Notes: generated by a model not told the origin, from the letters alone. A DNA stretch of 64,000 nucleotides from Nitrospira sp. (GCA_036984305.1 BQWY01000001.1:248001-312000); one strand, 5' to 3'; shown: positions 1 through 64,000, numbered from the stretch's first letter. A program made the numbers and translations.

Positions 1-524
1 CTTCGAACGGGAAGACGGCCGGGTCGCAGGAGCAGGATGTCCGGTTAAGCGAAGTCATCGCATTTGTGCAATGGGCGCAGCCGGCCATGCGCTCCCTCTC
101 GCAAAATGACCCGCTCCCTGACTCTCCTTGCCTCCCTGACGGGATGGTTGCGGAGTGGGTGCAGACCATCTGTGATTTGCATGCTCGGCAACGCGAGCAT
201 GAAGCCGTGCAGCAGGATCTGCATGCGGACCTCGCCCAGCGGGATCTTCAACTACAGGAACTGCACGAGCAACTGAAGGCTGCCCAAGCCGGGCTCGCCG
301 AGGCTCGCCAGACGAACCAGCGGTTGGAGCGCGACATAGCAAGCTATGAACATGTCATGGCCAAGTTGAACGAGTTGTCCCAGAGCATGGCCCGATTCGA
401 TGGAGATATACAGACCATTGCGGGTGACATGGGTAAGAGCCAGCATCATCTCGAAGGTCTTGCCCACTCATTCCGTGAAGTTTTCCTGGTCCTTCAAGAC
501 CTTGCCAAGTCCCGTACGGGCTGA
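1..524 (+). CDS. C-terminal part of a coiled-coil protein (5' end outside window)
   Basis: The reading frame is open from the first base of the window, so the gene starts upstream. A GTG at 66 is only an internal possibility. The visible part is about 173 residues, rich in Gln, Glu, Leu and Ala with heptad-like spacing, indicating a long alpha-helical coiled coil through its middle. It ends in a short Leu/Val/Phe-rich helix and a basic tail. No catalytic motif or membrane segment is visible. It could be the C-terminal coiled coil of a larger protein whose other domains lie outside the window, so no function is assigned. Confidence 0.6.
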   Translation, partial: SNGKTAGSQEQDVRLSEVIAFVQWAQPAMRSLSQNDPLPDSPCLPDGMVAEWVQTICDLHARQREHEAVQQDLHADLAQRDLQLQELHEQLKAAQAGLAEARQTNQRLERDIASYEHVMAKLNELSQSMARFDGDIQTIAGDMGKSQHHLEGLAHSFREVFLVLQDLAKSRTG

Positions 525-656
525 GGCCTGTGCCGCTCCTTTCTTCCCAACATTCCGGCAAGGGTAGTCCGTCCCTCTTGCAAGCCCTGGGCTGACTTCG
601 GTAGAATCCCCCCTGATTCTGGTCGAAGTTTGAGCGATCTAAGAGGAGGAGAGGGT

Positions 657-833
657 ATGTTTCAGCGGATGCTAGGGATAGCCACGTTCTCGCTTGTGAA
701 CGTTTCCGCCGCGCTGGCGAACGTGTCGGAAGGGCCCCCGGACTATAGCGGTATCACGGGGATGTATTACACGCTGATCGGGCTGGTCCTCGCGTACGGC
801 GTGTACGACACGTTTTTCAAGAAGTCGTCGTAA
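657..833 (+). CDS. Small membrane protein, 58 aa
   Basis: The start is fixed by the purine-rich Shine-Dalgarno AAGAGGAGGAGAGG just before ATG 657. The upstream in-frame start at 630 lies before this site. The N-terminus (MFQRMLGIATFSLVNVSAALA) looks like a signal peptide or first membrane helix with a plausible AxA-type cleavage region. A second hydrophobic helix (about residues 35-50) is followed by a basic tail, FFKKSS. The topology suggests a small inner-membrane protein with a cytoplasmic C-terminus. It is followed by a strong terminator, so it is probably transcribed alone. I do not recognise the family. Confidence 0.6.
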   Translation: MFQRMLGIATFSLVNVSAALANVSEGPPDYSGITGMYYTLIGLVLAYGVYDTFFKKSS

Positions 834-858
834 GCGTTCGGCCTTCGCCTCAGTCTTG

Positions 859-906
859 ACGCCCGCGGGCCGGCTCCCTGCTGAGCCTTGCGGGCGTTTA
901 CTTTTT
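859..906. terminator. Intrinsic terminator between convergent genes
   Basis: ACGCCCGC at 859-866 pairs with GCGGGCGT at 890-897. A nested GGCTC/GAGCC stem lies inside and a T-rich tract follows at 898-906. It sits between the small membrane protein and the convergent esterase gene and could serve both strands, although the T-tract favours plus-strand termination. Confidence 0.75.
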
Positions 907-1586
907 CACGGCGGGTCTGGTGACTGAGCGTTGAATTTTTCGAGAAGCGGGCGGATCACCTGGTACACCGTTTCGGCGACCAGTCGATACCCGTCCTCGG
1001 TCGGATGGATCCCGTCAGCCTGATTCAGGGCCGGACGGGCGGCCACTCCCTCCAAGAAGAACGCAATCAACGGCAGCCGGTAGCGGGTGGCAAGGGCGGG
1101 GTAGAGCCGTTCGAAACCGGTTGTGTAGTCTTCGCCATAATTCGGCGGAAGCTTCATCCCCGCGAGCACGACGTGGACCTTGGCTTCGAGCAGGCGTTCT
1201 ATAATTTCCGCGAGATTCTGGCGGGTCTGAGCCAGGCTGAGACCCCGGAGTCCGTCGTTCGCGCCCAACTCCAGGACGACGATCTGCGGGCGACTTTTTA
1301 GTATCCACTGAACGCGTCGGACCCCGCCTGCCGTCGTATCGCCGCTCACGCCCGCGTTGACAACCTGGTAGTGAAGACCTTCCGCGTTCAGACGTTTTTC
1401 CAACTGCGCCGGATACGCGCGTTCTCGTGACACGCCCAGACCCGCCGTCAGGCTGTCTCCGAACGCCACGATTTTCTGACGTTCACCTGGCTCACGACCT
1501 GGCCCGGCATCGGGCCAGAGAAGCGGCAGTCCCGCCGTGCTGAGCACGATCGCAATCAGAGGGAGAAATCTCAGGCGAGGCTTCAT
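906..1586 (-). CDS. tesA: TesA-like SGNH/GDSL esterase (arylesterase / lysophospholipase)
   Basis: This is a periplasmic serine hydrolase of about 226 residues. Met at 1586 puts a hydrophobic signal peptide at the N-terminus; the longer frame to 1613 adds nine unlikely residues. SGNH blocks are visible in order: block I FGDSLTAGLG with the nucleophilic Ser, block II NAGVSGDTT, block III GAND, and block V DGIHPTEDGY with the catalytic Asp and His. The family hydrolyses acyl-CoA, lysophospholipid and aryl esters. It is divergent from the YbbA/YbbP-type ABC exporter genes. That tesA-ybbA-ybbP neighbourhood is widespread in bacteria and supports the assignment. Confidence 0.88.
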   Translation of the reverse strand: MKPRLRFLPLIAIVLSTAGLPLLWPDAGPGREPGERQKIVAFGDSLTAGLGVSRERAYPAQLEKRLNAEGLHYQVVNAGVSGDTTAGGVRRVQWILKSRPQIVVLELGANDGLRGLSLAQTRQNLAEIIERLLEAKVHVVLAGMKLPPNYGEDYTTGFERLYPALATRYRLPLIAFFLEGVAARPALNQADGIHPTEDGYRLVAETVYQVIRPLLEKFNAQSPDPP

Positions 1587-1641
1587 CCTGTCAGTATAAT
1601 ATGAGACATGCACTCGGGACAGGACGTTTCACGAGGTCGGT

Positions 1642-2346
1642 ATGATTCGCGTTCGTAATGTGGTCATGCAGTTGGCCGGCGGCGGGCATACGTTGACCAT
1701 TCTGGATCACGTGTCCCTCGAAATTCCCGATAAGCAGACAGTGGCAATCGTGGGAGCGTCCGGCAGCGGAAAGTCTACGCTGCTTGGGTTGATGGCAGGT
1801 CTGGATCGGCCGACTGCCGGATCGATCGAAGTCCAAGGTGTTGACCTGGCGACCCTCTCGGAGAGCGCCCTGGCAGAATTTAGACGCGATACCATCGGCT
1901 ATGTTTTCCAAGCCTTTCATCTGATTCCGACGCTCACGGCGCTCGAAAATGTTGCCGTGCCGCTTGAACTGAAACGTGACGGCCGTGCTCACGGGGAAGC
2001 CTCCGATCTTCTCGCCTCCGTGGGGCTCGGTGACCGCCAGCATCATTATCCCGTGCAGTTGTCAGGGGGCGAACAACAGCGCGTCGCCGTGGCTCGTGCG
2101 TTTGCCTGCCGACCGCCGCTGTTACTTGCAGACGAGCCGACGGGCAACCTGGATTCCTCCACCGGGAACCAAATCCTGAACCTGCTACTGGATCTTCATC
2201 GGGATGCCGGGACCACGCTCGTTCTGGTCACGCATGAGGTGGCGATTGCCGAACAAATGGAGCGGATCGTGACCATGAGAGACGGCCGCATCGAATCCGA
2301 TTCCGCCGGTAGGCCTGAAAAATCGAACCCGGAGGGAAAATCCTGA
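1642..2346 (+). CDS. ybbA: ABC transporter ATP-binding protein (YbbA/LolD type)
   Basis: This 234-residue nucleotide-binding subunit has a Walker A (GASGSGKST, about residues 36-44), a Q-loop ([10 protein letters not shown]), an ABC signature (LSGGEQQR) and a Walker B with catalytic Glu ([12 protein letters not shown]). The GNLD extension is typical of the LolD/MacB/FtsE type VII exporter class. It energises the FtsX-type permease encoded 17 bases downstream. The ATG at 1642 gives the family-typical start. Substrates of YbbAP are not settled; it may extract lipids or other hydrophobic molecules from the inner membrane. Confidence 0.92.
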
Positions 2347-2363
2347 CGTCCTTCGCCTGGAAG

Positions 2364-5006
2364 ATGGCTTGGCGGGAAACGCGGGCCGCGTGGCGGCATT
2401 TCGTCTACTTCGTGTTCAGCATTGCCGTGGGTGTGGGAGCCCTTGTCACGGTGGCGGTATTCGCGTCCAACGTCGAGCAGACCGTCACACGGGAAGCGCG
2501 GGGCCTGCTCGGCGGGGATCTTGAAGTGCGCACATCCCGCCCGCTCAATGCGGAGGGTGCCGCAGTGCTCTCCTCCCTGTCGGAACGCGGGTACCGACAG
2601 ACCCATGTGAGCGAACTGATCGCGATGACGGCAGTTCCGACTGCCGGCGGAGCCCCCCAAAGCGGGCAGGGTAATCAACTGGTCGAACTGAAGGCAGTTG
2701 AGGCGGCTTACCCTCTCTACGGCGCGGTTTCGGTCGAACCGTCCAAGCCGCTCTCCGTGCTGCTCGCATCAGACGAACAATGTGGAACTATCCCATGCCC
2801 AGGCGCCGTCGTCCAACAGTCGCTGCTGATTCGACTGGGGCTGCGTACGGGGGACGCGCTCAAGATCGGGGCGGCCTCTTTCGTCATTCGGGGGATTCTT
2901 ACCAAGGAACCGGATCGAATGGCGAACGCATTCAGCCTCGGTCCCCGCGTGATGATCTCGCAAGAAGGGCTCCGGCTGGCCGAGCTTGTGAAACCGGGAA
3001 GTCGCGTTCGTGAGCGGTACCTCATACGCATGGAGCGCGGTGATCCTCAGCTGCTGGTGCAGGAATTGCGGGGGCGGCTGGCAACGTCTTCTGCCCGTGT
3101 GTCGAGCTTCCGGGAGGCGCAACCCCAACTCAAGCGTTTTCTCGAGCAGTTGACGCGCTATCTTGGGCTGGTCGGTTTGACAGCACTTTTTGTGGGAGGG
3201 ATCGGTGTCGCCACGACTGTCCATGCGTTCATACGGGAAAAACTTCAGAGCATCGCCATTCTCAAAACGCTCGGTGCGGGTACTTCCATCATCGTGGGGA
3301 TGTACGTGGTTCAGGCAGTGCTGCTCGCCTCCGTGGGCAGCCTACTGGGGTCACTGTTCGGATTGGGGGCCCAACATGTTCTGCCGGGATTGCTGCGATC
3401 GGTGTTTGCGTCCGATCTCCTGGATCAACTCGGCTTTACCACGCAACTGAACCTGGCGACGCTGCTGGTCGTCTCAAAAGGGCTCTTGCTCGGCATCCTG
3501 ACGGCCCTATTATTTACGCTCTGGCCGGTCTTGAAGATCCGTGACATCCGTCCCTCCGTGATTCTTCGACGCGTGACGATTGCGAGCGAGCAGATGCCGA
3601 GCGTCTACGCTCGGAGTGGATTGCGCTCCTGGAGGTCGTCGGCGCCTGATGCGGTGCGATGGGGAATAGGGCTCGGAATTCTCCTTGGCTTGACGGGATT
3701 AGCCATCTGGCAGGCTGGATCATGGCGGGTCGGGCTCGTGTACCTGACGGGTCTTCTCGGCGCGGTGATGGTGCTCAATGTCGTGGCACGGTGGCTCATT
3801 TCCGGACTCCAATGGCTGCCCCCAGCCCGCTCCCTCGTGTTGCGTTATGCCATACGGAATATCTACCGCCCTGGCAGTCAGGCGGTCGGCGTCATGATGG
3901 CAGTGGGCTTGGCGTTGACGGTCATCGTGTCCGTCTCTCTCATGGAGCGAGCGTTAGTCGAGCAGGTCGCGAGCAATCGCCCGGAGGACGCGCCGACGTT
4001 TTTCTTTATCGATATTCAGCCTGACCAGAAGGAGGGAGTACTGGAGGTACTCCAACGGCATACCGGGGCACGAGACCTTGAAGCGATCCCCCTTCTTCGC
4101 TCGCGTCTCGTCTCGGTCAATGGAGATCGGATTGTCGCTGAGCCCGACGAGGACGTGGCCGGTGACCGACCGGAGGAGCGGCGACGGCAGTGGTATCAGA
4201 CTCGCGAATACGTGCTCACAATGCTCGATGGACTTCCCAAAGACAACGTGGTGGTGCAGGGAAAATGGTGGAAACCTGGGGACGTGTTCGACATACCGCG
4301 CGTGTCGATTGAGGAAGAGGCGGCTCGCCATCTTGGTCTGGAGGTTGGGTCACGCCTCGCCGTCGACATCCAAGGTGCGATCGTCGAGGCCGAGGTGAGC
4401 AGTGTCCGCAAGGTTGAGTGGGGTAATCTCTCGACGAATTTTTACATGATTTTCTCGCCTGGTAGTTTAGAGGGAGCTCCGTTCACCTATGTCGCAACCG
4501 TTCGGACGGAGGCCCGCCAAGACGTTCCGCTGCTACGAGAGCTTGTCGCCCGGTATCCCAACGTGACGGGTATTCACATGGGGGACGTGCTGGAAGGGTT
4601 CGCCCGCATGCTGGACCGCCTCGCGTTGGCCATTCGAGCGGTGGCGGTGTTCAGTTTGGTGTCGGGTGCCCTGGTGATGGCCACGGCCTTGTCCGCGACG
4701 CGATACCGTCGACTCTACGAATCCGTCATCTTGAAGGCGCTGGGAGGTTCGCGCGGCCTCATCCTTCGCGCATTTGCATCCGAGTACGCACTCCTCGGGT
4801 TCATTGCGGGGCTGGCCGGGCTATTTCTGGCCAATCTACTTTCGTGGGGGCTACTTAGCTATTTGTTCGACCTGGCGTGGTCGTTTCAACCCGAATTGTT
4901 GATGGTCGGTCTCCTCCTGACGACGGCCCTCACCGTGGCCGTGGGTTTCTTTGGAACGTTCGGTCTGCTGGGACGGCGCCCGCTGGCAGTGCTTCGATAC
5001 GAATAA
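2364..5006 (+). CDS. ybbP: Large FtsX-family ABC permease (YbbP type)
   Basis: This 880-residue membrane protein partners the preceding ATPase. It has an N-terminal transmembrane helix (about residues 17-36), a long periplasmic region, and three helices near 275-400 forming the first FtsX domain. A middle membrane pair near 435-475, a second periplasmic region and three C-terminal helices follow. This duplicated MacB/FtsX arrangement is that of YbbP. The start is uncertain. The good Shine-Dalgarno GGAGGGAAA at 2331 sits too far from ATG 2364, and an in-frame CTG at 2343 would add seven residues beginning TSFAWK. It lies in an operon with the ATPase. Confidence 0.88.
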   Translation: MAWRETRAAWRHFVYFVFSIAVGVGALVTVAVFASNVEQTVTREARGLLGGDLEVRTSRPLNAEGAAVLSSLSERGYRQTHVSELIAMTAVPTAGGAPQSGQGNQLVELKAVEAAYPLYGAVSVEPSKPLSVLLASDEQCGTIPCPGAVVQQSLLIRLGLRTGDALKIGAASFVIRGILTKEPDRMANAFSLGPRVMISQEGLRLAELVKPGSRVRERYLIRMERGDPQLLVQELRGRLATSSARVSSFREAQPQLKRFLEQLTRYLGLVGLTALFVGGIGVATTVHAFIREKLQSIAILKTLGAGTSIIVGMYVVQAVLLASVGSLLGSLFGLGAQHVLPGLLRSVFASDLLDQLGFTTQLNLATLLVVSKGLLLGILTALLFTLWPVLKIRDIRPSVILRRVTIASEQMPSVYARSGLRSWRSSAPDAVRWGIGLGILLGLTGLAIWQAGSWRVGLVYLTGLLGAVMVLNVVARWLISGLQWLPPARSLVLRYAIRNIYRPGSQAVGVMMAVGLALTVIVSVSLMERALVEQVASNRPEDAPTFFFIDIQPDQKEGVLEVLQRHTGARDLEAIPLLRSRLVSVNGDRIVAEPDEDVAGDRPEERRRQWYQTREYVLTMLDGLPKDNVVVQGKWWKPGDVFDIPRVSIEEEAARHLGLEVGSRLAVDIQGAIVEAEVSSVRKVEWGNLSTNFYMIFSPGSLEGAPFTYVATVRTEARQDVPLLRELVARYPNVTGIHMGDVLEGFARMLDRLALAIRAVAVFSLVSGALVMATALSATRYRRLYESVILKALGGSRGLILRAFASEYALLGFIAGLAGLFLANLLSWGLLSYLFDLAWSFQPELLMVGLLLTTALTVAVGFFGTFGLLGRRPLAVLRYE

Positions 5007-5064
5007 TCTCCCAAACCGCAATCAGTGGCACTCTCACCCCGCGTTTTCTACCCGCGAGGGGGTT

Positions 5065-5574
5065 TCAGGCGGACACGCAGCCGCTTTCGGCTTCCTTCAG
5101 ATAAAGGTCCATGACGCGCCCGATCCTGCGCTCTTCGCATCGCGCCAACTTCACAAACCGCAACCCCGCTGTCCCGGAATCGCTGGAGCGCACAACCGCG
5201 CCGTCCACGGTAATCGGCAGTCCGTATGGAGAAGGTTGAAACTCGAGCGCGAGCCGCACTCCCAGCGGAAGCGTGGCCTCGGTCCGTATTCTGCATCCGC
5301 GGATCGTCAGATTCAGCAACGTTCCTTCCTCGGTCGGACTTTCCTCTGGCGCAGAGGCCAACCGGAACCAGACGGGGTATATGACTGCGAGACGCTCATA
5401 GCTACGGCGCGTCGGAAGCAGCCTGCGTCGAATCCATACCGGAAAGCGATAGGCGCACAATTGACACCGAAGGTAGTAGATGGTGAAAAACCTGAGACAA
5501 CGATCGGCCAGGGAGCGGCTGGGTGATAGCCGAATTTTTGTGCTGCGGCATTGGGGGCACGAACGAGTAGTCAT
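5065..5574 (-). CDS. PilZ-domain protein with N-terminal zinc ribbon
   Basis: About 169 residues, taking the Met at 5574 directly before the zinc-ribbon part. The N-terminus has CPQC, and a second pair (RCQLC) follows about 30 residues later, giving four cysteines that could bind zinc. The C-terminal half is a PilZ-like barrel with RxxxR (RSYER) and an N-x-T-x-x-G motif (NLTIRG), the loops that bind cyclic di-GMP in the family. Thr replaces the usual Ser. It likely senses cyclic di-GMP and passes the signal to an unknown partner. It is convergent with the ABC permease gene. The longer frame to 5643 is not needed. Confidence 0.72.
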   Translation of the reverse strand: MTTRSCPQCRSTKIRLSPSRSLADRCLRFFTIYYLRCQLCAYRFPVWIRRRLLPTRRSYERLAVIYPVWFRLASAPEESPTEEGTLLNLTIRGCRIRTEATLPLGVRLALEFQPSPYGLPITVDGAVVRSSDSGTAGLRFVKLARCEERRIGRVMDLYLKEAESGCVSA

Positions 5575-5770
5575 CTGGCCACCGATCGACACGAATTTCG
5601 GTTTCGAGAGCGACCAGGCTACCCTATCGAGTACATGGGGCACATGCCAATCCCTCGAAAGTGAGGGATCGTCGGAGGCTCCGATCTGCAGTTCAGTCCG
5701 ATGGCCGACGGCACTCCTGCCTGGTCAGTGCGGGAAGTGAGACCTTTCAGTCTCTTCCGCCGGAGTTAGC

Positions 5771-8596
5771 CTAGCGAGTCGAGGAAATGCGGGCGACATA
5801 ACGGTGAAGCGCAGGTCCTGCCCGACCCCGAAACGCGACTGCGATACGCAATTGCTCGAGCGTTTGGGCCATGGCTTTTCCGCCTAAATCGATGCGCTGG
5901 CGCTTGACGAAGCGATGCACGTCGCGCTCCAGCGCCGCGTCTGCGTGAGATGGCAGGTGTGCGAACAGCCGGCGCAATCCATTGGCGGGAAACCGTGTGG
6001 ACAACGTCGCCCACTGCTTTTTGACAAAGGCCCACGCGAGATCGCGGCCGTGTGTGCTCGAGAGCAAGGCACCGATCACCGTCGCGCCGTCGTGTGCACG
6101 GATGTCCTCGCTCAACGACCGCTCCAGTGTTCGTGTGACGAGTGTGGCGGAACGGAATCCCGTTAGACCAATGAGATAACGACGTTCGTCTTGGGGAGTC
6201 TGTGCCGCTTGAAAACGATCGAAAAATTCGTCGTACCGCCGTTCATCGCCGGTAAATGCCACGATGTCGATGAGCGCTGGAATCAGATTTGGATCCACGG
6301 CCTCAGAGCCGTCCCGCACTTCCCCGTACAGGATATTCGCTTGTGCCTGTGTCGCCGGGTCGTTAGCCAGCGTTCCCAAGGTAGCAATCATGTCCCCGCG
6401 GAGTTCACGGGTCAGGTCGTCGTCGTCGGGCCGCGCTGTCCATCCCAGGTGGGCGATCTTCCCGGCAAGACGAGCCCGGAGAATGCGCTCGTATCCCGCA
6501 CGATCCGCCGGCGCGACACCAGCATCGATCCGTTCGAATGAGGAGAGCAAGATTGACCAGACATGCGGACTTGGGTCATTGGCGAAGCGCGTCGTCAGGT
6601 CGAGGTACTCTCCGACTGGCGTGAGTCCCGCGCAGCACATGGCCCAGGCGTCGTTGATGAGGTTGAATCGATCGATCGGAGGCAAACCGTCCGGCAGCTT
6701 GGCGAGGAGGCGCTCCAGCAACTCCGGCGCATACCGGACGCGGTAGTATCCATGACCGCCCGGGTTCAGGAGAACCGCGTCGAAGTCGGAAGGCAGCGGC
6801 CACTGTGCTTCGACCGAATCCAACAGGCGGCGCTCGACGAGAGTCTCGTGCGACGTTGAGACGGACAGTTGGAGGGGCACTTGCCAGAGCGCCGTGGTCT
6901 TTCGCGTCTTTCCAGATGCGCTGGCCGGCTGCTTCAAATACGTGAACCGCTGTTGCCTGACGGTCAACCGGCGTTGGCGATTAAGTGAGACCGTGAGGAG
7001 GGGATAGCCCGGCGCAAAGACCCACTGGTGCATCACGTCCGCGATCGGCTGCTGCGAAGCCTCACCCAGGGCATTCCAAAGATCGACGGTTTCGGTATTT
7101 CCGTAGGCGTGCGTTTGAAGATACTGGCGCACCCCGTCGCGAAACACCGTCGGACCAAGGTATTGCTCCAGCATGCGTAGGACCGCGGCGCCTTTTTGAT
7201 AGGTGAGCACGTCGAACATCGCCCCGAGATCCTTGACCGCACGGACCGGAAACTCGACCGCACGCGAGGCATGGAGCCCGTCGATGGACATCGCGGAGGC
7301 GCGAGCGAGTGCGAACGCATCCCAGCGTTTCCATTCCGGTTTCCAGACATCGACCGCGACAACCTCCAGGAAGGTGGCGAACGCTTCGTTGAGCCACAGC
7401 CCATTCCACCAGGACATGGTTACGAGATCGCCGAACCACATGTGAGCATTTTCGTGGCAGACGACGTCGGCCAATCCTTCCAACTCCCCATGTGTGGCCC
7501 GCGCGGGGTCTACCAAAAGGGCGCTTTCTCTGAACGTGATCGCCCCCAGATTTTCCATGGCGCCATGCGAGAAATCCGGGATGGCAATGAGGTCGAGCTT
7601 GTCTCCTGGATAGGGAAGGCCGTAGTACTCCTCGAAAAATCGAAGGGAAAAGGCGGCGAGCTCCTGTCCATAGGCTGCCAGATGGGTTTTCCCCGGTACC
7701 GTCCAAACCCGTATGGGCGTCTGTCCGACGTATGTCGCCGCAGTGCCTTCCAACCGCCCGACGACGAAGGCAAGCAGATAGGTCGGCATGACGATCGTAT
7801 CCGCGAACTGTATGATGGTTTTCTGCCCCTGGCGTATGTGGGACACGGCCTGTGTATTGGACAAGGCGGTGAGAAATTGATCGACCACCAGCGTGAGAGA
7901 GAACACAGCCTTGAAGTCGGGTTCGTCCCAACAGGGGAATGCTCTTCTGGCATCGGCCGCCTCGAATTGGGTGACGGCCAGTGTCTGTCGTGCGCCCCGT
8001 ACATCCGTGAACGAGCTGCGATAGAACCCGTGCAACTGGTCGTTGAGTTGCCCTCTAAAGCGCATCCTTAGGACCCACGATCCTGGTTGGATGGGGTGCG
8101 ACAATATGAGGCGGCATCGCTCGATGTCGGAGAGCGGTTGGATGCGAGCCGGTTGGGGGGAGCTATCCGCGCCACTCAGCGAGGCCTCGGAAATCTCAAG
8201 ATCAACGGCGTTGAGCAGGATCTCGCGCGCAGGACGCGTCACCGTCAGCGTAATACTTGCCTGACCTTCGAAGGTGTCCGTTGCAAAATCGGGCGCGAAG
8301 GACAGGTCGTAGCGAGACGGACGAATATGCCTAGGTAGCCGGTTCTTATCGCGAAATGGGTCGTCTGTCGCCGTGGATCGCGTCGAAGACATGGATGCCT
8401 GCGCCAATGTGTGCACAGAGGGGAATAGGCCGATCCAGCGGGTACCTGTGCCGACAGGGCATGCAGCCGATAACCAAGCCGCGGCGAATGAGCGCAGGGC
8501 CTCTCGTCTCGTCAGTTCGATTCGTACCGCATCACCTGGACGTCGTGTCGTCGTATCGACCACGTCGCCCATAACCCGCCGTGACGGTTCCGCCAT
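5771..8596 (-). CDS. Exported M1-family metallo-aminopeptidase
   Basis: This 941-residue zinc aminopeptidase removes N-terminal residues from peptides. The M1 signatures are clear: the exopeptidase motif GAMEN near residue 344, HENAH (HExxH) near 379, and the third zinc ligand in NEAF about 19 residues on. A large ERAP1-like helical C-terminal domain fills the rest. The N-terminus carries a twin-arginine-like segment (TRREALRSF, near residue 30) before a hydrophobic stretch, so it may be a Tat substrate. It starts five bases after rpiA and is probably translated in the same operon as the sugar-phosphate genes, an unusual pairing. Confidence 0.9.
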   Translation of the reverse strand: MAEPSRRVMGDVVDTTTRRPGDAVRIELTRREALRSFAAAWLSAACPVGTGTRWIGLFPSVHTLAQASMSSTRSTATDDPFRDKNRLPRHIRPSRYDLSFAPDFATDTFEGQASITLTVTRPAREILLNAVDLEISEASLSGADSSPQPARIQPLSDIERCRLILSHPIQPGSWVLRMRFRGQLNDQLHGFYRSSFTDVRGARQTLAVTQFEAADARRAFPCWDEPDFKAVFSLTLVVDQFLTALSNTQAVSHIRQGQKTIIQFADTIVMPTYLLAFVVGRLEGTAATYVGQTPIRVWTVPGKTHLAAYGQELAAFSLRFFEEYYGLPYPGDKLDLIAIPDFSHGAMENLGAITFRESALLVDPARATHGELEGLADVVCHENAHMWFGDLVTMSWWNGLWLNEAFATFLEVVAVDVWKPEWKRWDAFALARASAMSIDGLHASRAVEFPVRAVKDLGAMFDVLTYQKGAAVLRMLEQYLGPTVFRDGVRQYLQTHAYGNTETVDLWNALGEASQQPIADVMHQWVFAPGYPLLTVSLNRQRRLTVRQQRFTYLKQPASASGKTRKTTALWQVPLQLSVSTSHETLVERRLLDSVEAQWPLPSDFDAVLLNPGGHGYYRVRYAPELLERLLAKLPDGLPPIDRFNLINDAWAMCCAGLTPVGEYLDLTTRFANDPSPHVWSILLSSFERIDAGVAPADRAGYERILRARLAGKIAHLGWTARPDDDDLTRELRGDMIATLGTLANDPATQAQANILYGEVRDGSEAVDPNLIPALIDIVAFTGDERRYDEFFDRFQAAQTPQDERRYLIGLTGFRSATLVTRTLERSLSEDIRAHDGATVIGALLSSTHGRDLAWAFVKKQWATLSTRFPANGLRRLFAHLPSHADAALERDVHRFVKRQRIDLGGKAMAQTLEQLRIAVAFRGRAGPALHRYVARISSTR

Positions 8597-8601
8597 CGAG
8601 G

Positions 8602-9291
8602 TTACGACGGAGAGTGAATCGTGACACCGTCCGGGGCTCCCACAATGAGGATACTCGTCCGGCCGATAAACAAGCCGGTTTCAACGACCCCAGGTATCTG
8701 ATTCAATCGTGCTTCGAGCTCCGCCGGCCGGTGAATGGCGCCGAGATGGAGATCCACAATATAGTGTCCGGCCTCGGTTTGAAACACCCGTCCATTGCGC
8801 TCGCGTAACACGGCCCGGCCCTCGACGGCCTCGATGTGCCGCGCCGTGCTTCCCCAGCCGAAGGGAACCACCTCAATCGGGAGAGGGAACGAGGTGCCCA
8901 AATGCGGCACTTGTTTTGTATGATCGACCACAACGACGAACTGTCGCGCCGAGGCGGCCACGATTTTCTCCTTGAGCAGCGCGCCGCCCCCCCCCTTGAG
9001 GAGATTCAACTGTGGGTCGACCTGATCTGCTCCATCGATCGCCACGTCGATGGTCCATGCGTCATCCGTTTCGATCAATGGAATACCGGCTTGTGTGGCC
9101 AGCGCCGCGGTTTCAAGGGAGGTTGCGACGCCGCAAATTTTGAGTCCGGCTCGCACACGTTCGCCGAGTCCGGCCAGCACGTGTTTGGCGGTTGAGCCGG
9201 TCCCCAGCCCCACGACCATTCCATCGCGTACGAAGTCGATCGCCTTCAGGGCCGCCTGCCGCTTGAGAGCATCGAGACCGACGGATGTCAT
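8602..9291 (-). CDS. rpiA: Ribose-5-phosphate isomerase A
   Basis: This enzyme interconverts ribose 5-phosphate and ribulose 5-phosphate in the non-oxidative pentose phosphate pathway and feeds nucleotide synthesis. At 229 residues it has normal RpiA length. Family motifs are visible: the phosphate-binding GLGTGSTA, the active-site DGADQVD, the GGGGAL(L)KEK loop with the catalytic Glu and Lys, and VDHTKQV. Its start overlaps the end of glk by four bases (ATGA), implying translational coupling. It belongs to the operon with pgl, glk and the M1 peptidase. Confidence 0.95.
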   Translation of the reverse strand: MTSVGLDALKRQAALKAIDFVRDGMVVGLGTGSTAKHVLAGLGERVRAGLKICGVATSLETAALATQAGIPLIETDDAWTIDVAIDGADQVDPQLNLLKGGGGALLKEKIVAASARQFVVVVDHTKQVPHLGTSFPLPIEVVPFGWGSTARHIEAVEGRAVLRERNGRVFQTEAGHYIVDLHLGAIHRPAELEARLNQIPGVVETGLFIGRTSILIVGAPDGVTIHSPS

Positions 9292-10358
9292 GGAGTGGGC
9301 AGTCGGGCGAGTTGGGCCGCGGTCGCGGCGGCGCCGAGGAGCGCTGTCTTTTGATTCATGATCACGCGGACAGGTATGTTGCCCATGAGGCGCTTGTAGC
9401 GTCCCTTGTTGGTGAACGCGCGCATGAATGTTCCGTCTTGGAGCTTGGCCATAATTTTCGGGGCGATCCCGCCCCCGACATAGACGCCATCGAGCGCCAT
9501 GACTTTCAGGGCCAGGTTTCCGGCCTCGGCCCCGTAAATGCCGGCAAAGATGTCAAGCGTCTGCTTGGCAATGTCCGCCTGTCCAGAAAGGCCGGCCTCC
9601 GATATGACTGCGGGAGCGTCTCCCGTGCGGATCTTTTCGGCCAGCCATGTCGGCTCGTTCTTCTTTACGTCACGGACAAACTCATAGATCGCATGAATTC
9701 CGGGGCCGGAGAGCACGCGCTCATAGCTCACGTGAAGATATTGCCCACGAAGATGCCGAAGGAGATCGATCTCCAGATCGCTGTTGGGCGCAAAGTCGCA
9801 GTGGCCGCCTTCCGACGAAAAGGGCTGATACCCGGTTCCGGTCCACACCAACGCGGCTTCACCCAACCCCGTGCCTGCCGCGATCAAACCCAGGCAGCGT
9901 TTGTTTTTGGGGGCTTGACCTGCATTGAGCGACTCCGTTTCGTCCGGGCGTAAAAACAGCAGACCATATGCCGTCGCTTCGAGGTCATTCAGCAGACGGA
10001 CCTGCGGGATCTTGAACCGTTCGGCAAGATCAGGTCCGGAAATCACCCATGGCAGATTGGTCGTATGGCAACGATTGTCGATGACCGGCCCGGCCACACC
10101 GAAACATGCGGCCTTCACGGTGATTCTTTCTACCGTGTGCTCGCGGGCCTCATCGGATGTCGCCTCGCCTGCATCTGTTGGTGTATCCATGTCCACCGGA
10201 GCAGATGGCGGCGTGAGGAACTCGTCGACCACGTCCTCTAGGCTCGCAAAATCGGCACTGTAAAAGGTTTCCGCCCGGCACGGCTCCACACGCTCGCTCG
10301 TCCAATCGTACAGGGCCAGGTTGACTTTCGTGCCGCCAATGTCTCCGGCAAGTATCAT
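9288..10358 (-). CDS. glk: Glucokinase (ROK-independent Glk family)
   Basis: This cytoplasmic kinase phosphorylates glucose with ATP to glucose 6-phosphate. The N-terminal ATP phosphate-binding loop LAGDIGGTKVNLALY and the LLNDLEATAYG segment with the catalytic Asp are typical of the bacterial Glk family. AAGTGLGEA and the glucose-contact region SSEGGHCDFAP follow. At 356 residues it is slightly longer than E. coli Glk (about 320), with an extra acidic insert near residues 50-70. It starts four bases after the pgl stop. Together with pgl it channels glucose into the oxidative pentose phosphate route. Confidence 0.92.
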   Translation of the reverse strand: MILAGDIGGTKVNLALYDWTSERVEPCRAETFYSADFASLEDVVDEFLTPPSAPVDMDTPTDAGEATSDEAREHTVERITVKAACFGVAGPVIDNRCHTTNLPWVISGPDLAERFKIPQVRLLNDLEATAYGLLFLRPDETESLNAGQAPKNKRCLGLIAAGTGLGEAALVWTGTGYQPFSSEGGHCDFAPNSDLEIDLLRHLRGQYLHVSYERVLSGPGIHAIYEFVRDVKKNEPTWLAEKIRTGDAPAVISEAGLSGQADIAKQTLDIFAGIYGAEAGNLALKVMALDGVYVGGGIAPKIMAKLQDGTFMRAFTNKGRYKRLMGNIPVRVIMNQKTALLGAAATAAQLARLPTP

Positions 10359-10361
10359 TTA

Positions 10362-11135
10362 CTACTCATGGTGAGGCATGCGCTGTTCTTGCGATCGCAG
10401 CTCCGAGGCTGCTGCGTCGTCAAGGTACCACAACAGCCGGCCCGCAGTGGGACGAATTCGAGCTGACGGTAAAAGCTCTCCCCCGCCGGTCGATTCGAGG
10501 ATCTTCCCGACGATTGAAGCTTTCTTCATTCCAGTGACGAGGAAGAGAACGACTTTTGCCTGGTTAAGAAGAGGAATTGTCATGGTAATGCGATCCCGGA
10601 CTCCAACGGGCGACGACGAGGTGACAACCAATCGGTCTCGCTCAGCCAATGCGGGACTTCCAGGAAATAGCGACGCCGTATGCCCGTCGTCTCCTACACC
10701 GAGCAATACAAAGTCGAAGGCAGGGATCTGCGAAGGGGCCACGGTGAAGGTTTGGCGGAGACTAGCCTCATACCGGCGAGCCGCATCCTCAGGATTGTCC
10801 TCGCCGTGCATACGGGCGATGTGTTCATCGGGTATACGGAGGGGCTCGAACAGAGACTTCCTGGCCATGGCGTAGTTGCTTTCCGGATGGTCTAGAGGGA
10901 CGCATCGTTCATCGCCGAAGAAAAAGCGAATGCGTGGCCAGTCGAATCGCGGCGCCCATTCTGAGGACGCAAGAATCTGATAGAGCGTGCGGGGAGTGGA
11001 TCCGCCGGAAAGAACCAATCGAAACGGAGCGTCGCGGCGACGCGTCTCCTCGGCGCATTGTAGCAGCAGGGCGCATGCCCCATGCGCGAGCCCGGCTGCA
11101 TTTTCGAACGCACGAATTTCAGCTGGGTAAAGCAT
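10362..11135 (-). CDS. pgl: 6-phosphogluconolactonase
   Basis: This enzyme hydrolyses 6-phosphoglucono-1,5-lactone to 6-phosphogluconate, the second step of the oxidative pentose phosphate pathway. The 257-residue protein shows the SGGSTP phosphate loop, FFGDERCVP, HPESNY and LLGVGDDGHTASLFPG, all hallmarks of the DevB/Pgl family. It starts a few bases after the stop of a truncated isomerase-like reading frame and precedes glk. The gene for glucose-6-phosphate dehydrogenase, its usual partner, is not in the window. Confidence 0.95.
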   Translation of the reverse strand: MLYPAEIRAFENAAGLAHGACALLLQCAEETRRRDAPFRLVLSGGSTPRTLYQILASSEWAPRFDWPRIRFFFGDERCVPLDHPESNYAMARKSLFEPLRIPDEHIARMHGEDNPEDAARRYEASLRQTFTVAPSQIPAFDFVLLGVGDDGHTASLFPGSPALAERDRLVVTSSSPVGVRDRITMTIPLLNQAKVVLFLVTGMKKASIVGKILESTGGGELLPSARIRPTAGRLLWYLDDAAASELRSQEQRMPHHE

Positions 11136-11139
11136 CCGG

Positions 11140-11430
11140 CTATCGAGGGCGCCGCCGGACCTTGCGCGCCGCGCGCGGTGATGTAAGGAACCTCGAACGC
11201 GTGGCCGAGGTTGAGGTGGTTCCCAAAATGCCGAGTGTCGTGGGAGGCTGATGACACACCGTGACCTGCGCCGTGAGCCAACCGAGACAATTGGTTAGTT
11301 CAGTGGGGTTTGGTTTCCAGAGGGTGTGGTCAGCTGCCCACACTTGCGTGGCGACACGCTCGCGCGCAAGATGAGCCAATTCGGCCTCGATGAGTGCGGT
11401 CGCCTCGCCGAGTTGTGCAGATGTTGCCAT
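11140..11430 (-). pseudogene. Truncated phosphoglucose-isomerase-like remnant
   Basis: The first 50 or so residues (ATG at 11430) resemble the N-terminus of the glucose-6-phosphate isomerase found alone or fused to transaldolase. I read this from an Ala/Glu-rich helix followed by WAADHTLWKPNPTELTN and GWLT. The similarity then stops. The last 40 residues (Thr/Ser/Arg-rich, ending RKVRRRPR) look like a frame never used for coding, and the stop lies just before pgl. A working isomerase is over 400 residues, so this is probably a decayed gene heading the pgl-glk-rpiA operon. A short expressed leader ORF cannot be excluded. The identification rests on memory of the motif. Confidence 0.45.
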
Positions 11431-11584
11431 GATGGAAGCGAGCACGAGCCTCGTAGAAAGTTGGCGAAGGAAACGGAATGGCTATCTTAGGAAGTCGCGA
11501 GGGAAAACGCAAATGTCGTACGCAGTTGGTGAGAGCTGGCGTGCCAATCGGTCGAGCGGCGTCGAACATGATCCGCCCCGACAA

Positions 11585-12757
11585 CTAATCAGCTGCGAAT
11601 TCGGCCAGTTCCGGGAGTACACGAGAGACAGGATTGTTCCCATCCAGTGCTCCCACAATCGTGACAGGGGTGCCCGGCTGGATGCGTTGGTATAACTTAT
11701 CCATCTTGCGGTTGTCGAGCATCATTCCGCCGGTGATAGGAGTAAGATCGCGGCTGTTCTGACCGTGTATGGCAAGGGAAGTCGGGACAATTTCAGCCGA
11801 CGTGCCGGTATCGGCCTTTCGCTCGATTCGATAGGTACGCCGGTCCTCTCCATTGGGATAGTCCAGCACGAGCGCGCGATGATAGGGGGTCTTCGACGGG
11901 CCCTGTTTCTGGACCACGTGGTAATATCCCTCAGGGGTCGCGCCGTCGCCATGCCGATGCTTTTCCAAGATCCCGTCCGCGCCTAGGCGAATCGAAACGG
12001 TCGAGATCAGCTTTCCGCCCCGGTACAGCTTGAGTTCTCGATCGGCTTTGTTCACGATGACGGCGTGGGCACGCGCCCGACGGGACCAATCCAGCGTGTG
12101 CTGCGCCATGAGTCTCCAGTTCGCGATCTTATCCTCGTCCGTATACCGCCCGAGCTCGCGTGTCAATTTGATGGTCTGCGCGCCGATTGATTTTAGGGCC
12201 AATTGCGCCTGCTCCTCGGCTCTCTTGTATCGGGCGTGTTCATAGTAGGTGCGAGACTGATGAACGAGCAAGGTCGTTTCCACCAGTTGTTTCCCTATGA
12301 GCGTTTGACCGCCGAGTTCGGTGATCTTGGCCTTCAGCCTCTCTAAGCGTGTTGAGGCACGTTCTAGCTGCTCCGATGCCGACTTCCGTTGCGTCTCTCG
12401 CCGCTCTTTGGTCACAGTAAGCGTCTTACGAGCTTGCTCCGCCACTCGGGCTACTTCCGCCGCGACTCGATTGGGCTCCCACGGTAGACGAATCAGATCG
12501 TCATCTTCCTCCAGCCGTGCCTTGAGCGCGACCCATTGCTCGATGAATCGGTTGTATTCCTCTGGGGCGAATTCTGCGCCTCCGACTTCGTGCAGTTCGC
12601 GGTCCATGGCCTCAACATCTTGGATAAGCTCGGGAGGCGCCGTTTGAATGCATCCACTCAGCCCCATGGTCAGGACAAGCAGCATGCCGAGGGACATGAG
12701 CCGGCATGACCGGACTGAACGGTTCCCATGCCGCCCTCTGAAGGAGATGGAGGTCAT
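11585..12757 (-). CDS. YkuD-fold lipoprotein with degenerate catalytic motif
   Basis: This 390-residue protein has a lipoprotein signal (lipobox LSGC at about residues 33-36), a long helical coiled-coil region (about 45-225) and a C-terminal L,D-transpeptidase-like (YkuD) domain. In the active-site region the conserved HG of LAIHGQNS is present. However, the segment aligning with the usual SxGCxRLxN reads ITGGMMLDN, so Gly replaces the catalytic Cys and Met the Arg. It therefore probably binds peptidoglycan or acts structurally rather than cross-linking. The start overlaps the upstream lipoprotein stop (ATGA), so the two are coupled and may work together at the envelope. Confidence 0.75.
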   Translation of the reverse strand: MTSISFRGRHGNRSVRSCRLMSLGMLLVLTMGLSGCIQTAPPELIQDVEAMDRELHEVGGAEFAPEEYNRFIEQWVALKARLEEDDDLIRLPWEPNRVAAEVARVAEQARKTLTVTKERRETQRKSASEQLERASTRLERLKAKITELGGQTLIGKQLVETTLLVHQSRTYYEHARYKRAEEQAQLALKSIGAQTIKLTRELGRYTDEDKIANWRLMAQHTLDWSRRARAHAVIVNKADRELKLYRGGKLISTVSIRLGADGILEKHRHGDGATPEGYYHVVQKQGPSKTPYHRALVLDYPNGEDRRTYRIERKADTGTSAEIVPTSLAIHGQNSRDLTPITGGMMLDNRKMDKLYQRIQPGTPVTIVGALDGNNPVSRVLPELAEFAAD

Positions 12758-13383
12758 GGACTTAGTGACGGGTGGAGCCTCCGCTCCGGTACGTCGCCGA
12801 TGCGCATCGAGAGCGCTTCTACCTGGTCGGTGATCGATTGTGCCTGTGCGGTAACGGCGCGTGCACGCGCCGTCGCAGCGAGATAATCGTGCGTATCGAA
12901 CGCCTCCGTTGCCCTTTCCAGGGATACGAGCAGGGCATCGGAATCAACAGCCTGCCGGCGGATGTGTCCGGAGCCGAAACGCTCCCTTGCCTCGTGAATT
13001 TCTCGACGTGTAAGGGCGAGCACGGCTTGTGCTTGCTCCAATGCAGCGCTTGCTTCCGCACGGGCCTGAATACGCTCTGTAGAGGACTGCTCAATCACCT
13101 GCTGGGCGTCTTGTGCAATTCTTTCTGCGAGCGTATCAGCTTGCCCGTAGTCACGCATGAAGCGTGGGTAGTCGTCCTGGGTTTCGACGGTTGCCTGAAG
13201 GGTGACCAGGAGCCTTTGCAGCCGCTGTACATCCTCGGTTGCATAGACCGCAGCTTCACCTTGCTTGGCCTCGGTCACCAGACGCTCGGCCGTCTCGATG
13301 CGATCTGAGGGCCGTTCCGTACAACCGAATTCCATCATTACCGCGAGCGCAGTGAATATGACGAAGCTCAAGACCTTGGGCAC
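12754..13383 (-). CDS. Helical lipoprotein of unknown function
   Basis: About 209 residues. I prefer the GTG at 13383, preceded by a GAGGG eight bases upstream, because it puts a normal lipoprotein signal (VLSFVIFTALAV, then EFGC) at the N-terminus. A frame open to 13470 would add 29 residues before it. The mature part is almost all amphipathic helix, rich in Ala, Glu, Gln and Arg, and probably forms a coiled coil. There is no catalytic motif. It overlaps the YkuD-like gene by four bases; both are coiled-coil lipoproteins and may form one envelope complex. Confidence 0.6.
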   Translation of the reverse strand: MPKVLSFVIFTALAVMMEFGCTERPSDRIETAERLVTEAKQGEAAVYATEDVQRLQRLLVTLQATVETQDDYPRFMRDYGQADTLAERIAQDAQQVIEQSSTERIQARAEASAALEQAQAVLALTRREIHEARERFGSGHIRRQAVDSDALLVSLERATEAFDTHDYLAATARARAVTAQAQSITDQVEALSMRIGDVPERRLHPSLSP

Positions 13384-13772
13384 TCGAACCCTCGCGCAAG
13401 GAACGCCCACGCCGATCGTTGATGATTCGAACATCATGCCTATGAACGACAACGACACGAATTTACTCACGCCGTGGCCAGAACCTCAAAACACAAAAAG
13501 ATCCACCCCTCTCTCAAAATCCTTGCAATCACCGAGCCATGACATTTACCCTTATCTAATTGAAAAAGCAGTGAATTTTGACATCCAGATGCAATATCAC
13601 GCTGGATTCGTGCGTTTAGTCTGTGGCGTGTTGGTGTGAATGGGACAAAAGTGCCTCAACCCTGCAGATATACGCTGCGGAGACTACATCAAGAGCTTAG
13701 GAAGTATCACACGGTGGTCGCCGCCGTTCGATCCTGCATCCTCAGTTGGTCACGTCGAGTCATGTCATTTCG
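13384..13772. other. Divergent intergenic region upstream of rpmH
   Basis: This stretch of about 390 bases separates the leftward lipoprotein operon from the rightward rpmH operon and must hold the leftward promoter. Parts near 13490-13600 are A/T-rich. I looked for DnaA boxes (TTATNCACA) because rpmH often lies near the replication origin, and found none. There is no coding signal. Confidence 0.4.
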
Positions 13773-13801
13773 TTGACAGGGGGCCTGCTGCTACTTATAA
13801 T
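13773..13801 (+). promoter_or_regulatory. Perfect-consensus sigma-70 promoter of the rpmH operon
   Basis: TTGACA at 13773-13778 and TATAAT at 13796-13801 are both exact consensus hexamers with the optimal 17-base spacer. Transcription would start near 13808, about 27 bases before the rpmH start. Such a strong promoter fits a ribosomal-protein gene and would drive rpmH, rnpA, yidD and yidC. Confidence 0.9.
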
Positions 13802-13834
13802 CGCCAACTTGCTTGCTACTATAAGGAGTTTGCA

Positions 13835-13972
13835 ATGTCGTTTACGTACCAGCAGCCCTCCAATCTTAAGCGGAAGCGCGAGCACGGCTTCAGAAAGCGC
13901 ATGAGCACCAAAGGTGGAAGGAAAGTCCTTGCACGCCGGCGAGCGAAGGGCCGTGCTCGACTTAGCGTCTGA
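13835..13972 (+). CDS. rpmH: Ribosomal protein bL34
   Basis: This is the 45-residue large-subunit ribosomal protein. [20 protein letters not shown] and the highly basic C-terminus [14 protein letters not shown] are the family signature. The ATG at 13835 follows the Shine-Dalgarno AAGGAG. It opens the conserved rpmH-rnpA-yidD-yidC order found near many bacterial origins. Confidence 0.97.
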
Positions 13973-14181
13973 GTCCTTCGACCGGGCCTCGTGAAGCATA
14001 AGCGCTGTCGGGTCTCCGCAGTTATTCTCCACACTAGTCTATTTGCCGCCCAAGTGACCTGCCGCCGGCTGCCGCTAGTGGACGCGATTCCATAGTAATG
14101 AACTGTGTCCACGGTGCAGGTTGGGAACAAACATACGAGACTCCCGGCAGGGGCGGGCGCTCTGCGGCGGTCCAAAAACGC

Positions 14182-14538
14182 ATGAAACTGAGACGTGGGA
14201 GTGACCGCCAGCTCTTTCTTCGAAGGGGAGTAGACATCGAGCGGGCGAAGCGAATGGGACGTCGGGTGCCCACGTCTTCTTTTAACATGGTGGTAGCCGC
14301 AGCCCATGCGCTCCCAACTAAGATTGCCGTCATTGTGGGCCGGAAGTTTGGTCCGGCGACCCGTCGAAATCGGGCAAAGCGCCGGATCCGAGAATTGTCC
14401 CGGTCAGTTGAGGAGCGCCTAGTGGATCATTATCATGTGCTGATTTTCCCCAAGGCTCCGGTGGTGAACCTACCTTATGCCGAGCTAGCCCAAGTCTGGG
14501 TTCGACTGTTTGCGCGAGAGGGACTACTACGTGATTAG
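14182..14538 (+). CDS. rnpA: Ribonuclease P protein component
   Basis: This basic protein subunit of RNase P helps the catalytic RNA bind the 5' leader of precursor tRNA. From ATG 14182 it is 118 residues, the usual length. The diagnostic RNR motif is present in [20 protein letters not shown]. The open frame extends to 14098, but the extra residues do not look like RnpA, and no clear Shine-Dalgarno supports either start. The gap of about 210 bases after rpmH is larger than usual. The end overlaps a possible GTG start of yidD. Confidence 0.85.
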
Positions 14539-14545
14539 TGAACTA

Positions 14546-14797
14546 ATGCGAAGAATTGTGATTTGGCCAATCCGTGCCTACCAGCTGTTTTTCTCTCCGC
14601 TTATGGGGCGGCAATGCCGCTTTTATCCCAGTTGCTCGCATTATGCGATCAAGGCTATCGCGTCGCATGGTGTGTTGCGCGGGTGCGGACTGTCTGCTTG
14701 GCGTCTACTGAAATGTCACCCGTTCCACCCTGGCGGGTTTGATCCCATTCCCCTACATCGGACTACACAGACCGGTCCTCGTGCGGGTGTGGAGTGA
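14546..14797 (+). CDS. yidD: Membrane protein insertion efficiency factor YidD
   Basis: This 83-residue protein carries the YidD hallmarks: an N-terminal amphipathic segment ([10 protein letters not shown]), [11 protein letters not shown], and the [14 protein letters not shown] tail. It assists insertion of membrane proteins by YidC, encoded next. I place the start at ATG 14546; a GTG at 14531 overlapping the rnpA stop would add five residues. Confidence 0.93.
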
Positions 14798-14846
14798 TGA
14801 GATGATCAGGCATCACGGATAAAGCCCACCTTGGATTTTCCGACAC

Positions 14847-16508
14847 ATGGATAATCGCGTTATCGCTTTTCTCATCGTATCGCTTCTGATTATCGTTGGA
14901 TATGACTACCTGATGAAGGAGCTCGGGTACCTTCCGTCCTCGACCAGCGAGGAGCAAACATCAATCGATTCTGTCACACAAGCACCGTTGGAAGTACAGA
15001 AGGAAGAGACTCCCACAATGGCGAATGCGTCGAGCGAGAAGGATAAGGATTCGACTCGGTCGTCGGCCGGCGTCATGGGTTCTCATGCCCGGCCGGCGGC
15101 CGGAAGCGAGCGTGTGGTGCGCGTGGAAACAGAATTGTATAAGGCCGACCTGTCTTCTCGGGGTGGTGTGATTAAAGCGTGGGAGCTGACGCAATATACG
15201 ACTGCGGTCGACAGTGACGCACCTCCGGTGCAATTGGTGTACAAGACTGCACAGTTTCCCGGACCCTTGTCTCTGCGGTTGCCGGATTCGGCCGTGACGA
15301 AGGAGTTGCAAGAAGGCGACTACGAGGTCGAACAAGATGTGAGCCGTCTCGACGCCGCTAGACCGACCGGACGCCTCACGTTCCGATATCGAAATGAACA
15401 GTCCGGTCTACAGGTCGAGAAGGTTCTGACGTTTCACTACGACTCGTATCTTGTCGATGTGGCCATAAAGCTTCAAGGGGTGGCGGGTCCGGTCGACGTC
15501 GGCTTGGGCGCAAATTTTGGAATTGTTGAGTGGGGAGAGGGATTTATCGGTCTGATCGGACCGGCTTCGCTGGTCGACGACAAAATCGAAAAGGATACAC
15601 CCTCCACCGAAAGCGAACGAACAGGAAACGTCGTGTGGGCAGCGTTGCAAGACAAGTATTTCATGAGTGTCCTGATCCCTCGTCAAGCCTCCGCTGTCCT
15701 AGTGAAGAAAGAGCTCGACAAGGTCGTCTCAACGAGCGTGCGAATGCCTATTCCTCCTTCTGGCGGAGTGGTTGAGGCTCGATTGTACGCCGGCCCCAAG
15801 CAATACGACACGCTTCGGGATTTTCACATCGGACTCGAGGACACGATTGATTTTGGATGGTTTATCTATGGGAGCTGGGGCTTTGTGAAGATGGTGGCCA
15901 AGCCGCTATTTGCGGTCTTGCGAACCATCAATGAAGTGACCCAGAACTTCGGGCTGACGATCATTTTGCTGACGGTGGCATTGAAGCTGTTATTTGCTCC
16001 ATTGCAGTACAAGGCCTACAAGTCCATGAAGGACATGCAGTTGATACAACCGAAGGTCGCAGCCGTGCAGGAAAAATTCAAGGACGATAGGGAACGCCTT
16101 AACAAGGAATTGATCAGCTTATATCGAGACCACAAAGTCAATCCGGTAGGGGGCTGCTTGCCCATGTTGTTGCAGATGCCGGTTTTTGTGGCGTTGTTCA
16201 ATATTCTGTATATGACCATTGACCTCCGGCAGGCCCCCTTCATGCTCTGGGTCAAGGATCTTTCTGTTCCGGATCCATATTACGTGCTGCCCATCATTAT
16301 GGGTGGTACCATGGTAATCCAGCAGAAGATCATGCCCACAACAATGGATCCGACGCAAGCAAAGGTCATGCTGGTTCTTCCTGTGATGCTCACCTTTCTG
16401 TTTCTTACCTTTCCTGCCGGGTTGGTGCTGTATTGGCTGACGAACAATACGTTGACGATCGTTCAGCAGTTTGTCACTGACCGGTATCTCTTCAAAAGAC
16501 CCGCGTAG
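14847..16508 (+). CDS. yidC: Membrane protein insertase YidC
   Basis: This 553-residue inner-membrane insertase integrates membrane proteins with or without SecYEG. It has the Gram-negative layout. There is an N-terminal transmembrane helix (about residues 6-23), a variable linker, and a large periplasmic beta-sandwich domain (about 85-330). The conserved five-helix 60KD_IMP core follows (about 350-545), with the amphipathic loop KMKDMQ-like segment and NPVGGCLPMLLQMPVF. The C-terminus is short and basic. It lies in an operon with rnpA and yidD. Confidence 0.95.
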   Translation: MDNRVIAFLIVSLLIIVGYDYLMKELGYLPSSTSEEQTSIDSVTQAPLEVQKEETPTMANASSEKDKDSTRSSAGVMGSHARPAAGSERVVRVETELYKADLSSRGGVIKAWELTQYTTAVDSDAPPVQLVYKTAQFPGPLSLRLPDSAVTKELQEGDYEVEQDVSRLDAARPTGRLTFRYRNEQSGLQVEKVLTFHYDSYLVDVAIKLQGVAGPVDVGLGANFGIVEWGEGFIGLIGPASLVDDKIEKDTPSTESERTGNVVWAALQDKYFMSVLIPRQASAVLVKKELDKVVSTSVRMPIPPSGGVVEARLYAGPKQYDTLRDFHIGLEDTIDFGWFIYGSWGFVKMVAKPLFAVLRTINEVTQNFGLTIILLTVALKLLFAPLQYKAYKSMKDMQLIQPKVAAVQEKFKDDRERLNKELISLYRDHKVNPVGGCLPMLLQMPVFVALFNILYMTIDLRQAPFMLWVKDLSVPDPYYVLPIIMGGTMVIQQKIMPTTMDPTQAKVMLVLPVMLTFLFLTFPAGLVLYWLTNNTLTIVQQFVTDRYLFKRPA

Positions 16509-16592
16509 CTTTCGAAGGCTGGCAAAAGGCCCGCTCACCGATCGGCGCGGTGTCAAGTGTCAAGACCCTGGCCTCTGGCGGGTCCCTCAATT

Positions 16593-18023
16593 ATGAACGA
16601 TGAGGTCACCATCTGCGCCATTGCAACCCCTCCTGGGCATGGGGGCATTGGTGTCATCCGAATCAGTGGCCCTGAAGCAGTATCCGTGTGCACCCCCCTC
16701 GTCCGGCTTCATAATGGCCGTCACCTCAGCGACTCGCCCTCTCACCGTCTACAAATGGCGGATGTTCTTGAGCTACGGCCGCAATCATATTCGATCGTCA
16801 ATACGTCGGGTTCGCAAGACGAGCCCATTATATTAGATCAAGCTCTGGCAGTAGTCATGCGGGCACCCCATTCGTATACGGGAGAAGATGTCGTCGAGAT
16901 CCAGTGTCATGGGGGTCCGATTTTGCTTCAGAAGATCTGCAACATCCTCATGGCGCAGGGGGCCCGCTTGGCCGAACCAGGAGAGTTCACCAGGCGAGCA
17001 TTTCTGAACGGCCGTTTGGATCTGGCCCAAGCCGAAGGTGTCTTGGATACCATTCGAGCAAAGACGCAGGCTGGGCTTCGTCTCGCCCAGGAGCTGCTTC
17101 AAGGCAGATTGTCGAATGAGGTACGGAGTCTTCAAAGTACACTGACGGGGTTGCTGGCTCGCGTGGAGGCGGGTATCGATTTTGTGGAGGAGGATATTGC
17201 GTTTGTGCGGGAGGAAGAGGTTCAGGCGCAGGTGAGTGAATCCATTGCGCACTTGGAGCGGCTCCTCGCGACATGGGATTCGGGTCGCCTGCTCCGAGAG
17301 GGGGCGAAGGTGGTATTGGTCGGACGGCCGAATGTCGGAAAATCGAGTCTCTTGAACGTACTCTTGCGCTTCGATCGGGCCATCGTGACCTCGACTCCAG
17401 GCACCACGCGCGATACGCTCGAAGAGACCTTGACTATTGAGGGCGTGCAGGTCCGGCTTGTCGACACGGCAGGACTGCGACCAACCGACGACCCGGTGGA
17501 GGCGGAGGGTGTTCGCCGCACTCAAGGAACTATGGATGACGCCGATCTGTTGCTGGTGGTCTTGGATGGTTCCGCTCCACTTTCGGTGGAAGATCGAGGT
17601 ATTTTAGATGAGACGGCGGGGAAGCACAGGCTCGTGGTAATCAACAAGAACGACCGTCCGCAGGAATTGTCCGAGGCTGACCGCCGGGGAATCGAAACCG
17701 CAGCGCCATCGGTGGTCATTGGCACGTCTGCGCAGACGGGTACTGGTATCGATGACTTGCGCCGGGCGATACTTCAGGCGCTTCCATGCTTTCTGGAGTC
17801 GCGCGAGGCCGTCGTCGTTACAAGGTTGCGGCATCGGGACGCCTTGGATCGGGCGCGTGAGTCGCTCCAGCACGCCCAGCAGGGAGCGTGCGCTCGAGTG
17901 TCGGCCGAATTTTTGTCTGTGGACCTGCGCGCGGCCGTGCAAGCCTTGGGAGAGTTGACCGGGGATGTCACGACTGAGGACTTATTGAATCGTATTTTTT
18001 CGGATTTTTGTATTGGGAAGTAA
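16593..18023 (+). CDS. mnmE: tRNA modification GTPase MnmE
   Basis: With MnmG this GTPase installs the carboxymethylaminomethyl group on wobble uridine 34 of several tRNAs. The 476-residue protein starts at ATG 16593; the frame to 16557 is an unlikely extension. It has an N-terminal folate-binding domain ([16 protein letters not shown]), a helical domain, and an embedded G domain. The G domain shows [12 protein letters not shown] (Walker A), TTRDT, DTAGLR and NKND. The C-terminus ends FCIGK with the conserved Cys. The mnmG start follows seven bases after the stop. Confidence 0.96.
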
Positions 18024-18030
18024 GTTCCCC

Positions 18031-19935
18031 ATGTCACAGGAATTTCACATTGTCGTGGTTGGTGCGGGGCATGCCGGATGCGAAGCCGCATTAGCGGCGG
18101 CGCGCATGGGGGCTCGGGTGCTGCTTCTCACCATGGACATTGAAAAGACGGCCCAAATGTCGTGCAATCCTGCTATTGGTGGCATTGCCAAAGGCCACCT
18201 CGTCAAGGAAATCGACGCGCTCGGCGGGGAGATGGCAAAAAACACCGATCGGGCGGGGATCCAGTTTCGGATGATTAATACCAGTAAAGGACCGGCCGTC
18301 CGTGCACTCCGTGCTCAATGCGATAAGAGTCTGTATCGGTACTATATGCGAGAAACTCTCGAGGGCTCGCCCAACTTGAGCATGTGTGCTGGGACAGTGG
18401 ATCGAATCGTCACGAAAGGTGGGCGAGTTTGTGCGATTGTCACGAATGCGGGCGATGAGATTCGCACTCAGGCCGTCGTCCTAACTTCGGGAACATTCCT
18501 TAAGGGAATTATACATATAGGGATGAACCATTTCCCCGCCGGTCGAGCGGGGGAATCAGCAGCGGAGCACCTCTCGGACTGCATGCGGGATTTCGGCTTT
18601 GAACTCGGCCGTCTCAAAACCGGGACACCTCCGCGCCTCGATCGCAGAACGATCGATTTCGACCGGATGATCGTCCAGCCAGGCGATGACCCTCCCCCTC
18701 CCTTCTCCTATCGCACGAGGTGCATCACCCAGAGCCAAGTCCCGTGCCATTTAACGCACACGAACGCAACGACGCATCAAATCATACAGGATAACTTGGA
18801 TCGGTCTCCCCTATATGCCGGAATTATCGACGCGGCCGGTCCTCGGTATTGCCCATCCATCGAGGATAAAGTTGTGCGGTTCGCCGATAAGTCACGACAC
18901 CAAATTTTTGTCGAGCCTGAGGGCCTGGAGAGCGATTCGTTCTATCCCAATGGTATTTCGACCAGTCTCCCCGTGGACGTTCAAGCATTGGTTCTGGCGA
19001 CAATTCCAGGACTTGAGCGCGTTCGCATGCTAAAGCCCGGCTATGCCATCGAGTACGATTATTTCCCGCCGCGCCAGCTTTATTCGTCGCTAGAAACCAA
19101 ATTGGTCGATGGCCTGTTTCATGCGGGACAGATTAACGGCACCTCGGGCTATGAGGAGGCTGCGGCGCAGGGACTTATGGCTGGTATCAATGCGGTACTT
19201 AAGCTGCGTGGCGAACCACCGCTTATCCTTGACCGTTCAGAGGCATACATCGGTGTGCTCATTGACGACCTTATTACGAAGGATACGATCGAACCGTATA
19301 GGATGTTTACATCTCGTGCAGAATACAGGCTCGTGCTGCGGCACGACAATGCAGATTTTCGGTTGATGGATCACAGTCGTCAGTTGGGATTGGTCGATGA
19401 CGAAACTTACGGGACACTTCAGTGGAAGCGAAATCGAGTGGCTGAAGGGGTTCGGAGGCTTGAAAATGAGCGAATTCCTTGGACGAGCGAACTCCGGCAA
19501 CGTCTCGATCAGGCAGGTATAAATGGTGTGTTGCCAACCCATACGCTGGCGCTTTTGCTTAAGCGACCTGGCATTACTTATGAGACCCTCTGGGAACTTC
19601 TTGGAGAGACGCAGCCAGATAGGGGCTATATTGCAGATGCAATTGAAATGTCGATAAAATATGAAGGATATATCACTCGACAGATGAAACAGGTCGAGCG
19701 TTTCAAGAAATTGGAACGGAAGATGGTTCCAGCCGGTATCGACTATACGTGTATACGCGGGCTATCTAGGGAAGTCGTTGAAAAATTAATAAAATTCAAG
19801 CCAGAATCAATAGGTCAGGCATCAAGGATTTCAGGAATCACCCCAGCTGCCATTGCCCTGCTGCTTGTTGCTATTGAGAAACATCGGCAAATTTCAGCGC
19901 AATACAATTCTTCCGTGATAAAGCAGAATGGTTAG
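18031..19935 (+). CDS. mnmG: tRNA uridine-34 modification enzyme MnmG (GidA)
   Basis: This FAD-dependent partner of MnmE forms the wobble-uridine modification complex. It is 634 residues from ATG 18031. The N-terminal dinucleotide-binding [27 protein letters not shown] with the catalytic Cys, GTFLKG, and GTPPRLD with [11 protein letters not shown] are all family signatures. The 3' end of the gene becomes noticeably more A/T-rich, a trend continuing into rsmG. Confidence 0.97.
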
Positions 19936-20013
19936 TTCGTCTCACCGTATCCCCCATAATATTTTGCCTGCAACAGACATGAACTCTTGACCGGAACACG
20001 GTGGTTCGCGTAG

Positions 20014-20709
20014 ATGTTCCACGTGGAACATCACGGTGCCACGGTGGCGATGGACGTATCGAAGTATGTGAGGTCCATTGACATCAATTTATCGACGGCA
20101 CAGCTTGGCCTTATCTCCATTTACGTCGATGAGCTGGGAGGCTGGGGTCAAAAGATCAATCTAACGGCTATAACTGATCCTCTTGAGCTCTCGATCAAGC
20201 ACTTTCTCGACTCGTTATACGGTGCACGCCACCTCATTTTGGACGAAAAGCCAAATTTGTTGGATATCGGATCCGGGGCAGGTTTCCCAGGTATTCCGTT
20301 AAAAATTGTGCATCCGGAGATTGATCTTTATCTCATTGAGAAAAACAAGAAAAAGGTCTCATTTCTCTCGTATTTAATCGGGAAACTGAGATTGGAGCGG
20401 TGCCATATAATAGCAAAGTCAGCGAGTGAAGCATTGAATGATAGAACGCTTCGGGGGAAATTCAAAAATATTGTCGTAAGAGCGGTAGGTTTTAAGCAAA
20501 TCGCAACGGCCGTCTCAGATTTCATGCATCCAGATGGAAGAGCCATTATTTACGCAACGGAACAGACTGCCAATTATGAGATTTTCGAACCGATGACGGT
20601 ATCGGAAATGGTGGCGTACCATTTGCCGCAGGGATATGGACGTCGGACCTTAATCTTCGTAGACAAGGCGCGTGATTCCAGAATCAACCGTGTTCCACGT
20701 GGAACATGA
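20014..20709 (+). CDS. rsmG: 16S rRNA (guanine-527-N7) methyltransferase
   Basis: RsmG (GidB) methylates G527 in the 530 loop of 16S rRNA using SAM. The core shows LLDIGSGAGFPGIPLKI (SAM motif I) and LIEKNKKKVSFL. From ATG 20014 it has 231 residues, but the first codons are made of a parS palindrome and encode MFHVEHH. ATG 20050 (MDVSKYV) is a possible alternative start. The last codons and stop overlap a second parS palindrome. The gene is visibly richer in A and T than its neighbours. The order mnmE-mnmG-rsmG-parA-parB is widely conserved next to origins. Confidence 0.93.
   Translation: MFHVEHHGATVAMDVSKYVRSIDINLSTAQLGLISIYVDELGGWGQKINLTAITDPLELSIKHFLDSLYGARHLILDEKPNLLDIGSGAGFPGIPLKIVHPEIDLYLIEKNKKKVSFLSYLIGKLRLERCHIIAKSASEALNDRTLRGKFKNIVVRAVGFKQIATAVSDFMHPDGRAIIYATEQTANYEIFEPMTVSEMVAYHLPQGYGRRTLIFVDKARDSRINRVPRGT
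20015..20030. promoter_or_regulatory. parS centromere site 1
   Basis: TGTTCCACGTGGAACA is a perfect 16-base palindrome and matches the chromosomal parS consensus bound by ParB. It overlaps the rsmG start codon region and lies about 0.7 kb before parA. Confidence 0.93.
20691..20706. promoter_or_regulatory. parS centromere site 2
   Basis: This is a second identical copy of TGTTCCACGTGGAACA, covering the last sense codons of rsmG just before its TGA. The centre-to-centre distance from site 1 is 676 bases. It lies 29 bases upstream of the parA start, so ParB spreading from it could also affect parAB expression. Confidence 0.93.
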
Positions 20710-20735
20710 AGACCAGTCTGTCGTGATCCAATTTC

Positions 20736-21521
20736 ATGGCTAGGATAATTGCGGTTGCGAATCAGAAGGGCGGTGTTGGTAAGACGACCACATCAATCAA
20801 CATCGCTACCTCATTAGCAATTAATGGGAGCAAGACCCTTTTGGTTGATATTGACCCACAATCGAATGCGACCAGCGGAGTTGGCATTCAGGCGGATGAA
20901 TTGAGGGCATCTGTCTATCAATGTCTCATTCATGGGATTCCGGCAGATCAAGCAATTATCCAATCCAAAATCGATAACTTGAGCGTGTTACCTGCGACGG
21001 CTGATCTTGCAGGTGCGGAGGTGGAACTCATCCACGTCGACTCAAGAGAATCTGCTCTGAAAAGAGTATTGGACCCCATTGGAGATGACTATGGGTATGT
21101 CTTGCTGGACTGTCCACCGGCATTCGGACTGTTAACGATCAACGCCATGGTCTGTGCATCTTCGGTTCTCATTCCGATGCAGTGTGAATATTACGCCATG
21201 GAAGGCCTTGGGAGACTCATGGCAAGTATCGATAGAGTACGGATGACGCTCAATCCTGCTATTGAGCTCGAAGGTATCGTGCTCACGATGTTTGATTCGA
21301 GGAACACGTTGTCTCGTCAAGTGGCGGATGAAGTCAGGAGCCATTTTGGTGAAAAAGTGTTCAAATCAGTCGTGCCGAGGAATGTTACGCTTGCCGAAGC
21401 CCCAAGCTATGGACGTCCGGCCGTTCTTTATAATTCTGGTTCATCCGGAGCTCAAGCGTATTTGGAATTGGCAAAGGAGTTGACGCACCATGGAAAAGAA
21501 GGCTCTAGGGAGAGGTCTTGA
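20736..21521 (+). CDS. parA: Chromosome-partitioning ATPase ParA (Soj)
   Basis: This 261-residue Walker-type ATPase drives origin segregation by cycling on the nucleoid with ParB-parS. The deviant Walker A KGGVGKTTTSINIA, switch II LLDCPPAFG and DIDPQSNA are present. The lack of an N-terminal DNA-binding extension marks it as a chromosomal (type Ib-like) ParA. Its 3' end overlaps the parB start by 32 bases, indicating coupled translation. Confidence 0.96.
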   Translation: MARIIAVANQKGGVGKTTTSINIATSLAINGSKTLLVDIDPQSNATSGVGIQADELRASVYQCLIHGIPADQAIIQSKIDNLSVLPATADLAGAEVELIHVDSRESALKRVLDPIGDDYGYVLLDCPPAFGLLTINAMVCASSVLIPMQCEYYAMEGLGRLMASIDRVRMTLNPAIELEGIVLTMFDSRNTLSRQVADEVRSHFGEKVFKSVVPRNVTLAEAPSYGRPAVLYNSGSSGAQAYLELAKELTHHGKEGSRERS

Positions 21522-22356
21522 CGCATTACTTCCAGGGTCCGGGTCACCGTCACCACTGCCGAACGTTGTACGCGAGCGCAGTGCCGATGTGCTGGAGCTC
21601 GAACTGGATCATATTGTTCCGAACCGGTATCAGCCTCGTCACGACTTCCCTGAATCGGCGCTTGAGGAGCTTTCGGATTCGATTAAACTAAACGGGCTGC
21701 TTCAGCCAATCGTTGTTCGCAGGAAAGGTGATGGCCTTTACGAATTGATTGCTGGGGAGCGTCGTTGGCGGGCGGCGCAACGGGCTGGCCTTCACAGAAT
21801 CTCGGCACATATACGTAATTGTACCGATGACGAGGCGATTGTGCTCGCGCTGGTCGAAAACATTCAGCGCAACGATCTCAACCCAATCGACACTGCCCAC
21901 GCTTACCAGCGCATGATGGCCGAGTTTGGCATGGGACACGATCTGATTGCTCACCGAGTCGGACGCGAACGCTCGTCGATTGCCAACCAGTTGAGACTGC
22001 TCAATCTACCTGACTCAGTCCAACAGTTGGTGGCAGCCAACGTCCTCTCGATGGGACATGCCAAGGTGATCCTAGGCCTTCATGGAGAGGACGTGCAAAT
22101 ACGCGTGGCAAAGGAATCGGTCGTACGTCAATGGTCGGTCCGGGAGTTGGAGCGGCATCTGCAAGCGGAAAAACCGTCACGGAAAGCGAAGCGAGCGAAG
22201 GTCCACCATTCGCCGTATCAGGAGGTGGAGAGTCGACTACAGAAGCGTTGGGGAACGAAGGTGACAGTCGAGCGAAATGGTGCAGGGGGAAGGATCTCGT
22301 TGCATTTCTTCTCGCCCGAGGAACAAGAACGATTGCTTGAAATGCTTTTGTCCTAA
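21490..22356 (+). CDS. parB: Chromosome-partitioning protein ParB (Spo0J)
   Basis: This 288-residue CTPase clamp loads at parS and recruits ParA and SMC. The N-terminal MEKKALGRGLDALLP is the ParA-stimulating segment. GERRWRAA is the CTP-binding box, and ENIQRNDLNPID and the helix-turn-helix LIAHRVGRERSSIANQLRLL recognise parS. A C-terminal dimerisation part follows. Two parS copies lie just upstream. Confidence 0.96.
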   Translation: MEKKALGRGLDALLPGSGSPSPLPNVVRERSADVLELELDHIVPNRYQPRHDFPESALEELSDSIKLNGLLQPIVVRRKGDGLYELIAGERRWRAAQRAGLHRISAHIRNCTDDEAIVLALVENIQRNDLNPIDTAHAYQRMMAEFGMGHDLIAHRVGRERSSIANQLRLLNLPDSVQQLVAANVLSMGHAKVILGLHGEDVQIRVAKESVVRQWSVRELERHLQAEKPSRKAKRAKVHHSPYQEVESRLQKRWGTKVTVERNGAGGRISLHFFSPEEQERLLEMLLS

Positions 22357-22468
22357 GAACGGCGTCGCGGTAGGTGACGAATCAGCTGAGCGCTCGAGCA
22401 CATGGTCGTGTCTTTGCTTTTTCCTGGTGATCACGAAATGCTTTGTTATACTTCAACGGAGGTGAAGC

Positions 22469-22963
22469 ATGTGGAACAAAGAAAAAGGTGAACTGAAGCA
22501 TCCCACCCCGCAGTCCGACGAGGCGGGGGGCTCAAACGGGAAAGGGTCGGGAATCGACAATGCCGCCGAACTCGACGGCATCAATGCATTTGTCGGAAAG
22601 GGAGTTTCATTCAAGGGCGTGATCTCCTACCACGGCACTGTCCGGATCGATGGCACACTGGATGGCGAGATTCATACTGAGGGGACACTGCTCGTCGGCG
22701 AGGAGGCAGTGCTCAATGCAAAGGTCACGGCAGGGACCATCGTCTGCAAGGGGCAGATCACTGGTGATATTGTGGCGCGGGAAAAAATCACGCTTCGAGC
22801 GCCGGCCGTCATTAACGCCGGTCTCGAGACGCCGATGCTGTCGATGGAGGACGGTGTGGTGTTCAACGGCACGATCGAAATGTCACCAAAACCGAAATCG
22901 ACCGGTATCAAAGCGGCGGCACTCGACGTCACATCGGAAGCAATTCTGGGCGAACGCAAGTAA
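22469..22963 (+). CDS. Bactofilin-family cytoskeletal protein (copy 1)
   Basis: This 164-residue protein has a DUF583/bactofilin beta-helix core. Repeating strands such as GVSFKGVISYHGTVRIDG, GEIHTEGTLLVGE and AKVTAGTIVCKG run through about residues 40-135, between disordered Gly/Ser-rich and basic tails. Bactofilins polymerise without nucleotide and scaffold other proteins. The start follows GGAGGTGAAGC. It lies about 110 bases after parB and upstream of a second bactofilin gene. Confidence 0.93.
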   Translation: MWNKEKGELKHPTPQSDEAGGSNGKGSGIDNAAELDGINAFVGKGVSFKGVISYHGTVRIDGTLDGEIHTEGTLLVGEEAVLNAKVTAGTIVCKGQITGDIVAREKITLRAPAVINAGLETPMLSMEDGVVFNGTIEMSPKPKSTGIKAAALDVTSEAILGERK

Positions 22964-23023
22964 TAAGGCTGGGTGCCGAACGGCACCGTCGTATGAACCG
23001 TCTGACAGGAGGCTTTGAATATT

Positions 23024-23473
23024 ATGTGGTCACTCGCCGACAAGAAGGTACCGGGCGCAACAGCTGCGGACGACGAAAACTTTACCTTCCTCGGAAAGGG
23101 TGCCAACTTCAAAGGAATCGTGCATTTCGAGGGCACCGTCCGGATTGACGGCCGACTAGAAGGAGAGGTTCATACGACGGGGACGTTGGTCGTCGGAGAT
23201 ACGGCCGTGATTAAAGGGATTGTCACCGCGGGCACCCTGATGACAAGCGGAAAAATCAAGGGCACGGTGACGGCGAGCGAAAAAATTCAATTGCTCAAGA
23301 ATGGCATGCTCGTTGGAGATATCCGCACGGGAAATCTCTCGATTGAAGAGGGGGCCCACTTCCATGGAACCAGTGACATGGGCGACAAGTGGGTCGACGA
23401 CGAGATTGGACTCCCCGCGAACGTCCATGATTTAACTGTTCATCGTGGTAAAGCCCGCGCCGCAGAAGTATAA
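23024..23473 (+). CDS. Bactofilin-family cytoskeletal protein (copy 2)
   Basis: 149 residues from ATG 23024; AGGAGG at 23007 is 11 bases upstream, while a TTG at 23015 is too close. It has the same beta-helix repeat as its upstream neighbour, with closely matching strands (GANFKGIVHFEGTVRIDG, GEVHTTGTLVVGD). The tails differ: a short N-terminal tail and an acidic/basic C-terminal one. Tandem duplication is likely, and the two could co-polymerise. The mnmA start follows 11 bases after its stop. Confidence 0.92.
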   Translation: MWSLADKKVPGATAADDENFTFLGKGANFKGIVHFEGTVRIDGRLEGEVHTTGTLVVGDTAVIKGIVTAGTLMTSGKIKGTVTASEKIQLLKNGMLVGDIRTGNLSIEEGAHFHGTSDMGDKWVDDEIGLPANVHDLTVHRGKARAAEV

Positions 23474-23484
23474 TCCTGCCTAGT

Positions 23485-24564
23485 ATGCATCGTCGTCCAA
23501 CGGTCCTCCTCGGTATGAGCGGAGGAGTGGATAGCTCCGTTGCCGCATTGCTCCTTGTCAATCAGGGCTATGCAGTTCACGGTGTCACCCTCCAGGTCTG
23601 GGAACACGAAGATGAAGCCGTGGCCGCCTCCAAGCGATGGCAGGAACGTGGCTGTTGTAAGGTTGGCATCGCTCGCTTTGTGGCCCAACGTCTTGGGATC
23701 TCTCACGACGTGATCGATACACGCGAAAGCTTTAAGCGCCACGTCATCGACGATTTTGTGGGCGCCTATCTCGAAGGGACTACACCCAACCCCTGTGTGC
23801 GGTGTAATGAGCGAGTAAAGCTGAAGTCACTCATCGACATCGCCGACAAGCGGGGATTCGACTACGTCGCAACGGGTCATTATGCTCAAATTGTCCGTGA
23901 GCCTAAGGGGTTGGCGCTGCACTGCGCCGTCGATCATCGGAAAGATCAGAGCTATTTCCTGTATCGTATGGACCCGACCTGGCTGCCGAGAATTTTATTC
24001 CCCTTGGGTGAACGTCTAAAGGCGGACGTTTGGAAGGAGGCCGAGAAGCTGGACCTGCCGGCAGAAGAATTGAAAGAAAGTCAGGAGATCTGCTTTGTCA
24101 GTCACGGCGACTATCGTACATTTTTACTCCAGCAGGCCCCTGGAATCCAGAAGCCGGGAAAGATGATCGACCAGGAAGGCCGGATACTGGGAGACCACGC
24201 TGGTATCGCCTTCTACACACCAGGACAGCGACGTGGGCTGGGCGTGGCTACAGGGGAGCGGTTGTATGTCCAGCGACTCGAGGCACAGCGCAATCTCGTG
24301 GTCCTGGGAACAGAGCGTGATCTGTATTCGGATGAATGTGAAGTAGCCGACCTTAATCTACTTGATCCCGATCTAATGGGAAAGGTTGCAGGGGCCGACG
24401 TAAAGTATCGCTATGCGACGGCACCATCCTACGCCCAGTTGGCCCCGCACGGCGGCAATTTCCTCCGGGTCCGATTTGATCAACCCCAACGTGCACTCAC
24501 ACCCGGCCAGTCCGCAGTTTTCTATCAGGGCACGCGCGTGCTCGGCGGCGGTATCATCCGCTAA
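23485..24564 (+). CDS. mnmA: tRNA-specific 2-thiouridylase MnmA
   Basis: MnmA puts sulfur on position 2 of wobble uridine 34, completing the mnm5s2U modification begun by MnmE and MnmG. The 359-residue protein has the PP-loop GMSGGVDSSVAALLL, the first catalytic Cys in TPNPCVRCNE, the HYAQI and KDQSYFLY motifs, and the second catalytic Cys in SQEICFV. The C-terminal beta-barrel is complete. It is the last gene of the bactofilin group and is followed by a terminator. Confidence 0.95.
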   Translation: MHRRPTVLLGMSGGVDSSVAALLLVNQGYAVHGVTLQVWEHEDEAVAASKRWQERGCCKVGIARFVAQRLGISHDVIDTRESFKRHVIDDFVGAYLEGTTPNPCVRCNERVKLKSLIDIADKRGFDYVATGHYAQIVREPKGLALHCAVDHRKDQSYFLYRMDPTWLPRILFPLGERLKADVWKEAEKLDLPAEELKESQEICFVSHGDYRTFLLQQAPGIQKPGKMIDQEGRILGDHAGIAFYTPGQRRGLGVATGERLYVQRLEAQRNLVVLGTERDLYSDECEVADLNLLDPDLMGKVAGADVKYRYATAPSYAQLAPHGGNFLRVRFDQPQRALTPGQSAVFYQGTRVLGGGIIR

Positions 24565-24571
24565 GGGCCAT

Positions 24572-24608
24572 CCCTTGCGGTCAACGTCTCGACAACACAA
24601 GGGTTTTT
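24572..24608 (+). terminator. Intrinsic terminator after mnmA
   Basis: CCCTTG at 24572-24577 pairs with CAAGGG at 24598-24603, with a small GTC/GAC stem inside. A run of five T follows. It separates the mnmA unit from the ATP synthase operon. Confidence 0.6.
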
Positions 24609-24621
24609 CTCCCTCCCTCGC

Positions 24622-24651
24622 TTGACAGTCCGGCGCGCGAGATGCTACGCT
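24622..24651 (+). promoter_or_regulatory. Candidate sigma-70 promoter of the atp operon
   Basis: TTGACA at 24622-24627 is an exact -35 box. TACGCT at 24646-24651, after an 18-base spacer, is a weak -10. It lies about 80 bases before atpH, directly after the mnmA terminator. Confidence 0.5.
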
Positions 24652-24732
24652 GCGCCGCTTTTTGTCGGGCCTTCCCGCACGCAGTATCCCTGCGCGTCAT
24701 AGGTCTGTCGTTTTACACTCACAGGGTACACG

Positions 24733-25272
24733 GTGAAGAAGTCATCGGTTGCTCGCCGCTACGCAAAAGCTTTGCTCGAACTGCTTGATCCGGGTAGTGT
24801 GGGGCCGACACGTACCGCATTGACCGCATTGGGGACGGCTCTCACCGAGTCTACGCAATTACAGCACGTGCTGGCCTCACCCGCGTTTAGCCTTGACGAA
24901 AAAAGCGGTGTCCTTACCGCATTGGGACAACAGGCGGGTTGTCCGCGGGTCGGTCTGAACTTTCTCAGCCAATTGGTAAAGACCAATCGGGCGCTTTTTC
25001 TTCCCGAAATCGCTCAGGCGTTCGGCGAATTCGCCGACCGGTCCAAAGGAACGCAGCACGTCGAGATCCGCTCTGCAGCGCCGCTCGACTCCGTTATGCA
25101 GGAGAGTCTCAAGGCCAAATTGAAGTCATCGCTTAAACGAGAGGTCGACGTGGCGTTACGAGTCGATCCAACTTTGGTGGCAGGTATTCAGATACACATC
25201 GGCAGTACTGTGTATGACAGTTCGGTCCGGAATCGCTTGGATACGATGCAGTCGCTACTGATGCGCGAGTAG
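24733..25272 (+). CDS. atpH: ATP synthase F1 delta subunit
   Basis: This 179-residue subunit links the F1 catalytic head to the peripheral stalk. It has the OSCP/delta fold: an N-terminal helical domain beginning with a [13 protein letters not shown] motif and a C-terminal domain ending with the conserved [20 protein letters not shown]. It opens the atpHAGDC order. A GTG at 24733 is the likely start. Confidence 0.94.
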
Positions 25273-25291
25273 CCACGGCCAAGGAGCATGT

Positions 25292-26812
25292 ATGCAGATC
25301 AAGGCAGAAGAGATCAGTTCGATTATCAAAGAAAAAATTAAGAGCTTCGACAAGGCTGTCGACGTCAGTGAGCGGGGTTCGGTCATCCAGGTTGGAGACG
25401 GAATCGCCAAGGTCTACGGCCTGGATGGCGCGATGGCCGGCGAGATGTTGGAATTTCCCGGTGGGGTGTACGGCATTGCGCTGAACTTGGAGGAAGATAA
25501 TGTCGGCGCGGTGTTGATGGGCGACGACGTTGGTATCAAGGAGGGCGATCCGGTCAAACGAACGGGCCGAATCGCGGAGGTTCCGGTTGGGGAGGCTCTG
25601 GTTGGGCGCGTCGTCAATGCAATTGGGCAGCCAATCGACGGAAAGGGTCCAATCACCTCGGATCAGACCCGTCGAATCGAGGTAGTCGCCCCAGGCGTGA
25701 TCACCAGGCAGTCGGTCCGGGAGCCGCTTCAAACCGGGATCAAGGCCATCGACGCCATGATTCCAATCGGTCGTGGCCAACGCGAATTGATCATCGGCGA
25801 CCGGCAGACGGGAAAGACGGCCATCGCGGTCGACACCATCATCAATCAGAGGGGGCTTGGCGTCTACTGCATTTATGTGGCAATCGGGCAAAAGCGGTCG
25901 ACCGTCGCGCGAGTGGTCAAGACGTTGGAAGAAAACCACGCCATGGATTACAGCATGGTCGTATCCGCGACCGCGAGCGATGCGGCTCCCATGCAATTTC
26001 TTGCGCCTTTTGCCGGTGCGGCCATCGGAGAATACTTCCGCGACAATGGCAAACACGCCTTGATCGTCTACGACGATCTCTCGAAGCATGCTGTCGCATA
26101 CCGGCAGTTGTCGCTGCTCTTGCGGCGGCCCCCGGGCCGCGAGGCGTATCCAGGCGACGTATTCTATTTGCACTCCCGCTTACTGGAACGCGCCGCGAAG
26201 TTGAATGACAAGCTCGGCGGGGGAAGCTTGACAGCGTTGCCCATTATTGAGACTCAAGCCGGTGACGTGTCAGCGTACATTCCAACGAACGTCATTTCGA
26301 TCACGGACGGCCAGATCTATCTCGGGAGTGATCTGTTTTATTCGGGCATTCGTCCGGCCATCAACGTCGGATTATCCGTGTCCCGTGTCGGCGGATCGGC
26401 ACAGATTAAGACTATGAAGCAGGTGGCCGGCACGCTGCGCTTGGATTTGGCACAGTACAGAGAAATGGCCGCGTTTGCGCAGTTCGGCAGCGAGCTGGAC
26501 AAAGCGACCCAAAAACAACTGGCTCGGGGAGTCCGGATGGTCGAGTTGCTCAAACAGGGTCAATACAAGCCGATGCCGGTAGCCGATCAGGTCCTTTCCA
26601 TTTACGCCGGGGTCAATGGCTTCCTCGACGATGTCCCAGTGGACAAGGTCCAGCAATTCGAAGCGGACTTTCTTCATTATGTGGCGCAACACCATCCGGA
26701 GTTGAGGAAGGAAGTGACGACCATCGGTAAGATCGATGACAAGGTGGCGAGCCGCCTGAAGGACGTCATTACCAGCTTCAAGCAAAGGATGGGATACGGA
26801 GCCCAAGCCTAA
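25292..26812 (+). CDS. atpA: ATP synthase F1 alpha subunit
   Basis: This 506-residue non-catalytic nucleotide-binding subunit of F1 has the P-loop [28 protein letters not shown] and [17 protein letters not shown] (the alpha/beta signature with the Arg finger) are also present. It starts 19 bases after atpH in the same operon. Confidence 0.98.
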
Positions 26813-26890
26813 ACGGAGCCGCCGATCGCAGAGAAGCGCGGACCGTGAACGCTTTTCGCGCCGCCTCCACGGGATCGTGACCAGACACCT

Positions 26891-27769
26891 ATGCCAAGCT
26901 TACAAAGTCTGCGCCGAAAAATAGCCGCGTTTAAGAACACGCAAAAGATTACCAAAGCCATGAAGATGGTCGCGGCCGCCAAGCTGAAGCGGTCGCAGGA
27001 TCGGATTTTGGCCGCCCGCCCCTACGCACACAAAATGCGCGAGGTACTAGGCAATCTCAGCCTACGGGTCAATCGTGCCTCTCACCCGCTCCTTCAGAAG
27101 CGACAAGGCCGGCGAATCGAAGTGCTGGTGGTGACGAGTGATCGAGGGCTCTGCGGGGCATTCAATGGCAACATCGTTCGCAGGAGCGCGGAATTCATCC
27201 GCCAATCGGAAGCAAAAGGGCTTCACGTGGCCGTCAGTATCGTAGGCCGCAAGGGACGGGACTATTTCCGGCGACGAACATGGACGATTCGTCAGGAGTG
27301 GACGGGGGTCTTCGACAAGCTGAGCTTCGAGCATGCTATCGACATCGGCGGAGACCTGACCGACAATTTCATGAAGGGAACGTTTGACGAGCTGTATGTG
27401 GTCTACAACGAGTTCAAGTCGGCTATTCAACAACGCGTTATTGTTGAAAAGTTGTTTCCGATCGACACAGCGGTCGAATTTGGAGGAACCGAAGTCGAAG
27501 CTTCGACCGGCGGCAGCTACCTATACGAGCCGGACGAGACGGAGTTACTGAATACGCTCGTGCCTAAGCATTTTCAGGTGCAGGCGTTTCGCATTCTTCT
27601 GGAGTCGGCGGCTGCTGAACACGGCGCGCGAATGGCGGCAATGGACGGTGCGACACGGAATGCCGGACAGCTCATCAAGAAGACCACGCTGTATTACAAC
27701 AAGACCAGACAGGCGGCCATTACAAAAGAACTTATGGACATCGTCGGGGGGGCGGAGGCGCTCAAGTAG
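26891..27769 (+). CDS. atpG: ATP synthase F1 gamma subunit
   Basis: This 292-residue central rotor shaft has the N-terminal helix SLRRKIAAFKNTQKITKAMKMVAAAKL and the C-terminal helix MAAMDGATRNAGQLI-x-TLYYNKTRQAAITKELMDIV, which form the rotating coiled coil. SDRGLCGAFN is the family signature. About 80 bases separate it from atpA, with no terminator visible. Confidence 0.97.
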   Translation: MPSLQSLRRKIAAFKNTQKITKAMKMVAAAKLKRSQDRILAARPYAHKMREVLGNLSLRVNRASHPLLQKRQGRRIEVLVVTSDRGLCGAFNGNIVRRSAEFIRQSEAKGLHVAVSIVGRKGRDYFRRRTWTIRQEWTGVFDKLSFEHAIDIGGDLTDNFMKGTFDELYVVYNEFKSAIQQRVIVEKLFPIDTAVEFGGTEVEASTGGSYLYEPDETELLNTLVPKHFQVQAFRILLESAAAEHGARMAAMDGATRNAGQLIKKTTLYYNKTRQAAITKELMDIVGGAEALK

Positions 27770-27856
27770 TAGCGTCGGTGTTCGATGCGGTGGTATCGGA
27801 AGCTCCTTCGAAGTGACCGATACGCCGTTGAACACTCAACATCTTATAGAGGGTGA

Positions 27857-29302
<1,446 letters not shown>

Positions 29303-29365
29303 GGGGCAAGTGGGGAACGCGTTGAGCACCGCTTGTTCGTTCAGCAAGGGAGGCTGAAAGTACTT

Positions 29366-29788
29366 ATGGCAGTGGGTAAGATCCTTCTTGAAGTCGTGAC
29401 ACCAGACAAACAGCTGCTGAGTCAACAGGTGGACGAAGTTATCGCGCCTGGCTCAGAGGGCGAGTTCGGCGTGCTACCGGGGCACTGCCATTTTCTCTCC
29501 TCACTGCGTATCGGTGAGTTGCGATATCGAGTGGGGGATCAGACGAATCACATGGCGGTGCTCTGGGGATATGCCGAAGTCACGCCAACCAAAGTGACGA
29601 TCATGGCTGAGATCGCTGAAAAGGCCGAAGACATTGATGTGACTCGCGCCCAGGCTTCCGTTGAGCAGGCCGAGCAGCAACTGAAAGCCGGTGGCCTCCC
29701 TTCAGAGGTCAAAGAAGCTGAGATCAGCCTTGAAAAAGCCCGCCTTCGTAAGAAAATCGCTGAGCGCGCCCGCCGCGTCCATTCCTAG
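29366..29788 (+). CDS. atpC: ATP synthase F1 epsilon subunit
   Basis: 140 residues from ATG 29366, which follows GGGAGG. The N-terminal beta-sandwich (ILLEVVTPDKQLLSQQVDEV, APGSEGEFGVLPGH) couples to the rotor. The C-terminal two-helix part (SVEQAEQQL, SLEKARLRKKIAERAR) can inhibit hydrolysis. It is the last gene of the F1 operon. No atpB, atpE or atpF follows. Confidence 0.95.
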   Translation: MAVGKILLEVVTPDKQLLSQQVDEVIAPGSEGEFGVLPGHCHFLSSLRIGELRYRVGDQTNHMAVLWGYAEVTPTKVTIMAEIAEKAEDIDVTRAQASVEQAEQQLKAGGLPSEVKEAEISLEKARLRKKIAERARRVHS

Positions 29789-29996
29789 ATCTCTCCCGAA
29801 AAGCGACCTCCCCTCCGGTGTGGTGACCTGAGGCGCACCGTGAAACGCCCATATGAGTCTCGTGGGCAGCGAGCGGGCTGTGGCTCGCTGAGGGCACTGT
29901 GCCTTCTCAGGGGCGGTCCCGGACCATGACACGATCCCTCTGTTGGCCCAATCCGACAGGTTCCATCGAAAAATTCGGCTATCGGCCCTGGCAGTT

Positions 29997-30569
29997 CTAT
30001 TGCCTTAGCGGAATTTCGATGACAAGCCCGCCGAGCACATCATTCATTTTGTAATCCCTCTTTTGGCTTTGAGGATGGCTGTTATGACAGCCCACACAGG
30101 CCTGGCTTACGGCCCGGTCGGCATAGATGGCCTGAAAATATACCTGTTCCCCAACTTTGATGGTGTCGGTGGCGGATTGCTCTGGGTGCTCGCCAACCAG
30201 CTTCAGCCCCTTTCTTTCCGCCTCGCTCGATGGGGCATTCTGAGGATTGATCGGTGCTAAGCTAATCAGTCGATAACGGACCGGAGTGCCCGTCTTCGCA
30301 GCAAGGTCGCTTGCCTCGAGGAGAAACTGCGCCGGGAGGGGAATCGCGGTTTTCTGAGCCCGCCAATTTTCAGCTGCCTCGGGGCCACCCCCTTTTTGTA
30401 ATCGTTCAACAACGTGTACGGTATAGAAAGTTCGGTCAGCCTCAATGACGGCATGAATATAGTCAGCCACCGTCTCCGGAGGGATTCCGACATCTTTCCC
30501 GGCGTCGGCACGTCCCACGACACACAGCACCAGAGCGAGGATCCACATTTGAATGATATGCCTGCACAT
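29997..30569 (-). CDS. Periplasmic mono-heme cytochrome c, Tll0287-like (DUF3365)
   Basis: This 190-residue exported protein has a signal peptide ending near residue 23 (LVLCVVGRADA). A single CVGCH heme-c motif lies near residues 157-161, in the context ACVGCHNSHP. The layout (N-terminal helical part, KTGTPVRYRLISLAPINPQN, heme near the C-terminus) matches the Tll0287-like/DUF3365 family of PAS-like heme sensors or electron carriers. A GGGAGG precedes the start. It is divergent from the pseudouridine synthase gene. Its electron partner is not evident here. Confidence 0.8.
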   Translation of the reverse strand: MCRHIIQMWILALVLCVVGRADAGKDVGIPPETVADYIHAVIEADRTFYTVHVVERLQKGGGPEAAENWRAQKTAIPLPAQFLLEASDLAAKTGTPVRYRLISLAPINPQNAPSSEAERKGLKLVGEHPEQSATDTIKVGEQVYFQAIYADRAVSQACVGCHNSHPQSQKRDYKMNDVLGGLVIEIPLRQ

Positions 30570-30703
30570 AGCGGCACCTCCCTCGTTTCTGCAGTCCGGC
30601 CTCGGTTGTTCAGCATATGCCCCTTTCTCATGGAGGGCAATGGCCTACTCGGCCTTGCCGTCAGGATCGTGGCGCGGTACCGTATTCCATTGGAGCAGGG
30701 TCC

Positions 30704-31636
30704 ATGCGAGACAATTTGATCGTCGCTTCTGGCGAACGGCCCAAACGCCTCGACCACTACTTAGCCGGCCACCTTCGTGAACTGTCTCGTACGCAGCTCC
30801 AGCGGCTCATTACGCTGGGTCGGATTCGAGTACGCGGTCGAAAGGCCAAACCAAGCCAGCGTGTCCATGGCGGCGATCGAATTGAGTTCCAACGCCCTCC
30901 GGCCGTGCCGCTACAGGCTCACCTCTCACAGGGGTTGACCCCCTTGAGCGAGGACGAGGACATCCTTGTCGTGGATAAGCCCGCGGGGGTCGTTATGCAC
31001 CCGGGATCGGGACATTGGGACGATACGATTGTGAACGCGGTCTTACACCACTTTCTAGAACGTGGAGCAAAGGAAATACTTCCGAAATTAGTCCATCGCC
31101 TTGATAAGGGTACGTCGGGGGTTGTGCTCATCGCAAAAACCCTACAGGCTCACCAGTCCCTTTCACGGCAGTTTGCCGAACATCGCATTACTCGCAGATA
31201 TATCGCGCTTGTCCGTGGTGCTCCCGTCCTTGATCAGGATCGCATCGAACTAGCTATTGGGCGCGACCGACGGGATGGCACCATCGTCTCTGCTAATGCG
31301 TCTAGACCAAAACCGGCGGTTACGCGGTATCAGATTCTTCATCGGTATGGGGACGTCGCCGCGCGACTTCTTCTGATACCCGGAACCGGTCGAACCCATC
31401 AACTCCGCGCACACCTCCAGGCCATTGAGCATCCTATTCTGGGAGACCTCCGGTACGGCGGACCGGGAGCCGGACAGCTGGGGCCGATACCCATCGGGCG
31501 GATGATGCTGCACGCCGAGATGATTGGCTATTGGCACCCCCGGACTGGACAGTATCGGGAGCATTTCGCCCCGATGCCTGCTGAACTCTTGACGCTGAAC
31601 GAGGTGCTGAGATCCTCCGATGACGGGATTCGGTGA
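30704..31636 (+). CDS. RluA/RluD-family 23S rRNA pseudouridine synthase (copy 1)
   Basis: About 310 residues from ATG 30704; the frame to 30617 overlaps the divergent promoter region. An S4-like RNA-binding domain (ERPKRLDHYLAGHL, SRTQLQRLITLGRIRV) precedes the catalytic domain. Motif II is LVHRLDKGTSGVVLIAKT with the catalytic Asp, and GTGRTHQLRAHLQAIEHPILGD closes the active site. The S4 plus catalytic layout is that of RluD, which modifies helix 69, but RluC-like specificity cannot be excluded. A paralogue lies at 36504. Confidence 0.9.
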   Translation: MRDNLIVASGERPKRLDHYLAGHLRELSRTQLQRLITLGRIRVRGRKAKPSQRVHGGDRIEFQRPPAVPLQAHLSQGLTPLSEDEDILVVDKPAGVVMHPGSGHWDDTIVNAVLHHFLERGAKEILPKLVHRLDKGTSGVVLIAKTLQAHQSLSRQFAEHRITRRYIALVRGAPVLDQDRIELAIGRDRRDGTIVSANASRPKPAVTRYQILHRYGDVAARLLLIPGTGRTHQLRAHLQAIEHPILGDLRYGGPGAGQLGPIPIGRMMLHAEMIGYWHPRTGQYREHFAPMPAELLTLNEVLRSSDDGIR

Positions 31637-31921
31637 GGGAAGGACGTGCCTCACGCGAACGATACCAAGTGGACGTACTGATGGGAGGAATTGGCCCTCG
31701 GGGTTGTATTGGTGGAATGGCCGTGCTAGAGTGATTCAGCTTTATCGTAGGGGCCCGATGGTGAAGCAAGAAGCAACAGGGCCAGTCATCGATGTTGTTT
31801 TGTTCGGAAATCTGTTAGGAAGTTCGACCCAAGTCGCCAGGTCTCTCGCGCCTTCGGCCAATCTCTCCCTGCTCTTTTCCTCTCACAAGACAATGTCACT
31901 ACATTCAGAGGAGGACCCCTC

Positions 31922-32236
31922 ATGGGTTCAAAACTTTTCGTTGGTGGATTGCCCTACGCGGCAACGGAGCAGGAATTAACCGATTTGTTCGGACAGCACG
32001 GAGCTGTTGCGTCCGCCCAGATCGTCACAGACAAGTTCACCGGCCAGTCCCGTGGATTTGGGTTTGTGGAAATGGCCACGCCGGCTGAAGCTCAGGCTGC
32101 AATCAATGCCCTGAACGGCTCGCAGTTCGGCGGTCGTTCGTTGACCGTCAACGAGGCGAAGCCACGCGAACCTCGGTCCGGTGGTGGGGGCGGTGGTTTC
32201 GGTGGAGGGAGAGGCGGTAAGCGGGATCGCTGGTAA
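31922..32236 (+). CDS. RRM-domain glycine-rich RNA-binding protein
   Basis: This 104-residue protein has a single RRM with RNP2 (KLFVGGL) and RNP1 (RGFGFVEM), then a Gly/Arg-rich tail ending in KRDRW. Such small bacterial RRM proteins bind RNA and are often cold- or stress-induced. A strong GAGGAGG precedes the ATG. The gene stands alone after a 285-base gap, probably with a long 5' leader (a weak promoter TTGTAT-N17-TAGAGT could start near 31739), and a strong terminator follows. Confidence 0.95.
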   Translation: MGSKLFVGGLPYAATEQELTDLFGQHGAVASAQIVTDKFTGQSRGFGFVEMATPAEAQAAINALNGSQFGGRSLTVNEAKPREPRSGGGGGGFGGGRGGKRDRW

Positions 32237-32260
32237 ATAGCTAGATCCGGGTGTCAAGAG

Positions 32261-32298
32261 AAGGGGTGTCGTGTTATCACGGCGCCCCTTCGTTTTTT
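32261..32298 (+). terminator. Intrinsic terminator after the RRM gene
   Basis: AAGGGGTGTCGTG at 32261-32273 pairs through a TTAT loop with CACGGCGCCCCTT (two G-U pairs), followed by cgTTTTTT. The stem is 13 base pairs. Confidence 0.9.
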
Positions 32299-32390
32299 GA
32301 AAGACCTTCTCATCACCATCCTATCGTCCTGTGGTCTCCTCTCGCTTTTGCCCAGGTCATACTCTAAGCTTGGGCACCTGGGTTGCCCTT

Positions 32391-33368
32391 ATGCCATTAC
32401 CTCAATTTCCTGCCGAACAAAACGATGAGGGAGAGTTCAAACGGCAGGTAGATGCGTTTCGAGGCTGGATTACGACCGATGGCAAGTCCGGCTTCCCTGC
32501 CGAGCCAGGACGGTACCACCTCTACGTCTCCTGGGCATGTCCATGGGCCCACCGCACGATCATCGTCCGTAAGTTGAAGGGTCTGGAGCCGATCGTCGGG
32601 ATGACTGTGGTCGATCCCCTCCGCGACGAACGCGGATGGGCTTTTCGTCAAGGACCGGGTCATGCCGACGATCCTATTAACGGTTTTCATTACCTACGTG
32701 AGGCCTATGTGGCCACGGATCCTCACTATGTCGGCAGGGTTACCGTTCCGGTCTTGTGGGACAAGACAGTGGGCCGCATCGTCAGTAACTCCGACGACGA
32801 TATCATGCGCATGTTCAACAGCGTCCTTGACGCCTGGACAACCAGCCGGCTCGACCTGTACCCGCAGGGCCTCCGTTCCGACATCGACGCCATGAATGAG
32901 TTCCTGTATGAGCGCGTGAACGACGGCGTTTACCGTGCAGGGTTCGCTACCACACAGCGAGCCTACGAGACGGCCGTCCGAAGGCTCTTCGATGCCCTCG
33001 ATCGTCTTGATCGCAGGCTTGAGCACCTCCGCTATCTATTTGGACCACGATATGTCGAGAGCGATTGGAGACTCTTCGTCACCCTGCTTCGGTTCGATGC
33101 GGTGTATCATGGTCATTTCAAGTGCAACCTCAAACGGATCGTCGATTATCACAATCTCTATGGATACTTGAAAGATCTCTATCAGGTTGAAGGTATTGCA
33201 GAGACTGTAAATTTCGATCACATCAAGCGGCACTACTACATAACCCACAACGACATTAACCCGACAGGCATCGTCCCGTTGGGACCATTGCAAGACTTGA
33301 GCGCCCCGCATGGCCGAGAAGGCCTTGTTGGAAACGTAGGAACGGCTCGGATCGAGACACTCCCATAA
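32391..33368 (+). CDS. Glutathione S-transferase family protein (glutathionyl-hydroquinone reductase type)
   Basis: About 325 residues from ATG 32391. The N-terminal thioredoxin-like domain has the redox motif SWACPWAHR, diagnostic of Xi-class GSTs (YqjG/ECM4), which reduce glutathionyl-hydroquinones. VTVPVLWD and the SNSDDDIMRMFN loop follow, then a helical C-terminal domain. Most family members also carry conserved Tyr residues in the C-terminal domain, and candidates such as FGPRYVESDWRLF are present. It is a cytoplasmic, single gene. Confidence 0.9.
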   Translation: MPLPQFPAEQNDEGEFKRQVDAFRGWITTDGKSGFPAEPGRYHLYVSWACPWAHRTIIVRKLKGLEPIVGMTVVDPLRDERGWAFRQGPGHADDPINGFHYLREAYVATDPHYVGRVTVPVLWDKTVGRIVSNSDDDIMRMFNSVLDAWTTSRLDLYPQGLRSDIDAMNEFLYERVNDGVYRAGFATTQRAYETAVRRLFDALDRLDRRLEHLRYLFGPRYVESDWRLFVTLLRFDAVYHGHFKCNLKRIVDYHNLYGYLKDLYQVEGIAETVNFDHIKRHYYITHNDINPTGIVPLGPLQDLSAPHGREGLVGNVGTARIETLP

Positions 33369-33635
33369 GACATGGACTCCCGAGCAGTTACGTGTCCATC
33401 GGAGGAGACGGATGTTTCTGGGTGTAGCCCTTCCCCCGGGTAGGACACGGGGAAAAGCAACACGCAATGGCTAGGTGAAGTAACCTTACGAGAGAAATGA
33501 GCATCCGAAGATCACTCAGGGGACCCTAGCCCCTTGCGCGGCCTCACGAAACCCATTACCTTAGTTTACCGAGCACGAGATTCGTGAGGAGGATGCGGAA
33601 TCGAGAATCATGCACGGGTGTGAAGGAGGTCAGGT

Positions 33636-34217
33636 ATGGGAAGAATGGTACTGTGGGTGCTCTCGTTATCTCTACTGTTGCCGATCGCCGTGGAGGCGAA
33701 AGCCAAAGAGAAAGGTAAAGAAAAAAGTGGATTTCGCGTCACCAGCCCGGACCTTATTGCCAATACAAAAATTAGCCTGAAGCACGTGTACAAAGGCTTC
33801 GGGTGTGAGGGCGGGAATCTATCGCCCGCGCTTATATGGACGGATGTTCCGCCAGAAACTAAAAGCTTTGCCGTGACCGCTTATGATCCTGATGCGCCAA
33901 CTGGGAGTGGATGGTGGCACTGGGTCGTATACAATATCCCCGCTGAAACAACAGAACTCAAGACCGGCGCTGGATCCGGTGATGGATCACAGTTGCCGCC
34001 CGGTGCCGTGCAAGGACGTACGGATTTTGGAACCTCGGGATATGGTGGGCCATGCCCACCGAAAGGGCATGGTACACACCACTACCATTTTACTGTCCAT
34101 GCTCTGAAGGTTGAAAAATTGGATGTCTCCCCCGATGCGACCGCCGCATTGGTTGGATACATGATCAATGCGAACCGCCTGGCGAAGGCGACACTCACCG
34201 GGCTTTATTCCCGGTGA
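33636..34217 (+). CDS. Exported PEBP-family (YbhB/YbcL) protein
   Basis: This 193-residue protein has an N-terminal signal peptide (MVLWVLSLSLLLPIAVEA) and a Lys-rich linker. A phosphatidylethanolamine-binding-protein fold follows: the ligand pocket DPDAPTGSGWWHWVVYNIP and GYGGPCPPKGHGTHHYHFTVHAL are the two family signatures. A GGAGG lies 7-11 bases before the ATG. The bacterial members are of uncertain role. The export signal places it in the periplasm. No operon partner is evident. Confidence 0.9.
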   Translation: MGRMVLWVLSLSLLLPIAVEAKAKEKGKEKSGFRVTSPDLIANTKISLKHVYKGFGCEGGNLSPALIWTDVPPETKSFAVTAYDPDAPTGSGWWHWVVYNIPAETTELKTGAGSGDGSQLPPGAVQGRTDFGTSGYGGPCPPKGHGTHHYHFTVHALKVEKLDVSPDATAALVGYMINANRLAKATLTGLYSR

Positions 34218-34479
34218 GATGCTGCAATCCCATCGGGTGAGCCGGTCGTGCTGTGCGTGATCCAGAGCAAACCAATTGGCGTCCGAGCGAGTGGATTCTG
34301 CACTGGCGAATCACTCTGGCTGTACGAATATGTCCATCATCGAGATGCGCACAGCCTTGCCGCCCCCTAATCAGATTCTGGTAGTGGCCAAACGCCCCAC
34401 GCGTCGTGTATGCTCCCGTACACCCACCCGCAAGAGGGATGGGTGAGATGCAGACGAGCGTTGAGGGAGGGCTCGGAAG

Positions 34480-35160
34480 ATGGGGACTCGGATTGCCAGC
34501 GCGGCGACACTCATGCTCGGCCTCACTGTCATGGCCTGCGCCCCTGAGATCGTCAAAATTGATCAGAGTACACGCGATTCGCTCCGTCGCGTCGCAGAAA
34601 TCAAGGTTGTGCACTACTTCCCCCCCGATCTGCAGGTCCAAGGAGCGGGGCTCGTTGGATATGGACCCAGCGCAGGGGCGGCTGCTGCGATTCAGACTCA
34701 GGCTCAAAACCAGGCGGCGCATGAACTCGCGATCGAGGACCCCGTCCTGAGGATCAAGTCACACGTATCGTCTTCCCTAACAAAAATTCTGGCAACCAAT
34801 AATCTCACCCCCGTCCCTACTCCTCTGCAGGAACTCCAAGTCGATAAGCTCAAGGGCATCTTCCCACAGGGAACGGTGCTCGATTTCGCTACCACTTACT
34901 GGGGCGTCATGCCGCTTCCATACAATCCTTTCGAACTTGTCCTGTATCGCGCGCGCGCGCGGTTGTTAAAATTTCCAGAAGGTGAGCTACTCTGGCAAGG
35001 TAGATGTGACCTGGAATCTGATGACTCGGCTGGGATGCCTAGCGACAAGACCGCCGTCGTGACAAGAGCGTTGCTGGTCAGCAATACACTGAATCGTCTG
35101 GCTGACCGATGCAGCGAGCAACTCGTTGCTCAGTTTTCTGGAACGGACGATTCGGAATAA
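34480..35160 (+). CDS. Predicted lipoprotein of unknown function
   Basis: This 226-residue protein has a lipoprotein signal ending TVMAC (Cys about residue 20). The mature part has a Gly/Ala/Gln-rich stretch (YGPSAGAAAAIQ) and an alpha/beta-looking C-terminal half with conserved-looking FATTYWGVMPLPY and LLWQGRCDLESDD. This resembles lipoproteins that measure or bind something in the envelope, but I cannot name a family. It is convergent with the phosphoesterase gene. Confidence 0.6.
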   Translation: MGTRIASAATLMLGLTVMACAPEIVKIDQSTRDSLRRVAEIKVVHYFPPDLQVQGAGLVGYGPSAGAAAAIQTQAQNQAAHELAIEDPVLRIKSHVSSSLTKILATNNLTPVPTPLQELQVDKLKGIFPQGTVLDFATTYWGVMPLPYNPFELVLYRARARLLKFPEGELLWQGRCDLESDDSAGMPSDKTAVVTRALLVSNTLNRLADRCSEQLVAQFSGTDDSE

Positions 35161-35255
35161 TCAAGGTCTTGTCTTTGGCCCTGACTGCGATCGCCTCCCT
35201 GCTTCTTGTCCCTGCCATGTAGGTCGCCGGCTCGTGACCGCAATGGTCGCCTCGA

Positions 35256-36308
35256 TCATTGCGGAGTCGATGCGATAGGATTCGTACGAGATTGGCGGGG
35301 GTTGGCCACCGAAATCCATACATCGCGAATAGGATCGGAGACCGATGCTTGACCACTATGCGAGAGCTGATAAAAGTCTTGAATCGTGCGTAGGACATTG
35401 AAGTGAGTGATGAATTGAAAGCTCTGTCCCACGCGCACCATTGGTCCTACAAACAGCGTAGGGATTCGATTGCCCTCCCGTCGGTTGTCCTCGTCCCATG
35501 TGAGAATGAACAGGCTGTTATGTTCCATGGCCCAGTCCACGTAGGAAGCGATATTCGTCCGGAGCCATCGGTCTCCCTCACGAATACGGGCGGGATCCGT
35601 CCCGTCATGCATATTGTGCTGATTATTGGGGATCACGATGCTCACAGTCGGAAGCTCCGAAAAGTCGGTCGGAAAGCTGGTCCAGGGAAGATTGGCCTCC
35701 GATGGAACAGCATGGGCAGCGGCTCCTTGCCAGTTGGCCCATGGATTGTGCCTCCGGACGTAGTGACCAATGGTGCAGAGCCGAGCCCCTGTGCCAGGGA
35801 GACCTTCTGAAAACCCCGCAAAAGTCAGACCGCGCGCAATTAGCGAACTCGCGAGGTTCGGTGTGGAGTAATCGTTGGGGCACGCGTTCCCGTTGACGTT
35901 CTGAGTTGACCCCGAGAAAAGCGCGAGATAATTCGGTTGGCTGGGGTGAGTCACGCCGAAGGATCGGGTGAAACTCATCCCATGCGCAGCCAACTCATTA
36001 ATATAGGGAGCATCGGGCGACCCGATAATGCTATCGAAGCCGTGATTCTCCAGAATGACAATCAAGACATGATCTGGCCGAGGCAACTGGAAATCAGCGC
36101 ATGGAGCGCCACCTAGCACAGCAGACACCAATAGCGCCGCGGCAAACAGAATGAGGTGGGGCGTGAATAGGAAGACTAGAGGGCGTGCGATGGTCGTCAG
36201 TGCCTCGATAGCGCGAGGCACTTCTACCCGACTTATTACGAAATGGCAATGTCTCGGGTCTGAGTTCTGTGAGATACCCCGGTGCTCTAGACTCGGCGAG
36301 CGGGACAT
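35256..36308 (-). CDS. Phosphoesterase-family (phospholipase C / acid phosphatase-like) exported protein
   Basis: This protein of about 350 residues has a hydrophobic export segment around residues 45-70 and then a phosphoesterase-family catalytic domain. VLIVILENHGFDSIIG holds the metal-binding Glu-Asn-His, VTHPSQPNYLALFSG the nucleophile region, and ILTWDEDNRREGNRIPTLFVGP the Asp/Glu-Asp metal ligands. The family hydrolyses phosphate mono- or diesters outside the cytoplasm. The true start may be later than 36308, since the first 40 residues do not look like a signal peptide. Confidence 0.83.
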   Translation of the reverse strand: MSRSPSLEHRGISQNSDPRHCHFVISRVEVPRAIEALTTIARPLVFLFTPHLILFAAALLVSAVLGGAPCADFQLPRPDHVLIVILENHGFDSIIGSPDAPYINELAAHGMSFTRSFGVTHPSQPNYLALFSGSTQNVNGNACPNDYSTPNLASSLIARGLTFAGFSEGLPGTGARLCTIGHYVRRHNPWANWQGAAAHAVPSEANLPWTSFPTDFSELPTVSIVIPNNQHNMHDGTDPARIREGDRWLRTNIASYVDWAMEHNSLFILTWDEDNRREGNRIPTLFVGPMVRVGQSFQFITHFNVLRTIQDFYQLSHSGQASVSDPIRDVWISVANPRQSRTNPIASTPQ

Positions 36309-36503
36309 CCTGGCCGAGAGGACTTGGGAAGGCCAACCGGGACAAAAGTTGTTCCGTATTCGTCAAGCCAGTCAGGGACATCTAGTTACTTGCAGACGTC
36401 AGGCAAGGCTTGCAAACCGAGGCGCCTGAGACGTACCGTGCCGCCCGCGCCTCCCTAACTGGGATGACATTTGCACGCGAGAGAAGGTGAAAGTGAGCCA
36501 ATA

Positions 36504-37478
36504 ATGGCGTGGGTGCCAACTACCACAGAAGTCATTGTGACTGCGGGTGAGAACCCAAAACGTTTGGATGCCTTCCTCGCCAATAGAGATCCGGACCTAT
36601 CACGCTCGGTCATTCAGCGCCTGATGGAGGAAGGACGAATTCGCCTCAATGATCGACCGGTCAAGCCAAGCCAAAAAATCAGGCCCGGTGATAGGATTAC
36701 GATCGAGGTTCCGCGCGCCGAACCCCTTGCGATACAACCCGAAGCCATTCCGATCTCTGTCCTTTACGAAGATGACGCACTGTTGGTCCTCAACAAGCCC
36801 CCTGGATTGGTCGTCCATCCAGCACCAGGACACTGGGAGGGTACGTTGGTGAACGCCCTCCTGCATCATTTTGCTCGTTGTGGAGGATCGCTTTCCAGCA
36901 TCGGCGGGAAAGAGAGGCCCGGGCTTGTCCATCGTCTCGACAAGGAAACGTCCGGTGTCATGGTCATTGCCAAAACCGATCGGGCCCACGCCCGGCTTGC
37001 CGCGCAATTCACGCAGCACACCATCACCCGGGAGTACGAAGCCCTCGTATGGGGGGCGATAGCTAGACGCTGCGGTGTGATCGAATTAGCGATCGGGAGA
37101 GACACGAAGGAGAGGAAGAAATTCTCCCCCCGCTCTAATCGTCCGAAGGCAGCTGTGACCAAATACCAAGTGATCCGTCGATTTGGGACCTGGGCGTCAT
37201 ATGTCGTGCTTCATCCGCAGACGGGTCGCACACATCAGCTTCGTGTGCATCTGAAATCAATCGGACATCCTATCCTAGGTGATGAGACGTACGGAGGCCG
37301 AAAGGTGATGCGCCTCGAGGACCTGACCATCCCTCGAGTGATGCTTCATGCCAGGGTGCTGGGCTTCACGCACCCGGTGACCGATCGCGCTGTCCAGTTT
37401 TCCGCGCCGGCTCCGGCAGACATGGTGAGTGTGCACAAGGTGATCACGGAGCTGACCACAGGCCTCACTCGGGCTTGA
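36504..37478 (+). CDS. RluA/RluD-family 23S rRNA pseudouridine synthase (copy 2)
   Basis: About 324 residues from ATG 36504. The layout matches the copy at 30704: an S4 domain (GENPKRLDAFLANRDPDLSR), catalytic motif LVHRLDKETSGVMVIAKTDR, and TGRTHQLRVHLKSIGHPILGDETYGG. The last is the classic RluD form, so this copy is the better RluD candidate. The two proteins are clearly paralogous but diverged. Confidence 0.92.
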   Translation: MAWVPTTTEVIVTAGENPKRLDAFLANRDPDLSRSVIQRLMEEGRIRLNDRPVKPSQKIRPGDRITIEVPRAEPLAIQPEAIPISVLYEDDALLVLNKPPGLVVHPAPGHWEGTLVNALLHHFARCGGSLSSIGGKERPGLVHRLDKETSGVMVIAKTDRAHARLAAQFTQHTITREYEALVWGAIARRCGVIELAIGRDTKERKKFSPRSNRPKAAVTKYQVIRRFGTWASYVVLHPQTGRTHQLRVHLKSIGHPILGDETYGGRKVMRLEDLTIPRVMLHARVLGFTHPVTDRAVQFSAPAPADMVSVHKVITELTTGLTRA

Positions 37479-37529
37479 CACGCGCGCGGCGTGAAGGTAT
37501 CTGTCTGATTCTGTGAGCGGGGACTAATC

Positions 37530-37952
37530 ATGGAAACGGGTCAGCTTCTTGACGTCATCGGGATTTTGGTGACGCAACTCAAGGGCTACGCCGCCAAGCT
37601 CCCGCCAGTCGTACATCTGGCTGCCGTGCCAGGGGGGCTGAAACCAAGACCAGAAGCGGTGGAGGCCTTCGAGCACACCATCTCTCGTCTTCGTTCGCAA
37701 GTTGGTACGACCCCGTTTCGGCGGCTGGTGGACTTTTTCACGGATGCCCTGGAGGCCTTCGAAACCGGAAAGGTGCTGGCAACGGTGCAACCCCTGTTGT
37801 CGGTCCTTGACCACCTCGAGCAGATGCATCGAGAGAAGGAGATTGCCATTTCGGGCATCGATCAAAAACGACTGGGTGAATATCGGACTGGTCTGAATAA
37901 GATTCTGCCTGGAAACGAGCCCGAACTGGAGGGGGCCGGGAAGGGGCTATAG
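37530..37952 (+). CDS. Hypothetical helical protein
   Basis: 140 residues, mostly predicted helix. A hydrophobic N-terminal part (LLDVIGILVTQLKGYAAKLP) is not long enough for a clear membrane anchor, and an amphipathic middle has LRSQVGTTPFRRLVDFFTDALEAFETGK. I see no known motif. It follows the RluD copy by about 50 bases and may be co-transcribed with it. Confidence 0.6.
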   Translation: METGQLLDVIGILVTQLKGYAAKLPPVVHLAAVPGGLKPRPEAVEAFEHTISRLRSQVGTTPFRRLVDFFTDALEAFETGKVLATVQPLLSVLDHLEQMHREKEIAISGIDQKRLGEYRTGLNKILPGNEPELEGAGKGL

Positions 37953-38011
37953 GCAACCTCCGATCGAGCCGGGGTGTGGCTCGACAGATCTCGGTCACGA
38001 CGCGATATATA

Positions 38012-38191
38012 CTAGTGCCCCATTTTGGGACCGGTGGAATTGGCGCCACCCGTCACAAGGCTGAAGCGAACCAACGTGTGACAATGCGGACAAGTGGTCC
38101 GCACGGTATTCTCATCGAGCATCTCTAGTTGATCTTCTTTCAACCACATCAGTTGAAAGCACTTGGGGCACGAACGTACTTGCGTTGCCAT
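38012..38191 (-). CDS. Zinc-ribbon microprotein, 59 aa
   Basis: This is a 59-residue frame starting MATQVRSCPKC. Two CPxC knuckles (Cys 8 and 11, Cys 34 and 37) are 22 residues apart, the spacing of a zinc ribbon. The C-terminus is short and neutral. It is divergent from the GNAT acetyltransferase gene. It is too short for routine ORF calling, but the paired knuckles and clean frame argue that it is real. Confidence 0.65.
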   Translation of the reverse strand: MATQVRSCPKCFQLMWLKEDQLEMLDENTVRTTCPHCHTLVRFSLVTGGANSTGPKMGH

Positions 38192-38267
38192 GACCGGCTA
38201 TCCTTCGTGTGTGATCCCGACCACGAATATCCGCGAGGGTCGGCCGGTACTGTAATATAGAGGCCGC

Positions 38268-38732
38268 ATGTCCCTCAAGAGCAAACCTGCACCCAGACGA
38301 GTCTCCACGAAAAGTGCATCTCGGTTGACGTTCCGGGAGGGTAACGAAGTCGACCCCCACGTCTTGTTGCCCCTGCTCCACCAGGCCCCCTGGGCGAAGC
38401 AGCGGACCTTGGAGGATGTTCGGCTCATGCTACGATCCACCGACCTGGTCCTGACCGCTTGGGATGGAGCCTGTCTGGTAGGGTTTGGCCGTGTGCTCAC
38501 CGATTTTGTTTTCCGGGCGACCATTTGGGATGTGATCGTCGACAAGCGGCATCAGCGGCGTCGGATCGGGACCGAACTGGTCCAGCGGATTTTACGTCAC
38601 CCCAAACTGGCTAGAGTCGAGCTCTTCTGGCTCTGCACACGAAGGCCTGGGTTTTACGAGCGGCTCGGGTTCGACTCCAAGCGCCAAACAGGGATGGTCT
38701 GGGCACGGGAAGACGCAGGACAGCTCGAGTAG
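38268..38732 (+). CDS. GNAT-family acetyltransferase
   Basis: This 154-residue protein has the GNAT fold. Motif A is WDVIVDKRHQRRRIGTELVQRIL, with the acetyl-CoA pyrophosphate loop R-R-x-I-G-T replacing the usual QxxGxG/A. Motif B is FWLCTRRPGFYERLGF. The substrate is unknown. The N-terminal 20 residues are basic and may be disordered. Confidence 0.85.
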   Translation: MSLKSKPAPRRVSTKSASRLTFREGNEVDPHVLLPLLHQAPWAKQRTLEDVRLMLRSTDLVLTAWDGACLVGFGRVLTDFVFRATIWDVIVDKRHQRRRIGTELVQRILRHPKLARVELFWLCTRRPGFYERLGFDSKRQTGMVWAREDAGQLE

Positions 38733-38807
38733 CGGAGGATGCCCGAGACCGAAGTCGGAGGGCGGCCTGCCGCCCGACCTTGCCGGCCGGGCGGCCGCAC
38801 GCACAAG

Positions 38808-39446
38808 CTAGAAGGTATACTTGGCGCCGAACAGTAGGTTGGCAGTCGAGGCGTCGAAACTTCCCGCGTCCACATTGCCGACTTCCAGCCCGCCACGATT
38901 GCGTTTCCACGCTAGTTCCGCATTCAGCATGAGTTGATCCGTAAGAGGAATGTCGATGCCGCCCGCAATCCGCCATGCGAACGTATTGGCAAGACTGGTC
39001 TTGGGGATGCCTGGCTCTTCGTTAAATGTATTGACGTTCACGCCGATACCGGTGGAAACATAGGGAATAACGGACCCAAATCGGCCTGGCCGATACTCCA
39101 GGGTTGGAAGCAGGGAAACCGTATTGCGAGTGCCAATGTTCACGTTCGGTCGGTCTTGCTCATAACCGAGATGTTCCCACTCCACCATAAAACCTGCGGC
39201 GAAATAGCGGTTCAGGCCGTACTGGAGGTGTAAATTCACCGCGGGGCCAAACCCACCATCAGTATTCACGATCATTTCCTGCGTGGGGATGGAGAAGCCC
39301 GCCCGGAAAGAGGCCGTGACTTTACCCTCCTGTGCCTGCCCATCATGAACCCATTCTGCATTCGCGAATGGAGGAAAGCAGCTCAGGAGTACCGTCATGA
39401 GCGCGATGAGCGGCAGGCTGGCGTGCCTCAGACAGATGATACGCAT
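38808..39446 (-). CDS. Outer-membrane beta-barrel protein (copy 1)
   Basis: About 212 residues from ATG 39446, which has AAGGAG five bases upstream. After a signal peptide (ending PPFANA) come alternating aromatic/hydrophobic strands and the C-terminal FGAKYTF with the final Phe required for barrel insertion. An eight-stranded OmpA/OmpW-like small barrel is likely. It is paralogous to the next gene upstream: shared features include VSLLP-x-LEYRPGRFG and IPYVSTGIGVN. Confidence 0.8.
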   Translation of the reverse strand: MRIICLRHASLPLIALMTVLLSCFPPFANAEWVHDGQAQEGKVTASFRAGFSIPTQEMIVNTDGGFGPAVNLHLQYGLNRYFAAGFMVEWEHLGYEQDRPNVNIGTRNTVSLLPTLEYRPGRFGSVIPYVSTGIGVNVNTFNEEPGIPKTSLANTFAWRIAGGIDIPLTDQLMLNAELAWKRNRGGLEVGNVDAGSFDASTANLLFGAKYTF

Positions 39447-39506
39447 ACGATTCTCCTTGTGGTTGGTGAGCGAAAACACCGCTCGGCGAGACGATTGTGG
39501 TCGTGG

Positions 39507-40100
39507 TTACTGGAATGCGAATCGAATGCCGAAGATCAAACTCAACGTCGAATAATCGACCCGATCGATCCGATTGCGTTTCCACGCGGCCTCCGTATTT
39601 AACATCAACCCGGGAGGGGCATTGGGAAACCAGTTTGTCAGCGCATAGTCGAGCCCTCCCGCCATGCGCCATGCAAAGCTGTCCGACACGTTGCTGTCAT
39701 TGATGTTCACGCCGATACCGGTCGACACATAGGGAATCAGTGGCCCGAAATGCCCCGGTCTGAATTCCAACATCGCGGGGAGAAGGGATACGGTATCGAG
39801 TGAACCGCGTCCTCGTTGATCGAAACTATGGCTCTCCCACTCGAGCATCATGCCGGTCCGAAACCACTTATTGATGGCGTACATGGCGTGCCAGTTTAAC
39901 AGTGGGCCTGAAGTCGACGTTCCGGCATTCTGCGTCATATAGCTGGGACCCGCTCTGAACCCCAACACGATTTGCCCATCCTCGGCCATGCCTTCGTAGA
40001 CCCACTTCCAGTCTGCCTGTGCACTTCCCAATTGGCCGAGCACGGCGAAGATGGTGAGGATCAATACGCGTAGCGAGCTCTGCGTACGAACGAGGTCCAT
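39507..40100 (-). CDS. Outer-membrane beta-barrel protein (copy 2)
   Basis: This 197-residue protein is preceded by TTGGAGGAATGA. It has a signal peptide (ending GSAQA) and small-barrel strands ending FGIRFAFQ. It shares DTVSLLP, EFRPGHFGPLIPYVSTGIGVNIN and WKRNR with copy 1, so the two arose by tandem duplication. It lies about 140 bases after the metal-importer permease on the same strand, so co-regulation with the importer is possible. Confidence 0.8.
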   Translation of the reverse strand: MDLVRTQSSLRVLILTIFAVLGQLGSAQADWKWVYEGMAEDGQIVLGFRAGPSYMTQNAGTSTSGPLLNWHAMYAINKWFRTGMMLEWESHSFDQRGRGSLDTVSLLPAMLEFRPGHFGPLIPYVSTGIGVNINDSNVSDSFAWRMAGGLDYALTNWFPNAPPGLMLNTEAAWKRNRIDRVDYSTLSLIFGIRFAFQ

Positions 40101-40239
40101 TCATTCCTCCAATGGGTTGAGAGCCAGTTCTGTCCGCAATCTAACCGACTCGACTTGGCCTTGCAAGGCATTGCTGCATTGCGAAACATTCTGGTACGGC
40201 GTGCGAGAACGACGACATCACGACATCTGACTGCCCCGA

Positions 40240-41061
40240 TCATAGGGTCCGAGCGCGCCGCGCGCGTTTGGGAGAACCCCACACAGACAGCAAAAATACC
40301 AGGGTCGCCAAAAGAACGATCGTGGGGCCTGAAGGAAGATCCCAGACGTAGGACAGCACCACGCCACCTGTGGCTGAGACGATCCCGATGACCACGGACA
40401 AAAGGGTCAGCTGACTGAGGCTGTGAGTCCATTGATAGGCCGTGGAGGCGGGAATGAGCACCATGGCAAAGACCAGAATAGCTCCGACAGTTTTGAGCGA
40501 GATGACGATGGTCATGGCCACCAATCCTAACAACAGGAAATAGATTTTCCTGGCCGGTACGCCCGATGCCTCGGCCATGTCCTGGTCGAAGGAGATGAAA
40601 TACAGTTCCTTTGAGAACAGCAGAATGGCGGCCAAAACTAAGCATCCGAGCAGGCTAATGGCAAGCAGTTCGTCGGCAGTGACCCCGAGGACGCTGCCAA
40701 ACAGATACCCGTACACCTCGGCGTTATAGGCCTTCATGAGTCCGAGGAAGAGAATGGCCAATGCCATCGTTGCGGTATACAGAATGCCGATGGACACGTC
40801 GAGTTTCATCCGGCCTCCTTCTTCCAACAAACCGACCACCCAGACGGTGCTCAGTCCAAACAGAATGGCCAGAGGAAGCGGGGGAAGTCCAATGAGATAT
40901 GCCAAGGCGACACCGGCGAAGGCGGCATGCGCCGTGCCTGCTCCGATGAATGCGAGGCCGCGGAGCACGACAAAGACGCCGATTAAAGAGCAGAGCCCTC
41001 CGACCAAGGCTGCGGCCAGAAGCGAGCGCTGCATGAAATCGTACGCCAGCAGATCAAGCAT
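40240..41061 (-). CDS. znuB: Metal ABC transporter permease (ZnuB type)
   Basis: This is the membrane subunit of a zinc/manganese-type importer, about 273 residues from the Met at 41061; the frame runs to 41241 but the extra 60 residues look non-coding. At least seven hydrophobic helices fit the ABC-3 family. The conserved GIGTAHAAFAGVALAYL-like loop (here FIGAGTAHAAFAGVALAYL) and MTIVISLKTVGAILVFAMVLIPASTA are typical. Confidence 0.88.
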   Translation of the reverse strand: MLDLLAYDFMQRSLLAAALVGGLCSLIGVFVVLRGLAFIGAGTAHAAFAGVALAYLIGLPPLPLAILFGLSTVWVVGLLEEGGRMKLDVSIGILYTATMALAILFLGLMKAYNAEVYGYLFGSVLGVTADELLAISLLGCLVLAAILLFSKELYFISFDQDMAEASGVPARKIYFLLLGLVAMTIVISLKTVGAILVFAMVLIPASTAYQWTHSLSQLTLLSVVIGIVSATGGVVLSYVWDLPSGPTIVLLATLVFLLSVWGSPKRARRARTL

Positions 41062-41400
41062 GGACGGACAGAGGGCCCCAAAGTTCCACCATAGTAGTGG
41101 ATGTTGTGAAAGGAGTGAAGACCACGACCTGGGCGAATGCTCCGGACTCCTGGTGGGAACGTCGGTCGGGTACACTCGTCCGGCTTTGCACGGAAAAACT
41201 GACGGGCTCGTTGTAGTGGTCATTGGGTTGTCGGTGGGCAACCTTGAACCCAGAATCTGCGCCGTGTTGGAGTCCGCTGCCGCGTAGAAAACTAGCCGCC
41301 TCAGCTGTACGGGTTGTCCAGTTACGTTCGTTCAGAGGGGCAAGCCTGTCGGGCGGCATCGTCCTGGAAGTCACACAAGTGCTGTCGGGCAAGTCATGTC
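41062..41400 (-). other. Gap between importer ATPase and permease genes
   Basis: About 340 bases separate znuC and znuB, unusually wide for this operon. Open frames here have no recognisable protein features. I see no terminator, hairpin or repeat. It may hold a decayed gene or an internal promoter. Confidence 0.3.
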
Positions 41401-42180
41401 TTAGGGGTGATGGTAGTCGCGCACGACCACGGTGCCGTGGTCGGAGATGACCAAATCTTTCTCGTACACTTGCTGAAGGACTTCTGGCCTGAGGACTTGA
41501 TCGGGAGGGCCGGCTGCGACGACCCGACCATTCAGGAGCAGCAGCCGATCGACATATGGGCTGATGAGATTGATATCATGGGTGATAAACAAAATCGTGA
41601 GCCCCAATTCCCGATGCAGCTGCCGTACGAGATCAAGGACGCTGTGTTGGGTAGTGATATCGATTCCGGTCGTTGGTTCGTCAAGAAGGAGCACCAGCGG
41701 TTCTTGGGCCAACGTCCGCGCGATCATGACCCGCTGTTGCTGACCGCCGGATAGGAGGCCCAGCGCGTGATCACGATAGTTCTCCATCCCAACCTTGGTC
41801 AACGCCTCCAGGGCGAGACGGCGATCGTCGGGGCCCGGTCTCTTAAACAGCCCCAGGGCTCCATAACGTCCCATCATGACAGCTTCGAAGACCGTGACTG
41901 GAAAGTTTCGATCCAATACCCCCTTCTGTGGCAGGTATCCAATCTTGGCCCGGTGATGGCAGCGCAATTCCTCGCAGGCACAGTCGAAGATCTGCAAGGC
42001 ACCTGTGAGTGGGGGAAGAAGGCCAAGCATGGCCCGACATAGAGTAGTTTTCCCGGAACCATTGGGTCCGATCACCCCGATGAACTCGCCCTCGAGGATC
42101 TCAAGGGAGACGTGACGGAGCGCCACGACACCAGGGAAGCCAAAGGAGGCGTTATCGAAGCGGATAATCGGTCTGCTCAT
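41401..42180 (-). CDS. znuC: Metal ABC transporter ATP-binding protein (ZnuC type)
   Basis: This 259-residue ATPase has Walker A GPNGSGKTT, signature LSGGQQQR and Walker B LLLDEPTTGID, followed by a conserved His in the switch (ITHDI). It lies between the binding-protein gene and the permease gene of a zinc/manganese importer. Confidence 0.92.
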   Translation of the reverse strand: MSRPIIRFDNASFGFPGVVALRHVSLEILEGEFIGVIGPNGSGKTTLCRAMLGLLPPLTGALQIFDCACEELRCHHRAKIGYLPQKGVLDRNFPVTVFEAVMMGRYGALGLFKRPGPDDRRLALEALTKVGMENYRDHALGLLSGGQQQRVMIARTLAQEPLVLLLDEPTTGIDITTQHSVLDLVRQLHRELGLTILFITHDINLISPYVDRLLLLNGRVVAAGPPDQVLRPEVLQQVYEKDLVISDHGTVVVRDYHHP

Positions 42181-42248
42181 AAGTGTCTGCGGTGTCGTAG
42201 TCTAGCACTCTGGACCGGTTCGGTCGAACAAGTCGTGCCGAAGCGCAC

Positions 42249-43199
42249 CTATGCGCCGTCGAATGCCCGCAACAATTGCAGCACATTATAACGCAGCATG
42301 TCGAGGTAGGTGTCGGTGCCTGGTATTCCACCGGGGAGCGGAGTCAAGAGAACCACACGCGCGCCCGCTTCTTGGGCCAGGAGCCGGGGCAGTCTTTGGC
42401 TCAATTGGGGTTCCGACACGATCACCCTGATGTGGTCGCGTCGGATTTGTTGGATGAGTGCCTGCATATGCCGCGGCGAGGGTTCTGCGCCGGACTGTGT
42501 TTGAATCTCACCGACGACTCGAAACTGAAATCGCCTCGCGAAGTATGGCCAGGCCGGATGATGGGTAATAATCCGACGGTCTTGGAGAGTGTCGAGTTGC
42601 TCGATCAATTCGGCTGTCAAGCGGCGCAGCTCCTCGAGATAGGCGGCGTGGTTGCGGGAGTATTCCGATGCATGGGTAGGATCAAGGCGGCTGAGCGTCT
42701 CTGTAATGCGAGACAGGGCCGGCACGAGGTTGTAAGGGTCGAGCCAAATATGGGGGTTTCCCGTCACATGGCCATGGACGGTTGGAAGGAAGCGCGGCAT
42801 GGGGTCATGAGCGTGGGAGTCGAGAAGGTCAACACCATCCGCGGCGGTTATAATCGTCATCTCGCGATTTCCAGCGCTCCGGATCAATCCATCGACCCAG
42901 ACCTCGAGTCCGGCGCCAATCTGGACGAGCACCCGCGCCTTGCGGACGGCGATCAGGTCGCTGGGTCTGGGGGAGTAGGAATGTTCGTTCTCCAGACCCG
43001 TGAGCAGTGATGTGACCCGAACGTGCGTCTTCCCAATCTGCTGGACGAGGTCTTTCAGCACCGGCAGAGTCGTGACCACCGGCACTGGCTCGTCGGCCCA
43101 AACTCGAAGTGGAAGAATGTGGATCCAGATGAGGATGATGCCCCAGGCAAGGCAGGCCGGCTTCAAATTGATGCAACCTGTTCGCTGCGATGGAATCAC
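42249..43199 (-). CDS. znuA: Periplasmic metal-binding protein of zinc/manganese importer (ZnuA type)
   Basis: This 316-residue cluster A-I binding protein has a signal peptide (LAWGIILIWIHILPLRVWA). Metal-ligand regions are visible: His in NEHSYSPRP, His in GNPHIWLDP, and His in RRIITHHPAWPYF, with a late acidic ligand region (GIPGTDTYLDMLRYN). The loop HAHDPMPRF-VHGHV, His-rich but short, favours zinc. It is divergent from anmK. Confidence 0.9.
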   Translation of the reverse strand: MIPSQRTGCINLKPACLAWGIILIWIHILPLRVWADEPVPVVTTLPVLKDLVQQIGKTHVRVTSLLTGLENEHSYSPRPSDLIAVRKARVLVQIGAGLEVWVDGLIRSAGNREMTIITAADGVDLLDSHAHDPMPRFLPTVHGHVTGNPHIWLDPYNLVPALSRITETLSRLDPTHASEYSRNHAAYLEELRRLTAELIEQLDTLQDRRIITHHPAWPYFARRFQFRVVGEIQTQSGAEPSPRHMQALIQQIRRDHIRVIVSEPQLSQRLPRLLAQEAGARVVLLTPLPGGIPGTDTYLDMLRYNVLQLLRAFDGA

Positions 43200-43380
43200 C
43201 GTCGGACCCTAGCATCGGCATGTAGGCAAGTCAACGCGAGGTGGCCCTGGAAGCCGGCGAGCCACACTTTGCACCCGTCGCGTGCCGTCGAGTATAAATA
43301 GCCTCCGCCCGCGGCCCATGCTACGGTAGGTGTTATATGGCGGGGCACCTGCGACATGATGTGATGAGAGGACGAACAGG

Positions 43381-44556
43381 ATGAAAGTAGTGGGTTTGAT
43401 GTCGGGTACGTCCGGTGACGGTGTCGACGCGGCGCTGGTTGAAATTCGAGGGCGTGGGCGTGCCCTGCGGCTCCGACTCTTGGCACATACCGCGCTACCC
43501 TATCCACCCACGTTTCAACGGCGGATTGTTGCTGCGGGACTGAACGGAAGCGTCAGCGAAATTTGCCATCTCAATGCCGCGCTCGGTGAGGTCTTCGCAC
43601 GAGCAGTGTTGAAAGTCATCAGAATGGCTCGCGTCCGCCACACCGCGGTAGAGTTAATCGGCTCCCATGGACAAACGGTCCATCATCTGCCTCAAGGTCT
43701 TGTGGAGCCGGGCCTCGGTCGTATCCGCTCGACGTTGCAAATAGCGGAGCCTGCCATCATAGCGGAACGCACGGGTATCACTACCGTTGCCAACTTCCGA
43801 TCGCGTGATGTGGCCGCCGGGGGGGAAGGGGCTCCATTGGCCCCCTATGCCCATTACCTTCTCTTCAGCCATCCCTCACGTGCTCGGTTGATCGTCAATC
43901 TGGGTGGGATCAGTAACGTGACATTCGTGCCCCGTCGAGGGGCACTCAAAGCGGTCCGTGCCTTTGATACGGGTCCTGCCAACATGCTGTTGGATGGAAT
44001 CATGCAACGGACCAGTCACGGGCGCACGCGTATGGACCGCGGGGGGCGGCTTGCGCTGCGAGGGAAGGTCAGGCCCGCTTTACTCCGCCGCATGATGCAG
44101 CATCCGTTTCTGCGACGCCGCCCGCCGAAGTCAACGGGCCGGGAAGACTTTGGTGGGACGTTTTTGGATCGACTCCTCCGCGAAGCCGGACGGGCCGGGG
44201 TTTCGCGCGACGACCTATTGGCGACAGCGGTTCAATTCACAGCCGATACCGTCAGTGGGGCTCGACGGTGGTTACCAGGGCCGGTGGCCGAGGTATTCAT
44301 AGCCGGCGGAGGCGTGCGCAATCTGGCCGTCATGAAGGCCATGCAGAGAATGTTTGCTCCCGTGCCCGTCCGTCCGCTCGACGACTTGGGGTGGAGCAGT
44401 CAGGCTCTGGAGGCGGTCGCATTCGCGGTTTTTGCGTATCAAACGATACACGGCGAATGTGCCAATGTGCCGAGTGTGACAGGCGCGCGCCATCCCGTCA
44501 TTCTCGGACAGATCGTGCCCGGCCGGCCTAGGCACGTTTTGCGGCTGGACAAGTAG
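43381..44556 (+). CDS. anmK: Anhydro-N-acetylmuramic acid kinase
   Basis: AnmK opens and phosphorylates the 1,6-anhydro ring of recycled murein sugar to N-acetylmuramate 6-phosphate. The 391-residue protein has the N-terminal MSGTSGDGVDAALVE, the SHGQTVHH catalytic region, NLGGISNVT, FDTGPANMLLDG and GGGVRNLAVM, all family motifs. It suggests peptidoglycan recycling. A DUF2726 gene follows within 10 bases. Confidence 0.95.
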   Translation: MKVVGLMSGTSGDGVDAALVEIRGRGRALRLRLLAHTALPYPPTFQRRIVAAGLNGSVSEICHLNAALGEVFARAVLKVIRMARVRHTAVELIGSHGQTVHHLPQGLVEPGLGRIRSTLQIAEPAIIAERTGITTVANFRSRDVAAGGEGAPLAPYAHYLLFSHPSRARLIVNLGGISNVTFVPRRGALKAVRAFDTGPANMLLDGIMQRTSHGRTRMDRGGRLALRGKVRPALLRRMMQHPFLRRRPPKSTGREDFGGTFLDRLLREAGRAGVSRDDLLATAVQFTADTVSGARRWLPGPVAEVFIAGGGVRNLAVMKAMQRMFAPVPVRPLDDLGWSSQALEAVAFAVFAYQTIHGECANVPSVTGARHPVILGQIVPGRPRHVLRLDK

Positions 44557-44565
44557 CAGGATTGT

Positions 44566-45108
44566 ATGCGGGTCGACGATCCCTACCTGATTGCTGCCGG
44601 GGCCGCGCTCCTCATAGCCGGACTGATGGTCTGGTTGCTGGTCCGCCGTGGCGGCGACGAATCGACAGAGGGGCAGGAATTCCTCCAAGGCCTGTCCGTT
44701 ACTTCGCGGCCGATTCTCTCCGATACGGAGGTTTCACTGTACAATTTACTCAGACTCGCAGTGGGTGAGCGATATCTCGTGTTTCCTCATCTGCCCGTAT
44801 GGGCCATGCTTGCCATGCAATCCACCGAACCGTCGACGCGATCGAGGCTGCTGAAAAAACTTGCCTTCCAACGTGTCGACTTCGCTCTCGTTCATCCAGG
44901 CTGTCGGACGGCCCGCCTGGTCGTAGTCACCGACAGCCCGCACGTGCGATCCGAGGCCCAGCGGCGCCGTGAGCAATTGACCGTCGCCGTGCTCAATGCT
45001 GCTGGCATCGAGTTGGTCCGGCTCGATCCCACACAACCGCATTCGCTCGAGTCACTTGCCGCGCTGTTCGGGATCGAGCCGGACGGTGAAGAGACCGGAC
45101 ATTATTGA
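44566..45108 (+). CDS. DUF2726-domain membrane protein
   Basis: This 180-residue protein has one N-terminal membrane helix (about residues 9-26), then a DUF2726 domain with LSDTEVSLYNLLRLAVGERYLVFPHLPVW. A later AGIELVRLDP resembles restriction-endonuclease-like folds. It may be a membrane-anchored nuclease-like protein, but the catalytic residues are not clear. It is in operon with anmK. Its end overlaps the convergent TPR gene by seven bases. Confidence 0.78.
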   Translation: MRVDDPYLIAAGAALLIAGLMVWLLVRRGGDESTEGQEFLQGLSVTSRPILSDTEVSLYNLLRLAVGERYLVFPHLPVWAMLAMQSTEPSTRSRLLKKLAFQRVDFALVHPGCRTARLVVVTDSPHVRSEAQRRREQLTVAVLNAAGIELVRLDPTQPHSLESLAALFGIEPDGEETGHY

Positions 45109-45608
45109 AGCGTGACTGCTTCACCCCCCGTGAGTTCCACCGCTTCGGTCGCGTACTTGGCCAACTCCTTCCGCGCGACGTCCGCTTCCATTGAATCCGG
45201 CCATTCTTCCACTACCCGCTCGAAAGTGATGCGCGCTTCCTCGGGCTGGCCGAGCTTCCGGTAGGTCATCGCGATCTTCAATGTGGTGGCGGCCATTTTC
45301 GGATTGAGAGGATAATAGGAAACGAGATTCAAAAAAGTGGTCATCGCATCGTCATAGCGCCCCAATCGGTATTGACATTCGCCCAGCCAATAGCGCGCGC
45401 TGGGCGCCAAACCGGACGTGCCATGTAGTTCCAGAAAGAAGTGAAAACCTGCCAATGCCGCTTGATAGTCCCGGTGGCGGTATTCCTCCATGACGCGATC
45501 ATAGAGGCGTCGGGACGCGTCCGATTTCTCCGGTGGCGCGGCAAGAGAAGGGCTGCCTATCAGAACAAGTACCCACACGCACATGATCTGTAGCCAGCGA
45601 TCTGACAT
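45102..45608 (-). CDS. Exported TPR protein (YfiO/CpoB-like)
   Basis: About 168 residues from ATG 45608, with a GAGGGG upstream. A signal peptide (MCVWVLVLIGSPSLA) is followed by three to four tetratricopeptide units (ARYWLGECQYRLGRYDDAM, TLKIAMTYRKLGQPEEARITF). The single short TPR array with envelope export resembles CpoB/BamD-type proteins, but no partner is visible. The frame to 45773 is an unlikely extension. Confidence 0.75.
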   Translation of the reverse strand: MSDRWLQIMCVWVLVLIGSPSLAAPPEKSDASRRLYDRVMEEYRHRDYQAALAGFHFFLELHGTSGLAPSARYWLGECQYRLGRYDDAMTTFLNLVSYYPLNPKMAATTLKIAMTYRKLGQPEEARITFERVVEEWPDSMEADVARKELAKYATEAVELTGGEAVTLQ

Positions 45609-45908
45609 TATTTGTCCCCTCGTTTGTCTGCGGATCCGTGCGGTCAACATTCGGGCAGGAACGCAATCCGCGTGCCATCCTGTGGGAGCTTGGTGGAGCG
45701 GCCAGGTTTTGGCACCTCCCCTCGAACCAACGACTTCTCGGTATATTGGCGACGAGACAATTCCCGGCTGCAACCCGTCCCCGGTCTCGGATGGCCAATC
45801 CTGGTTGGCATGGACAAACTGTGCACCGGAAGGCGGAGGGGGCTACCATTGTGCGAAGAGCAGGGTCCTACGAACGGCCTGGCGCCTACCTTGACTTCGT
45901 AGGAGGGT
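45609..45908. other. Divergent promoter region
   Basis: About 300 bases between the TPR protein and the beta-helix protein, which are divergent. No terminator, repeat or further gene is seen. Confidence 0.3.
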
Positions 45909-46784
45909 GTGGAAATAATCGTTCCCGCCGGTGACCCCGGACAGAAACGTCGGGGATGCCCGACGTCCATGGACTTCTCCCCCCCGCAGCCGGTTGTCCC
46001 TCAGGACCCACCCCCCAATCCATTGGGAGGCCGCACCTTGTTCGTCGACTGGCGCGACCCCAATGCGTTTCCTCGCCCCAGTGCCGCTCTTCAAGAAGCC
46101 GGACCGGAGGACATGGTCTTCGTGCGGGCTGGCCTCTATGAGGATAAAATTTTCGTCGTCGAGCGGCCGATTATGCTGGTTGGAGCAGGGCGTGATGTCG
46201 TGCAGATTATTTGCCGCCGTGCTGCCCCGCTCTATCTTCAGCGTGTGCCATCCGGCCGCATTGCCGGTCTGACGTTTCGCTACATTGGCAGCGATCAGCA
46301 TTCTCCCGTCAACGTACTCGATTCCAGTTGCACGATTGCCTCCTGCCGGGCGACTGAAGGAGTGTTATCAGGAATGGTGCTCTACGGACCAGAATGTCGC
46401 CCCACCGTGATCGAAAACGAAGTGTGCTGCAACCGGGAGTCTGGTGTGTTTGCGTTTGGCGGGGCTGCGCCGAGAATCGCCAACAACGTGTGCTTCGGTA
46501 ACCACCACTTTGGGCTGGCAGCACGTGATGCGGGAAGCCAACCGGAGTTCGTGCGGAATCTCTGTCGGGACAACTGGTTGAGTGGGATACTGCTCTTCGG
46601 GGAAACGCGGGCCATGGTGCTGGAAAATACATGCCGGGGAAACCAGCATTGGGGGCTGGTTGTCACTCCGGACTGTGTCACGACACCGAGGGTCGAAGAA
46701 CTCACCGAGGTCAATAGCCTCAACGAGAACTCGCGCGGCCCTCTTCAGGTGACCGACCAACCTCTCAGCGACATTGGTCGTTAG
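45909..46784 (+). CDS. Right-handed beta-helix (NosD-like) protein
   Basis: This protein of about 290 residues has parallel beta-helix repeats through residues 85-265. Strands such as PTVIENEVCCNRESGVFAFG, PRIANNVCFGNHHFGL and AMVLENTCRGNQHWGLVV form the NosD/pectate-lyase-like fold. There is no signal peptide. The GTG at 45909 is only two bases from AGGAGGG, so ATG 45969 is an alternative start. The role is unknown; beta-helix proteins of this type bind or process polysaccharide. Confidence 0.72.
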   Translation: MEIIVPAGDPGQKRRGCPTSMDFSPPQPVVPQDPPPNPLGGRTLFVDWRDPNAFPRPSAALQEAGPEDMVFVRAGLYEDKIFVVERPIMLVGAGRDVVQIICRRAAPLYLQRVPSGRIAGLTFRYIGSDQHSPVNVLDSSCTIASCRATEGVLSGMVLYGPECRPTVIENEVCCNRESGVFAFGGAAPRIANNVCFGNHHFGLAARDAGSQPEFVRNLCRDNWLSGILLFGETRAMVLENTCRGNQHWGLVVTPDCVTTPRVEELTEVNSLNENSRGPLQVTDQPLSDIGR

Positions 46785-46888
46785 CACAGCGAAAGATTGA
46801 CGTTCTTGCTGCAACCCCTTGCGATCAACTGCCAAGATCACAATCTGATTGAGACTGTACAGCGTGCAGGATAAGAAGCGGGGAAGAA

Positions 46889-47821
46889 TTACGCTGCCGG
46901 CGGTAGAAAGGAAGGTGCAGAGGCACGCGTGACTGAAAAGAAGACGAACGAGTCGCCGCCCTTTTCCTTCGCCTGGTACATCGCGGCATCCGCGTGTTTC
47001 AGCAGGTCGCCCGCATCGGATTGGTCGTGAGGAAACAGGGTCAACCCAATACTGACTCCAACCGTGACCTGGCGGCCGGATACGGTGCATGGCTGGCTGA
47101 CGGTCTGAATGATACGCTTGGCCACAGTGACTGCGCCTGCTTCAGACGCGGTACCTTCTAAGATCATGGTGAACTCATCGCCGCCCATGCGCGCAACCGT
47201 ATCGACTTCACGCACACAACTCTTGAGCCGATCCGCGACGACCTTGAGCAAGGCATCGCCCGCATCGTGCCCCATGGTGTCATTCACGGCCTTGAACCGA
47301 TCCAAGTCCAATAACAGCAGCGCAAACCCCTGATTGGTGCGACGGGCACGCACGATCGCCTGTTCGAGGCGATCACGAAAAAGCGCGCGGTTCACGAGGC
47401 CGGTCAGTTGATCGTATTGTGCGAGGTAGGTCAGTCGTTCTTCGGTCCGCTTGCGCTCGATGGCATAGCGAATGGAACGGGCCAGGAGATCGCCCTGAAT
47501 CTGTCCCTTTACAAGGTAATCTTGCGCCCCTTGTTGCACCGCTTGAAGAGCGGCGGTCTGGTCGGCGTACCCGCTCAAGACGACGATGGGAATTCCAGGG
47601 CTCGTGCCTTGTACTTCTTGGAGGGTGGCAAGTCCATGACCATCGGGTAGCGAAAGATCAAGCAGAACGGCCTGAAACCGGTCGCGTCCGAGCGCCGCAA
47701 GCGCTTCTTTCAAATCGGTGACGTGGACGACATCAAATTCGTCCGCGTTCCAATCGGAGAGAATATCTTGCGCCAACCGCGCGTCGACAAGGTTGTCTTC
47801 AACGAGCAGAATTTTGACCAT
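46889..47821 (-). CDS. Response regulator with GGDEF domain (diguanylate cyclase)
   Basis: This 310-residue cytoplasmic protein has an N-terminal receiver domain. VEDN, the phospho-acceptor Asp in LLDLSLPDG, the switch Ser and the conserved Lys in DYLVKG are present. A C-terminal GGDEF domain has active-site RMGGDEF. RxxD (REVD) lies five residues before GGDEF, the inhibitory I-site, so product feedback is likely. Phosphorylation would trigger cyclic di-GMP synthesis; the PilZ protein at 5065 is a possible distant receptor. The partner kinase is not in the window. Confidence 0.93.
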   Translation of the reverse strand: MVKILLVEDNLVDARLAQDILSDWNADEFDVVHVTDLKEALAALGRDRFQAVLLDLSLPDGHGLATLQEVQGTSPGIPIVVLSGYADQTAALQAVQQGAQDYLVKGQIQGDLLARSIRYAIERKRTEERLTYLAQYDQLTGLVNRALFRDRLEQAIVRARRTNQGFALLLLDLDRFKAVNDTMGHDAGDALLKVVADRLKSCVREVDTVARMGGDEFTMILEGTASEAGAVTVAKRIIQTVSQPCTVSGRQVTVGVSIGLTLFPHDQSDAGDLLKHADAAMYQAKEKGGDSFVFFSVTRASAPSFLPPAA

Positions 47822-48261
47822 GAGGGCGTAGGCCCGTGATAGCCTTGCGTCAGGCAGCCCCTTTTGGGGAGTACTGAGAACAAAGTGTAGCGCGTCAGAG
47901 ATTGATTGCCAAAGAAATCAGTGAATTGATGATCCAGGGGCGCATCGCAACGGAGAGGAATTCATCCCGCACCAGCAAGGTGCTTATGCAACGGCGTCTT
48001 TAGGCGACAAAATGCGTTCCACTCGAGAATCGCTGGTGCTATCCCGGGTAACCTCGTCTTTTCGGCCCTTTGAGGGGCGCGGTGATACGGGGATTTATTT
48101 CTTCCTGTCAAGACCTTGGAGGTTCCACTTTGGTGGCCCACCTGGGCATGTAGTGATGGGTCGATGAATGACTCCTCCCTGGCCATATATGAGGATTCGA
48201 TCTTCGCGTCGGACACTCAAAGCGGGAGCTGACATGGGCCGGCTGGTGCGTGAAGAGCACC
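47822..48261. other. Divergent intergenic region
   Basis: About 440 bases between the cyclase gene and the first RNA element. No gene-like frame is found. It presumably holds the cyclase promoter on the minus strand. I see no repeat or terminator. Confidence 0.3.
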
Positions 48262-48282
48262 TTGACAAGTCTCTATTTTAGT

Positions 48283-48297
48283 TGATATCAGTTATCA
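48283..48297. promoter_or_regulatory. Fur-like box A, upstream of RNA element A
   Basis: TGATATCAGTTATCA is a five-base inverted repeat with a five-base centre. It matches 11 of 14 informative positions of the Fur 7-1-7 consensus TGATAATnATTATCA. A TTGACA lies at 48262 and TATCAT at 48293 could be a -10 hexamer, so Fur binding would block RNA polymerase. It sits 47 bases before the shared RNA core, as does box B. Confidence 0.65.
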
Positions 48298-48410
48298 TAC
48301 TCAATAATCGAATGGCGACGTTCTAGACAGCGATTAGTCGGCTAGAGGCCAGAGTACTTTGAGTCCCGAGCCCATGAGCCAGCCCTTGGCCGGCCATGGG
48401 CTTTCTTTTT
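48298..48410 (+). ncRNA. Repeated structured RNA element, copy A (before tonB)
   Basis: The core GAGGCCAGAGT is at 48345-48355. A short hairpin (ACT-TTG-AGT) follows at 48356-48364, then a long hairpin AGCCCATG (48369-48376) / CATGGGCT (48395-48402) with GCC/GGC inner stems and the T-run TTTCTTTTT. A possible 5' stem pairs TCTAG (48322-48326) with CTAGA (48342-48346). The same arrangement occurs before bfd and fecI. It may be an independent small RNA or a terminator-type leader of tonB. The 5' end is estimated. Confidence 0.6.
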
Positions 48411-48491
48411 GGTCGAGAGGATGCCGACAGAAGCGAGGCTTTTCAGGTGGACTTAGGGCGTCGGGCAACTAACGCGCAGGTTACGCTCGTA

Positions 48492-49487
48492 ATGCCGTCG
48501 ATCTCAGATGCAACTGCAACACAGCGGCTTGCACTGAGCGCACGGAATGGCTCCTTCTCACACCTATATCGCCAAAGCACGGTTGCCTTGTGCGAGGCAC
48601 ATTATTGGGTTCGATGTCGTCCGACTCATAAAGGCCGGTTACCAGCCCATCGAGTAGGTTGGGTGGTATCGATCCTCGTTCACTGTCTGCTACTGACCTC
48701 GATGATCCTCGTTCACGCTCTGACGACTTCGGAACCCCCGGTCTTTCATCCCGAAGTGTTTCGGTGGGATATCTCATTGATCTCGGCACTCAGACCCAAC
48801 CCCATTATGAGTGATGGGCTACGGTCGCAAGGTGATGGGCTCCTTGGCGACTCCCCTCGTCAAGCGATGGCTGAGAATCAATCCATCCAACAGCCCGAAG
48901 ACGCACACCGTGCCTCAGCGGAACCCGTGATCCGAAGTGCAAATCCTGTCTCCCCGGCAAGCAAGCCGCAGAAGGGCAGGCCGGTGCGCACCCATCACAG
49001 CCCGAACCCGATTGCGAATGACGTCATTCAAAGGAATTCAACCGCAGGGGTTGGGACAGGTCCCTCCTACACACCCCCAGATCATGTGAGCGCCGAGCGT
49101 GAATCGCATTTACTCCAGGTCGCCACCACGCTGGAGCGGCTCTTAGTAAGACAGAGACCACCTCGCGTCAACAAACCGGTCGTCAATCGAATGATTGTGC
49201 CGAATTACACCTGGTTGATGGACACCTTGCGAGACAAGGTGGAAGAAGTCAAAGCGTATCCTGCGCTGGCGAAGATAAACCATTGGCAAGGACGGGTCGT
49301 CATCCAAGTTGAAGTCCTGGGTAATGGACGATTGCGGAACGCCACGATCGAACAAAGTTCCGGCTATCAGATTCTCGACGAGGCAGCTCTGGAAACGGTG
49401 CGAGCCGCCTCTCCGTTGAAACTCACACATGCGCTGAAAGGTGCGTTTGTCGTGATGTCTGTCCCCCTCTCTTATCAGCTGGATTAG
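48492..49487 (+). CDS. TonB-family energy transducer (copy 1)
   Basis: About 331 residues from ATG 48492. An earlier in-frame ATG at 48396 lies inside the terminator hairpin of element A and cannot be the main start. The protein has one inner-membrane helix (VGWVVSILVHCLLLTSMILV) and a long low-complexity periplasmic linker. The TonB C-terminal domain shows NHWQGRVVIQVEVLGNGRL, SSGYQILDEAALETV and PLKLTHAL. It transmits proton-motive force to outer-membrane receptors. exbB and exbD follow. Confidence 0.85.
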   Translation: MPSISDATATQRLALSARNGSFSHLYRQSTVALCEAHYWVRCRPTHKGRLPAHRVGWVVSILVHCLLLTSMILVHALTTSEPPVFHPEVFRWDISLISALRPNPIMSDGLRSQGDGLLGDSPRQAMAENQSIQQPEDAHRASAEPVIRSANPVSPASKPQKGRPVRTHHSPNPIANDVIQRNSTAGVGTGPSYTPPDHVSAERESHLLQVATTLERLLVRQRPPRVNKPVVNRMIVPNYTWLMDTLRDKVEEVKAYPALAKINHWQGRVVIQVEVLGNGRLRNATIEQSSGYQILDEAALETVRAASPLKLTHALKGAFVVMSVPLSYQLD

Positions 49488-49488
49488 C

Positions 49489-49737
49489 TCATGTCATCGA
49501 TGGAGCGTTCGCTGGGGGAATGAGAAGCAGGGAGTTCGGGTCGGGGTCGTGCTGCAGCCACAATTGTTCATTGGGAAAAGCGTGGATAGTCAATCGACCA
49601 TGAGCGTCGAGCCGCCGCTCTCCTTTCAGCAGCCTGCGTGATGGCCACTCCAGCTCTTCCTTGCAGGGAAGGTGTGGTTTTGTCTCGCTTGTTCGTCTTA
49701 AGAGATTGGAGGCCTCACAGGGGTAGGGGGACTTTTG
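49489..49737 (-). pseudogene. Start-less open frame, possible gene remnant
   Basis: An open frame of about 82 codons on the minus strand reads like protein (for example RRLDAHGRLTIHAFPNEQL and LQHDPDPNSLLLIPPANAP). It has no usable start codon in its first 45 codons. It occupies the gap between tonB copy 1 and exbB. It may be the tail of a decayed gene, or chance. Confidence 0.2.
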
Positions 49738-49762
49738 TCATTTTTAACCGAGGTGAACGATC

Positions 49763-50188
49763 GTGGACGCGCTGAAACACATGGTTGACTATGGGGTGAT
49801 CGGGCTCTTAATCGCGCTGAGCCTTTGGGCGCTGGCCGTGGCGGTGGAGCGGTGGTTATTTTACCGACGAGTCACGCCGCAGCAGTTCGACGACATTCAA
49901 ACAATGGAGATTGCGTTAACGAAACGGCTAGTTGTTATTGGCACGGTGGCTGCGAATGCACCGTACATTGGGTTGCTAGGGACCGTCCTGGGTATCATGC
50001 TCACATTCCACACGATGGGCACATCCGGCACTATGGCGGTGGCGACAATTATGGTTGGACTGAGCTTGGCGCTGAAGGCCACGGCAGTCGGATTGCTTGT
50101 TGCCATTCCGTGCGTGGTCTTGAATAACGTCCTCCGGCGCCGGGTGTCGGAATTGTTAACGTTGTACAAGGTGCAGCATGGAACGTGA
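49763..50188 (+). CDS. exbB: Short ExbB-family proton channel subunit
   Basis: With ExbD this 141-residue protein forms the proton channel that powers TonB. Three transmembrane helices and the conserved TVAANAPYIGLLGTVLGIMLTF and ALKATAVGLLVAIPCVVLNN segments are present. It is at the short end of the family, lacking the long N-terminal part of the E. coli protein, as in ExbB of some other phyla. A GTG start at 49763 follows GAGGTGAACGATC. It overlaps exbD by 11 bases. Confidence 0.93.
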   Translation: MDALKHMVDYGVIGLLIALSLWALAVAVERWLFYRRVTPQQFDDIQTMEIALTKRLVVIGTVAANAPYIGLLGTVLGIMLTFHTMGTSGTMAVATIMVGLSLALKATAVGLLVAIPCVVLNNVLRRRVSELLTLYKVQHGT

Positions 50189-50552
50189 CATTGATCAAAT
50201 CAACGTCATTCCGCTGGTCGACGTCATGCTGGTCCTTCTGGTCATCGTACTGACCACGGCCACCTTCATTTCGACCGGCCAGGTTCCAGTGGAACTGGCG
50301 AAAGCGAAGGAAGTTGGCGATCACAAGGATGTCCCATTGGTCATCACCCTGACAGCAGACGGTCGAATGTATCTCAATGATCAGCCCATTGCGCAAGAAA
50401 GACTCGCACCGTCACTCCATTCGCACCCACGGGAGTCCCTCGTGGTTGTGCGCGCCGATCGGGTAACGGTATTGGAGCGATTCGTCGGTGTCGTTGACGA
50501 AGTCCGAGGTCTGGGCTTTCGTCAAGTGAGTCTCGAGGTCGTACGGTCGTGA
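50178..50552 (+). CDS. exbD: ExbD-family proton channel subunit
   Basis: This 124-residue protein has one transmembrane helix with the conserved Asp in NVIPLVDVMLVLLVIVLTTATF, and a periplasmic domain with VVVRADRVTVLERFVGVVDEVRGLG. With ExbB it converts proton flow into TonB motion. The stop overlaps the next tonB start by four bases (GTGA). Confidence 0.94.
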   Translation: MERDIDQINVIPLVDVMLVLLVIVLTTATFISTGQVPVELAKAKEVGDHKDVPLVITLTADGRMYLNDQPIAQERLAPSLHSHPRESLVVVRADRVTVLERFVGVVDEVRGLGFRQVSLEVVRS

Positions 50553-51661
50553 ACTCGGGCTCTAGCAGAGCGGCACTCACTCGTCATGCGCATGGCTGGG
50601 TCATGTCCTTGTGCTGTCATCTCTTGGGTATCGGTGGAGCGATGTATCTCTTTACACAAATTGAAGACCCCGCTCTTTCGAAGCCTTTTCAGTGGGACGT
50701 GGCAATCCTTGAACCCGCGCCTCCGCCTCCACAATCCCAGCCGGCACCGACGCCCGTTACCCAGGCTCGCCCCAAGGTGCAGCCCCTGCAGGAGCCACGG
50801 AGTGTGACCAGACCGACCCACGAGTCGCGTTCAGAGGTCCATCACATGGTACAGTCCAATCCTCACGTCTCTCCTCAACAGGTCGCGGTCTCAGAGACGC
50901 GACCTGTTCCTACCCCGGCCCGACGGATCGAACAGGTCGTGGGGACTCAGTCTATGATGAATGAAACAACGACTGCCTACCAGGCCGTGGAGCAACTCAC
51001 TGAACCTGTGCACGCGTCCACCGGATCTCGCGAGGTCCAACCCATATTGGAACAGGCCCAACAAAGTTCCGCTGCAATAAGCCGCCGAACAGAAGAGCGA
51101 GTGGTGCCAGAAACCCTCCCCCCTACTGAGACGGTCACGGCGGAAGCCGCTCCGGTTGCCGAGACGGTAACAGCGAGGGCCGTGGTCGAAACAACTCCGT
51201 CCGTTTCCAAGACTCACGTCCAATCAATCGAAGAGGCAGTGATGCAGGAGGTCGAGCCGACAACCCACGTTGAGGCGACGGTGCACCAGGCGCCCCAAGT
51301 CATGGAATCGACCACGACTGTGACACGTTCAGCCGTCGAGCAACGTCTTGTGAGGTTTCGTGAGATCGAGGCCGACTATGGGTGGCTGAGAGATTCGATA
51401 TGGAGTCGGATCCACGCCATAAAGCGCTATCCAGCTCAGGCTCGAGCCAACCACTGGGAAGGGAAAGTCGTCGTGCGGGCTGTGATTCAGGCTGATGGCA
51501 CCGTCGCGGATGTGGCGATAGCGGAGAGCTCGGGGCGGGCGGTCCTTGATCAGGATGCAATGGCGGTAATGAAGGAGGCCTCCCCATTGCGGCTCAAGCA
51601 TCCGCTAGGGAAACCGCAGGTGACGATTCTCATTCCAATTAGTTATCGACTCGAGGGCTAA
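50549..51661 (+). CDS. tonB: TonB-family energy transducer (copy 2)
   Basis: This 370-residue protein starts with GTG inside the exbD stop (GTGA). A membrane helix (WVMSLCCHLLGIGGAMYLF) is followed by a Pro/Gln-rich periplasmic linker and then a long Val/Thr/Glu/Gln-rich region. The C-terminal TonB domain has NHWEGKVVVRAVIQADGTV, AESSGRAVLDQDAM and ASPLRLKHPLGKP. It forms a complete ExbBD-TonB set. The copy before exbB differs in sequence and may serve other receptors. Confidence 0.9.
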   Translation: MNSGSSRAALTRHAHGWVMSLCCHLLGIGGAMYLFTQIEDPALSKPFQWDVAILEPAPPPPQSQPAPTPVTQARPKVQPLQEPRSVTRPTHESRSEVHHMVQSNPHVSPQQVAVSETRPVPTPARRIEQVVGTQSMMNETTTAYQAVEQLTEPVHASTGSREVQPILEQAQQSSAAISRRTEERVVPETLPPTETVTAEAAPVAETVTARAVVETTPSVSKTHVQSIEEAVMQEVEPTTHVEATVHQAPQVMESTTTVTRSAVEQRLVRFREIEADYGWLRDSIWSRIHAIKRYPAQARANHWEGKVVVRAVIQADGTVADVAIAESSGRAVLDQDAMAVMKEASPLRLKHPLGKPQVTILIPISYRLEG

Positions 51662-51731
51662 TGCCCTAGGGGGCTAGAAACGCGTGCATAACCTTCTATG
51701 GAAACCATGTGAATCACCAAAGGAGTGACCC

Positions 51732-52190
51732 ATGACTCGCCAGACGATCGCAGTTCCTCTTTCGCTCATTGCCAATGCGTGTTTGGGCATTGTCATGATG
51801 TTGCTTACAGGTATGCCCAGCTGGGCCGAAAATAAAAGCGAGAAGACATTTCACGCAGTCGCGGTGGATACCAAGGGCGTCGAGACGGACGTCAAGAACA
51901 TCATTTTCTATTGGGAAGAGAAGATCAGCGAGACAGCGTTTGTCCCTCATGAGCTGAGGGAGGTTCCCGTCAAGCGGGGTACTGCCACGGTCAAGATCAA
52001 ATTTGATGCGATCAAACACATCGACCTCAAAGCATCCGGCAACGGTGCACCACCCAGCGTCCACATTACATTGAACGACGGGAAAACTGGAGAATTTGCA
52101 CTGGCCATGGCCGGGAGTTTTAGAGGGCAGTCTGATTTCGGAGAAGTGGAATTGCCTGCCGCAGAACTCAAGCGGCTAACATTTAAATGA
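51732..52190 (+). CDS. Exported protein of unknown function in the tonB operon
   Basis: This 152-residue protein has a signal peptide (VMMLLTGMPSWAEN, cleavage near residue 32). The mature domain looks beta-rich with repeated alternating patterns (ATVKIKFDAIKHIDLKASGN, VHITLNDGKTGEFALAMAG). An AAAGGAG precedes the ATG. It follows tonB copy 2 and could be periplasmic support of the transport system. I do not recognise the family. Confidence 0.65.
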   Translation: MTRQTIAVPLSLIANACLGIVMMLLTGMPSWAENKSEKTFHAVAVDTKGVETDVKNIIFYWEEKISETAFVPHELREVPVKRGTATVKIKFDAIKHIDLKASGNGAPPSVHITLNDGKTGEFALAMAGSFRGQSDFGEVELPAAELKRLTFK

Positions 52191-52411
52191 TATGTGATCG
52201 TCTCTGCAGTACTGGCTCGGCCGTTGATATCGGATGGAGGCAGCATCAGGAGCGCACTCCGATTCGACGTTGACCGGTGTTGAACCGATGATTCCGAGTT
52301 GATCCGTACCCATGACCAAATGAGCGACGCTAATTTGTATCGGGATGGTGCGATCACGTATTCCTGGCTGATATCGTTGCCCCTGGGATTTATGCCATGT
52401 GAGAGATGTCC

Positions 52412-52582
52412 ATGACCGGTCCGCGCGGTCCAAGTACCTCTTCGATGGATGTGCGCTGCGGCTGCGGCAAGTTGATTGCTCGGTGGCAAGGCGACAGTCT
52501 GGTCATCAAGTGCACGCGTTGCGGCCGCCTCTGCACGATACACCGGTCCTCAATCCGCGGTACATCGCCGTCGGATGCATAG
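52412..52582 (+). CDS. Com-like zinc-finger microprotein, 56 aa
   Basis: A 56-residue frame with CGCGKLI and CTRCGRLC knuckles. VRCGCGKLIA and VIKCTRCG resemble the Com protein of Mu-like phages, a zinc-finger translational regulator (family knowledge). There is no phage context here, so it may be a domesticated relative or an independent zinc ribbon. The frame is clean and precedes the ZIP transporter gene. The roughly 300 bases between them hold no clear gene. Confidence 0.55.
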   Translation: MTGPRGPSTSSMDVRCGCGKLIARWQGDSLVIKCTRCGRLCTIHRSSIRGTSPSDA

Positions 52583-52886
52583 TTCAAGCCGGGGAATCCT
52601 CGCGACTACGCTGTCAGTGTTGGAATCTATGCGGTATCCGTGTATACATCTGCTTACACCCAAGAAATAGGCGGGGGGGACTGTGTGTTGGGGATCCTCC
52701 CCACAAACTTCGATCGAAACCTGTACCGGCGGAATCTGGGACCACCGAGGGCACCGAAAATCTGAGACTTCGCGCGAATCGGCGGCGAGACACCGTCAGG
52801 TCGGTTTGCTCGCAGAACCACGCTGCCAAATCTGCCATGAGACAGGTGGAACATCTCCTCCGCCCGAAACAGTTGAATCTCTCTCC

Positions 52887-53639
52887 ATGCTAAATCTTCT
52901 CGGCCTTGGCCTCGTCGCCGGTGTCATCCCTGTCTACCTGGGAATCCTTGCGGCCTTGGCACTCGGAAAAATGCTGCCCCGGTCGTGGGAAGGTGGACTG
53001 ATTGGGCTGGCCACGGGAGTCCTGCTGTATTTGTTTTTTGACCTCATGCATGAAGCGGTCGAACTGAGCGGCGCTCGAGACGTGCTCTCATGGCTGGTAT
53101 TCCTTGGAAGCCTTGGAGTCAGCCTCATCGGCTTGGTCCTGCTGGAATCCAGACAGATCTTTACGGGACATAGAACCGATCGATTCCTTTCACTGCCCTA
53201 CATGATCGCCCTGGGCATGGGACTTCATAACCTGGGAGAAGGCTTGGCGATCGGGGCAAGCTATGCCGGTGGGGATTGGACGCTCAGCACACTGCTGGTT
53301 ATGGGCTTTGCGCTGCACAACGGTACCGAAGGATTTGGGATCGTCGGTGCAGCAGGCAAAACGCCGATCCAATGGCGGGATGCACTGTGGCTTGGACTGC
53401 TGGCGGGAGGCCCCACCTGTCTTGGGGCGGCCATGAGCGGGCAGCAGTTGTCGCCGTATTTCTCCATTGCATTTTATACACTAGCCGCAGGGTCGCTTCT
53501 CTATGTGATTTTTTCACTGACGACCATTTCCTATACCGCCACGAGGCGCCTGCAGGTGGCAATAGGTGTAGTAGCCGGAATAGCACTGATGTTCGTGACC
53601 GCCATGCTGCTCACCGTATGGAGTGGCATTCGGACCTGA
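52887..53639 (+). CDS. ZIP-family metal transporter
   Basis: About 250 residues from ATG 52887. Eight hydrophobic helices fit the ZIP fold. The two metal-binding helices carry HNLGEGLAIGASYAG (HNxxEGLAIG) and ALHNGTEGFGIVG (HNxxEG). ZIPs import zinc and often iron or manganese. The frame reaches back to 52683 but the extra residues do not look membrane-like. The bfd region follows. Confidence 0.9.
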   Translation: MLNLLGLGLVAGVIPVYLGILAALALGKMLPRSWEGGLIGLATGVLLYLFFDLMHEAVELSGARDVLSWLVFLGSLGVSLIGLVLLESRQIFTGHRTDRFLSLPYMIALGMGLHNLGEGLAIGASYAGGDWTLSTLLVMGFALHNGTEGFGIVGAAGKTPIQWRDALWLGLLAGGPTCLGAAMSGQQLSPYFSIAFYTLAAGSLLYVIFSLTTISYTATRRLQVAIGVVAGIALMFVTAMLLTVWSGIRT

Positions 53640-53734
53640 AGCACGAGAGAATTCCGACCTACCGTATTCAGGACAAAAAACCGTAGAAAATCGGAATCGG
53701 ACTGCACGAAAGGCTTGCAATACTGAGTTTGCAC

Positions 53735-53749
53735 TGATATTGTTTCTCA
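53735..53749. promoter_or_regulatory. Fur-like box B, upstream of RNA element B
   Basis: TGATATTGTTTCTCA matches 11 of 14 informative positions of the Fur 7-1-7 consensus. TTGCAA at 53715 and TATTGT at 53738 form a plausible promoter (17-base spacer) that the box overlaps. It lies exactly 47 bases before the shared RNA core, as in copy A. Confidence 0.6.
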
Positions 53750-53860
53750 TAATCAATATGGAAGAAGCCGCTATTATTGAGCGGCATGCAGTCGGCGAGG
53801 CCAGAGTCATTATCTGACGGAGCCCAAGGTCATCTTGAGATGCCTTGGGCTCATTTATTG
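53750..53860 (+). ncRNA. Repeated structured RNA element, copy B (before bfd)
   Basis: GCCGCT-ATTATTG-AGCGGC forms a 5' hairpin (53767-53785). The core GAGGCCAGAGT is at 53797-53807. A 4-bp hairpin GTCA-TTATC-TGAC follows at 53806-53818, then GAGCCCAAGG (53820-53829) and CATC, looping TTGA, to GATG and CCTTGGGCTC, with the weak tail ATTTATTG. The layout matches copies A and C. It ends 24 bases before the bfd start. Confidence 0.6.
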
Positions 53861-53883
53861 TCACGGCACGCGGCTCGCTAGGG

Positions 53884-54084
53884 ATGTCAAGGATTCTCAT
53901 GTTCCTCTGTTTGTGCAGGGGCATCCAGGATCATGAGTTTCGCGAACTCGTCGCACTCCATGGACCGTGTCCCGCAGCACTCGCTCGAGCGATGGGATTG
54001 GACGAGAGCTGCTGCGGCCGATGCGAGGCGAAGCTGGAAAACATGATCCGCAGGGCGGAGCTTCTACCACGTGACATGGCATAG
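53884..54084 (+). CDS. bfd: Bacterioferritin-associated ferredoxin (Bfd-like)
   Basis: This 66-residue protein has the BFD [2Fe-2S] arrangement: CLC at residues 9-11 (CLCRGIQDHEFREL), and CCGRC ending at Cys 47. Bfd transfers electrons to bacterioferritin to release stored iron and is typically induced when iron is scarce. I place the start at ATG 53884, because earlier in-frame ATGs lie in the RNA element. No bacterioferritin gene is in the window. Confidence 0.75.
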   Translation: MSRILMFLCLCRGIQDHEFRELVALHGPCPAALARAMGLDESCCGRCEAKLENMIRRAELLPRDMA

Positions 54085-54102
54085 TGAAAGCAAGAGGAAC
54101 CG

Positions 54103-54255
54103 ATGAAGAAAGATGGAGCATGTCAAAAATGCGGGGGGCTTCTCGTGCCGGATCCTGAACTTAACTTCTATCAGTCGCCGCCACTTTGGAAATGTGTCAA
54201 TTGCGGTCGGATGTGGGGAAGAACCCACGGGCGTGATCAAGTCAACAATGGGTGA
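54103..54255 (+). CDS. Zinc-ribbon microprotein, 50 aa
   Basis: A 50-residue frame with a GAGG before ATG 54103. CQKC (Cys 7 and 10) and CVNC (Cys 31 and 34) knuckles lie around a Pro-rich middle. A short 47-base gap precedes the next gene, so it is likely in one transcript with bfd. A longer open frame in another phase overlaps it, but its start makes less sense. Confidence 0.6.
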   Translation: MKKDGACQKCGGLLVPDPELNFYQSPPLWKCVNCGRMWGRTHGRDQVNNG

Positions 54256-54301
54256 AATTCACGAATGGTTCAAGCGAATAGTGATACTAAGGGAGCAAAC
54301 G

Positions 54302-54817
54302 ATGAAACACAACGGAATGCCCATACTGACGTTTCGTGCGACGGCACTGGTCCATGGGTCGGTCAGTTATGTTGACGCCAGGCAATACATTGGCCGGTCG
54401 GCTGTGATCTGCTTTTTGCCGTATGCATCGATGGTCCCGATCGAACAACTCGATCGTGAAGCGTGTCTGTTCCAAGACATCGACGTGGAACTCTTGATTG
54501 TCATTTCAGGGACAAGGCCGTTGCACCGACTCTGGCTCGGGCAATCACACAAGCCGAAAGCAACCGTATTTGCGGACCTATGCGGACGGCTTCATCGCAT
54601 GTTCGGCGTGAACCCTCACGAGTCGGTGCCGAAATGCCATACATTCGTGGCGGACAAGCGCGGCATCCTATGCGTACGGTTGACGCACGAATTCATCGCG
54701 CAAGACCTGAGAATCCTACGAAGGGTGGTCGGCTGGGAGAGAATTCCAGCTGCGGAATCGGATGAACATCAGAGAGAAGGACATCTCCGCCCTCTCGAGT
54801 TTGTGCCGGTCTCATAA
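54302..54817 (+). CDS. Peroxiredoxin-like protein lacking the peroxidatic cysteine
   Basis: About 171 residues from ATG 54302, with GGGAG upstream. The fold pattern is that of AhpC/TSA proteins: FRATALVHGSVSYVDARQYIG, VICFLPYASM, DREACLFQDIDVELLIVISGTR, ATVFADLCGRLHRMFGV and TFVADKRGILCVRL. However, the position of the peroxidatic Cys (here FLPYASMVPIEQ) holds no Cys. A role in regulation or iron handling is possible. It follows the bfd group. Confidence 0.5.
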   Translation: MKHNGMPILTFRATALVHGSVSYVDARQYIGRSAVICFLPYASMVPIEQLDREACLFQDIDVELLIVISGTRPLHRLWLGQSHKPKATVFADLCGRLHRMFGVNPHESVPKCHTFVADKRGILCVRLTHEFIAQDLRILRRVVGWERIPAAESDEHQREGHLRPLEFVPVS

Positions 54818-54889
54818 GGGGCCACTTCGCCTTCTGCGGCTAGGAAGCGGACAGGAATGGTTGAAACGAGGAAAGAGGAGGAAGTGCTC

Positions 54890-55105
54890 ATGAAAAGTGC
54901 CTTTAACGGTAAGGAACAGCCAAAGGTCGCAATCTGTGCGTGTGGAACGCTCCACTTTAGCTATGGACCGATGACCCTGCAATTTGATCGCAGTGAATTT
55001 ATCTCCTTCGCCGAATCAGTGCGACGCCTAGGGGTCCTGGTCAGTCATGATCGTAATGAAATCGGCTTCGCCCTTTCTACGTCTCACCGGAACGGGTGCC
55101 ACTAG
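54890..55105 (+). CDS. Small conserved-looking protein, 71 aa
   Basis: ATG 54890 follows GGAGGAAGTGCTC. The 71-residue product has a CACGTLHFSYGPMTLQF motif and FISFAESVRRLGVLV. The two neighbouring cysteines could bind metal, but a classical zinc ribbon is not formed. It sits between the peroxiredoxin-like gene and another zinc-ribbon gene. I do not know its function. Confidence 0.6.
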   Translation: MKSAFNGKEQPKVAICACGTLHFSYGPMTLQFDRSEFISFAESVRRLGVLVSHDRNEIGFALSTSHRNGCH

Positions 55106-55117
55106 CGGAGGGACTTT

Positions 55118-55294
55118 ATGAAAGTGCGTGGCTGTCCATATTGCTCACAACGAATGCTGTTTCAAACCGGCGCCTTCTGGGCTTGTGCAAACTGCGGATA
55201 TGCCATCACCCAAAGCGCACTTCTGGTTGACGAGGCAAGCGCCAAACGGGGAGGGAAGGCCGCTATGGCCGACTCGGTTCCTAGAAAAGGCTAA
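55118..55294 (+). CDS. Zinc-ribbon microprotein, 58 aa
   Basis: ATG 55118 with GGAGG nearby (GCGGAGGGACTTT). The 58-residue product starts MKVRGCPYCSQRMLF and has a second knuckle CANC 17 residues later, followed by a basic tail. It is a third tiny zinc ribbon in this region, 12 bases after the preceding gene, and so likely co-transcribed. Confidence 0.6.
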   Translation: MKVRGCPYCSQRMLFQTGAFWACANCGYAITQSALLVDEASAKRGGKAAMADSVPRKG

Positions 55295-55302
55295 GCAAAA
55301 CC

Positions 55303-55413
55303 ATGTCGAGACCAACCGATTGGGCCAGCGACCGGGACAAGGTCGCGATTATCATCAGCTTGTCGGTCACGATCGGCATGCTGCTCGGGGCCCTTGTCGC
55401 CATCGGTCTGTAA
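55303..55413 (+). CDS. Very small membrane peptide, 36 aa
   Basis: A 36-residue frame eight bases after the previous stop. A hydrophilic start (MSRPTDWASDRDK) is followed by one hydrophobic helix (VAIIISLSVTIGMLLGALVAIGL). The position in a tight gene string and the helical end make it plausible, but the length is small. Confidence 0.4.
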   Translation: MSRPTDWASDRDKVAIIISLSVTIGMLLGALVAIGL

Positions 55414-55592
55414 TCCTTGACGCTTGACGCGGTAATCATCCGAGGCTCCGCAAGATTCAGACCTTCGCGCCCCCGTGTGTGGCTTCCTATGGCGCGTGAT
55501 TCGGCACACGTCTGCTCTCCACGTTGCTCGCTTGAGGCTTGATAAAGAGAACCGTCGGCATGCTAGATTTGGGGTAGGGGAGGGCACAGGAA

Positions 55593-55994
55593 ATGAATGG
55601 TTTCCTCATTGAAATCGAAGACGCGACACGCAAGAACACGAACTACCGGCAGGTGCTCTTTACGGCCAAACATTCCCAACTGGTTTTGATGAGTTTGAAA
55701 CCCGGGGAAGAGATCGGGGAGGAGGTGCATGACCTGGATCAGTTCCTACGATTTGAATCGGGAGAAGGTACGGTCGTGTTAAATGGAGAAAAGCACAGAG
55801 TATCAGACGGGTTTGCGGTGGTCATTCCGGCGGGGACCAGACATAACGTGCTGAATCATTCAAGAACTGCCGAACTTAAACTGTATACGATCTACAGTCC
55901 ACCAGAACACAAGGTGGGAACGCTCCACAAAACGAAGCAAGAGGCCGACGCCGACGAACATCATCATTTCGATGGTCGCACGTCCAACGGGTGA
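55593..55994 (+). CDS. Cupin-domain protein
   Basis: This 133-residue single-domain cupin has motif 1 GEEIGEEVHDLDQFLRFESGEG, with the metal-binding His/Asp/Gln positions, and motif 2 GFAVVIPAGTRHNVLNHS. The tail contains a His-rich DEHHHFDG. It resembles mannose-6-phosphate-isomerase-like cupins that bind metal or small molecules; the substrate is unknown. The gene stands alone after a 180-base gap. Confidence 0.88.
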   Translation: MNGFLIEIEDATRKNTNYRQVLFTAKHSQLVLMSLKPGEEIGEEVHDLDQFLRFESGEGTVVLNGEKHRVSDGFAVVIPAGTRHNVLNHSRTAELKLYTIYSPPEHKVGTLHKTKQEADADEHHHFDGRTSNG

Positions 55995-56086
55995 AAGAGA
56001 AGAGATCCAAAGTGTCCGCGATGACTCGCAGTTGCGTTGGCGGTCCCAATGCAAGGACACGAGCGATGCCTGATTCAGGAGAGGCT

Positions 56087-56417
56087 ATGCAATACTCCCG
56101 AATGTCATTGGCCGCGATTCTGCTGCTCTTCATCGGCTCCGCAGGATTGCACCACAAGGCCTGTTGGTCTAACAGAGTCTCAAGCCGTTGCCGGAACCCC
56201 TCATCCCGTGCGAGACGGCGATCGGTGTCTCGATGGCCTGAAAGAACACGGCTATGTCGAGGCCTGCATGACGGCCATCTCTAGAGAGCCCGACACCCCA
56301 ATTCGCGATGTGCCCGGATCGGCGCAAATCCTCAATCGACAGGTGATTGAGGACCAGCGGGCCTTGCGTCTCGGCGACGCGCTACGCAACGCCAGCGGGG
56401 TGCAACCCGCGCATTGA
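56087..56417 (+). pseudogene. Remnant of a TonB-dependent receptor gene
   Basis: ATG 56087 begins a signal-peptide-like stretch (MQYSRMSLAAILLLFIGSAG). A frameshift near 56155 leads, in another frame, to plug-domain sequence: RDVPGSAQILNRQVIEDQRA and ALRNASGVQPAH, then a stop. The intact receptor at 59765 has QVPQSVEVVTRKVIEDQRGV at the matching place. The barrel is missing. I infer a truncated and frameshifted TonB-dependent receptor. Confidence 0.65.
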
Positions 56418-56542
56418 GAGAGGTTTCATCCACGGCCATCTGCCAATTTCACACCTCGCATGTATTTTGCCGAGCGTGTGCGAACATGAGGTCTAAGCTG
56501 CCATGCGTTGCGCTCCAAACGTAAGATGCCACCTCAACGTAC

Positions 56543-57571
56543 TCAATTTGATATTGGCGCTTGCCGACTCAACCGGGCATTGACCTCAGCCGTTTTTCTC
56601 ATTGTGGATGCACGGATGATTTCGCGAGCGCGCTGTGCGGCCTCTGCGTTCTCTAACTTCCCCTCCCGCGCCTCCTTAGCCAGTTCGAGGATTTGATTGT
56701 AGAGCTTGCCTGCGTCGTCTTTCGTTCTGATGCCAAACGTGCCCAATTGGTTCTCAATCGAGCTCCATTCCTTACGCACCTCGGACCAGAAATCCTTCGT
56801 ATCGCTCCAGTAGTCGTCAGCCATCTGAACGTTGAAATTGTCGGATTGAGTATAGGTGTTGACGCCGAATTCGTGAACCAGGACCTGCGGTGTATCCCGA
56901 AGGATGACTTTGGAGCTGTCTTGCTCGTGCACCCAGCCGTTCGGCGTAAGGGCATGCCGATTCACGGACATCAGCACGTCATAGTCATCACGCTTACTCG
57001 CATCGCGGCGTGGAAGTGGCCGCCAGGTCGGCGGGGAGGTCCACTCCGACACTCCTCGATCGTGATCCCAGGCGGCCACGGCCGCGTAGCGCGGGCTGTC
57101 GTCAACCTGGTAGACGAACTGCCCCCATTTCCCACGCCGTTCGGCTTCGTCCAGGTTTTTGGTGCGCCAGACATTGTGACCGAGATACTCGACGATTTGC
57201 GTGGGCTCGTAAACCCAGTCCTGCCGCCAATGCTTTGTCGGCACATGGTCTTCCCATATACCTTTCGTGACGAGGATATGTTGCAGGCTGATGACATACT
57301 CGTCATCGCGGATCACACGAACGATTTCGTAGCCATCCGGTTCATACGGTTGCTTGAGGGTGTATCCCTGGACGAAGGCTACGGTTTCCCGGAAGCTGAA
57401 TTGCACATGGTAATTGCCCGCCATCGCCAGAATGGCTTCGCGGTCGCGTTCAAATGCGGCGTGCTGCTCCTGGTCGTTGGCGCCGGCGCGGCCCGGGACG
57501 AGGAAGCAGGCGAACAGCAACGCCACGGCAAACCACCAATTGGAGCGGAGGTATGTGTATCTTTCAAGCAT
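56543..57571 (-). CDS. DUF6607-family exported protein
   Basis: About 342 residues from ATG 57571, with GGAGG before it. A signal peptide (VALLFACFLVPGRAGA) precedes a conserved DUF6607-type core: AMAGNYHVQFSFRETVAF, ISLQHILV, HWRQDWVYEPTQIVEYLGHN and AAVAAWDHD. In other genomes this family often accompanies iron TonB-dependent receptors and PepSY proteins; here it is divergent from fecI. The function is unknown. Confidence 0.75.
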   Translation of the reverse strand: MLERYTYLRSNWWFAVALLFACFLVPGRAGANDQEQHAAFERDREAILAMAGNYHVQFSFRETVAFVQGYTLKQPYEPDGYEIVRVIRDDEYVISLQHILVTKGIWEDHVPTKHWRQDWVYEPTQIVEYLGHNVWRTKNLDEAERRGKWGQFVYQVDDSPRYAAVAAWDHDRGVSEWTSPPTWRPLPRRDASKRDDYDVLMSVNRHALTPNGWVHEQDSSKVILRDTPQVLVHEFGVNTYTQSDNFNVQMADDYWSDTKDFWSEVRKEWSSIENQLGTFGIRTKDDAGKLYNQILELAKEAREGKLENAEAAQRAREIIRASTMRKTAEVNARLSRQAPISN

Positions 57572-57960
57572 GGTTGCCTCCACGATAGACGATAGGGAAT
57601 GGAGGGTGCGATCTCTGGGGGGTCACCAGTTGTGTGGGGCATTCCTATTTCACTATAGCTCCAGTTGGTCCACCGATACCATGTCTGCGGAGCGGATTAA
57701 TACAGGAAGCTACATTTTGAGTCGCAGCCCTCCAATGTTTCACCTTGGTTTAAGGAGTATCGCCATCGGCAAAGCTGAGACACATAATCGGCTGCGAGCA
57801 CACGACAGGTGGCTGAGCGCAGAAAGCATACGCTCACAGTCCTCCGGGACTATCCGATCCTCGGCAGCGCTACAGATTCCTGATAACGGTTCGGGCAGAT
57901 TAGCGCGGTTTAGCCCTGCGATAGTGGACGGGGGCGGACGTCCTATGTTATCTTCCGTAC
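57572..57960. other. Divergent intergenic region upstream of RNA element C
   Basis: About 390 bases between DUF6607 and the third inverted repeat. It should carry the DUF6607 promoter on the minus strand. I see no gene, repeat or terminator. Confidence 0.3.
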
Positions 57961-57975
57961 TGAGACCGCTTCTCA
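57961..57975. promoter_or_regulatory. Inverted repeat C, possible Fur or regulator box
   Basis: TGAGACCGCTTCTCA is an inverted repeat (TGAGA-N5-TCTCA) with the same 15-base size as boxes A and B, but it matches only 9 of 14 Fur consensus positions. It lies 21 bases before the shared RNA core. Confidence 0.4.
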
Positions 57976-58060
57976 ATATCAGAATAAACGGGCGCTGAGG
58001 CCAGAGTCTATGAAGACGGAGCCCGCGGCCATCCTGTGGATGGCCGCGGGCTTTTTTGTT
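57976..58060 (+). ncRNA. Repeated structured RNA element, copy C (before fecI)
   Basis: The core GAGGCCAGAGT is at 57997-58007. A hairpin GTCT-ATGA-AGAC follows at 58006-58017, then the perfect 15-bp hairpin AGCCCGCGGCCATCC (58020-58034), TGT loop, GGATGGCCGCGGGCT, and TTTTTGTT. The GTCT/AGAC pairing differs from copy B (GTCA/TGAC) by a compensatory change, which supports real RNA structure. It ends 54 bases before the fecI start. An in-frame ATG at 58010 lies inside it and is not a start. Confidence 0.65.
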
Positions 58061-58114
58061 GCACCCCTGTGGCTGATGTCGGTTCAGCCTACGGTGCTGG
58101 AAGGCACGCTTCAG

Positions 58115-58633
58115 ATGACACTGACATTTGCGCACATTGAGGACCTTTTTCATCGATACCGGGAGGAGCTGACACGGCGCCTCTTCACTATGGTCCATTC
58201 ACGAGAGACGGCCGCGGATCTCGTCCAGGAAACCTATGTCCGGCTCTTACGGCTCGCCGATACCCAGCCAGTGGAGCAGCCTCGCGCCCTGCTTCATCGG
58301 ATCGCCACGAATCTCGCCATCGATCATTTGAGAGCCTCTCGGAACGGACTCGACCTGGCAGATTCCTTGGATGAAGCGACCGCTGTGGCTTGTGAAGCGC
58401 CGTCACAAGAACGCGACCTCCTGGGCAAGGAACGGTTTCGCCTCTTCTTGCAAAGTATCGAGCAACTCCCTCCCCGCTGCCGTGAGGCATTCCTCCTGCA
58501 TCGGGTGTACGGGTATTCCTATCGGGAGATTGCCGCTCAAATGGGGATTTCAGACAGCGGGGTCGAAAAATTGTTGATGCGTGCGCTTGAGCAACACTGT
58601 GCGGTATTGGAGCGGCTAGACCGGCGTGAGTGA
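58115..58633 (+). CDS. fecI: ECF sigma factor (FecI type)
   Basis: About 172 residues from ATG 58115, with GGAAGG upstream. Region 2 is RRLFTMVHSRETAADLVQETYVRLL and region 4 is LPPRCREAFLLHRVYGYSYREIAAQMGISDSGVEKLL. It would transcribe the receptor operon when FecR signals. The frame to 58010 is an artefact crossing the RNA element. Confidence 0.93.
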   Translation: MTLTFAHIEDLFHRYREELTRRLFTMVHSRETAADLVQETYVRLLRLADTQPVEQPRALLHRIATNLAIDHLRASRNGLDLADSLDEATAVACEAPSQERDLLGKERFRLFLQSIEQLPPRCREAFLLHRVYGYSYREIAAQMGISDSGVEKLLMRALEQHCAVLERLDRRE

Positions 58634-58702
58634 GGTAATAGGGCAACGGATTCGTCACACTCTATACTTGGTCGCCTATCAAGATTCGAAGGGGAACCGG
58701 TA

Positions 58703-59695
58703 ATGGAGCCGCGCGGGCCGGAGCCGATCACTTCGCCTTCCACTGATGCAGGAATTCAGCACGAGGCCATCGCATGGGTGATTCGTTTGCGAGGGGACGA
58801 CCTGGCGCCGGGGGAACGTCGAGCGTTTGAGGTGTGGTGGGGCGAGAGCCCGGCTCATGCAAACAGCTTCGAAAGGGTATCCAAGGTGTGGGATGACCCG
58901 GCGCTGCATGCGGCGGCAAATCAAGCAGCCCAAAAAAGTACGCGAGCGTTCGGGGTGGTTAAGTCAGGGAACGTCCGGCGCAGGATCGTAGTTGGAAGCG
59001 CTGTTGCGGCCTGTCTCCTCCTGCTCGTAGCCATCGCAACAAATTTCGATCTCCTGATCAGCTCGCCTGCGGATTATCACACTATCGCGGGGGAGCGTCG
59101 GACGATCGAATTGCCCGATCGGTCCACCGTGACGCTGAACACGCAATCCGCCATCGCTGTGTCGTTCGAGGAATCGATGCGTCGAGTGCGTCTACTCGAA
59201 GGAGAAGCGTTCTTCAAAGTGTGGCGCGACCCCGATCGTCCGTTCGTGGTGGAGGCCGTGCGCACCGCGACGCGAGCCATCGGCACCGCATTCGTCGTCC
59301 GCACCGACCGCAGTCACGACGAGGTCACGGTGCTCGAAGGACTCGTCGAGGTGGATTCACTCGCTACCAGCGGGTCAGGTCTACGCGTAACAGCGGGGTC
59401 TCGCGTCCAAGCGTCGGGAGGTCGGATGGGCCAACCCTTCGCGACGAATCTTTCGACGGCAGCCGCCTGGCTAAAAGGCCGGCTCATCGTCAATGGAATG
59501 CCCTTCGCCCAAGTGCTGGATGAGCTGCAGCGCTATTACCCGGGTACTATCGTCCTCTGGAATCGACGCGTTGGTGAGATGCAGGTCACGGGAACGTTCA
59601 ATCTGGACGATCCATCAAAAGCGCTCTCCCTGCTCATCAAAACTTTTCCGGTGCGAATGATCGATCTGTCTGATCGCTTCGTCCTTCTCTACTAG
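58703..59695 (+). CDS. fecR: FecR-type anti-sigma regulator
   Basis: This 330-residue protein has an N-terminal DUF4880 helical part (AIAWVIRLRGDDLAPGERRAF) that binds FecI. A transmembrane helix (about residues 97-116) is followed by the FecR domain (YHTIAGERRTIELPDRSTVTLNTQSAIAV) and a DUF4974 C-terminal part (VLDELQRYYPGTIVL). It relays the signal from the outer-membrane receptor to FecI. Confidence 0.94.
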   Translation: MEPRGPEPITSPSTDAGIQHEAIAWVIRLRGDDLAPGERRAFEVWWGESPAHANSFERVSKVWDDPALHAAANQAAQKSTRAFGVVKSGNVRRRIVVGSAVAACLLLLVAIATNFDLLISSPADYHTIAGERRTIELPDRSTVTLNTQSAIAVSFEESMRRVRLLEGEAFFKVWRDPDRPFVVEAVRTATRAIGTAFVVRTDRSHDEVTVLEGLVEVDSLATSGSGLRVTAGSRVQASGGRMGQPFATNLSTAAAWLKGRLIVNGMPFAQVLDELQRYYPGTIVLWNRRVGEMQVTGTFNLDDPSKALSLLIKTFPVRMIDLSDRFVLLY

Positions 59696-59764
59696 CGTGT
59701 GGGGGTGAGGAAGTTGTTGTCGCTCTCCGTCTAAGCAGTCATCAGACCGCAAAGGAGGAGCGAC

Positions 59765-62269
59765 ATGGTCGTGAAGGCGCCCCGCGCGAGGCAGAGATAT
59801 CTGAAGGCAGCGGTTCTAGTGGTTCTTGTAGTCATGCTGGCGGCTCAAGCCGTCAGGGCAGCAGAAACGCTTCCCGCACAGGAGACCGTAGCAGAGCGGC
59901 AGGGGACGACCGTGCTCCCGTTTAGTATTGCTCCTCAGTCGTTGGCCTCGGCGCTCAATGCCTTCGCCGACGCAACCGGCTGGCAGATCAGCTTTCCAAC
60001 CGAGTTGGCGGCCGGGATCAAATCTCCGGGTGCCGCCGGAGACTATGTGCCGGAGGAGGCGTTGCGAAGATTGTTAGATGGAACCGGCCTCACGTACCGC
60101 ATGACGGATGCGAATGCGGTGACTGTGGTCAAGAATTCAACTGAAACGAGCGCGGCACCGGCGGCCATCGTTGCAGAATCATCCATGACGTCGACCGCAT
60201 CGAATGAAGGCACTTCTGCGACAAAGGCGAAGCCCGTCAAGGTTCCGGAGGTTGTGGTTAAAGACACACAGATCAGAGACGACGCCACGGATTATGTGGC
60301 TCCACAGTCCAACACCGCGACGCGCACTGACACGCCGCTCATCCAGGTGCCGCAGTCCGTCGAGGTGGTGACCAGGAAAGTCATCGAAGATCAGCGAGGG
60401 GTTCGCGTCGAACAGGCGCTCCGAAACGTCAGCGGCATCTCGCTCGGTGATGTCGGCCAATCCGGTATTGCAGCCGATGTGGCTTACTGCCGCGGCTTCC
60501 CATGCGGCTATTTCAAGAACTTCCTCAGGAACGAAGACCAAAACCAAGTGCTGACGTATCGGGATATCGCCAACATCCAACGTCTCGAGGTTCTCAAGGG
60601 GCCGGCGTCGGTACTCTATGGCAGAAGTGAGCCGGGCGGAATCGTGAACATCATCACGAAGCAGCCTTTGGCGGATCGGTATGCTTCCATCGATCAAATC
60701 ATCGGAAGCTACAACTACTACCGAACCATGATGGACGTGACCGGTCCGCTGAATGAGAGCAAAACACTCCGCTTTCGGCTCAACGGCGCCTACGAAAACA
60801 CGGAAAGCTTTCGGGATATCGTGCGGGGACAGCGGTATTTCGTCGCGCCGGTCTTCACATGGATAGCTGGTGACCGTACGACTATTACGATTGACGGCGA
60901 GTACATCCGCGATCGTCGAACTCCGGACAGCGGTATCCCCGCGATTGGAACCGGGCTGGCACAGGTGCCCAACAGTCGGTTTCTCGGCGAACCATTCGAC
61001 ACAATGGCCTTTGAAGAGGGACGGGCAGGTCTCACCGTCGAGCACCGCTTTAGCAACGATTGGCGTATTGAAAGTCGCTTCAGGGCAGACCGGTCCACGG
61101 CGACGGCCTATCGCACCGTTCCCCTTGCGGTCTTGCCGGACAACCAATCGGTGGCACGATTCTTCTTCGATCAATTGGCGCCCATTTCGAGCTATTATTG
61201 GAGGAACGATGTGATCGGGAAGTTTCTCACCGGCTCGATTGGCCATGAGCTGCTGACCGGTGTCGAGGTAGGCCGGCAGTATGCCTCATACGATCAAGCC
61301 GCTGTGCCGTTCGACACCTTCAACTTCATCAATCCGGTCTACGGTCAAACGCCTGGGCCCACGCTGGGGTTGACACCGTTCAGCCATAGTTTCGCCAATG
61401 CCCTTGGCGGTTACGTCCAAGATCAGATTTCAGTGTTCGAGAACCTCCACTTCTTGCTTGGCGCCCGAGGCGATTACTTCTATCAGCACAGTAACGTCGC
61501 GGGAGTCGACACGAAGGCGGAGGATTTTGCGTTCAGCCCGCGCATCGGCGTGACCTATCAACCGCTATCGCCCATCGCATTCTACGCCAATGTCACCAGA
61601 TCCTTTGTCCCGAATTTTGGGCCGTTCACCGCTGCGAGAGATCAGTTCAAGCCGACGACCGGAACGCAATATGAAGCCGGCATCAAGATCCAAATCGTCC
61701 CGGGTCGATTGACCTCGACGTTAGCCTTTTATCGAATCTTGAAAAAGGATGTCCTCGCTGCTGATCCGACTAATCCGCTTTTCTTTGTCCAGACCGGGGC
61801 GCAGCGCAGCCAAGGCATCGAATTCGATTTGACGGCGCAACTGTCGGCTGCGTGGAAAGTCATTGCCACCTATGCGTCTACGGATGCACGGATCACAGCC
61901 GATACGACCGTGCCGGTCGGGAATCGCCTCCCCTTGGTCGCCAGGCATACGGGAAGCTTGTGGACCACCTACGATCTTCAAGAGGGGGCGCTGCGAGGCC
62001 TGGGAGCCGGAATCGGCCTCTTCGCCGTGGGTGAGAGGGCCGGCGACTTGGCGAACTCATTTGAGTTGCCGGGTTACGTACGAACAGATGCCGCGCTGTA
62101 CTATCGGAAGCCGGAAATCTTCGGGCGTACCAATCTGATTGCGCAATTGAATGTACAGAACCTTCTCGATCAGGAATATTTTTACAGCGGGGGACGGAGC
62201 CGGGCCTCGGCCGCATTTCCAGGCGCGCCGCTCACGTTCCTCGGGTCGATCAAGCTGGAATTTTACTAA
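59765..62269 (+). CDS. TonB-dependent siderophore receptor with signalling domain
   Basis: This 834-residue outer-membrane receptor has a signal peptide and a secretin/TonB N-terminal signalling domain (about residues 50-120: LPFSIAPQSLASALNAFADAT, RRLLDGTGLTYRMTD). A TonB-box-like VPEVVVKDTQ comes next, then a plug (QVPQSVEVVTRKVIEDQRG, LKGPASVLYGRSEPGGIVN). A 22-strand barrel ends in a C-terminal SIKLEFY. It belongs to the FpvA/FecA transducer class with FecI and FecR. The transported siderophore cannot be told from sequence. Confidence 0.93.
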   Translation: MVVKAPRARQRYLKAAVLVVLVVMLAAQAVRAAETLPAQETVAERQGTTVLPFSIAPQSLASALNAFADATGWQISFPTELAAGIKSPGAAGDYVPEEALRRLLDGTGLTYRMTDANAVTVVKNSTETSAAPAAIVAESSMTSTASNEGTSATKAKPVKVPEVVVKDTQIRDDATDYVAPQSNTATRTDTPLIQVPQSVEVVTRKVIEDQRGVRVEQALRNVSGISLGDVGQSGIAADVAYCRGFPCGYFKNFLRNEDQNQVLTYRDIANIQRLEVLKGPASVLYGRSEPGGIVNIITKQPLADRYASIDQIIGSYNYYRTMMDVTGPLNESKTLRFRLNGAYENTESFRDIVRGQRYFVAPVFTWIAGDRTTITIDGEYIRDRRTPDSGIPAIGTGLAQVPNSRFLGEPFDTMAFEEGRAGLTVEHRFSNDWRIESRFRADRSTATAYRTVPLAVLPDNQSVARFFFDQLAPISSYYWRNDVIGKFLTGSIGHELLTGVEVGRQYASYDQAAVPFDTFNFINPVYGQTPGPTLGLTPFSHSFANALGGYVQDQISVFENLHFLLGARGDYFYQHSNVAGVDTKAEDFAFSPRIGVTYQPLSPIAFYANVTRSFVPNFGPFTAARDQFKPTTGTQYEAGIKIQIVPGRLTSTLAFYRILKKDVLAADPTNPLFFVQTGAQRSQGIEFDLTAQLSAAWKVIATYASTDARITADTTVPVGNRLPLVARHTGSLWTTYDLQEGALRGLGAGIGLFAVGERAGDLANSFELPGYVRTDAALYYRKPEIFGRTNLIAQLNVQNLLDQEYFYSGGRSRASAAFPGAPLTFLGSIKLEFY

Positions 62270-62282
62270 GGCGCGTTGCCCG

Positions 62283-63428
62283 ATGACAGTCAGGACGTTC
62301 AGGCGCTGGTATTGGGTCCACAAGTGGTCCAGCCTCATCTGCACGGTTTTTATGCTTGTGCTCTGCCTGACCGGACTGCCTCTGGTCTTCGGCGATGAAC
62401 TGGCCGTATGGCTGGGAGAGGCGGTCGAGCCGCCCGAACGAGTCGACCTTTCTGCTCCCGTCACGTTTGATGCACTGATTCAAGACGCCCAACACAGGCG
62501 ACCGCAAGAGTATGTCAAATTTCTCGTCCACGACGACGATGAGGCAGTTTGGTTCGTGACGATGGGAGAGTCTCTGACCAGTCCCGAGAACACGGTCAGT
62601 TTCGCCTACGACTCTCGGACCGGGGCAATGCTACACCAACAGGCTGCCGACGAGGGAGTGGTGAACTTCCTTTTCAAGCTGCATGTCGAGATGTTGGCGG
62701 GACTACCCGGTACCTTATTTCTCGGACTCATGGGTCTGCTTTTCGTGGCCTCGACGGTGTCGGGCGTAGTGGTCTATGGCCCATTCATGCACAAGCTGCC
62801 GTTCGGAGTGGTCAGGCGCGAGGGAAGTGTGCGTCTCGCATGCCTTGACCTCCATAACCTTTTGGGTATTGTGACAGCCGTGTGGGTTTTCGTCGTTGGG
62901 CTGACAGGTGTGATCAACACGCTGGATCGGCCTCTCCTGGCTTATTGGCAGATGACCGACATTGGAGCAATGATAGCGCCCTTCAAGGATCGGCCGATCC
63001 CCGCGAGGATAGCTTCAGTCGACGTGGCCCTTCACGCGGCCAAATCCGCCGCTTCCGATATGAACGTGCGGTTCATCGCCTTCCCGGGCACCCCGTTTGC
63101 CGGTGCGCATCACTACATGGCCTTCATGCGAGGTCAAAGTCCTCTCACGTCGAGACTGCTGACACCGCTCCTCATCGATGCTGAGACCGGTGACGTCACC
63201 GCACGAGGCACGTTGCCCTGGTATCTGACCGCGTTGCTCCTATCGCAACCGCTCCATTTCGGCGACTACGGAGGTCTGCCGCTGAAGCTCCTGTGGGCCG
63301 TCATGGACATTCTTACCATTTTTATCCTGATCAGCGGCCTCTACCTCTGGTGGAAAAAGCGTGGGATGGCGGAGGATGCCTTGTTTGCCGAGGCGTTCCC
63401 CAGGCTGTCCGCACAGGGGATGATGTAA
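62283..63428 (+). CDS. PepSY-associated membrane protein (PiuB-like)
   Basis: About 381 residues from ATG 62283; the frame to 62151 overlaps the receptor end. An N-terminal membrane helix (RWYWVHKWSSLICTVFMLVLCLTGLPLVF) is followed by PepSY-type domains and further helices around LFKLHVEMLAGLPGTLFLGLMGLLF, LDLHNLLGIVTAVWVFVVGLTG and WAVMDILTIFILISGLYLWW. Such proteins sit in siderophore receptor operons and may reduce or release iron at the inner membrane. Confidence 0.9.
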   Translation: MTVRTFRRWYWVHKWSSLICTVFMLVLCLTGLPLVFGDELAVWLGEAVEPPERVDLSAPVTFDALIQDAQHRRPQEYVKFLVHDDDEAVWFVTMGESLTSPENTVSFAYDSRTGAMLHQQAADEGVVNFLFKLHVEMLAGLPGTLFLGLMGLLFVASTVSGVVVYGPFMHKLPFGVVRREGSVRLACLDLHNLLGIVTAVWVFVVGLTGVINTLDRPLLAYWQMTDIGAMIAPFKDRPIPARIASVDVALHAAKSAASDMNVRFIAFPGTPFAGAHHYMAFMRGQSPLTSRLLTPLLIDAETGDVTARGTLPWYLTALLLSQPLHFGDYGGLPLKLLWAVMDILTIFILISGLYLWWKKRGMAEDALFAEAFPRLSAQGMM

Positions 63429-64000
63429 GTGAGCACGGCGAGCCCCAGTCCCCTTCGCGACGCTCGAGCCGAGGCGGTGTTCGAGCGACTCCACGAGCAG
63501 GGGCGCCGAGAATCGCGGCTGTTTCTTGCGTATCGTCCGATTTATTATGTCCAACGGTGGGTGTTCGGTCGCGACGGCATTCCCTGGGACTTCCTTCGAG
63601 ACAGGCTCATCCCGCTCCATCCAGACAAATGCACGCTTGCGTATGTGTTGTGCCGATCGCTGAACGCGCAACGTGTGGTCGAGTTCGGCACATCCTTCGG
63701 CGTGTTGACGATCTATCTTGCGGCTGCCGTGCGGGAGAATGGACACACTGGATCACGTGGGGTCGTCATCGGCACGGAAATCGAACCGACCAAAGTTATA
63801 GCCGCGCGCGAGAACCTGGCGGAGGCCGGTCTGGCCGATTTCGTTGAGATTCGCGAAGGGGACCCGACAGAGACGCTGAAGGATATCGGAGGGGCGGCGG
63901 ACTTTCTGCTGATGGACAGCTGGACTGATTACGCCAGGTCGATCATTGAGGTCATGGCTCCGCAACTACGACTGGGAGCGATAGTCATGGCCGACAATGT
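63429..64000 (+). CDS. SAM-dependent O-methyltransferase, N-terminal part (3' end outside window)
   Basis: GTG 63429 begins immediately after the PepSY stop and the frame is open to the window end. SAM motif I is VVEFGTSFGVLTIYLAAAV. VIGTEIEPTK, a REGDPTETL region and FLLMDSWTDYAR follow, as in class I O-methyltransferases. It may modify a siderophore or other small molecule, given the operon, but this is only context. Its last part is missing. Confidence 0.78.
   Translation, partial: MSTASPSPLRDARAEAVFERLHEQGRRESRLFLAYRPIYYVQRWVFGRDGIPWDFLRDRLIPLHPDKCTLAYVLCRSLNAQRVVEFGTSFGVLTIYLAAAVRENGHTGSRGVVIGTEIEPTKVIAARENLAEAGLADFVEIREGDPTETLKDIGGAADFLLMDSWTDYARSIIEVMAPQLRLGAIVMADN

Follow-up and report, generated by a model that had tools for sequence, protein, structure and literature searches.

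Three short repeats in the window, the 64,000-nt stretch of Nitrospira sp. DNA analysed here in its entirety (GCA_036984305.1 BQWY01000001.1:248001-312000), are copies of an apparently undescribed RNA element, each of which carries its own terminator and lies before iron-uptake genes. Nitrospira are major nitrite oxidisers and are genetically hard to study. The composition of the element, its operators, the genes that follow it and a candidate protein partner are described in detail below.

The RNA element and its distribution

Each copy is composed of a near-invariant GGCCAGAG segment, a covarying hairpin (P1) and a GAGCCC...GGGCUUUU intrinsic terminator. The window has three occurrences of GAGGCCAGAGT in all, each on the plus strand (48345, 53797 and 57997), and these mark copies A, B and C. 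The core GAGGCCAGAG, an exact repeat in all three copies that is also defined by the family alignment, spans 48345..48354 in copy A, where it is followed by P1 (48354..48366), a covarying stem in the family, and by a terminator with the form GAGCCC..GGGCTTTC then a T-rich tract (48368..48409) that is predicted from folds and covariation. The corresponding parts of copy B are the core (53797..53806), P1 with the arms GUCA..UGAC (53806..53818) and the terminator (53820..53860), and those of copy C are the core (57997..58006), P1 with the arms GUCU..AGAC (58006..58017) and the terminator (58018..58058). Both stems of copy B, and P1 of copy C, are predicted from the fold together with family covariation.

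A covariance model built from an alignment of 24 copies in related genomes detected the element in 140 of the 172 genomes of the window's family and in 129 of 396 genomes across the phylum, mostly in the window's order, and found none in 0.80 Mb of control DNA of the same lineage. The genome that contains the window has four full-length places, the three described above and C1:1013387-1013449. Over 142 aligned matches, GGCC[AC][GA][AC]G hardly changes, whereas the bases on either side of it vary. P1 and the terminator stem both include compensatory changes, with 92.8% of cells paired, compared to 81.4% when shuffled and at most 45% when slid. Exact-pattern matches in other phyla fail the model (best 19.6 bits among the matches listed), and spread beyond Nitrospirota was discounted.

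The novelty of the element rests on Rfam and a literature search. No Rfam family was matched at gathering score in the window or in the loci of nine relatives, scans of the A and B regions at a weak threshold returned chance matches only, and the literature search, which did not cover a large 2017 survey of bacterial RNA motifs, found no account of such an element.

In another family of the order (L248, L249, L254, L257, L259 and L260), a second conserved hairpin is located ~20-100 nt after the element. It has the form GCCGGGAGG...CCTCCCGGC with CTCCTCCTG inside, precedes an AraC-type regulator gene in L248, and has no Rfam match in the four of its loci that were scanned.

Fur-type operators and promoters

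The initial annotation described Fur-like boxes upstream of copies A and B, and this description is accurate. Both TGATATCAGTTATCA (48283-48297) and TGATATTGTTTCTCA (53735-53749) match 11 of the 14 positions of TGATAATnATTATCA, the 3′-end of each is exactly 47 nt upstream of its core GAGGCCAGAGT, and a match count to the 7-1-7 consensus identifies no other site of at least 11/14 in the 64 kb. As dinucleotide shuffles of the window are expected to contain ~1 such site, two boxes are not rare in themselves. The part not attributable to chance is their placement, since both are just upstream of two out of only three cores.

In the family, the operator is the 21-mer TGATATTGAGAAnnnnnnTCA, which occurs in both orientations and contains overlapping boxes within 21 bp. 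A 21-bp matrix derived from relatives only, though with orthologs of A and C among the relatives used, placed the three window sites at ranks 1, 2 and 3 (C, B and A). Given on the plus strand, these operators are located at 48283..48303 for copy A (11/14, rank 3, including the 48283-48297 box), 53735..53755 for copy B (11/14, rank 2) and 57961..57981 for copy C (rank 1, in reverse orientation). Copy C had been assigned a poorer box, TGAGACCGCTTCTCA, 21 nt before its core. The distance is correct and the box matches only 9/14 positions, but the first rank with the relatives' matrix contradicts its description as a poorer site. A genome-wide scan for Fur sites had also been proposed, and when the 4.35-Mb genome was searched for the family box the copy C site was the only perfect match. 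Allowing up to 3 mismatches, the family box has ~97 sites in the genome, compared to 12 for a reversed control pattern.

The best boxes in relatives reach 14/14 of the Fur consensus, and a box of at least 11/14 is present within ~125 nt upstream of 35 of 140 element copies, compared to ~1.1 in shuffles. An operator within 150 nt was found for only 57 of 141 elements. Among the 84 copies with no nearby box, 37 have one at 150-5000 nt upstream, and for several others the sequence does not extend far enough to decide. The background in these iron-rich loci is approximately one such site per 5 kb, so that a position near -3.6 kb, conserved in five genomes, counts as the better evidence. The fourth copy in the genome (L199:5387-5449, equivalent to C1:1013387-1013449, minus strand) lies between genes for a 170-aa membrane protein and an HD_5 protein, 3.6 kb downstream of a TTGACA and box and after a Com-like gene, a porin-like ORF and an FMN_bind gene. 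Its operon begins with the Fur box and the Com-like gene, an arrangement that recurs in L218, L231 and L237. Copies with no near box appear often to sit in operons headed by a Fur box.

In relatives, the box overlaps the -10 of a promoter with the form TTGACA-N17/18-TATTGA. Copy A has a putative promoter of this layout at 48262..48291 on the plus strand (TTGACA at 48262, N18, TATCAG at 48286), and by analogy with relatives a putative promoter for copy B is located at 53715..53743 on the same strand (TTGCAA at 53715, N17, TATTGT at 53738). In both, the -10 falls in the Fur box. Two Fur-family genes are encoded in the genome, one of them 11 kb from the fourth element copy. At the level of sequence, Fur control is well supported because the boxes are conserved in relatives, overlap promoters and lead iron-uptake genes, and because the genome encodes Fur.

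The shared distance of 47 nt had been treated as fixed and as consistent with a processed or defined 5′-end of the RNA. However, gaps between box and core range from 11 to 106 nt in relatives, so the distance is not kept, and the agreement between A and B is a coincidence. A promoter overlapping the box would set the 5′-end, which is enough to define it without processing. Fur control is thus the part of the original interpretation that is retained, whereas the argument from a fixed distance is lost, and the RNA core belongs to a leader element and not to a free-standing RNA.

Leader position and downstream genes

An SD sequence and ORF begin no more than 60 nt after the element in 54 of 142 copies, compared to 3 on the opposite strand and 10 at random positions. 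The shortest gaps between element and gene are 13-30 nt, leaving no space for a further promoter. Judged by this position, the element is a 5′ leader with a terminator directly before genes and not a free sRNA.

Genes downstream of family copies predict TonB, ExbB, FecI-type sigma factors, STN/TonB-dependent receptors and Bfd-like proteins, and further examples predict AraC regulators, MauG-like proteins, a multicopper oxidase, imelysin and HD-domain proteins. In the window, where the genes after copies A, B and C are on the plus strand, copy A is followed by a TonB-like gene (48492..49487, predicted start) and by genes for ExbB (49763-50188), ExbD (50178-50552) and TonB (50549-51661), a run assigned from Pfam PF03544, PF01618 and PF02472. 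The gene following element B starts 41 nt after it and predicts a Bfd-like [2Fe-2S] protein (53899..54084; PF04324, E=2.6e-4, below the curated cut-off). Copy C is followed by an ECF (FecI-type) sigma factor gene (58076..58633, predicted start), then by genes for FecR (58703-59695), an STN/TonB-dependent receptor (59765-62269) and PepSY_TM (62151-63428), all assigned from Pfam.

Two other reading frames were noted in this region. A 152-aa protein with a likely signal peptide, belonging to no Pfam family, is encoded after the TonB gene (51732-52190), and a short ORF at 56037-56417 ending in NRQVIEDQRALRLGDALRNASGVQPAH resembles a remnant of a TonB-dependent receptor plug, with an intact relative at 59765-62269. 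A leader peptide within the element was considered and rejected, as only 14 of 46 box-proximal copies have any ORF across the core, in mixed frames, and none has an SD-like site.

Fur-repressed sRNAs such as RyhB and PrrF have a Fur-type box over the promoter, produce a short terminated RNA and are found in several copies. The element resembles them in its box, terminated RNA and multiple copies, and a trans-acting family of this type, with short RNAs that end at the terminator and GAGGCCAGAG as the seed, would account for the Fur promoter, the short RNA with an intrinsic terminator and the several copies with one core. However, the element lies directly before genes, many copies have genes that start right after the terminator, others are inside operons with no near promoter, and Hfq is absent from this genome and from 20 relatives. 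An sRNA family is therefore considered improbable, though a released leader could act in trans as a by-product.

Another very unlikely reading is that the leader element only reduces the expression of downstream genes, either as a constitutive, unregulated partial terminator or as a repeat dispersed between genes. Any intrinsic terminator within an operon attenuates, and the copies are dispersed, but this leaves the near-invariant GGCCAGAG and the covarying P1 unexplained, as well as the strict orientation and the iron-type genes. Regulated termination in addition to Fur occurs in the iron-transport operon of Vibrio anguillarum, where it is achieved via an antisense RNA. The two share termination in iron operons besides Fur, and differ in that a repeated structured leader is found here.

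A Com-like protein and the predicted antitermination switch

The GGC of the core can pair with GCC in the 5′ arm of the terminator, enclosing a purine-rich internal loop and P1. This pairing, designated P0, may form an antiterminator. In RNA ending at GAGCCCA, the mean pairing probability of P0/P1 is 0.84, compared to 0.43 when the P1 bases are shuffled. At two loci, GGA:UCC keeps the P0 pair and loses the terminator pair, and one low-scoring copy (L157:1191-1256) carries GAC:GUC at P0. Support from covariation is thin because the pair is nearly invariant, and in isolated folds copies A and B of the window favour shifted partners over P0. We infer the P0 switch from these folding models. Three other readings of the same segment were dropped: a kink-turn formed by GGC-CAGAG and AGA-GCC, in which the presumed G.A positions vary; pairing of the core with the U-tract side (GAGGCC:GGCUUU), where the bases preceding GGCC vary; and a CsrA site, for which there is no conserved GGA.

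The Com protein family is known mainly from phage Mu. A Com-like zinc ribbon of 58 aa is encoded between copies A and B (52406..52582, plus strand) and is a candidate RNA-binding partner, narrowly passing the cut-off of PF10122 (23.7 bits, cut-off 22.9). PF10122 was matched at E<0.1 in 7 of 15 relatives of this protein, phrog_6417, a phage 'translational regulator' family, was matched by 15 of the 15 Com-like members tested, and the four metal-binding cysteines (CxC...CxxC) are invariant in 15 aligned members. Element loci totalling 0.93 Mb contain 44 Com-like genes, compared to none in 0.80 Mb of control DNA. The control stretches were selected by position, however, with no matching of their gene content, and some of this association could therefore be with iron operons and not with the element. 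In each of 40 cases compared, the Com-like gene and its nearest element share a strand, and 16 elements are preceded by a Com-like gene ending 3-46 nt upstream. For 99 of 141 elements, there is no Com-like gene within the locus stretch examined. The element often shows CC-A-GAG on both sides of P1. From this sequence context, the Com-like protein is a strong candidate for a factor that possibly reads the element.

Mu Com binds CC(N)2-3GAG or GAG(N)2CC in hairpins and was proposed to melt an inhibitory stem (PMC6483171). Mu Com with its mom mRNA site (PMC6483171) and the element system have in common a zinc ribbon of the same family and a hairpin motif of CC and GAG, and in the proposed scheme they would also share release of an inhibitory stem-loop. 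However, the target of Mu Com is the translation of a single phage gene, whereas here the inhibitory stem would be a terminator repeated across the iron regulon, and the spacing in CC-A-GAG differs from the CC(N)2-3GAG obtained for Com by SELEX.

L217:8821-8986 (plus strand) carries two tandem elements separated by 35 nt, and the start of a Com-like gene lies 13 nt beyond the second one, an order that may reflect autoregulation. The window also encodes two small zinc ribbons that differ in type (CQKCGG..WKCVNCG; CPYCSQ..FWACANCG), at 54103-54255 and 55118-55294. ORFs resembling these come first after the element in L155, L157, L158, L162 and L232, and a representative of this second type has no Pfam family above the cut-off.

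We estimate the chance as slightly better than even that the element is a cis-acting leader gating Fur-repressed iron-uptake operons through a second gate of the antitermination type, with the Com-like protein as the likeliest factor. Iron-loaded Fur would block a sigma70-type promoter with which the box overlaps. Under iron shortage, transcription would begin immediately downstream of the box, at a distance from the core of ~40-50 nt in A and B and less in C, and the nascent leader would first form the small P0 hairpin (GGC:GCC) around the internal loop and P1. A trans-acting factor, most likely the Com-like zinc ribbon encoded in the same operons, would hold this hairpin and keep the GAGCCC arm from the terminator, and read-through would reach the TonB/ExbB, Bfd, FecI or receptor genes. 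With no factor on the hairpin, the GAGCCC...GGGCUUUU terminator would form and a short RNA would be released. The direction of control and a second signal are likewise predictions of this scheme.

The LicT/SacY-RAT and ANTAR (EutV, NasR) leaders (PMC3369936) are similar to the element as modelled here in that a small hairpin overlaps the 5′ arm of the terminator, several copies are found before related genes, and the hairpin would be held by a protein. Unlike these leaders, the element follows other rules of sequence and loop, with neither an A1/G4 hexaloop pair nor the RAT consensus, the genes behind it are for iron and not for sugar or nitrogen, and the candidate protein is a zinc ribbon and not a CAT or ANTAR domain. 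Alternatively, the P0/P1 hairpin might itself bind a small ligand (iron, haem, a siderophore or a metabolite) and gate the terminator as a protein-free riboswitch. The size of the element and its near-invariant unpaired core beside a covarying stem resemble small riboswitches, and the terminator overlap and consistent gene context would also fit, but a family of RNA-binding proteins is strongly co-linear with the element and would supply a protein factor in place of a ligand, and the conserved core is short and has no Rfam relative. A riboswitch is thus regarded as unlikely.

An extension of the antitermination reading is put forward tentatively, and with more doubt than conviction: the iron regulon may have two locks, namely Fur and a dispersed attenuator read by a domesticated protein of the phage Com type, the four-Cys site of which would be a possible metal or redox sensor. 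The association with the Com-like protein does suggest that iron uptake has a second lock in addition to the Fur repressor. The element is apparently an RNA attenuator that serves iron operons lineage-wide, and the Com-like protein is a strong candidate for its partner. The attenuator hypothesis is open to inexpensive in vitro transcription and reporter assays. If it is true, Fur control of the iron genes of Nitrospira would gain a further layer that acts after initiation, and the Com-type protein family would gain a cellular role.
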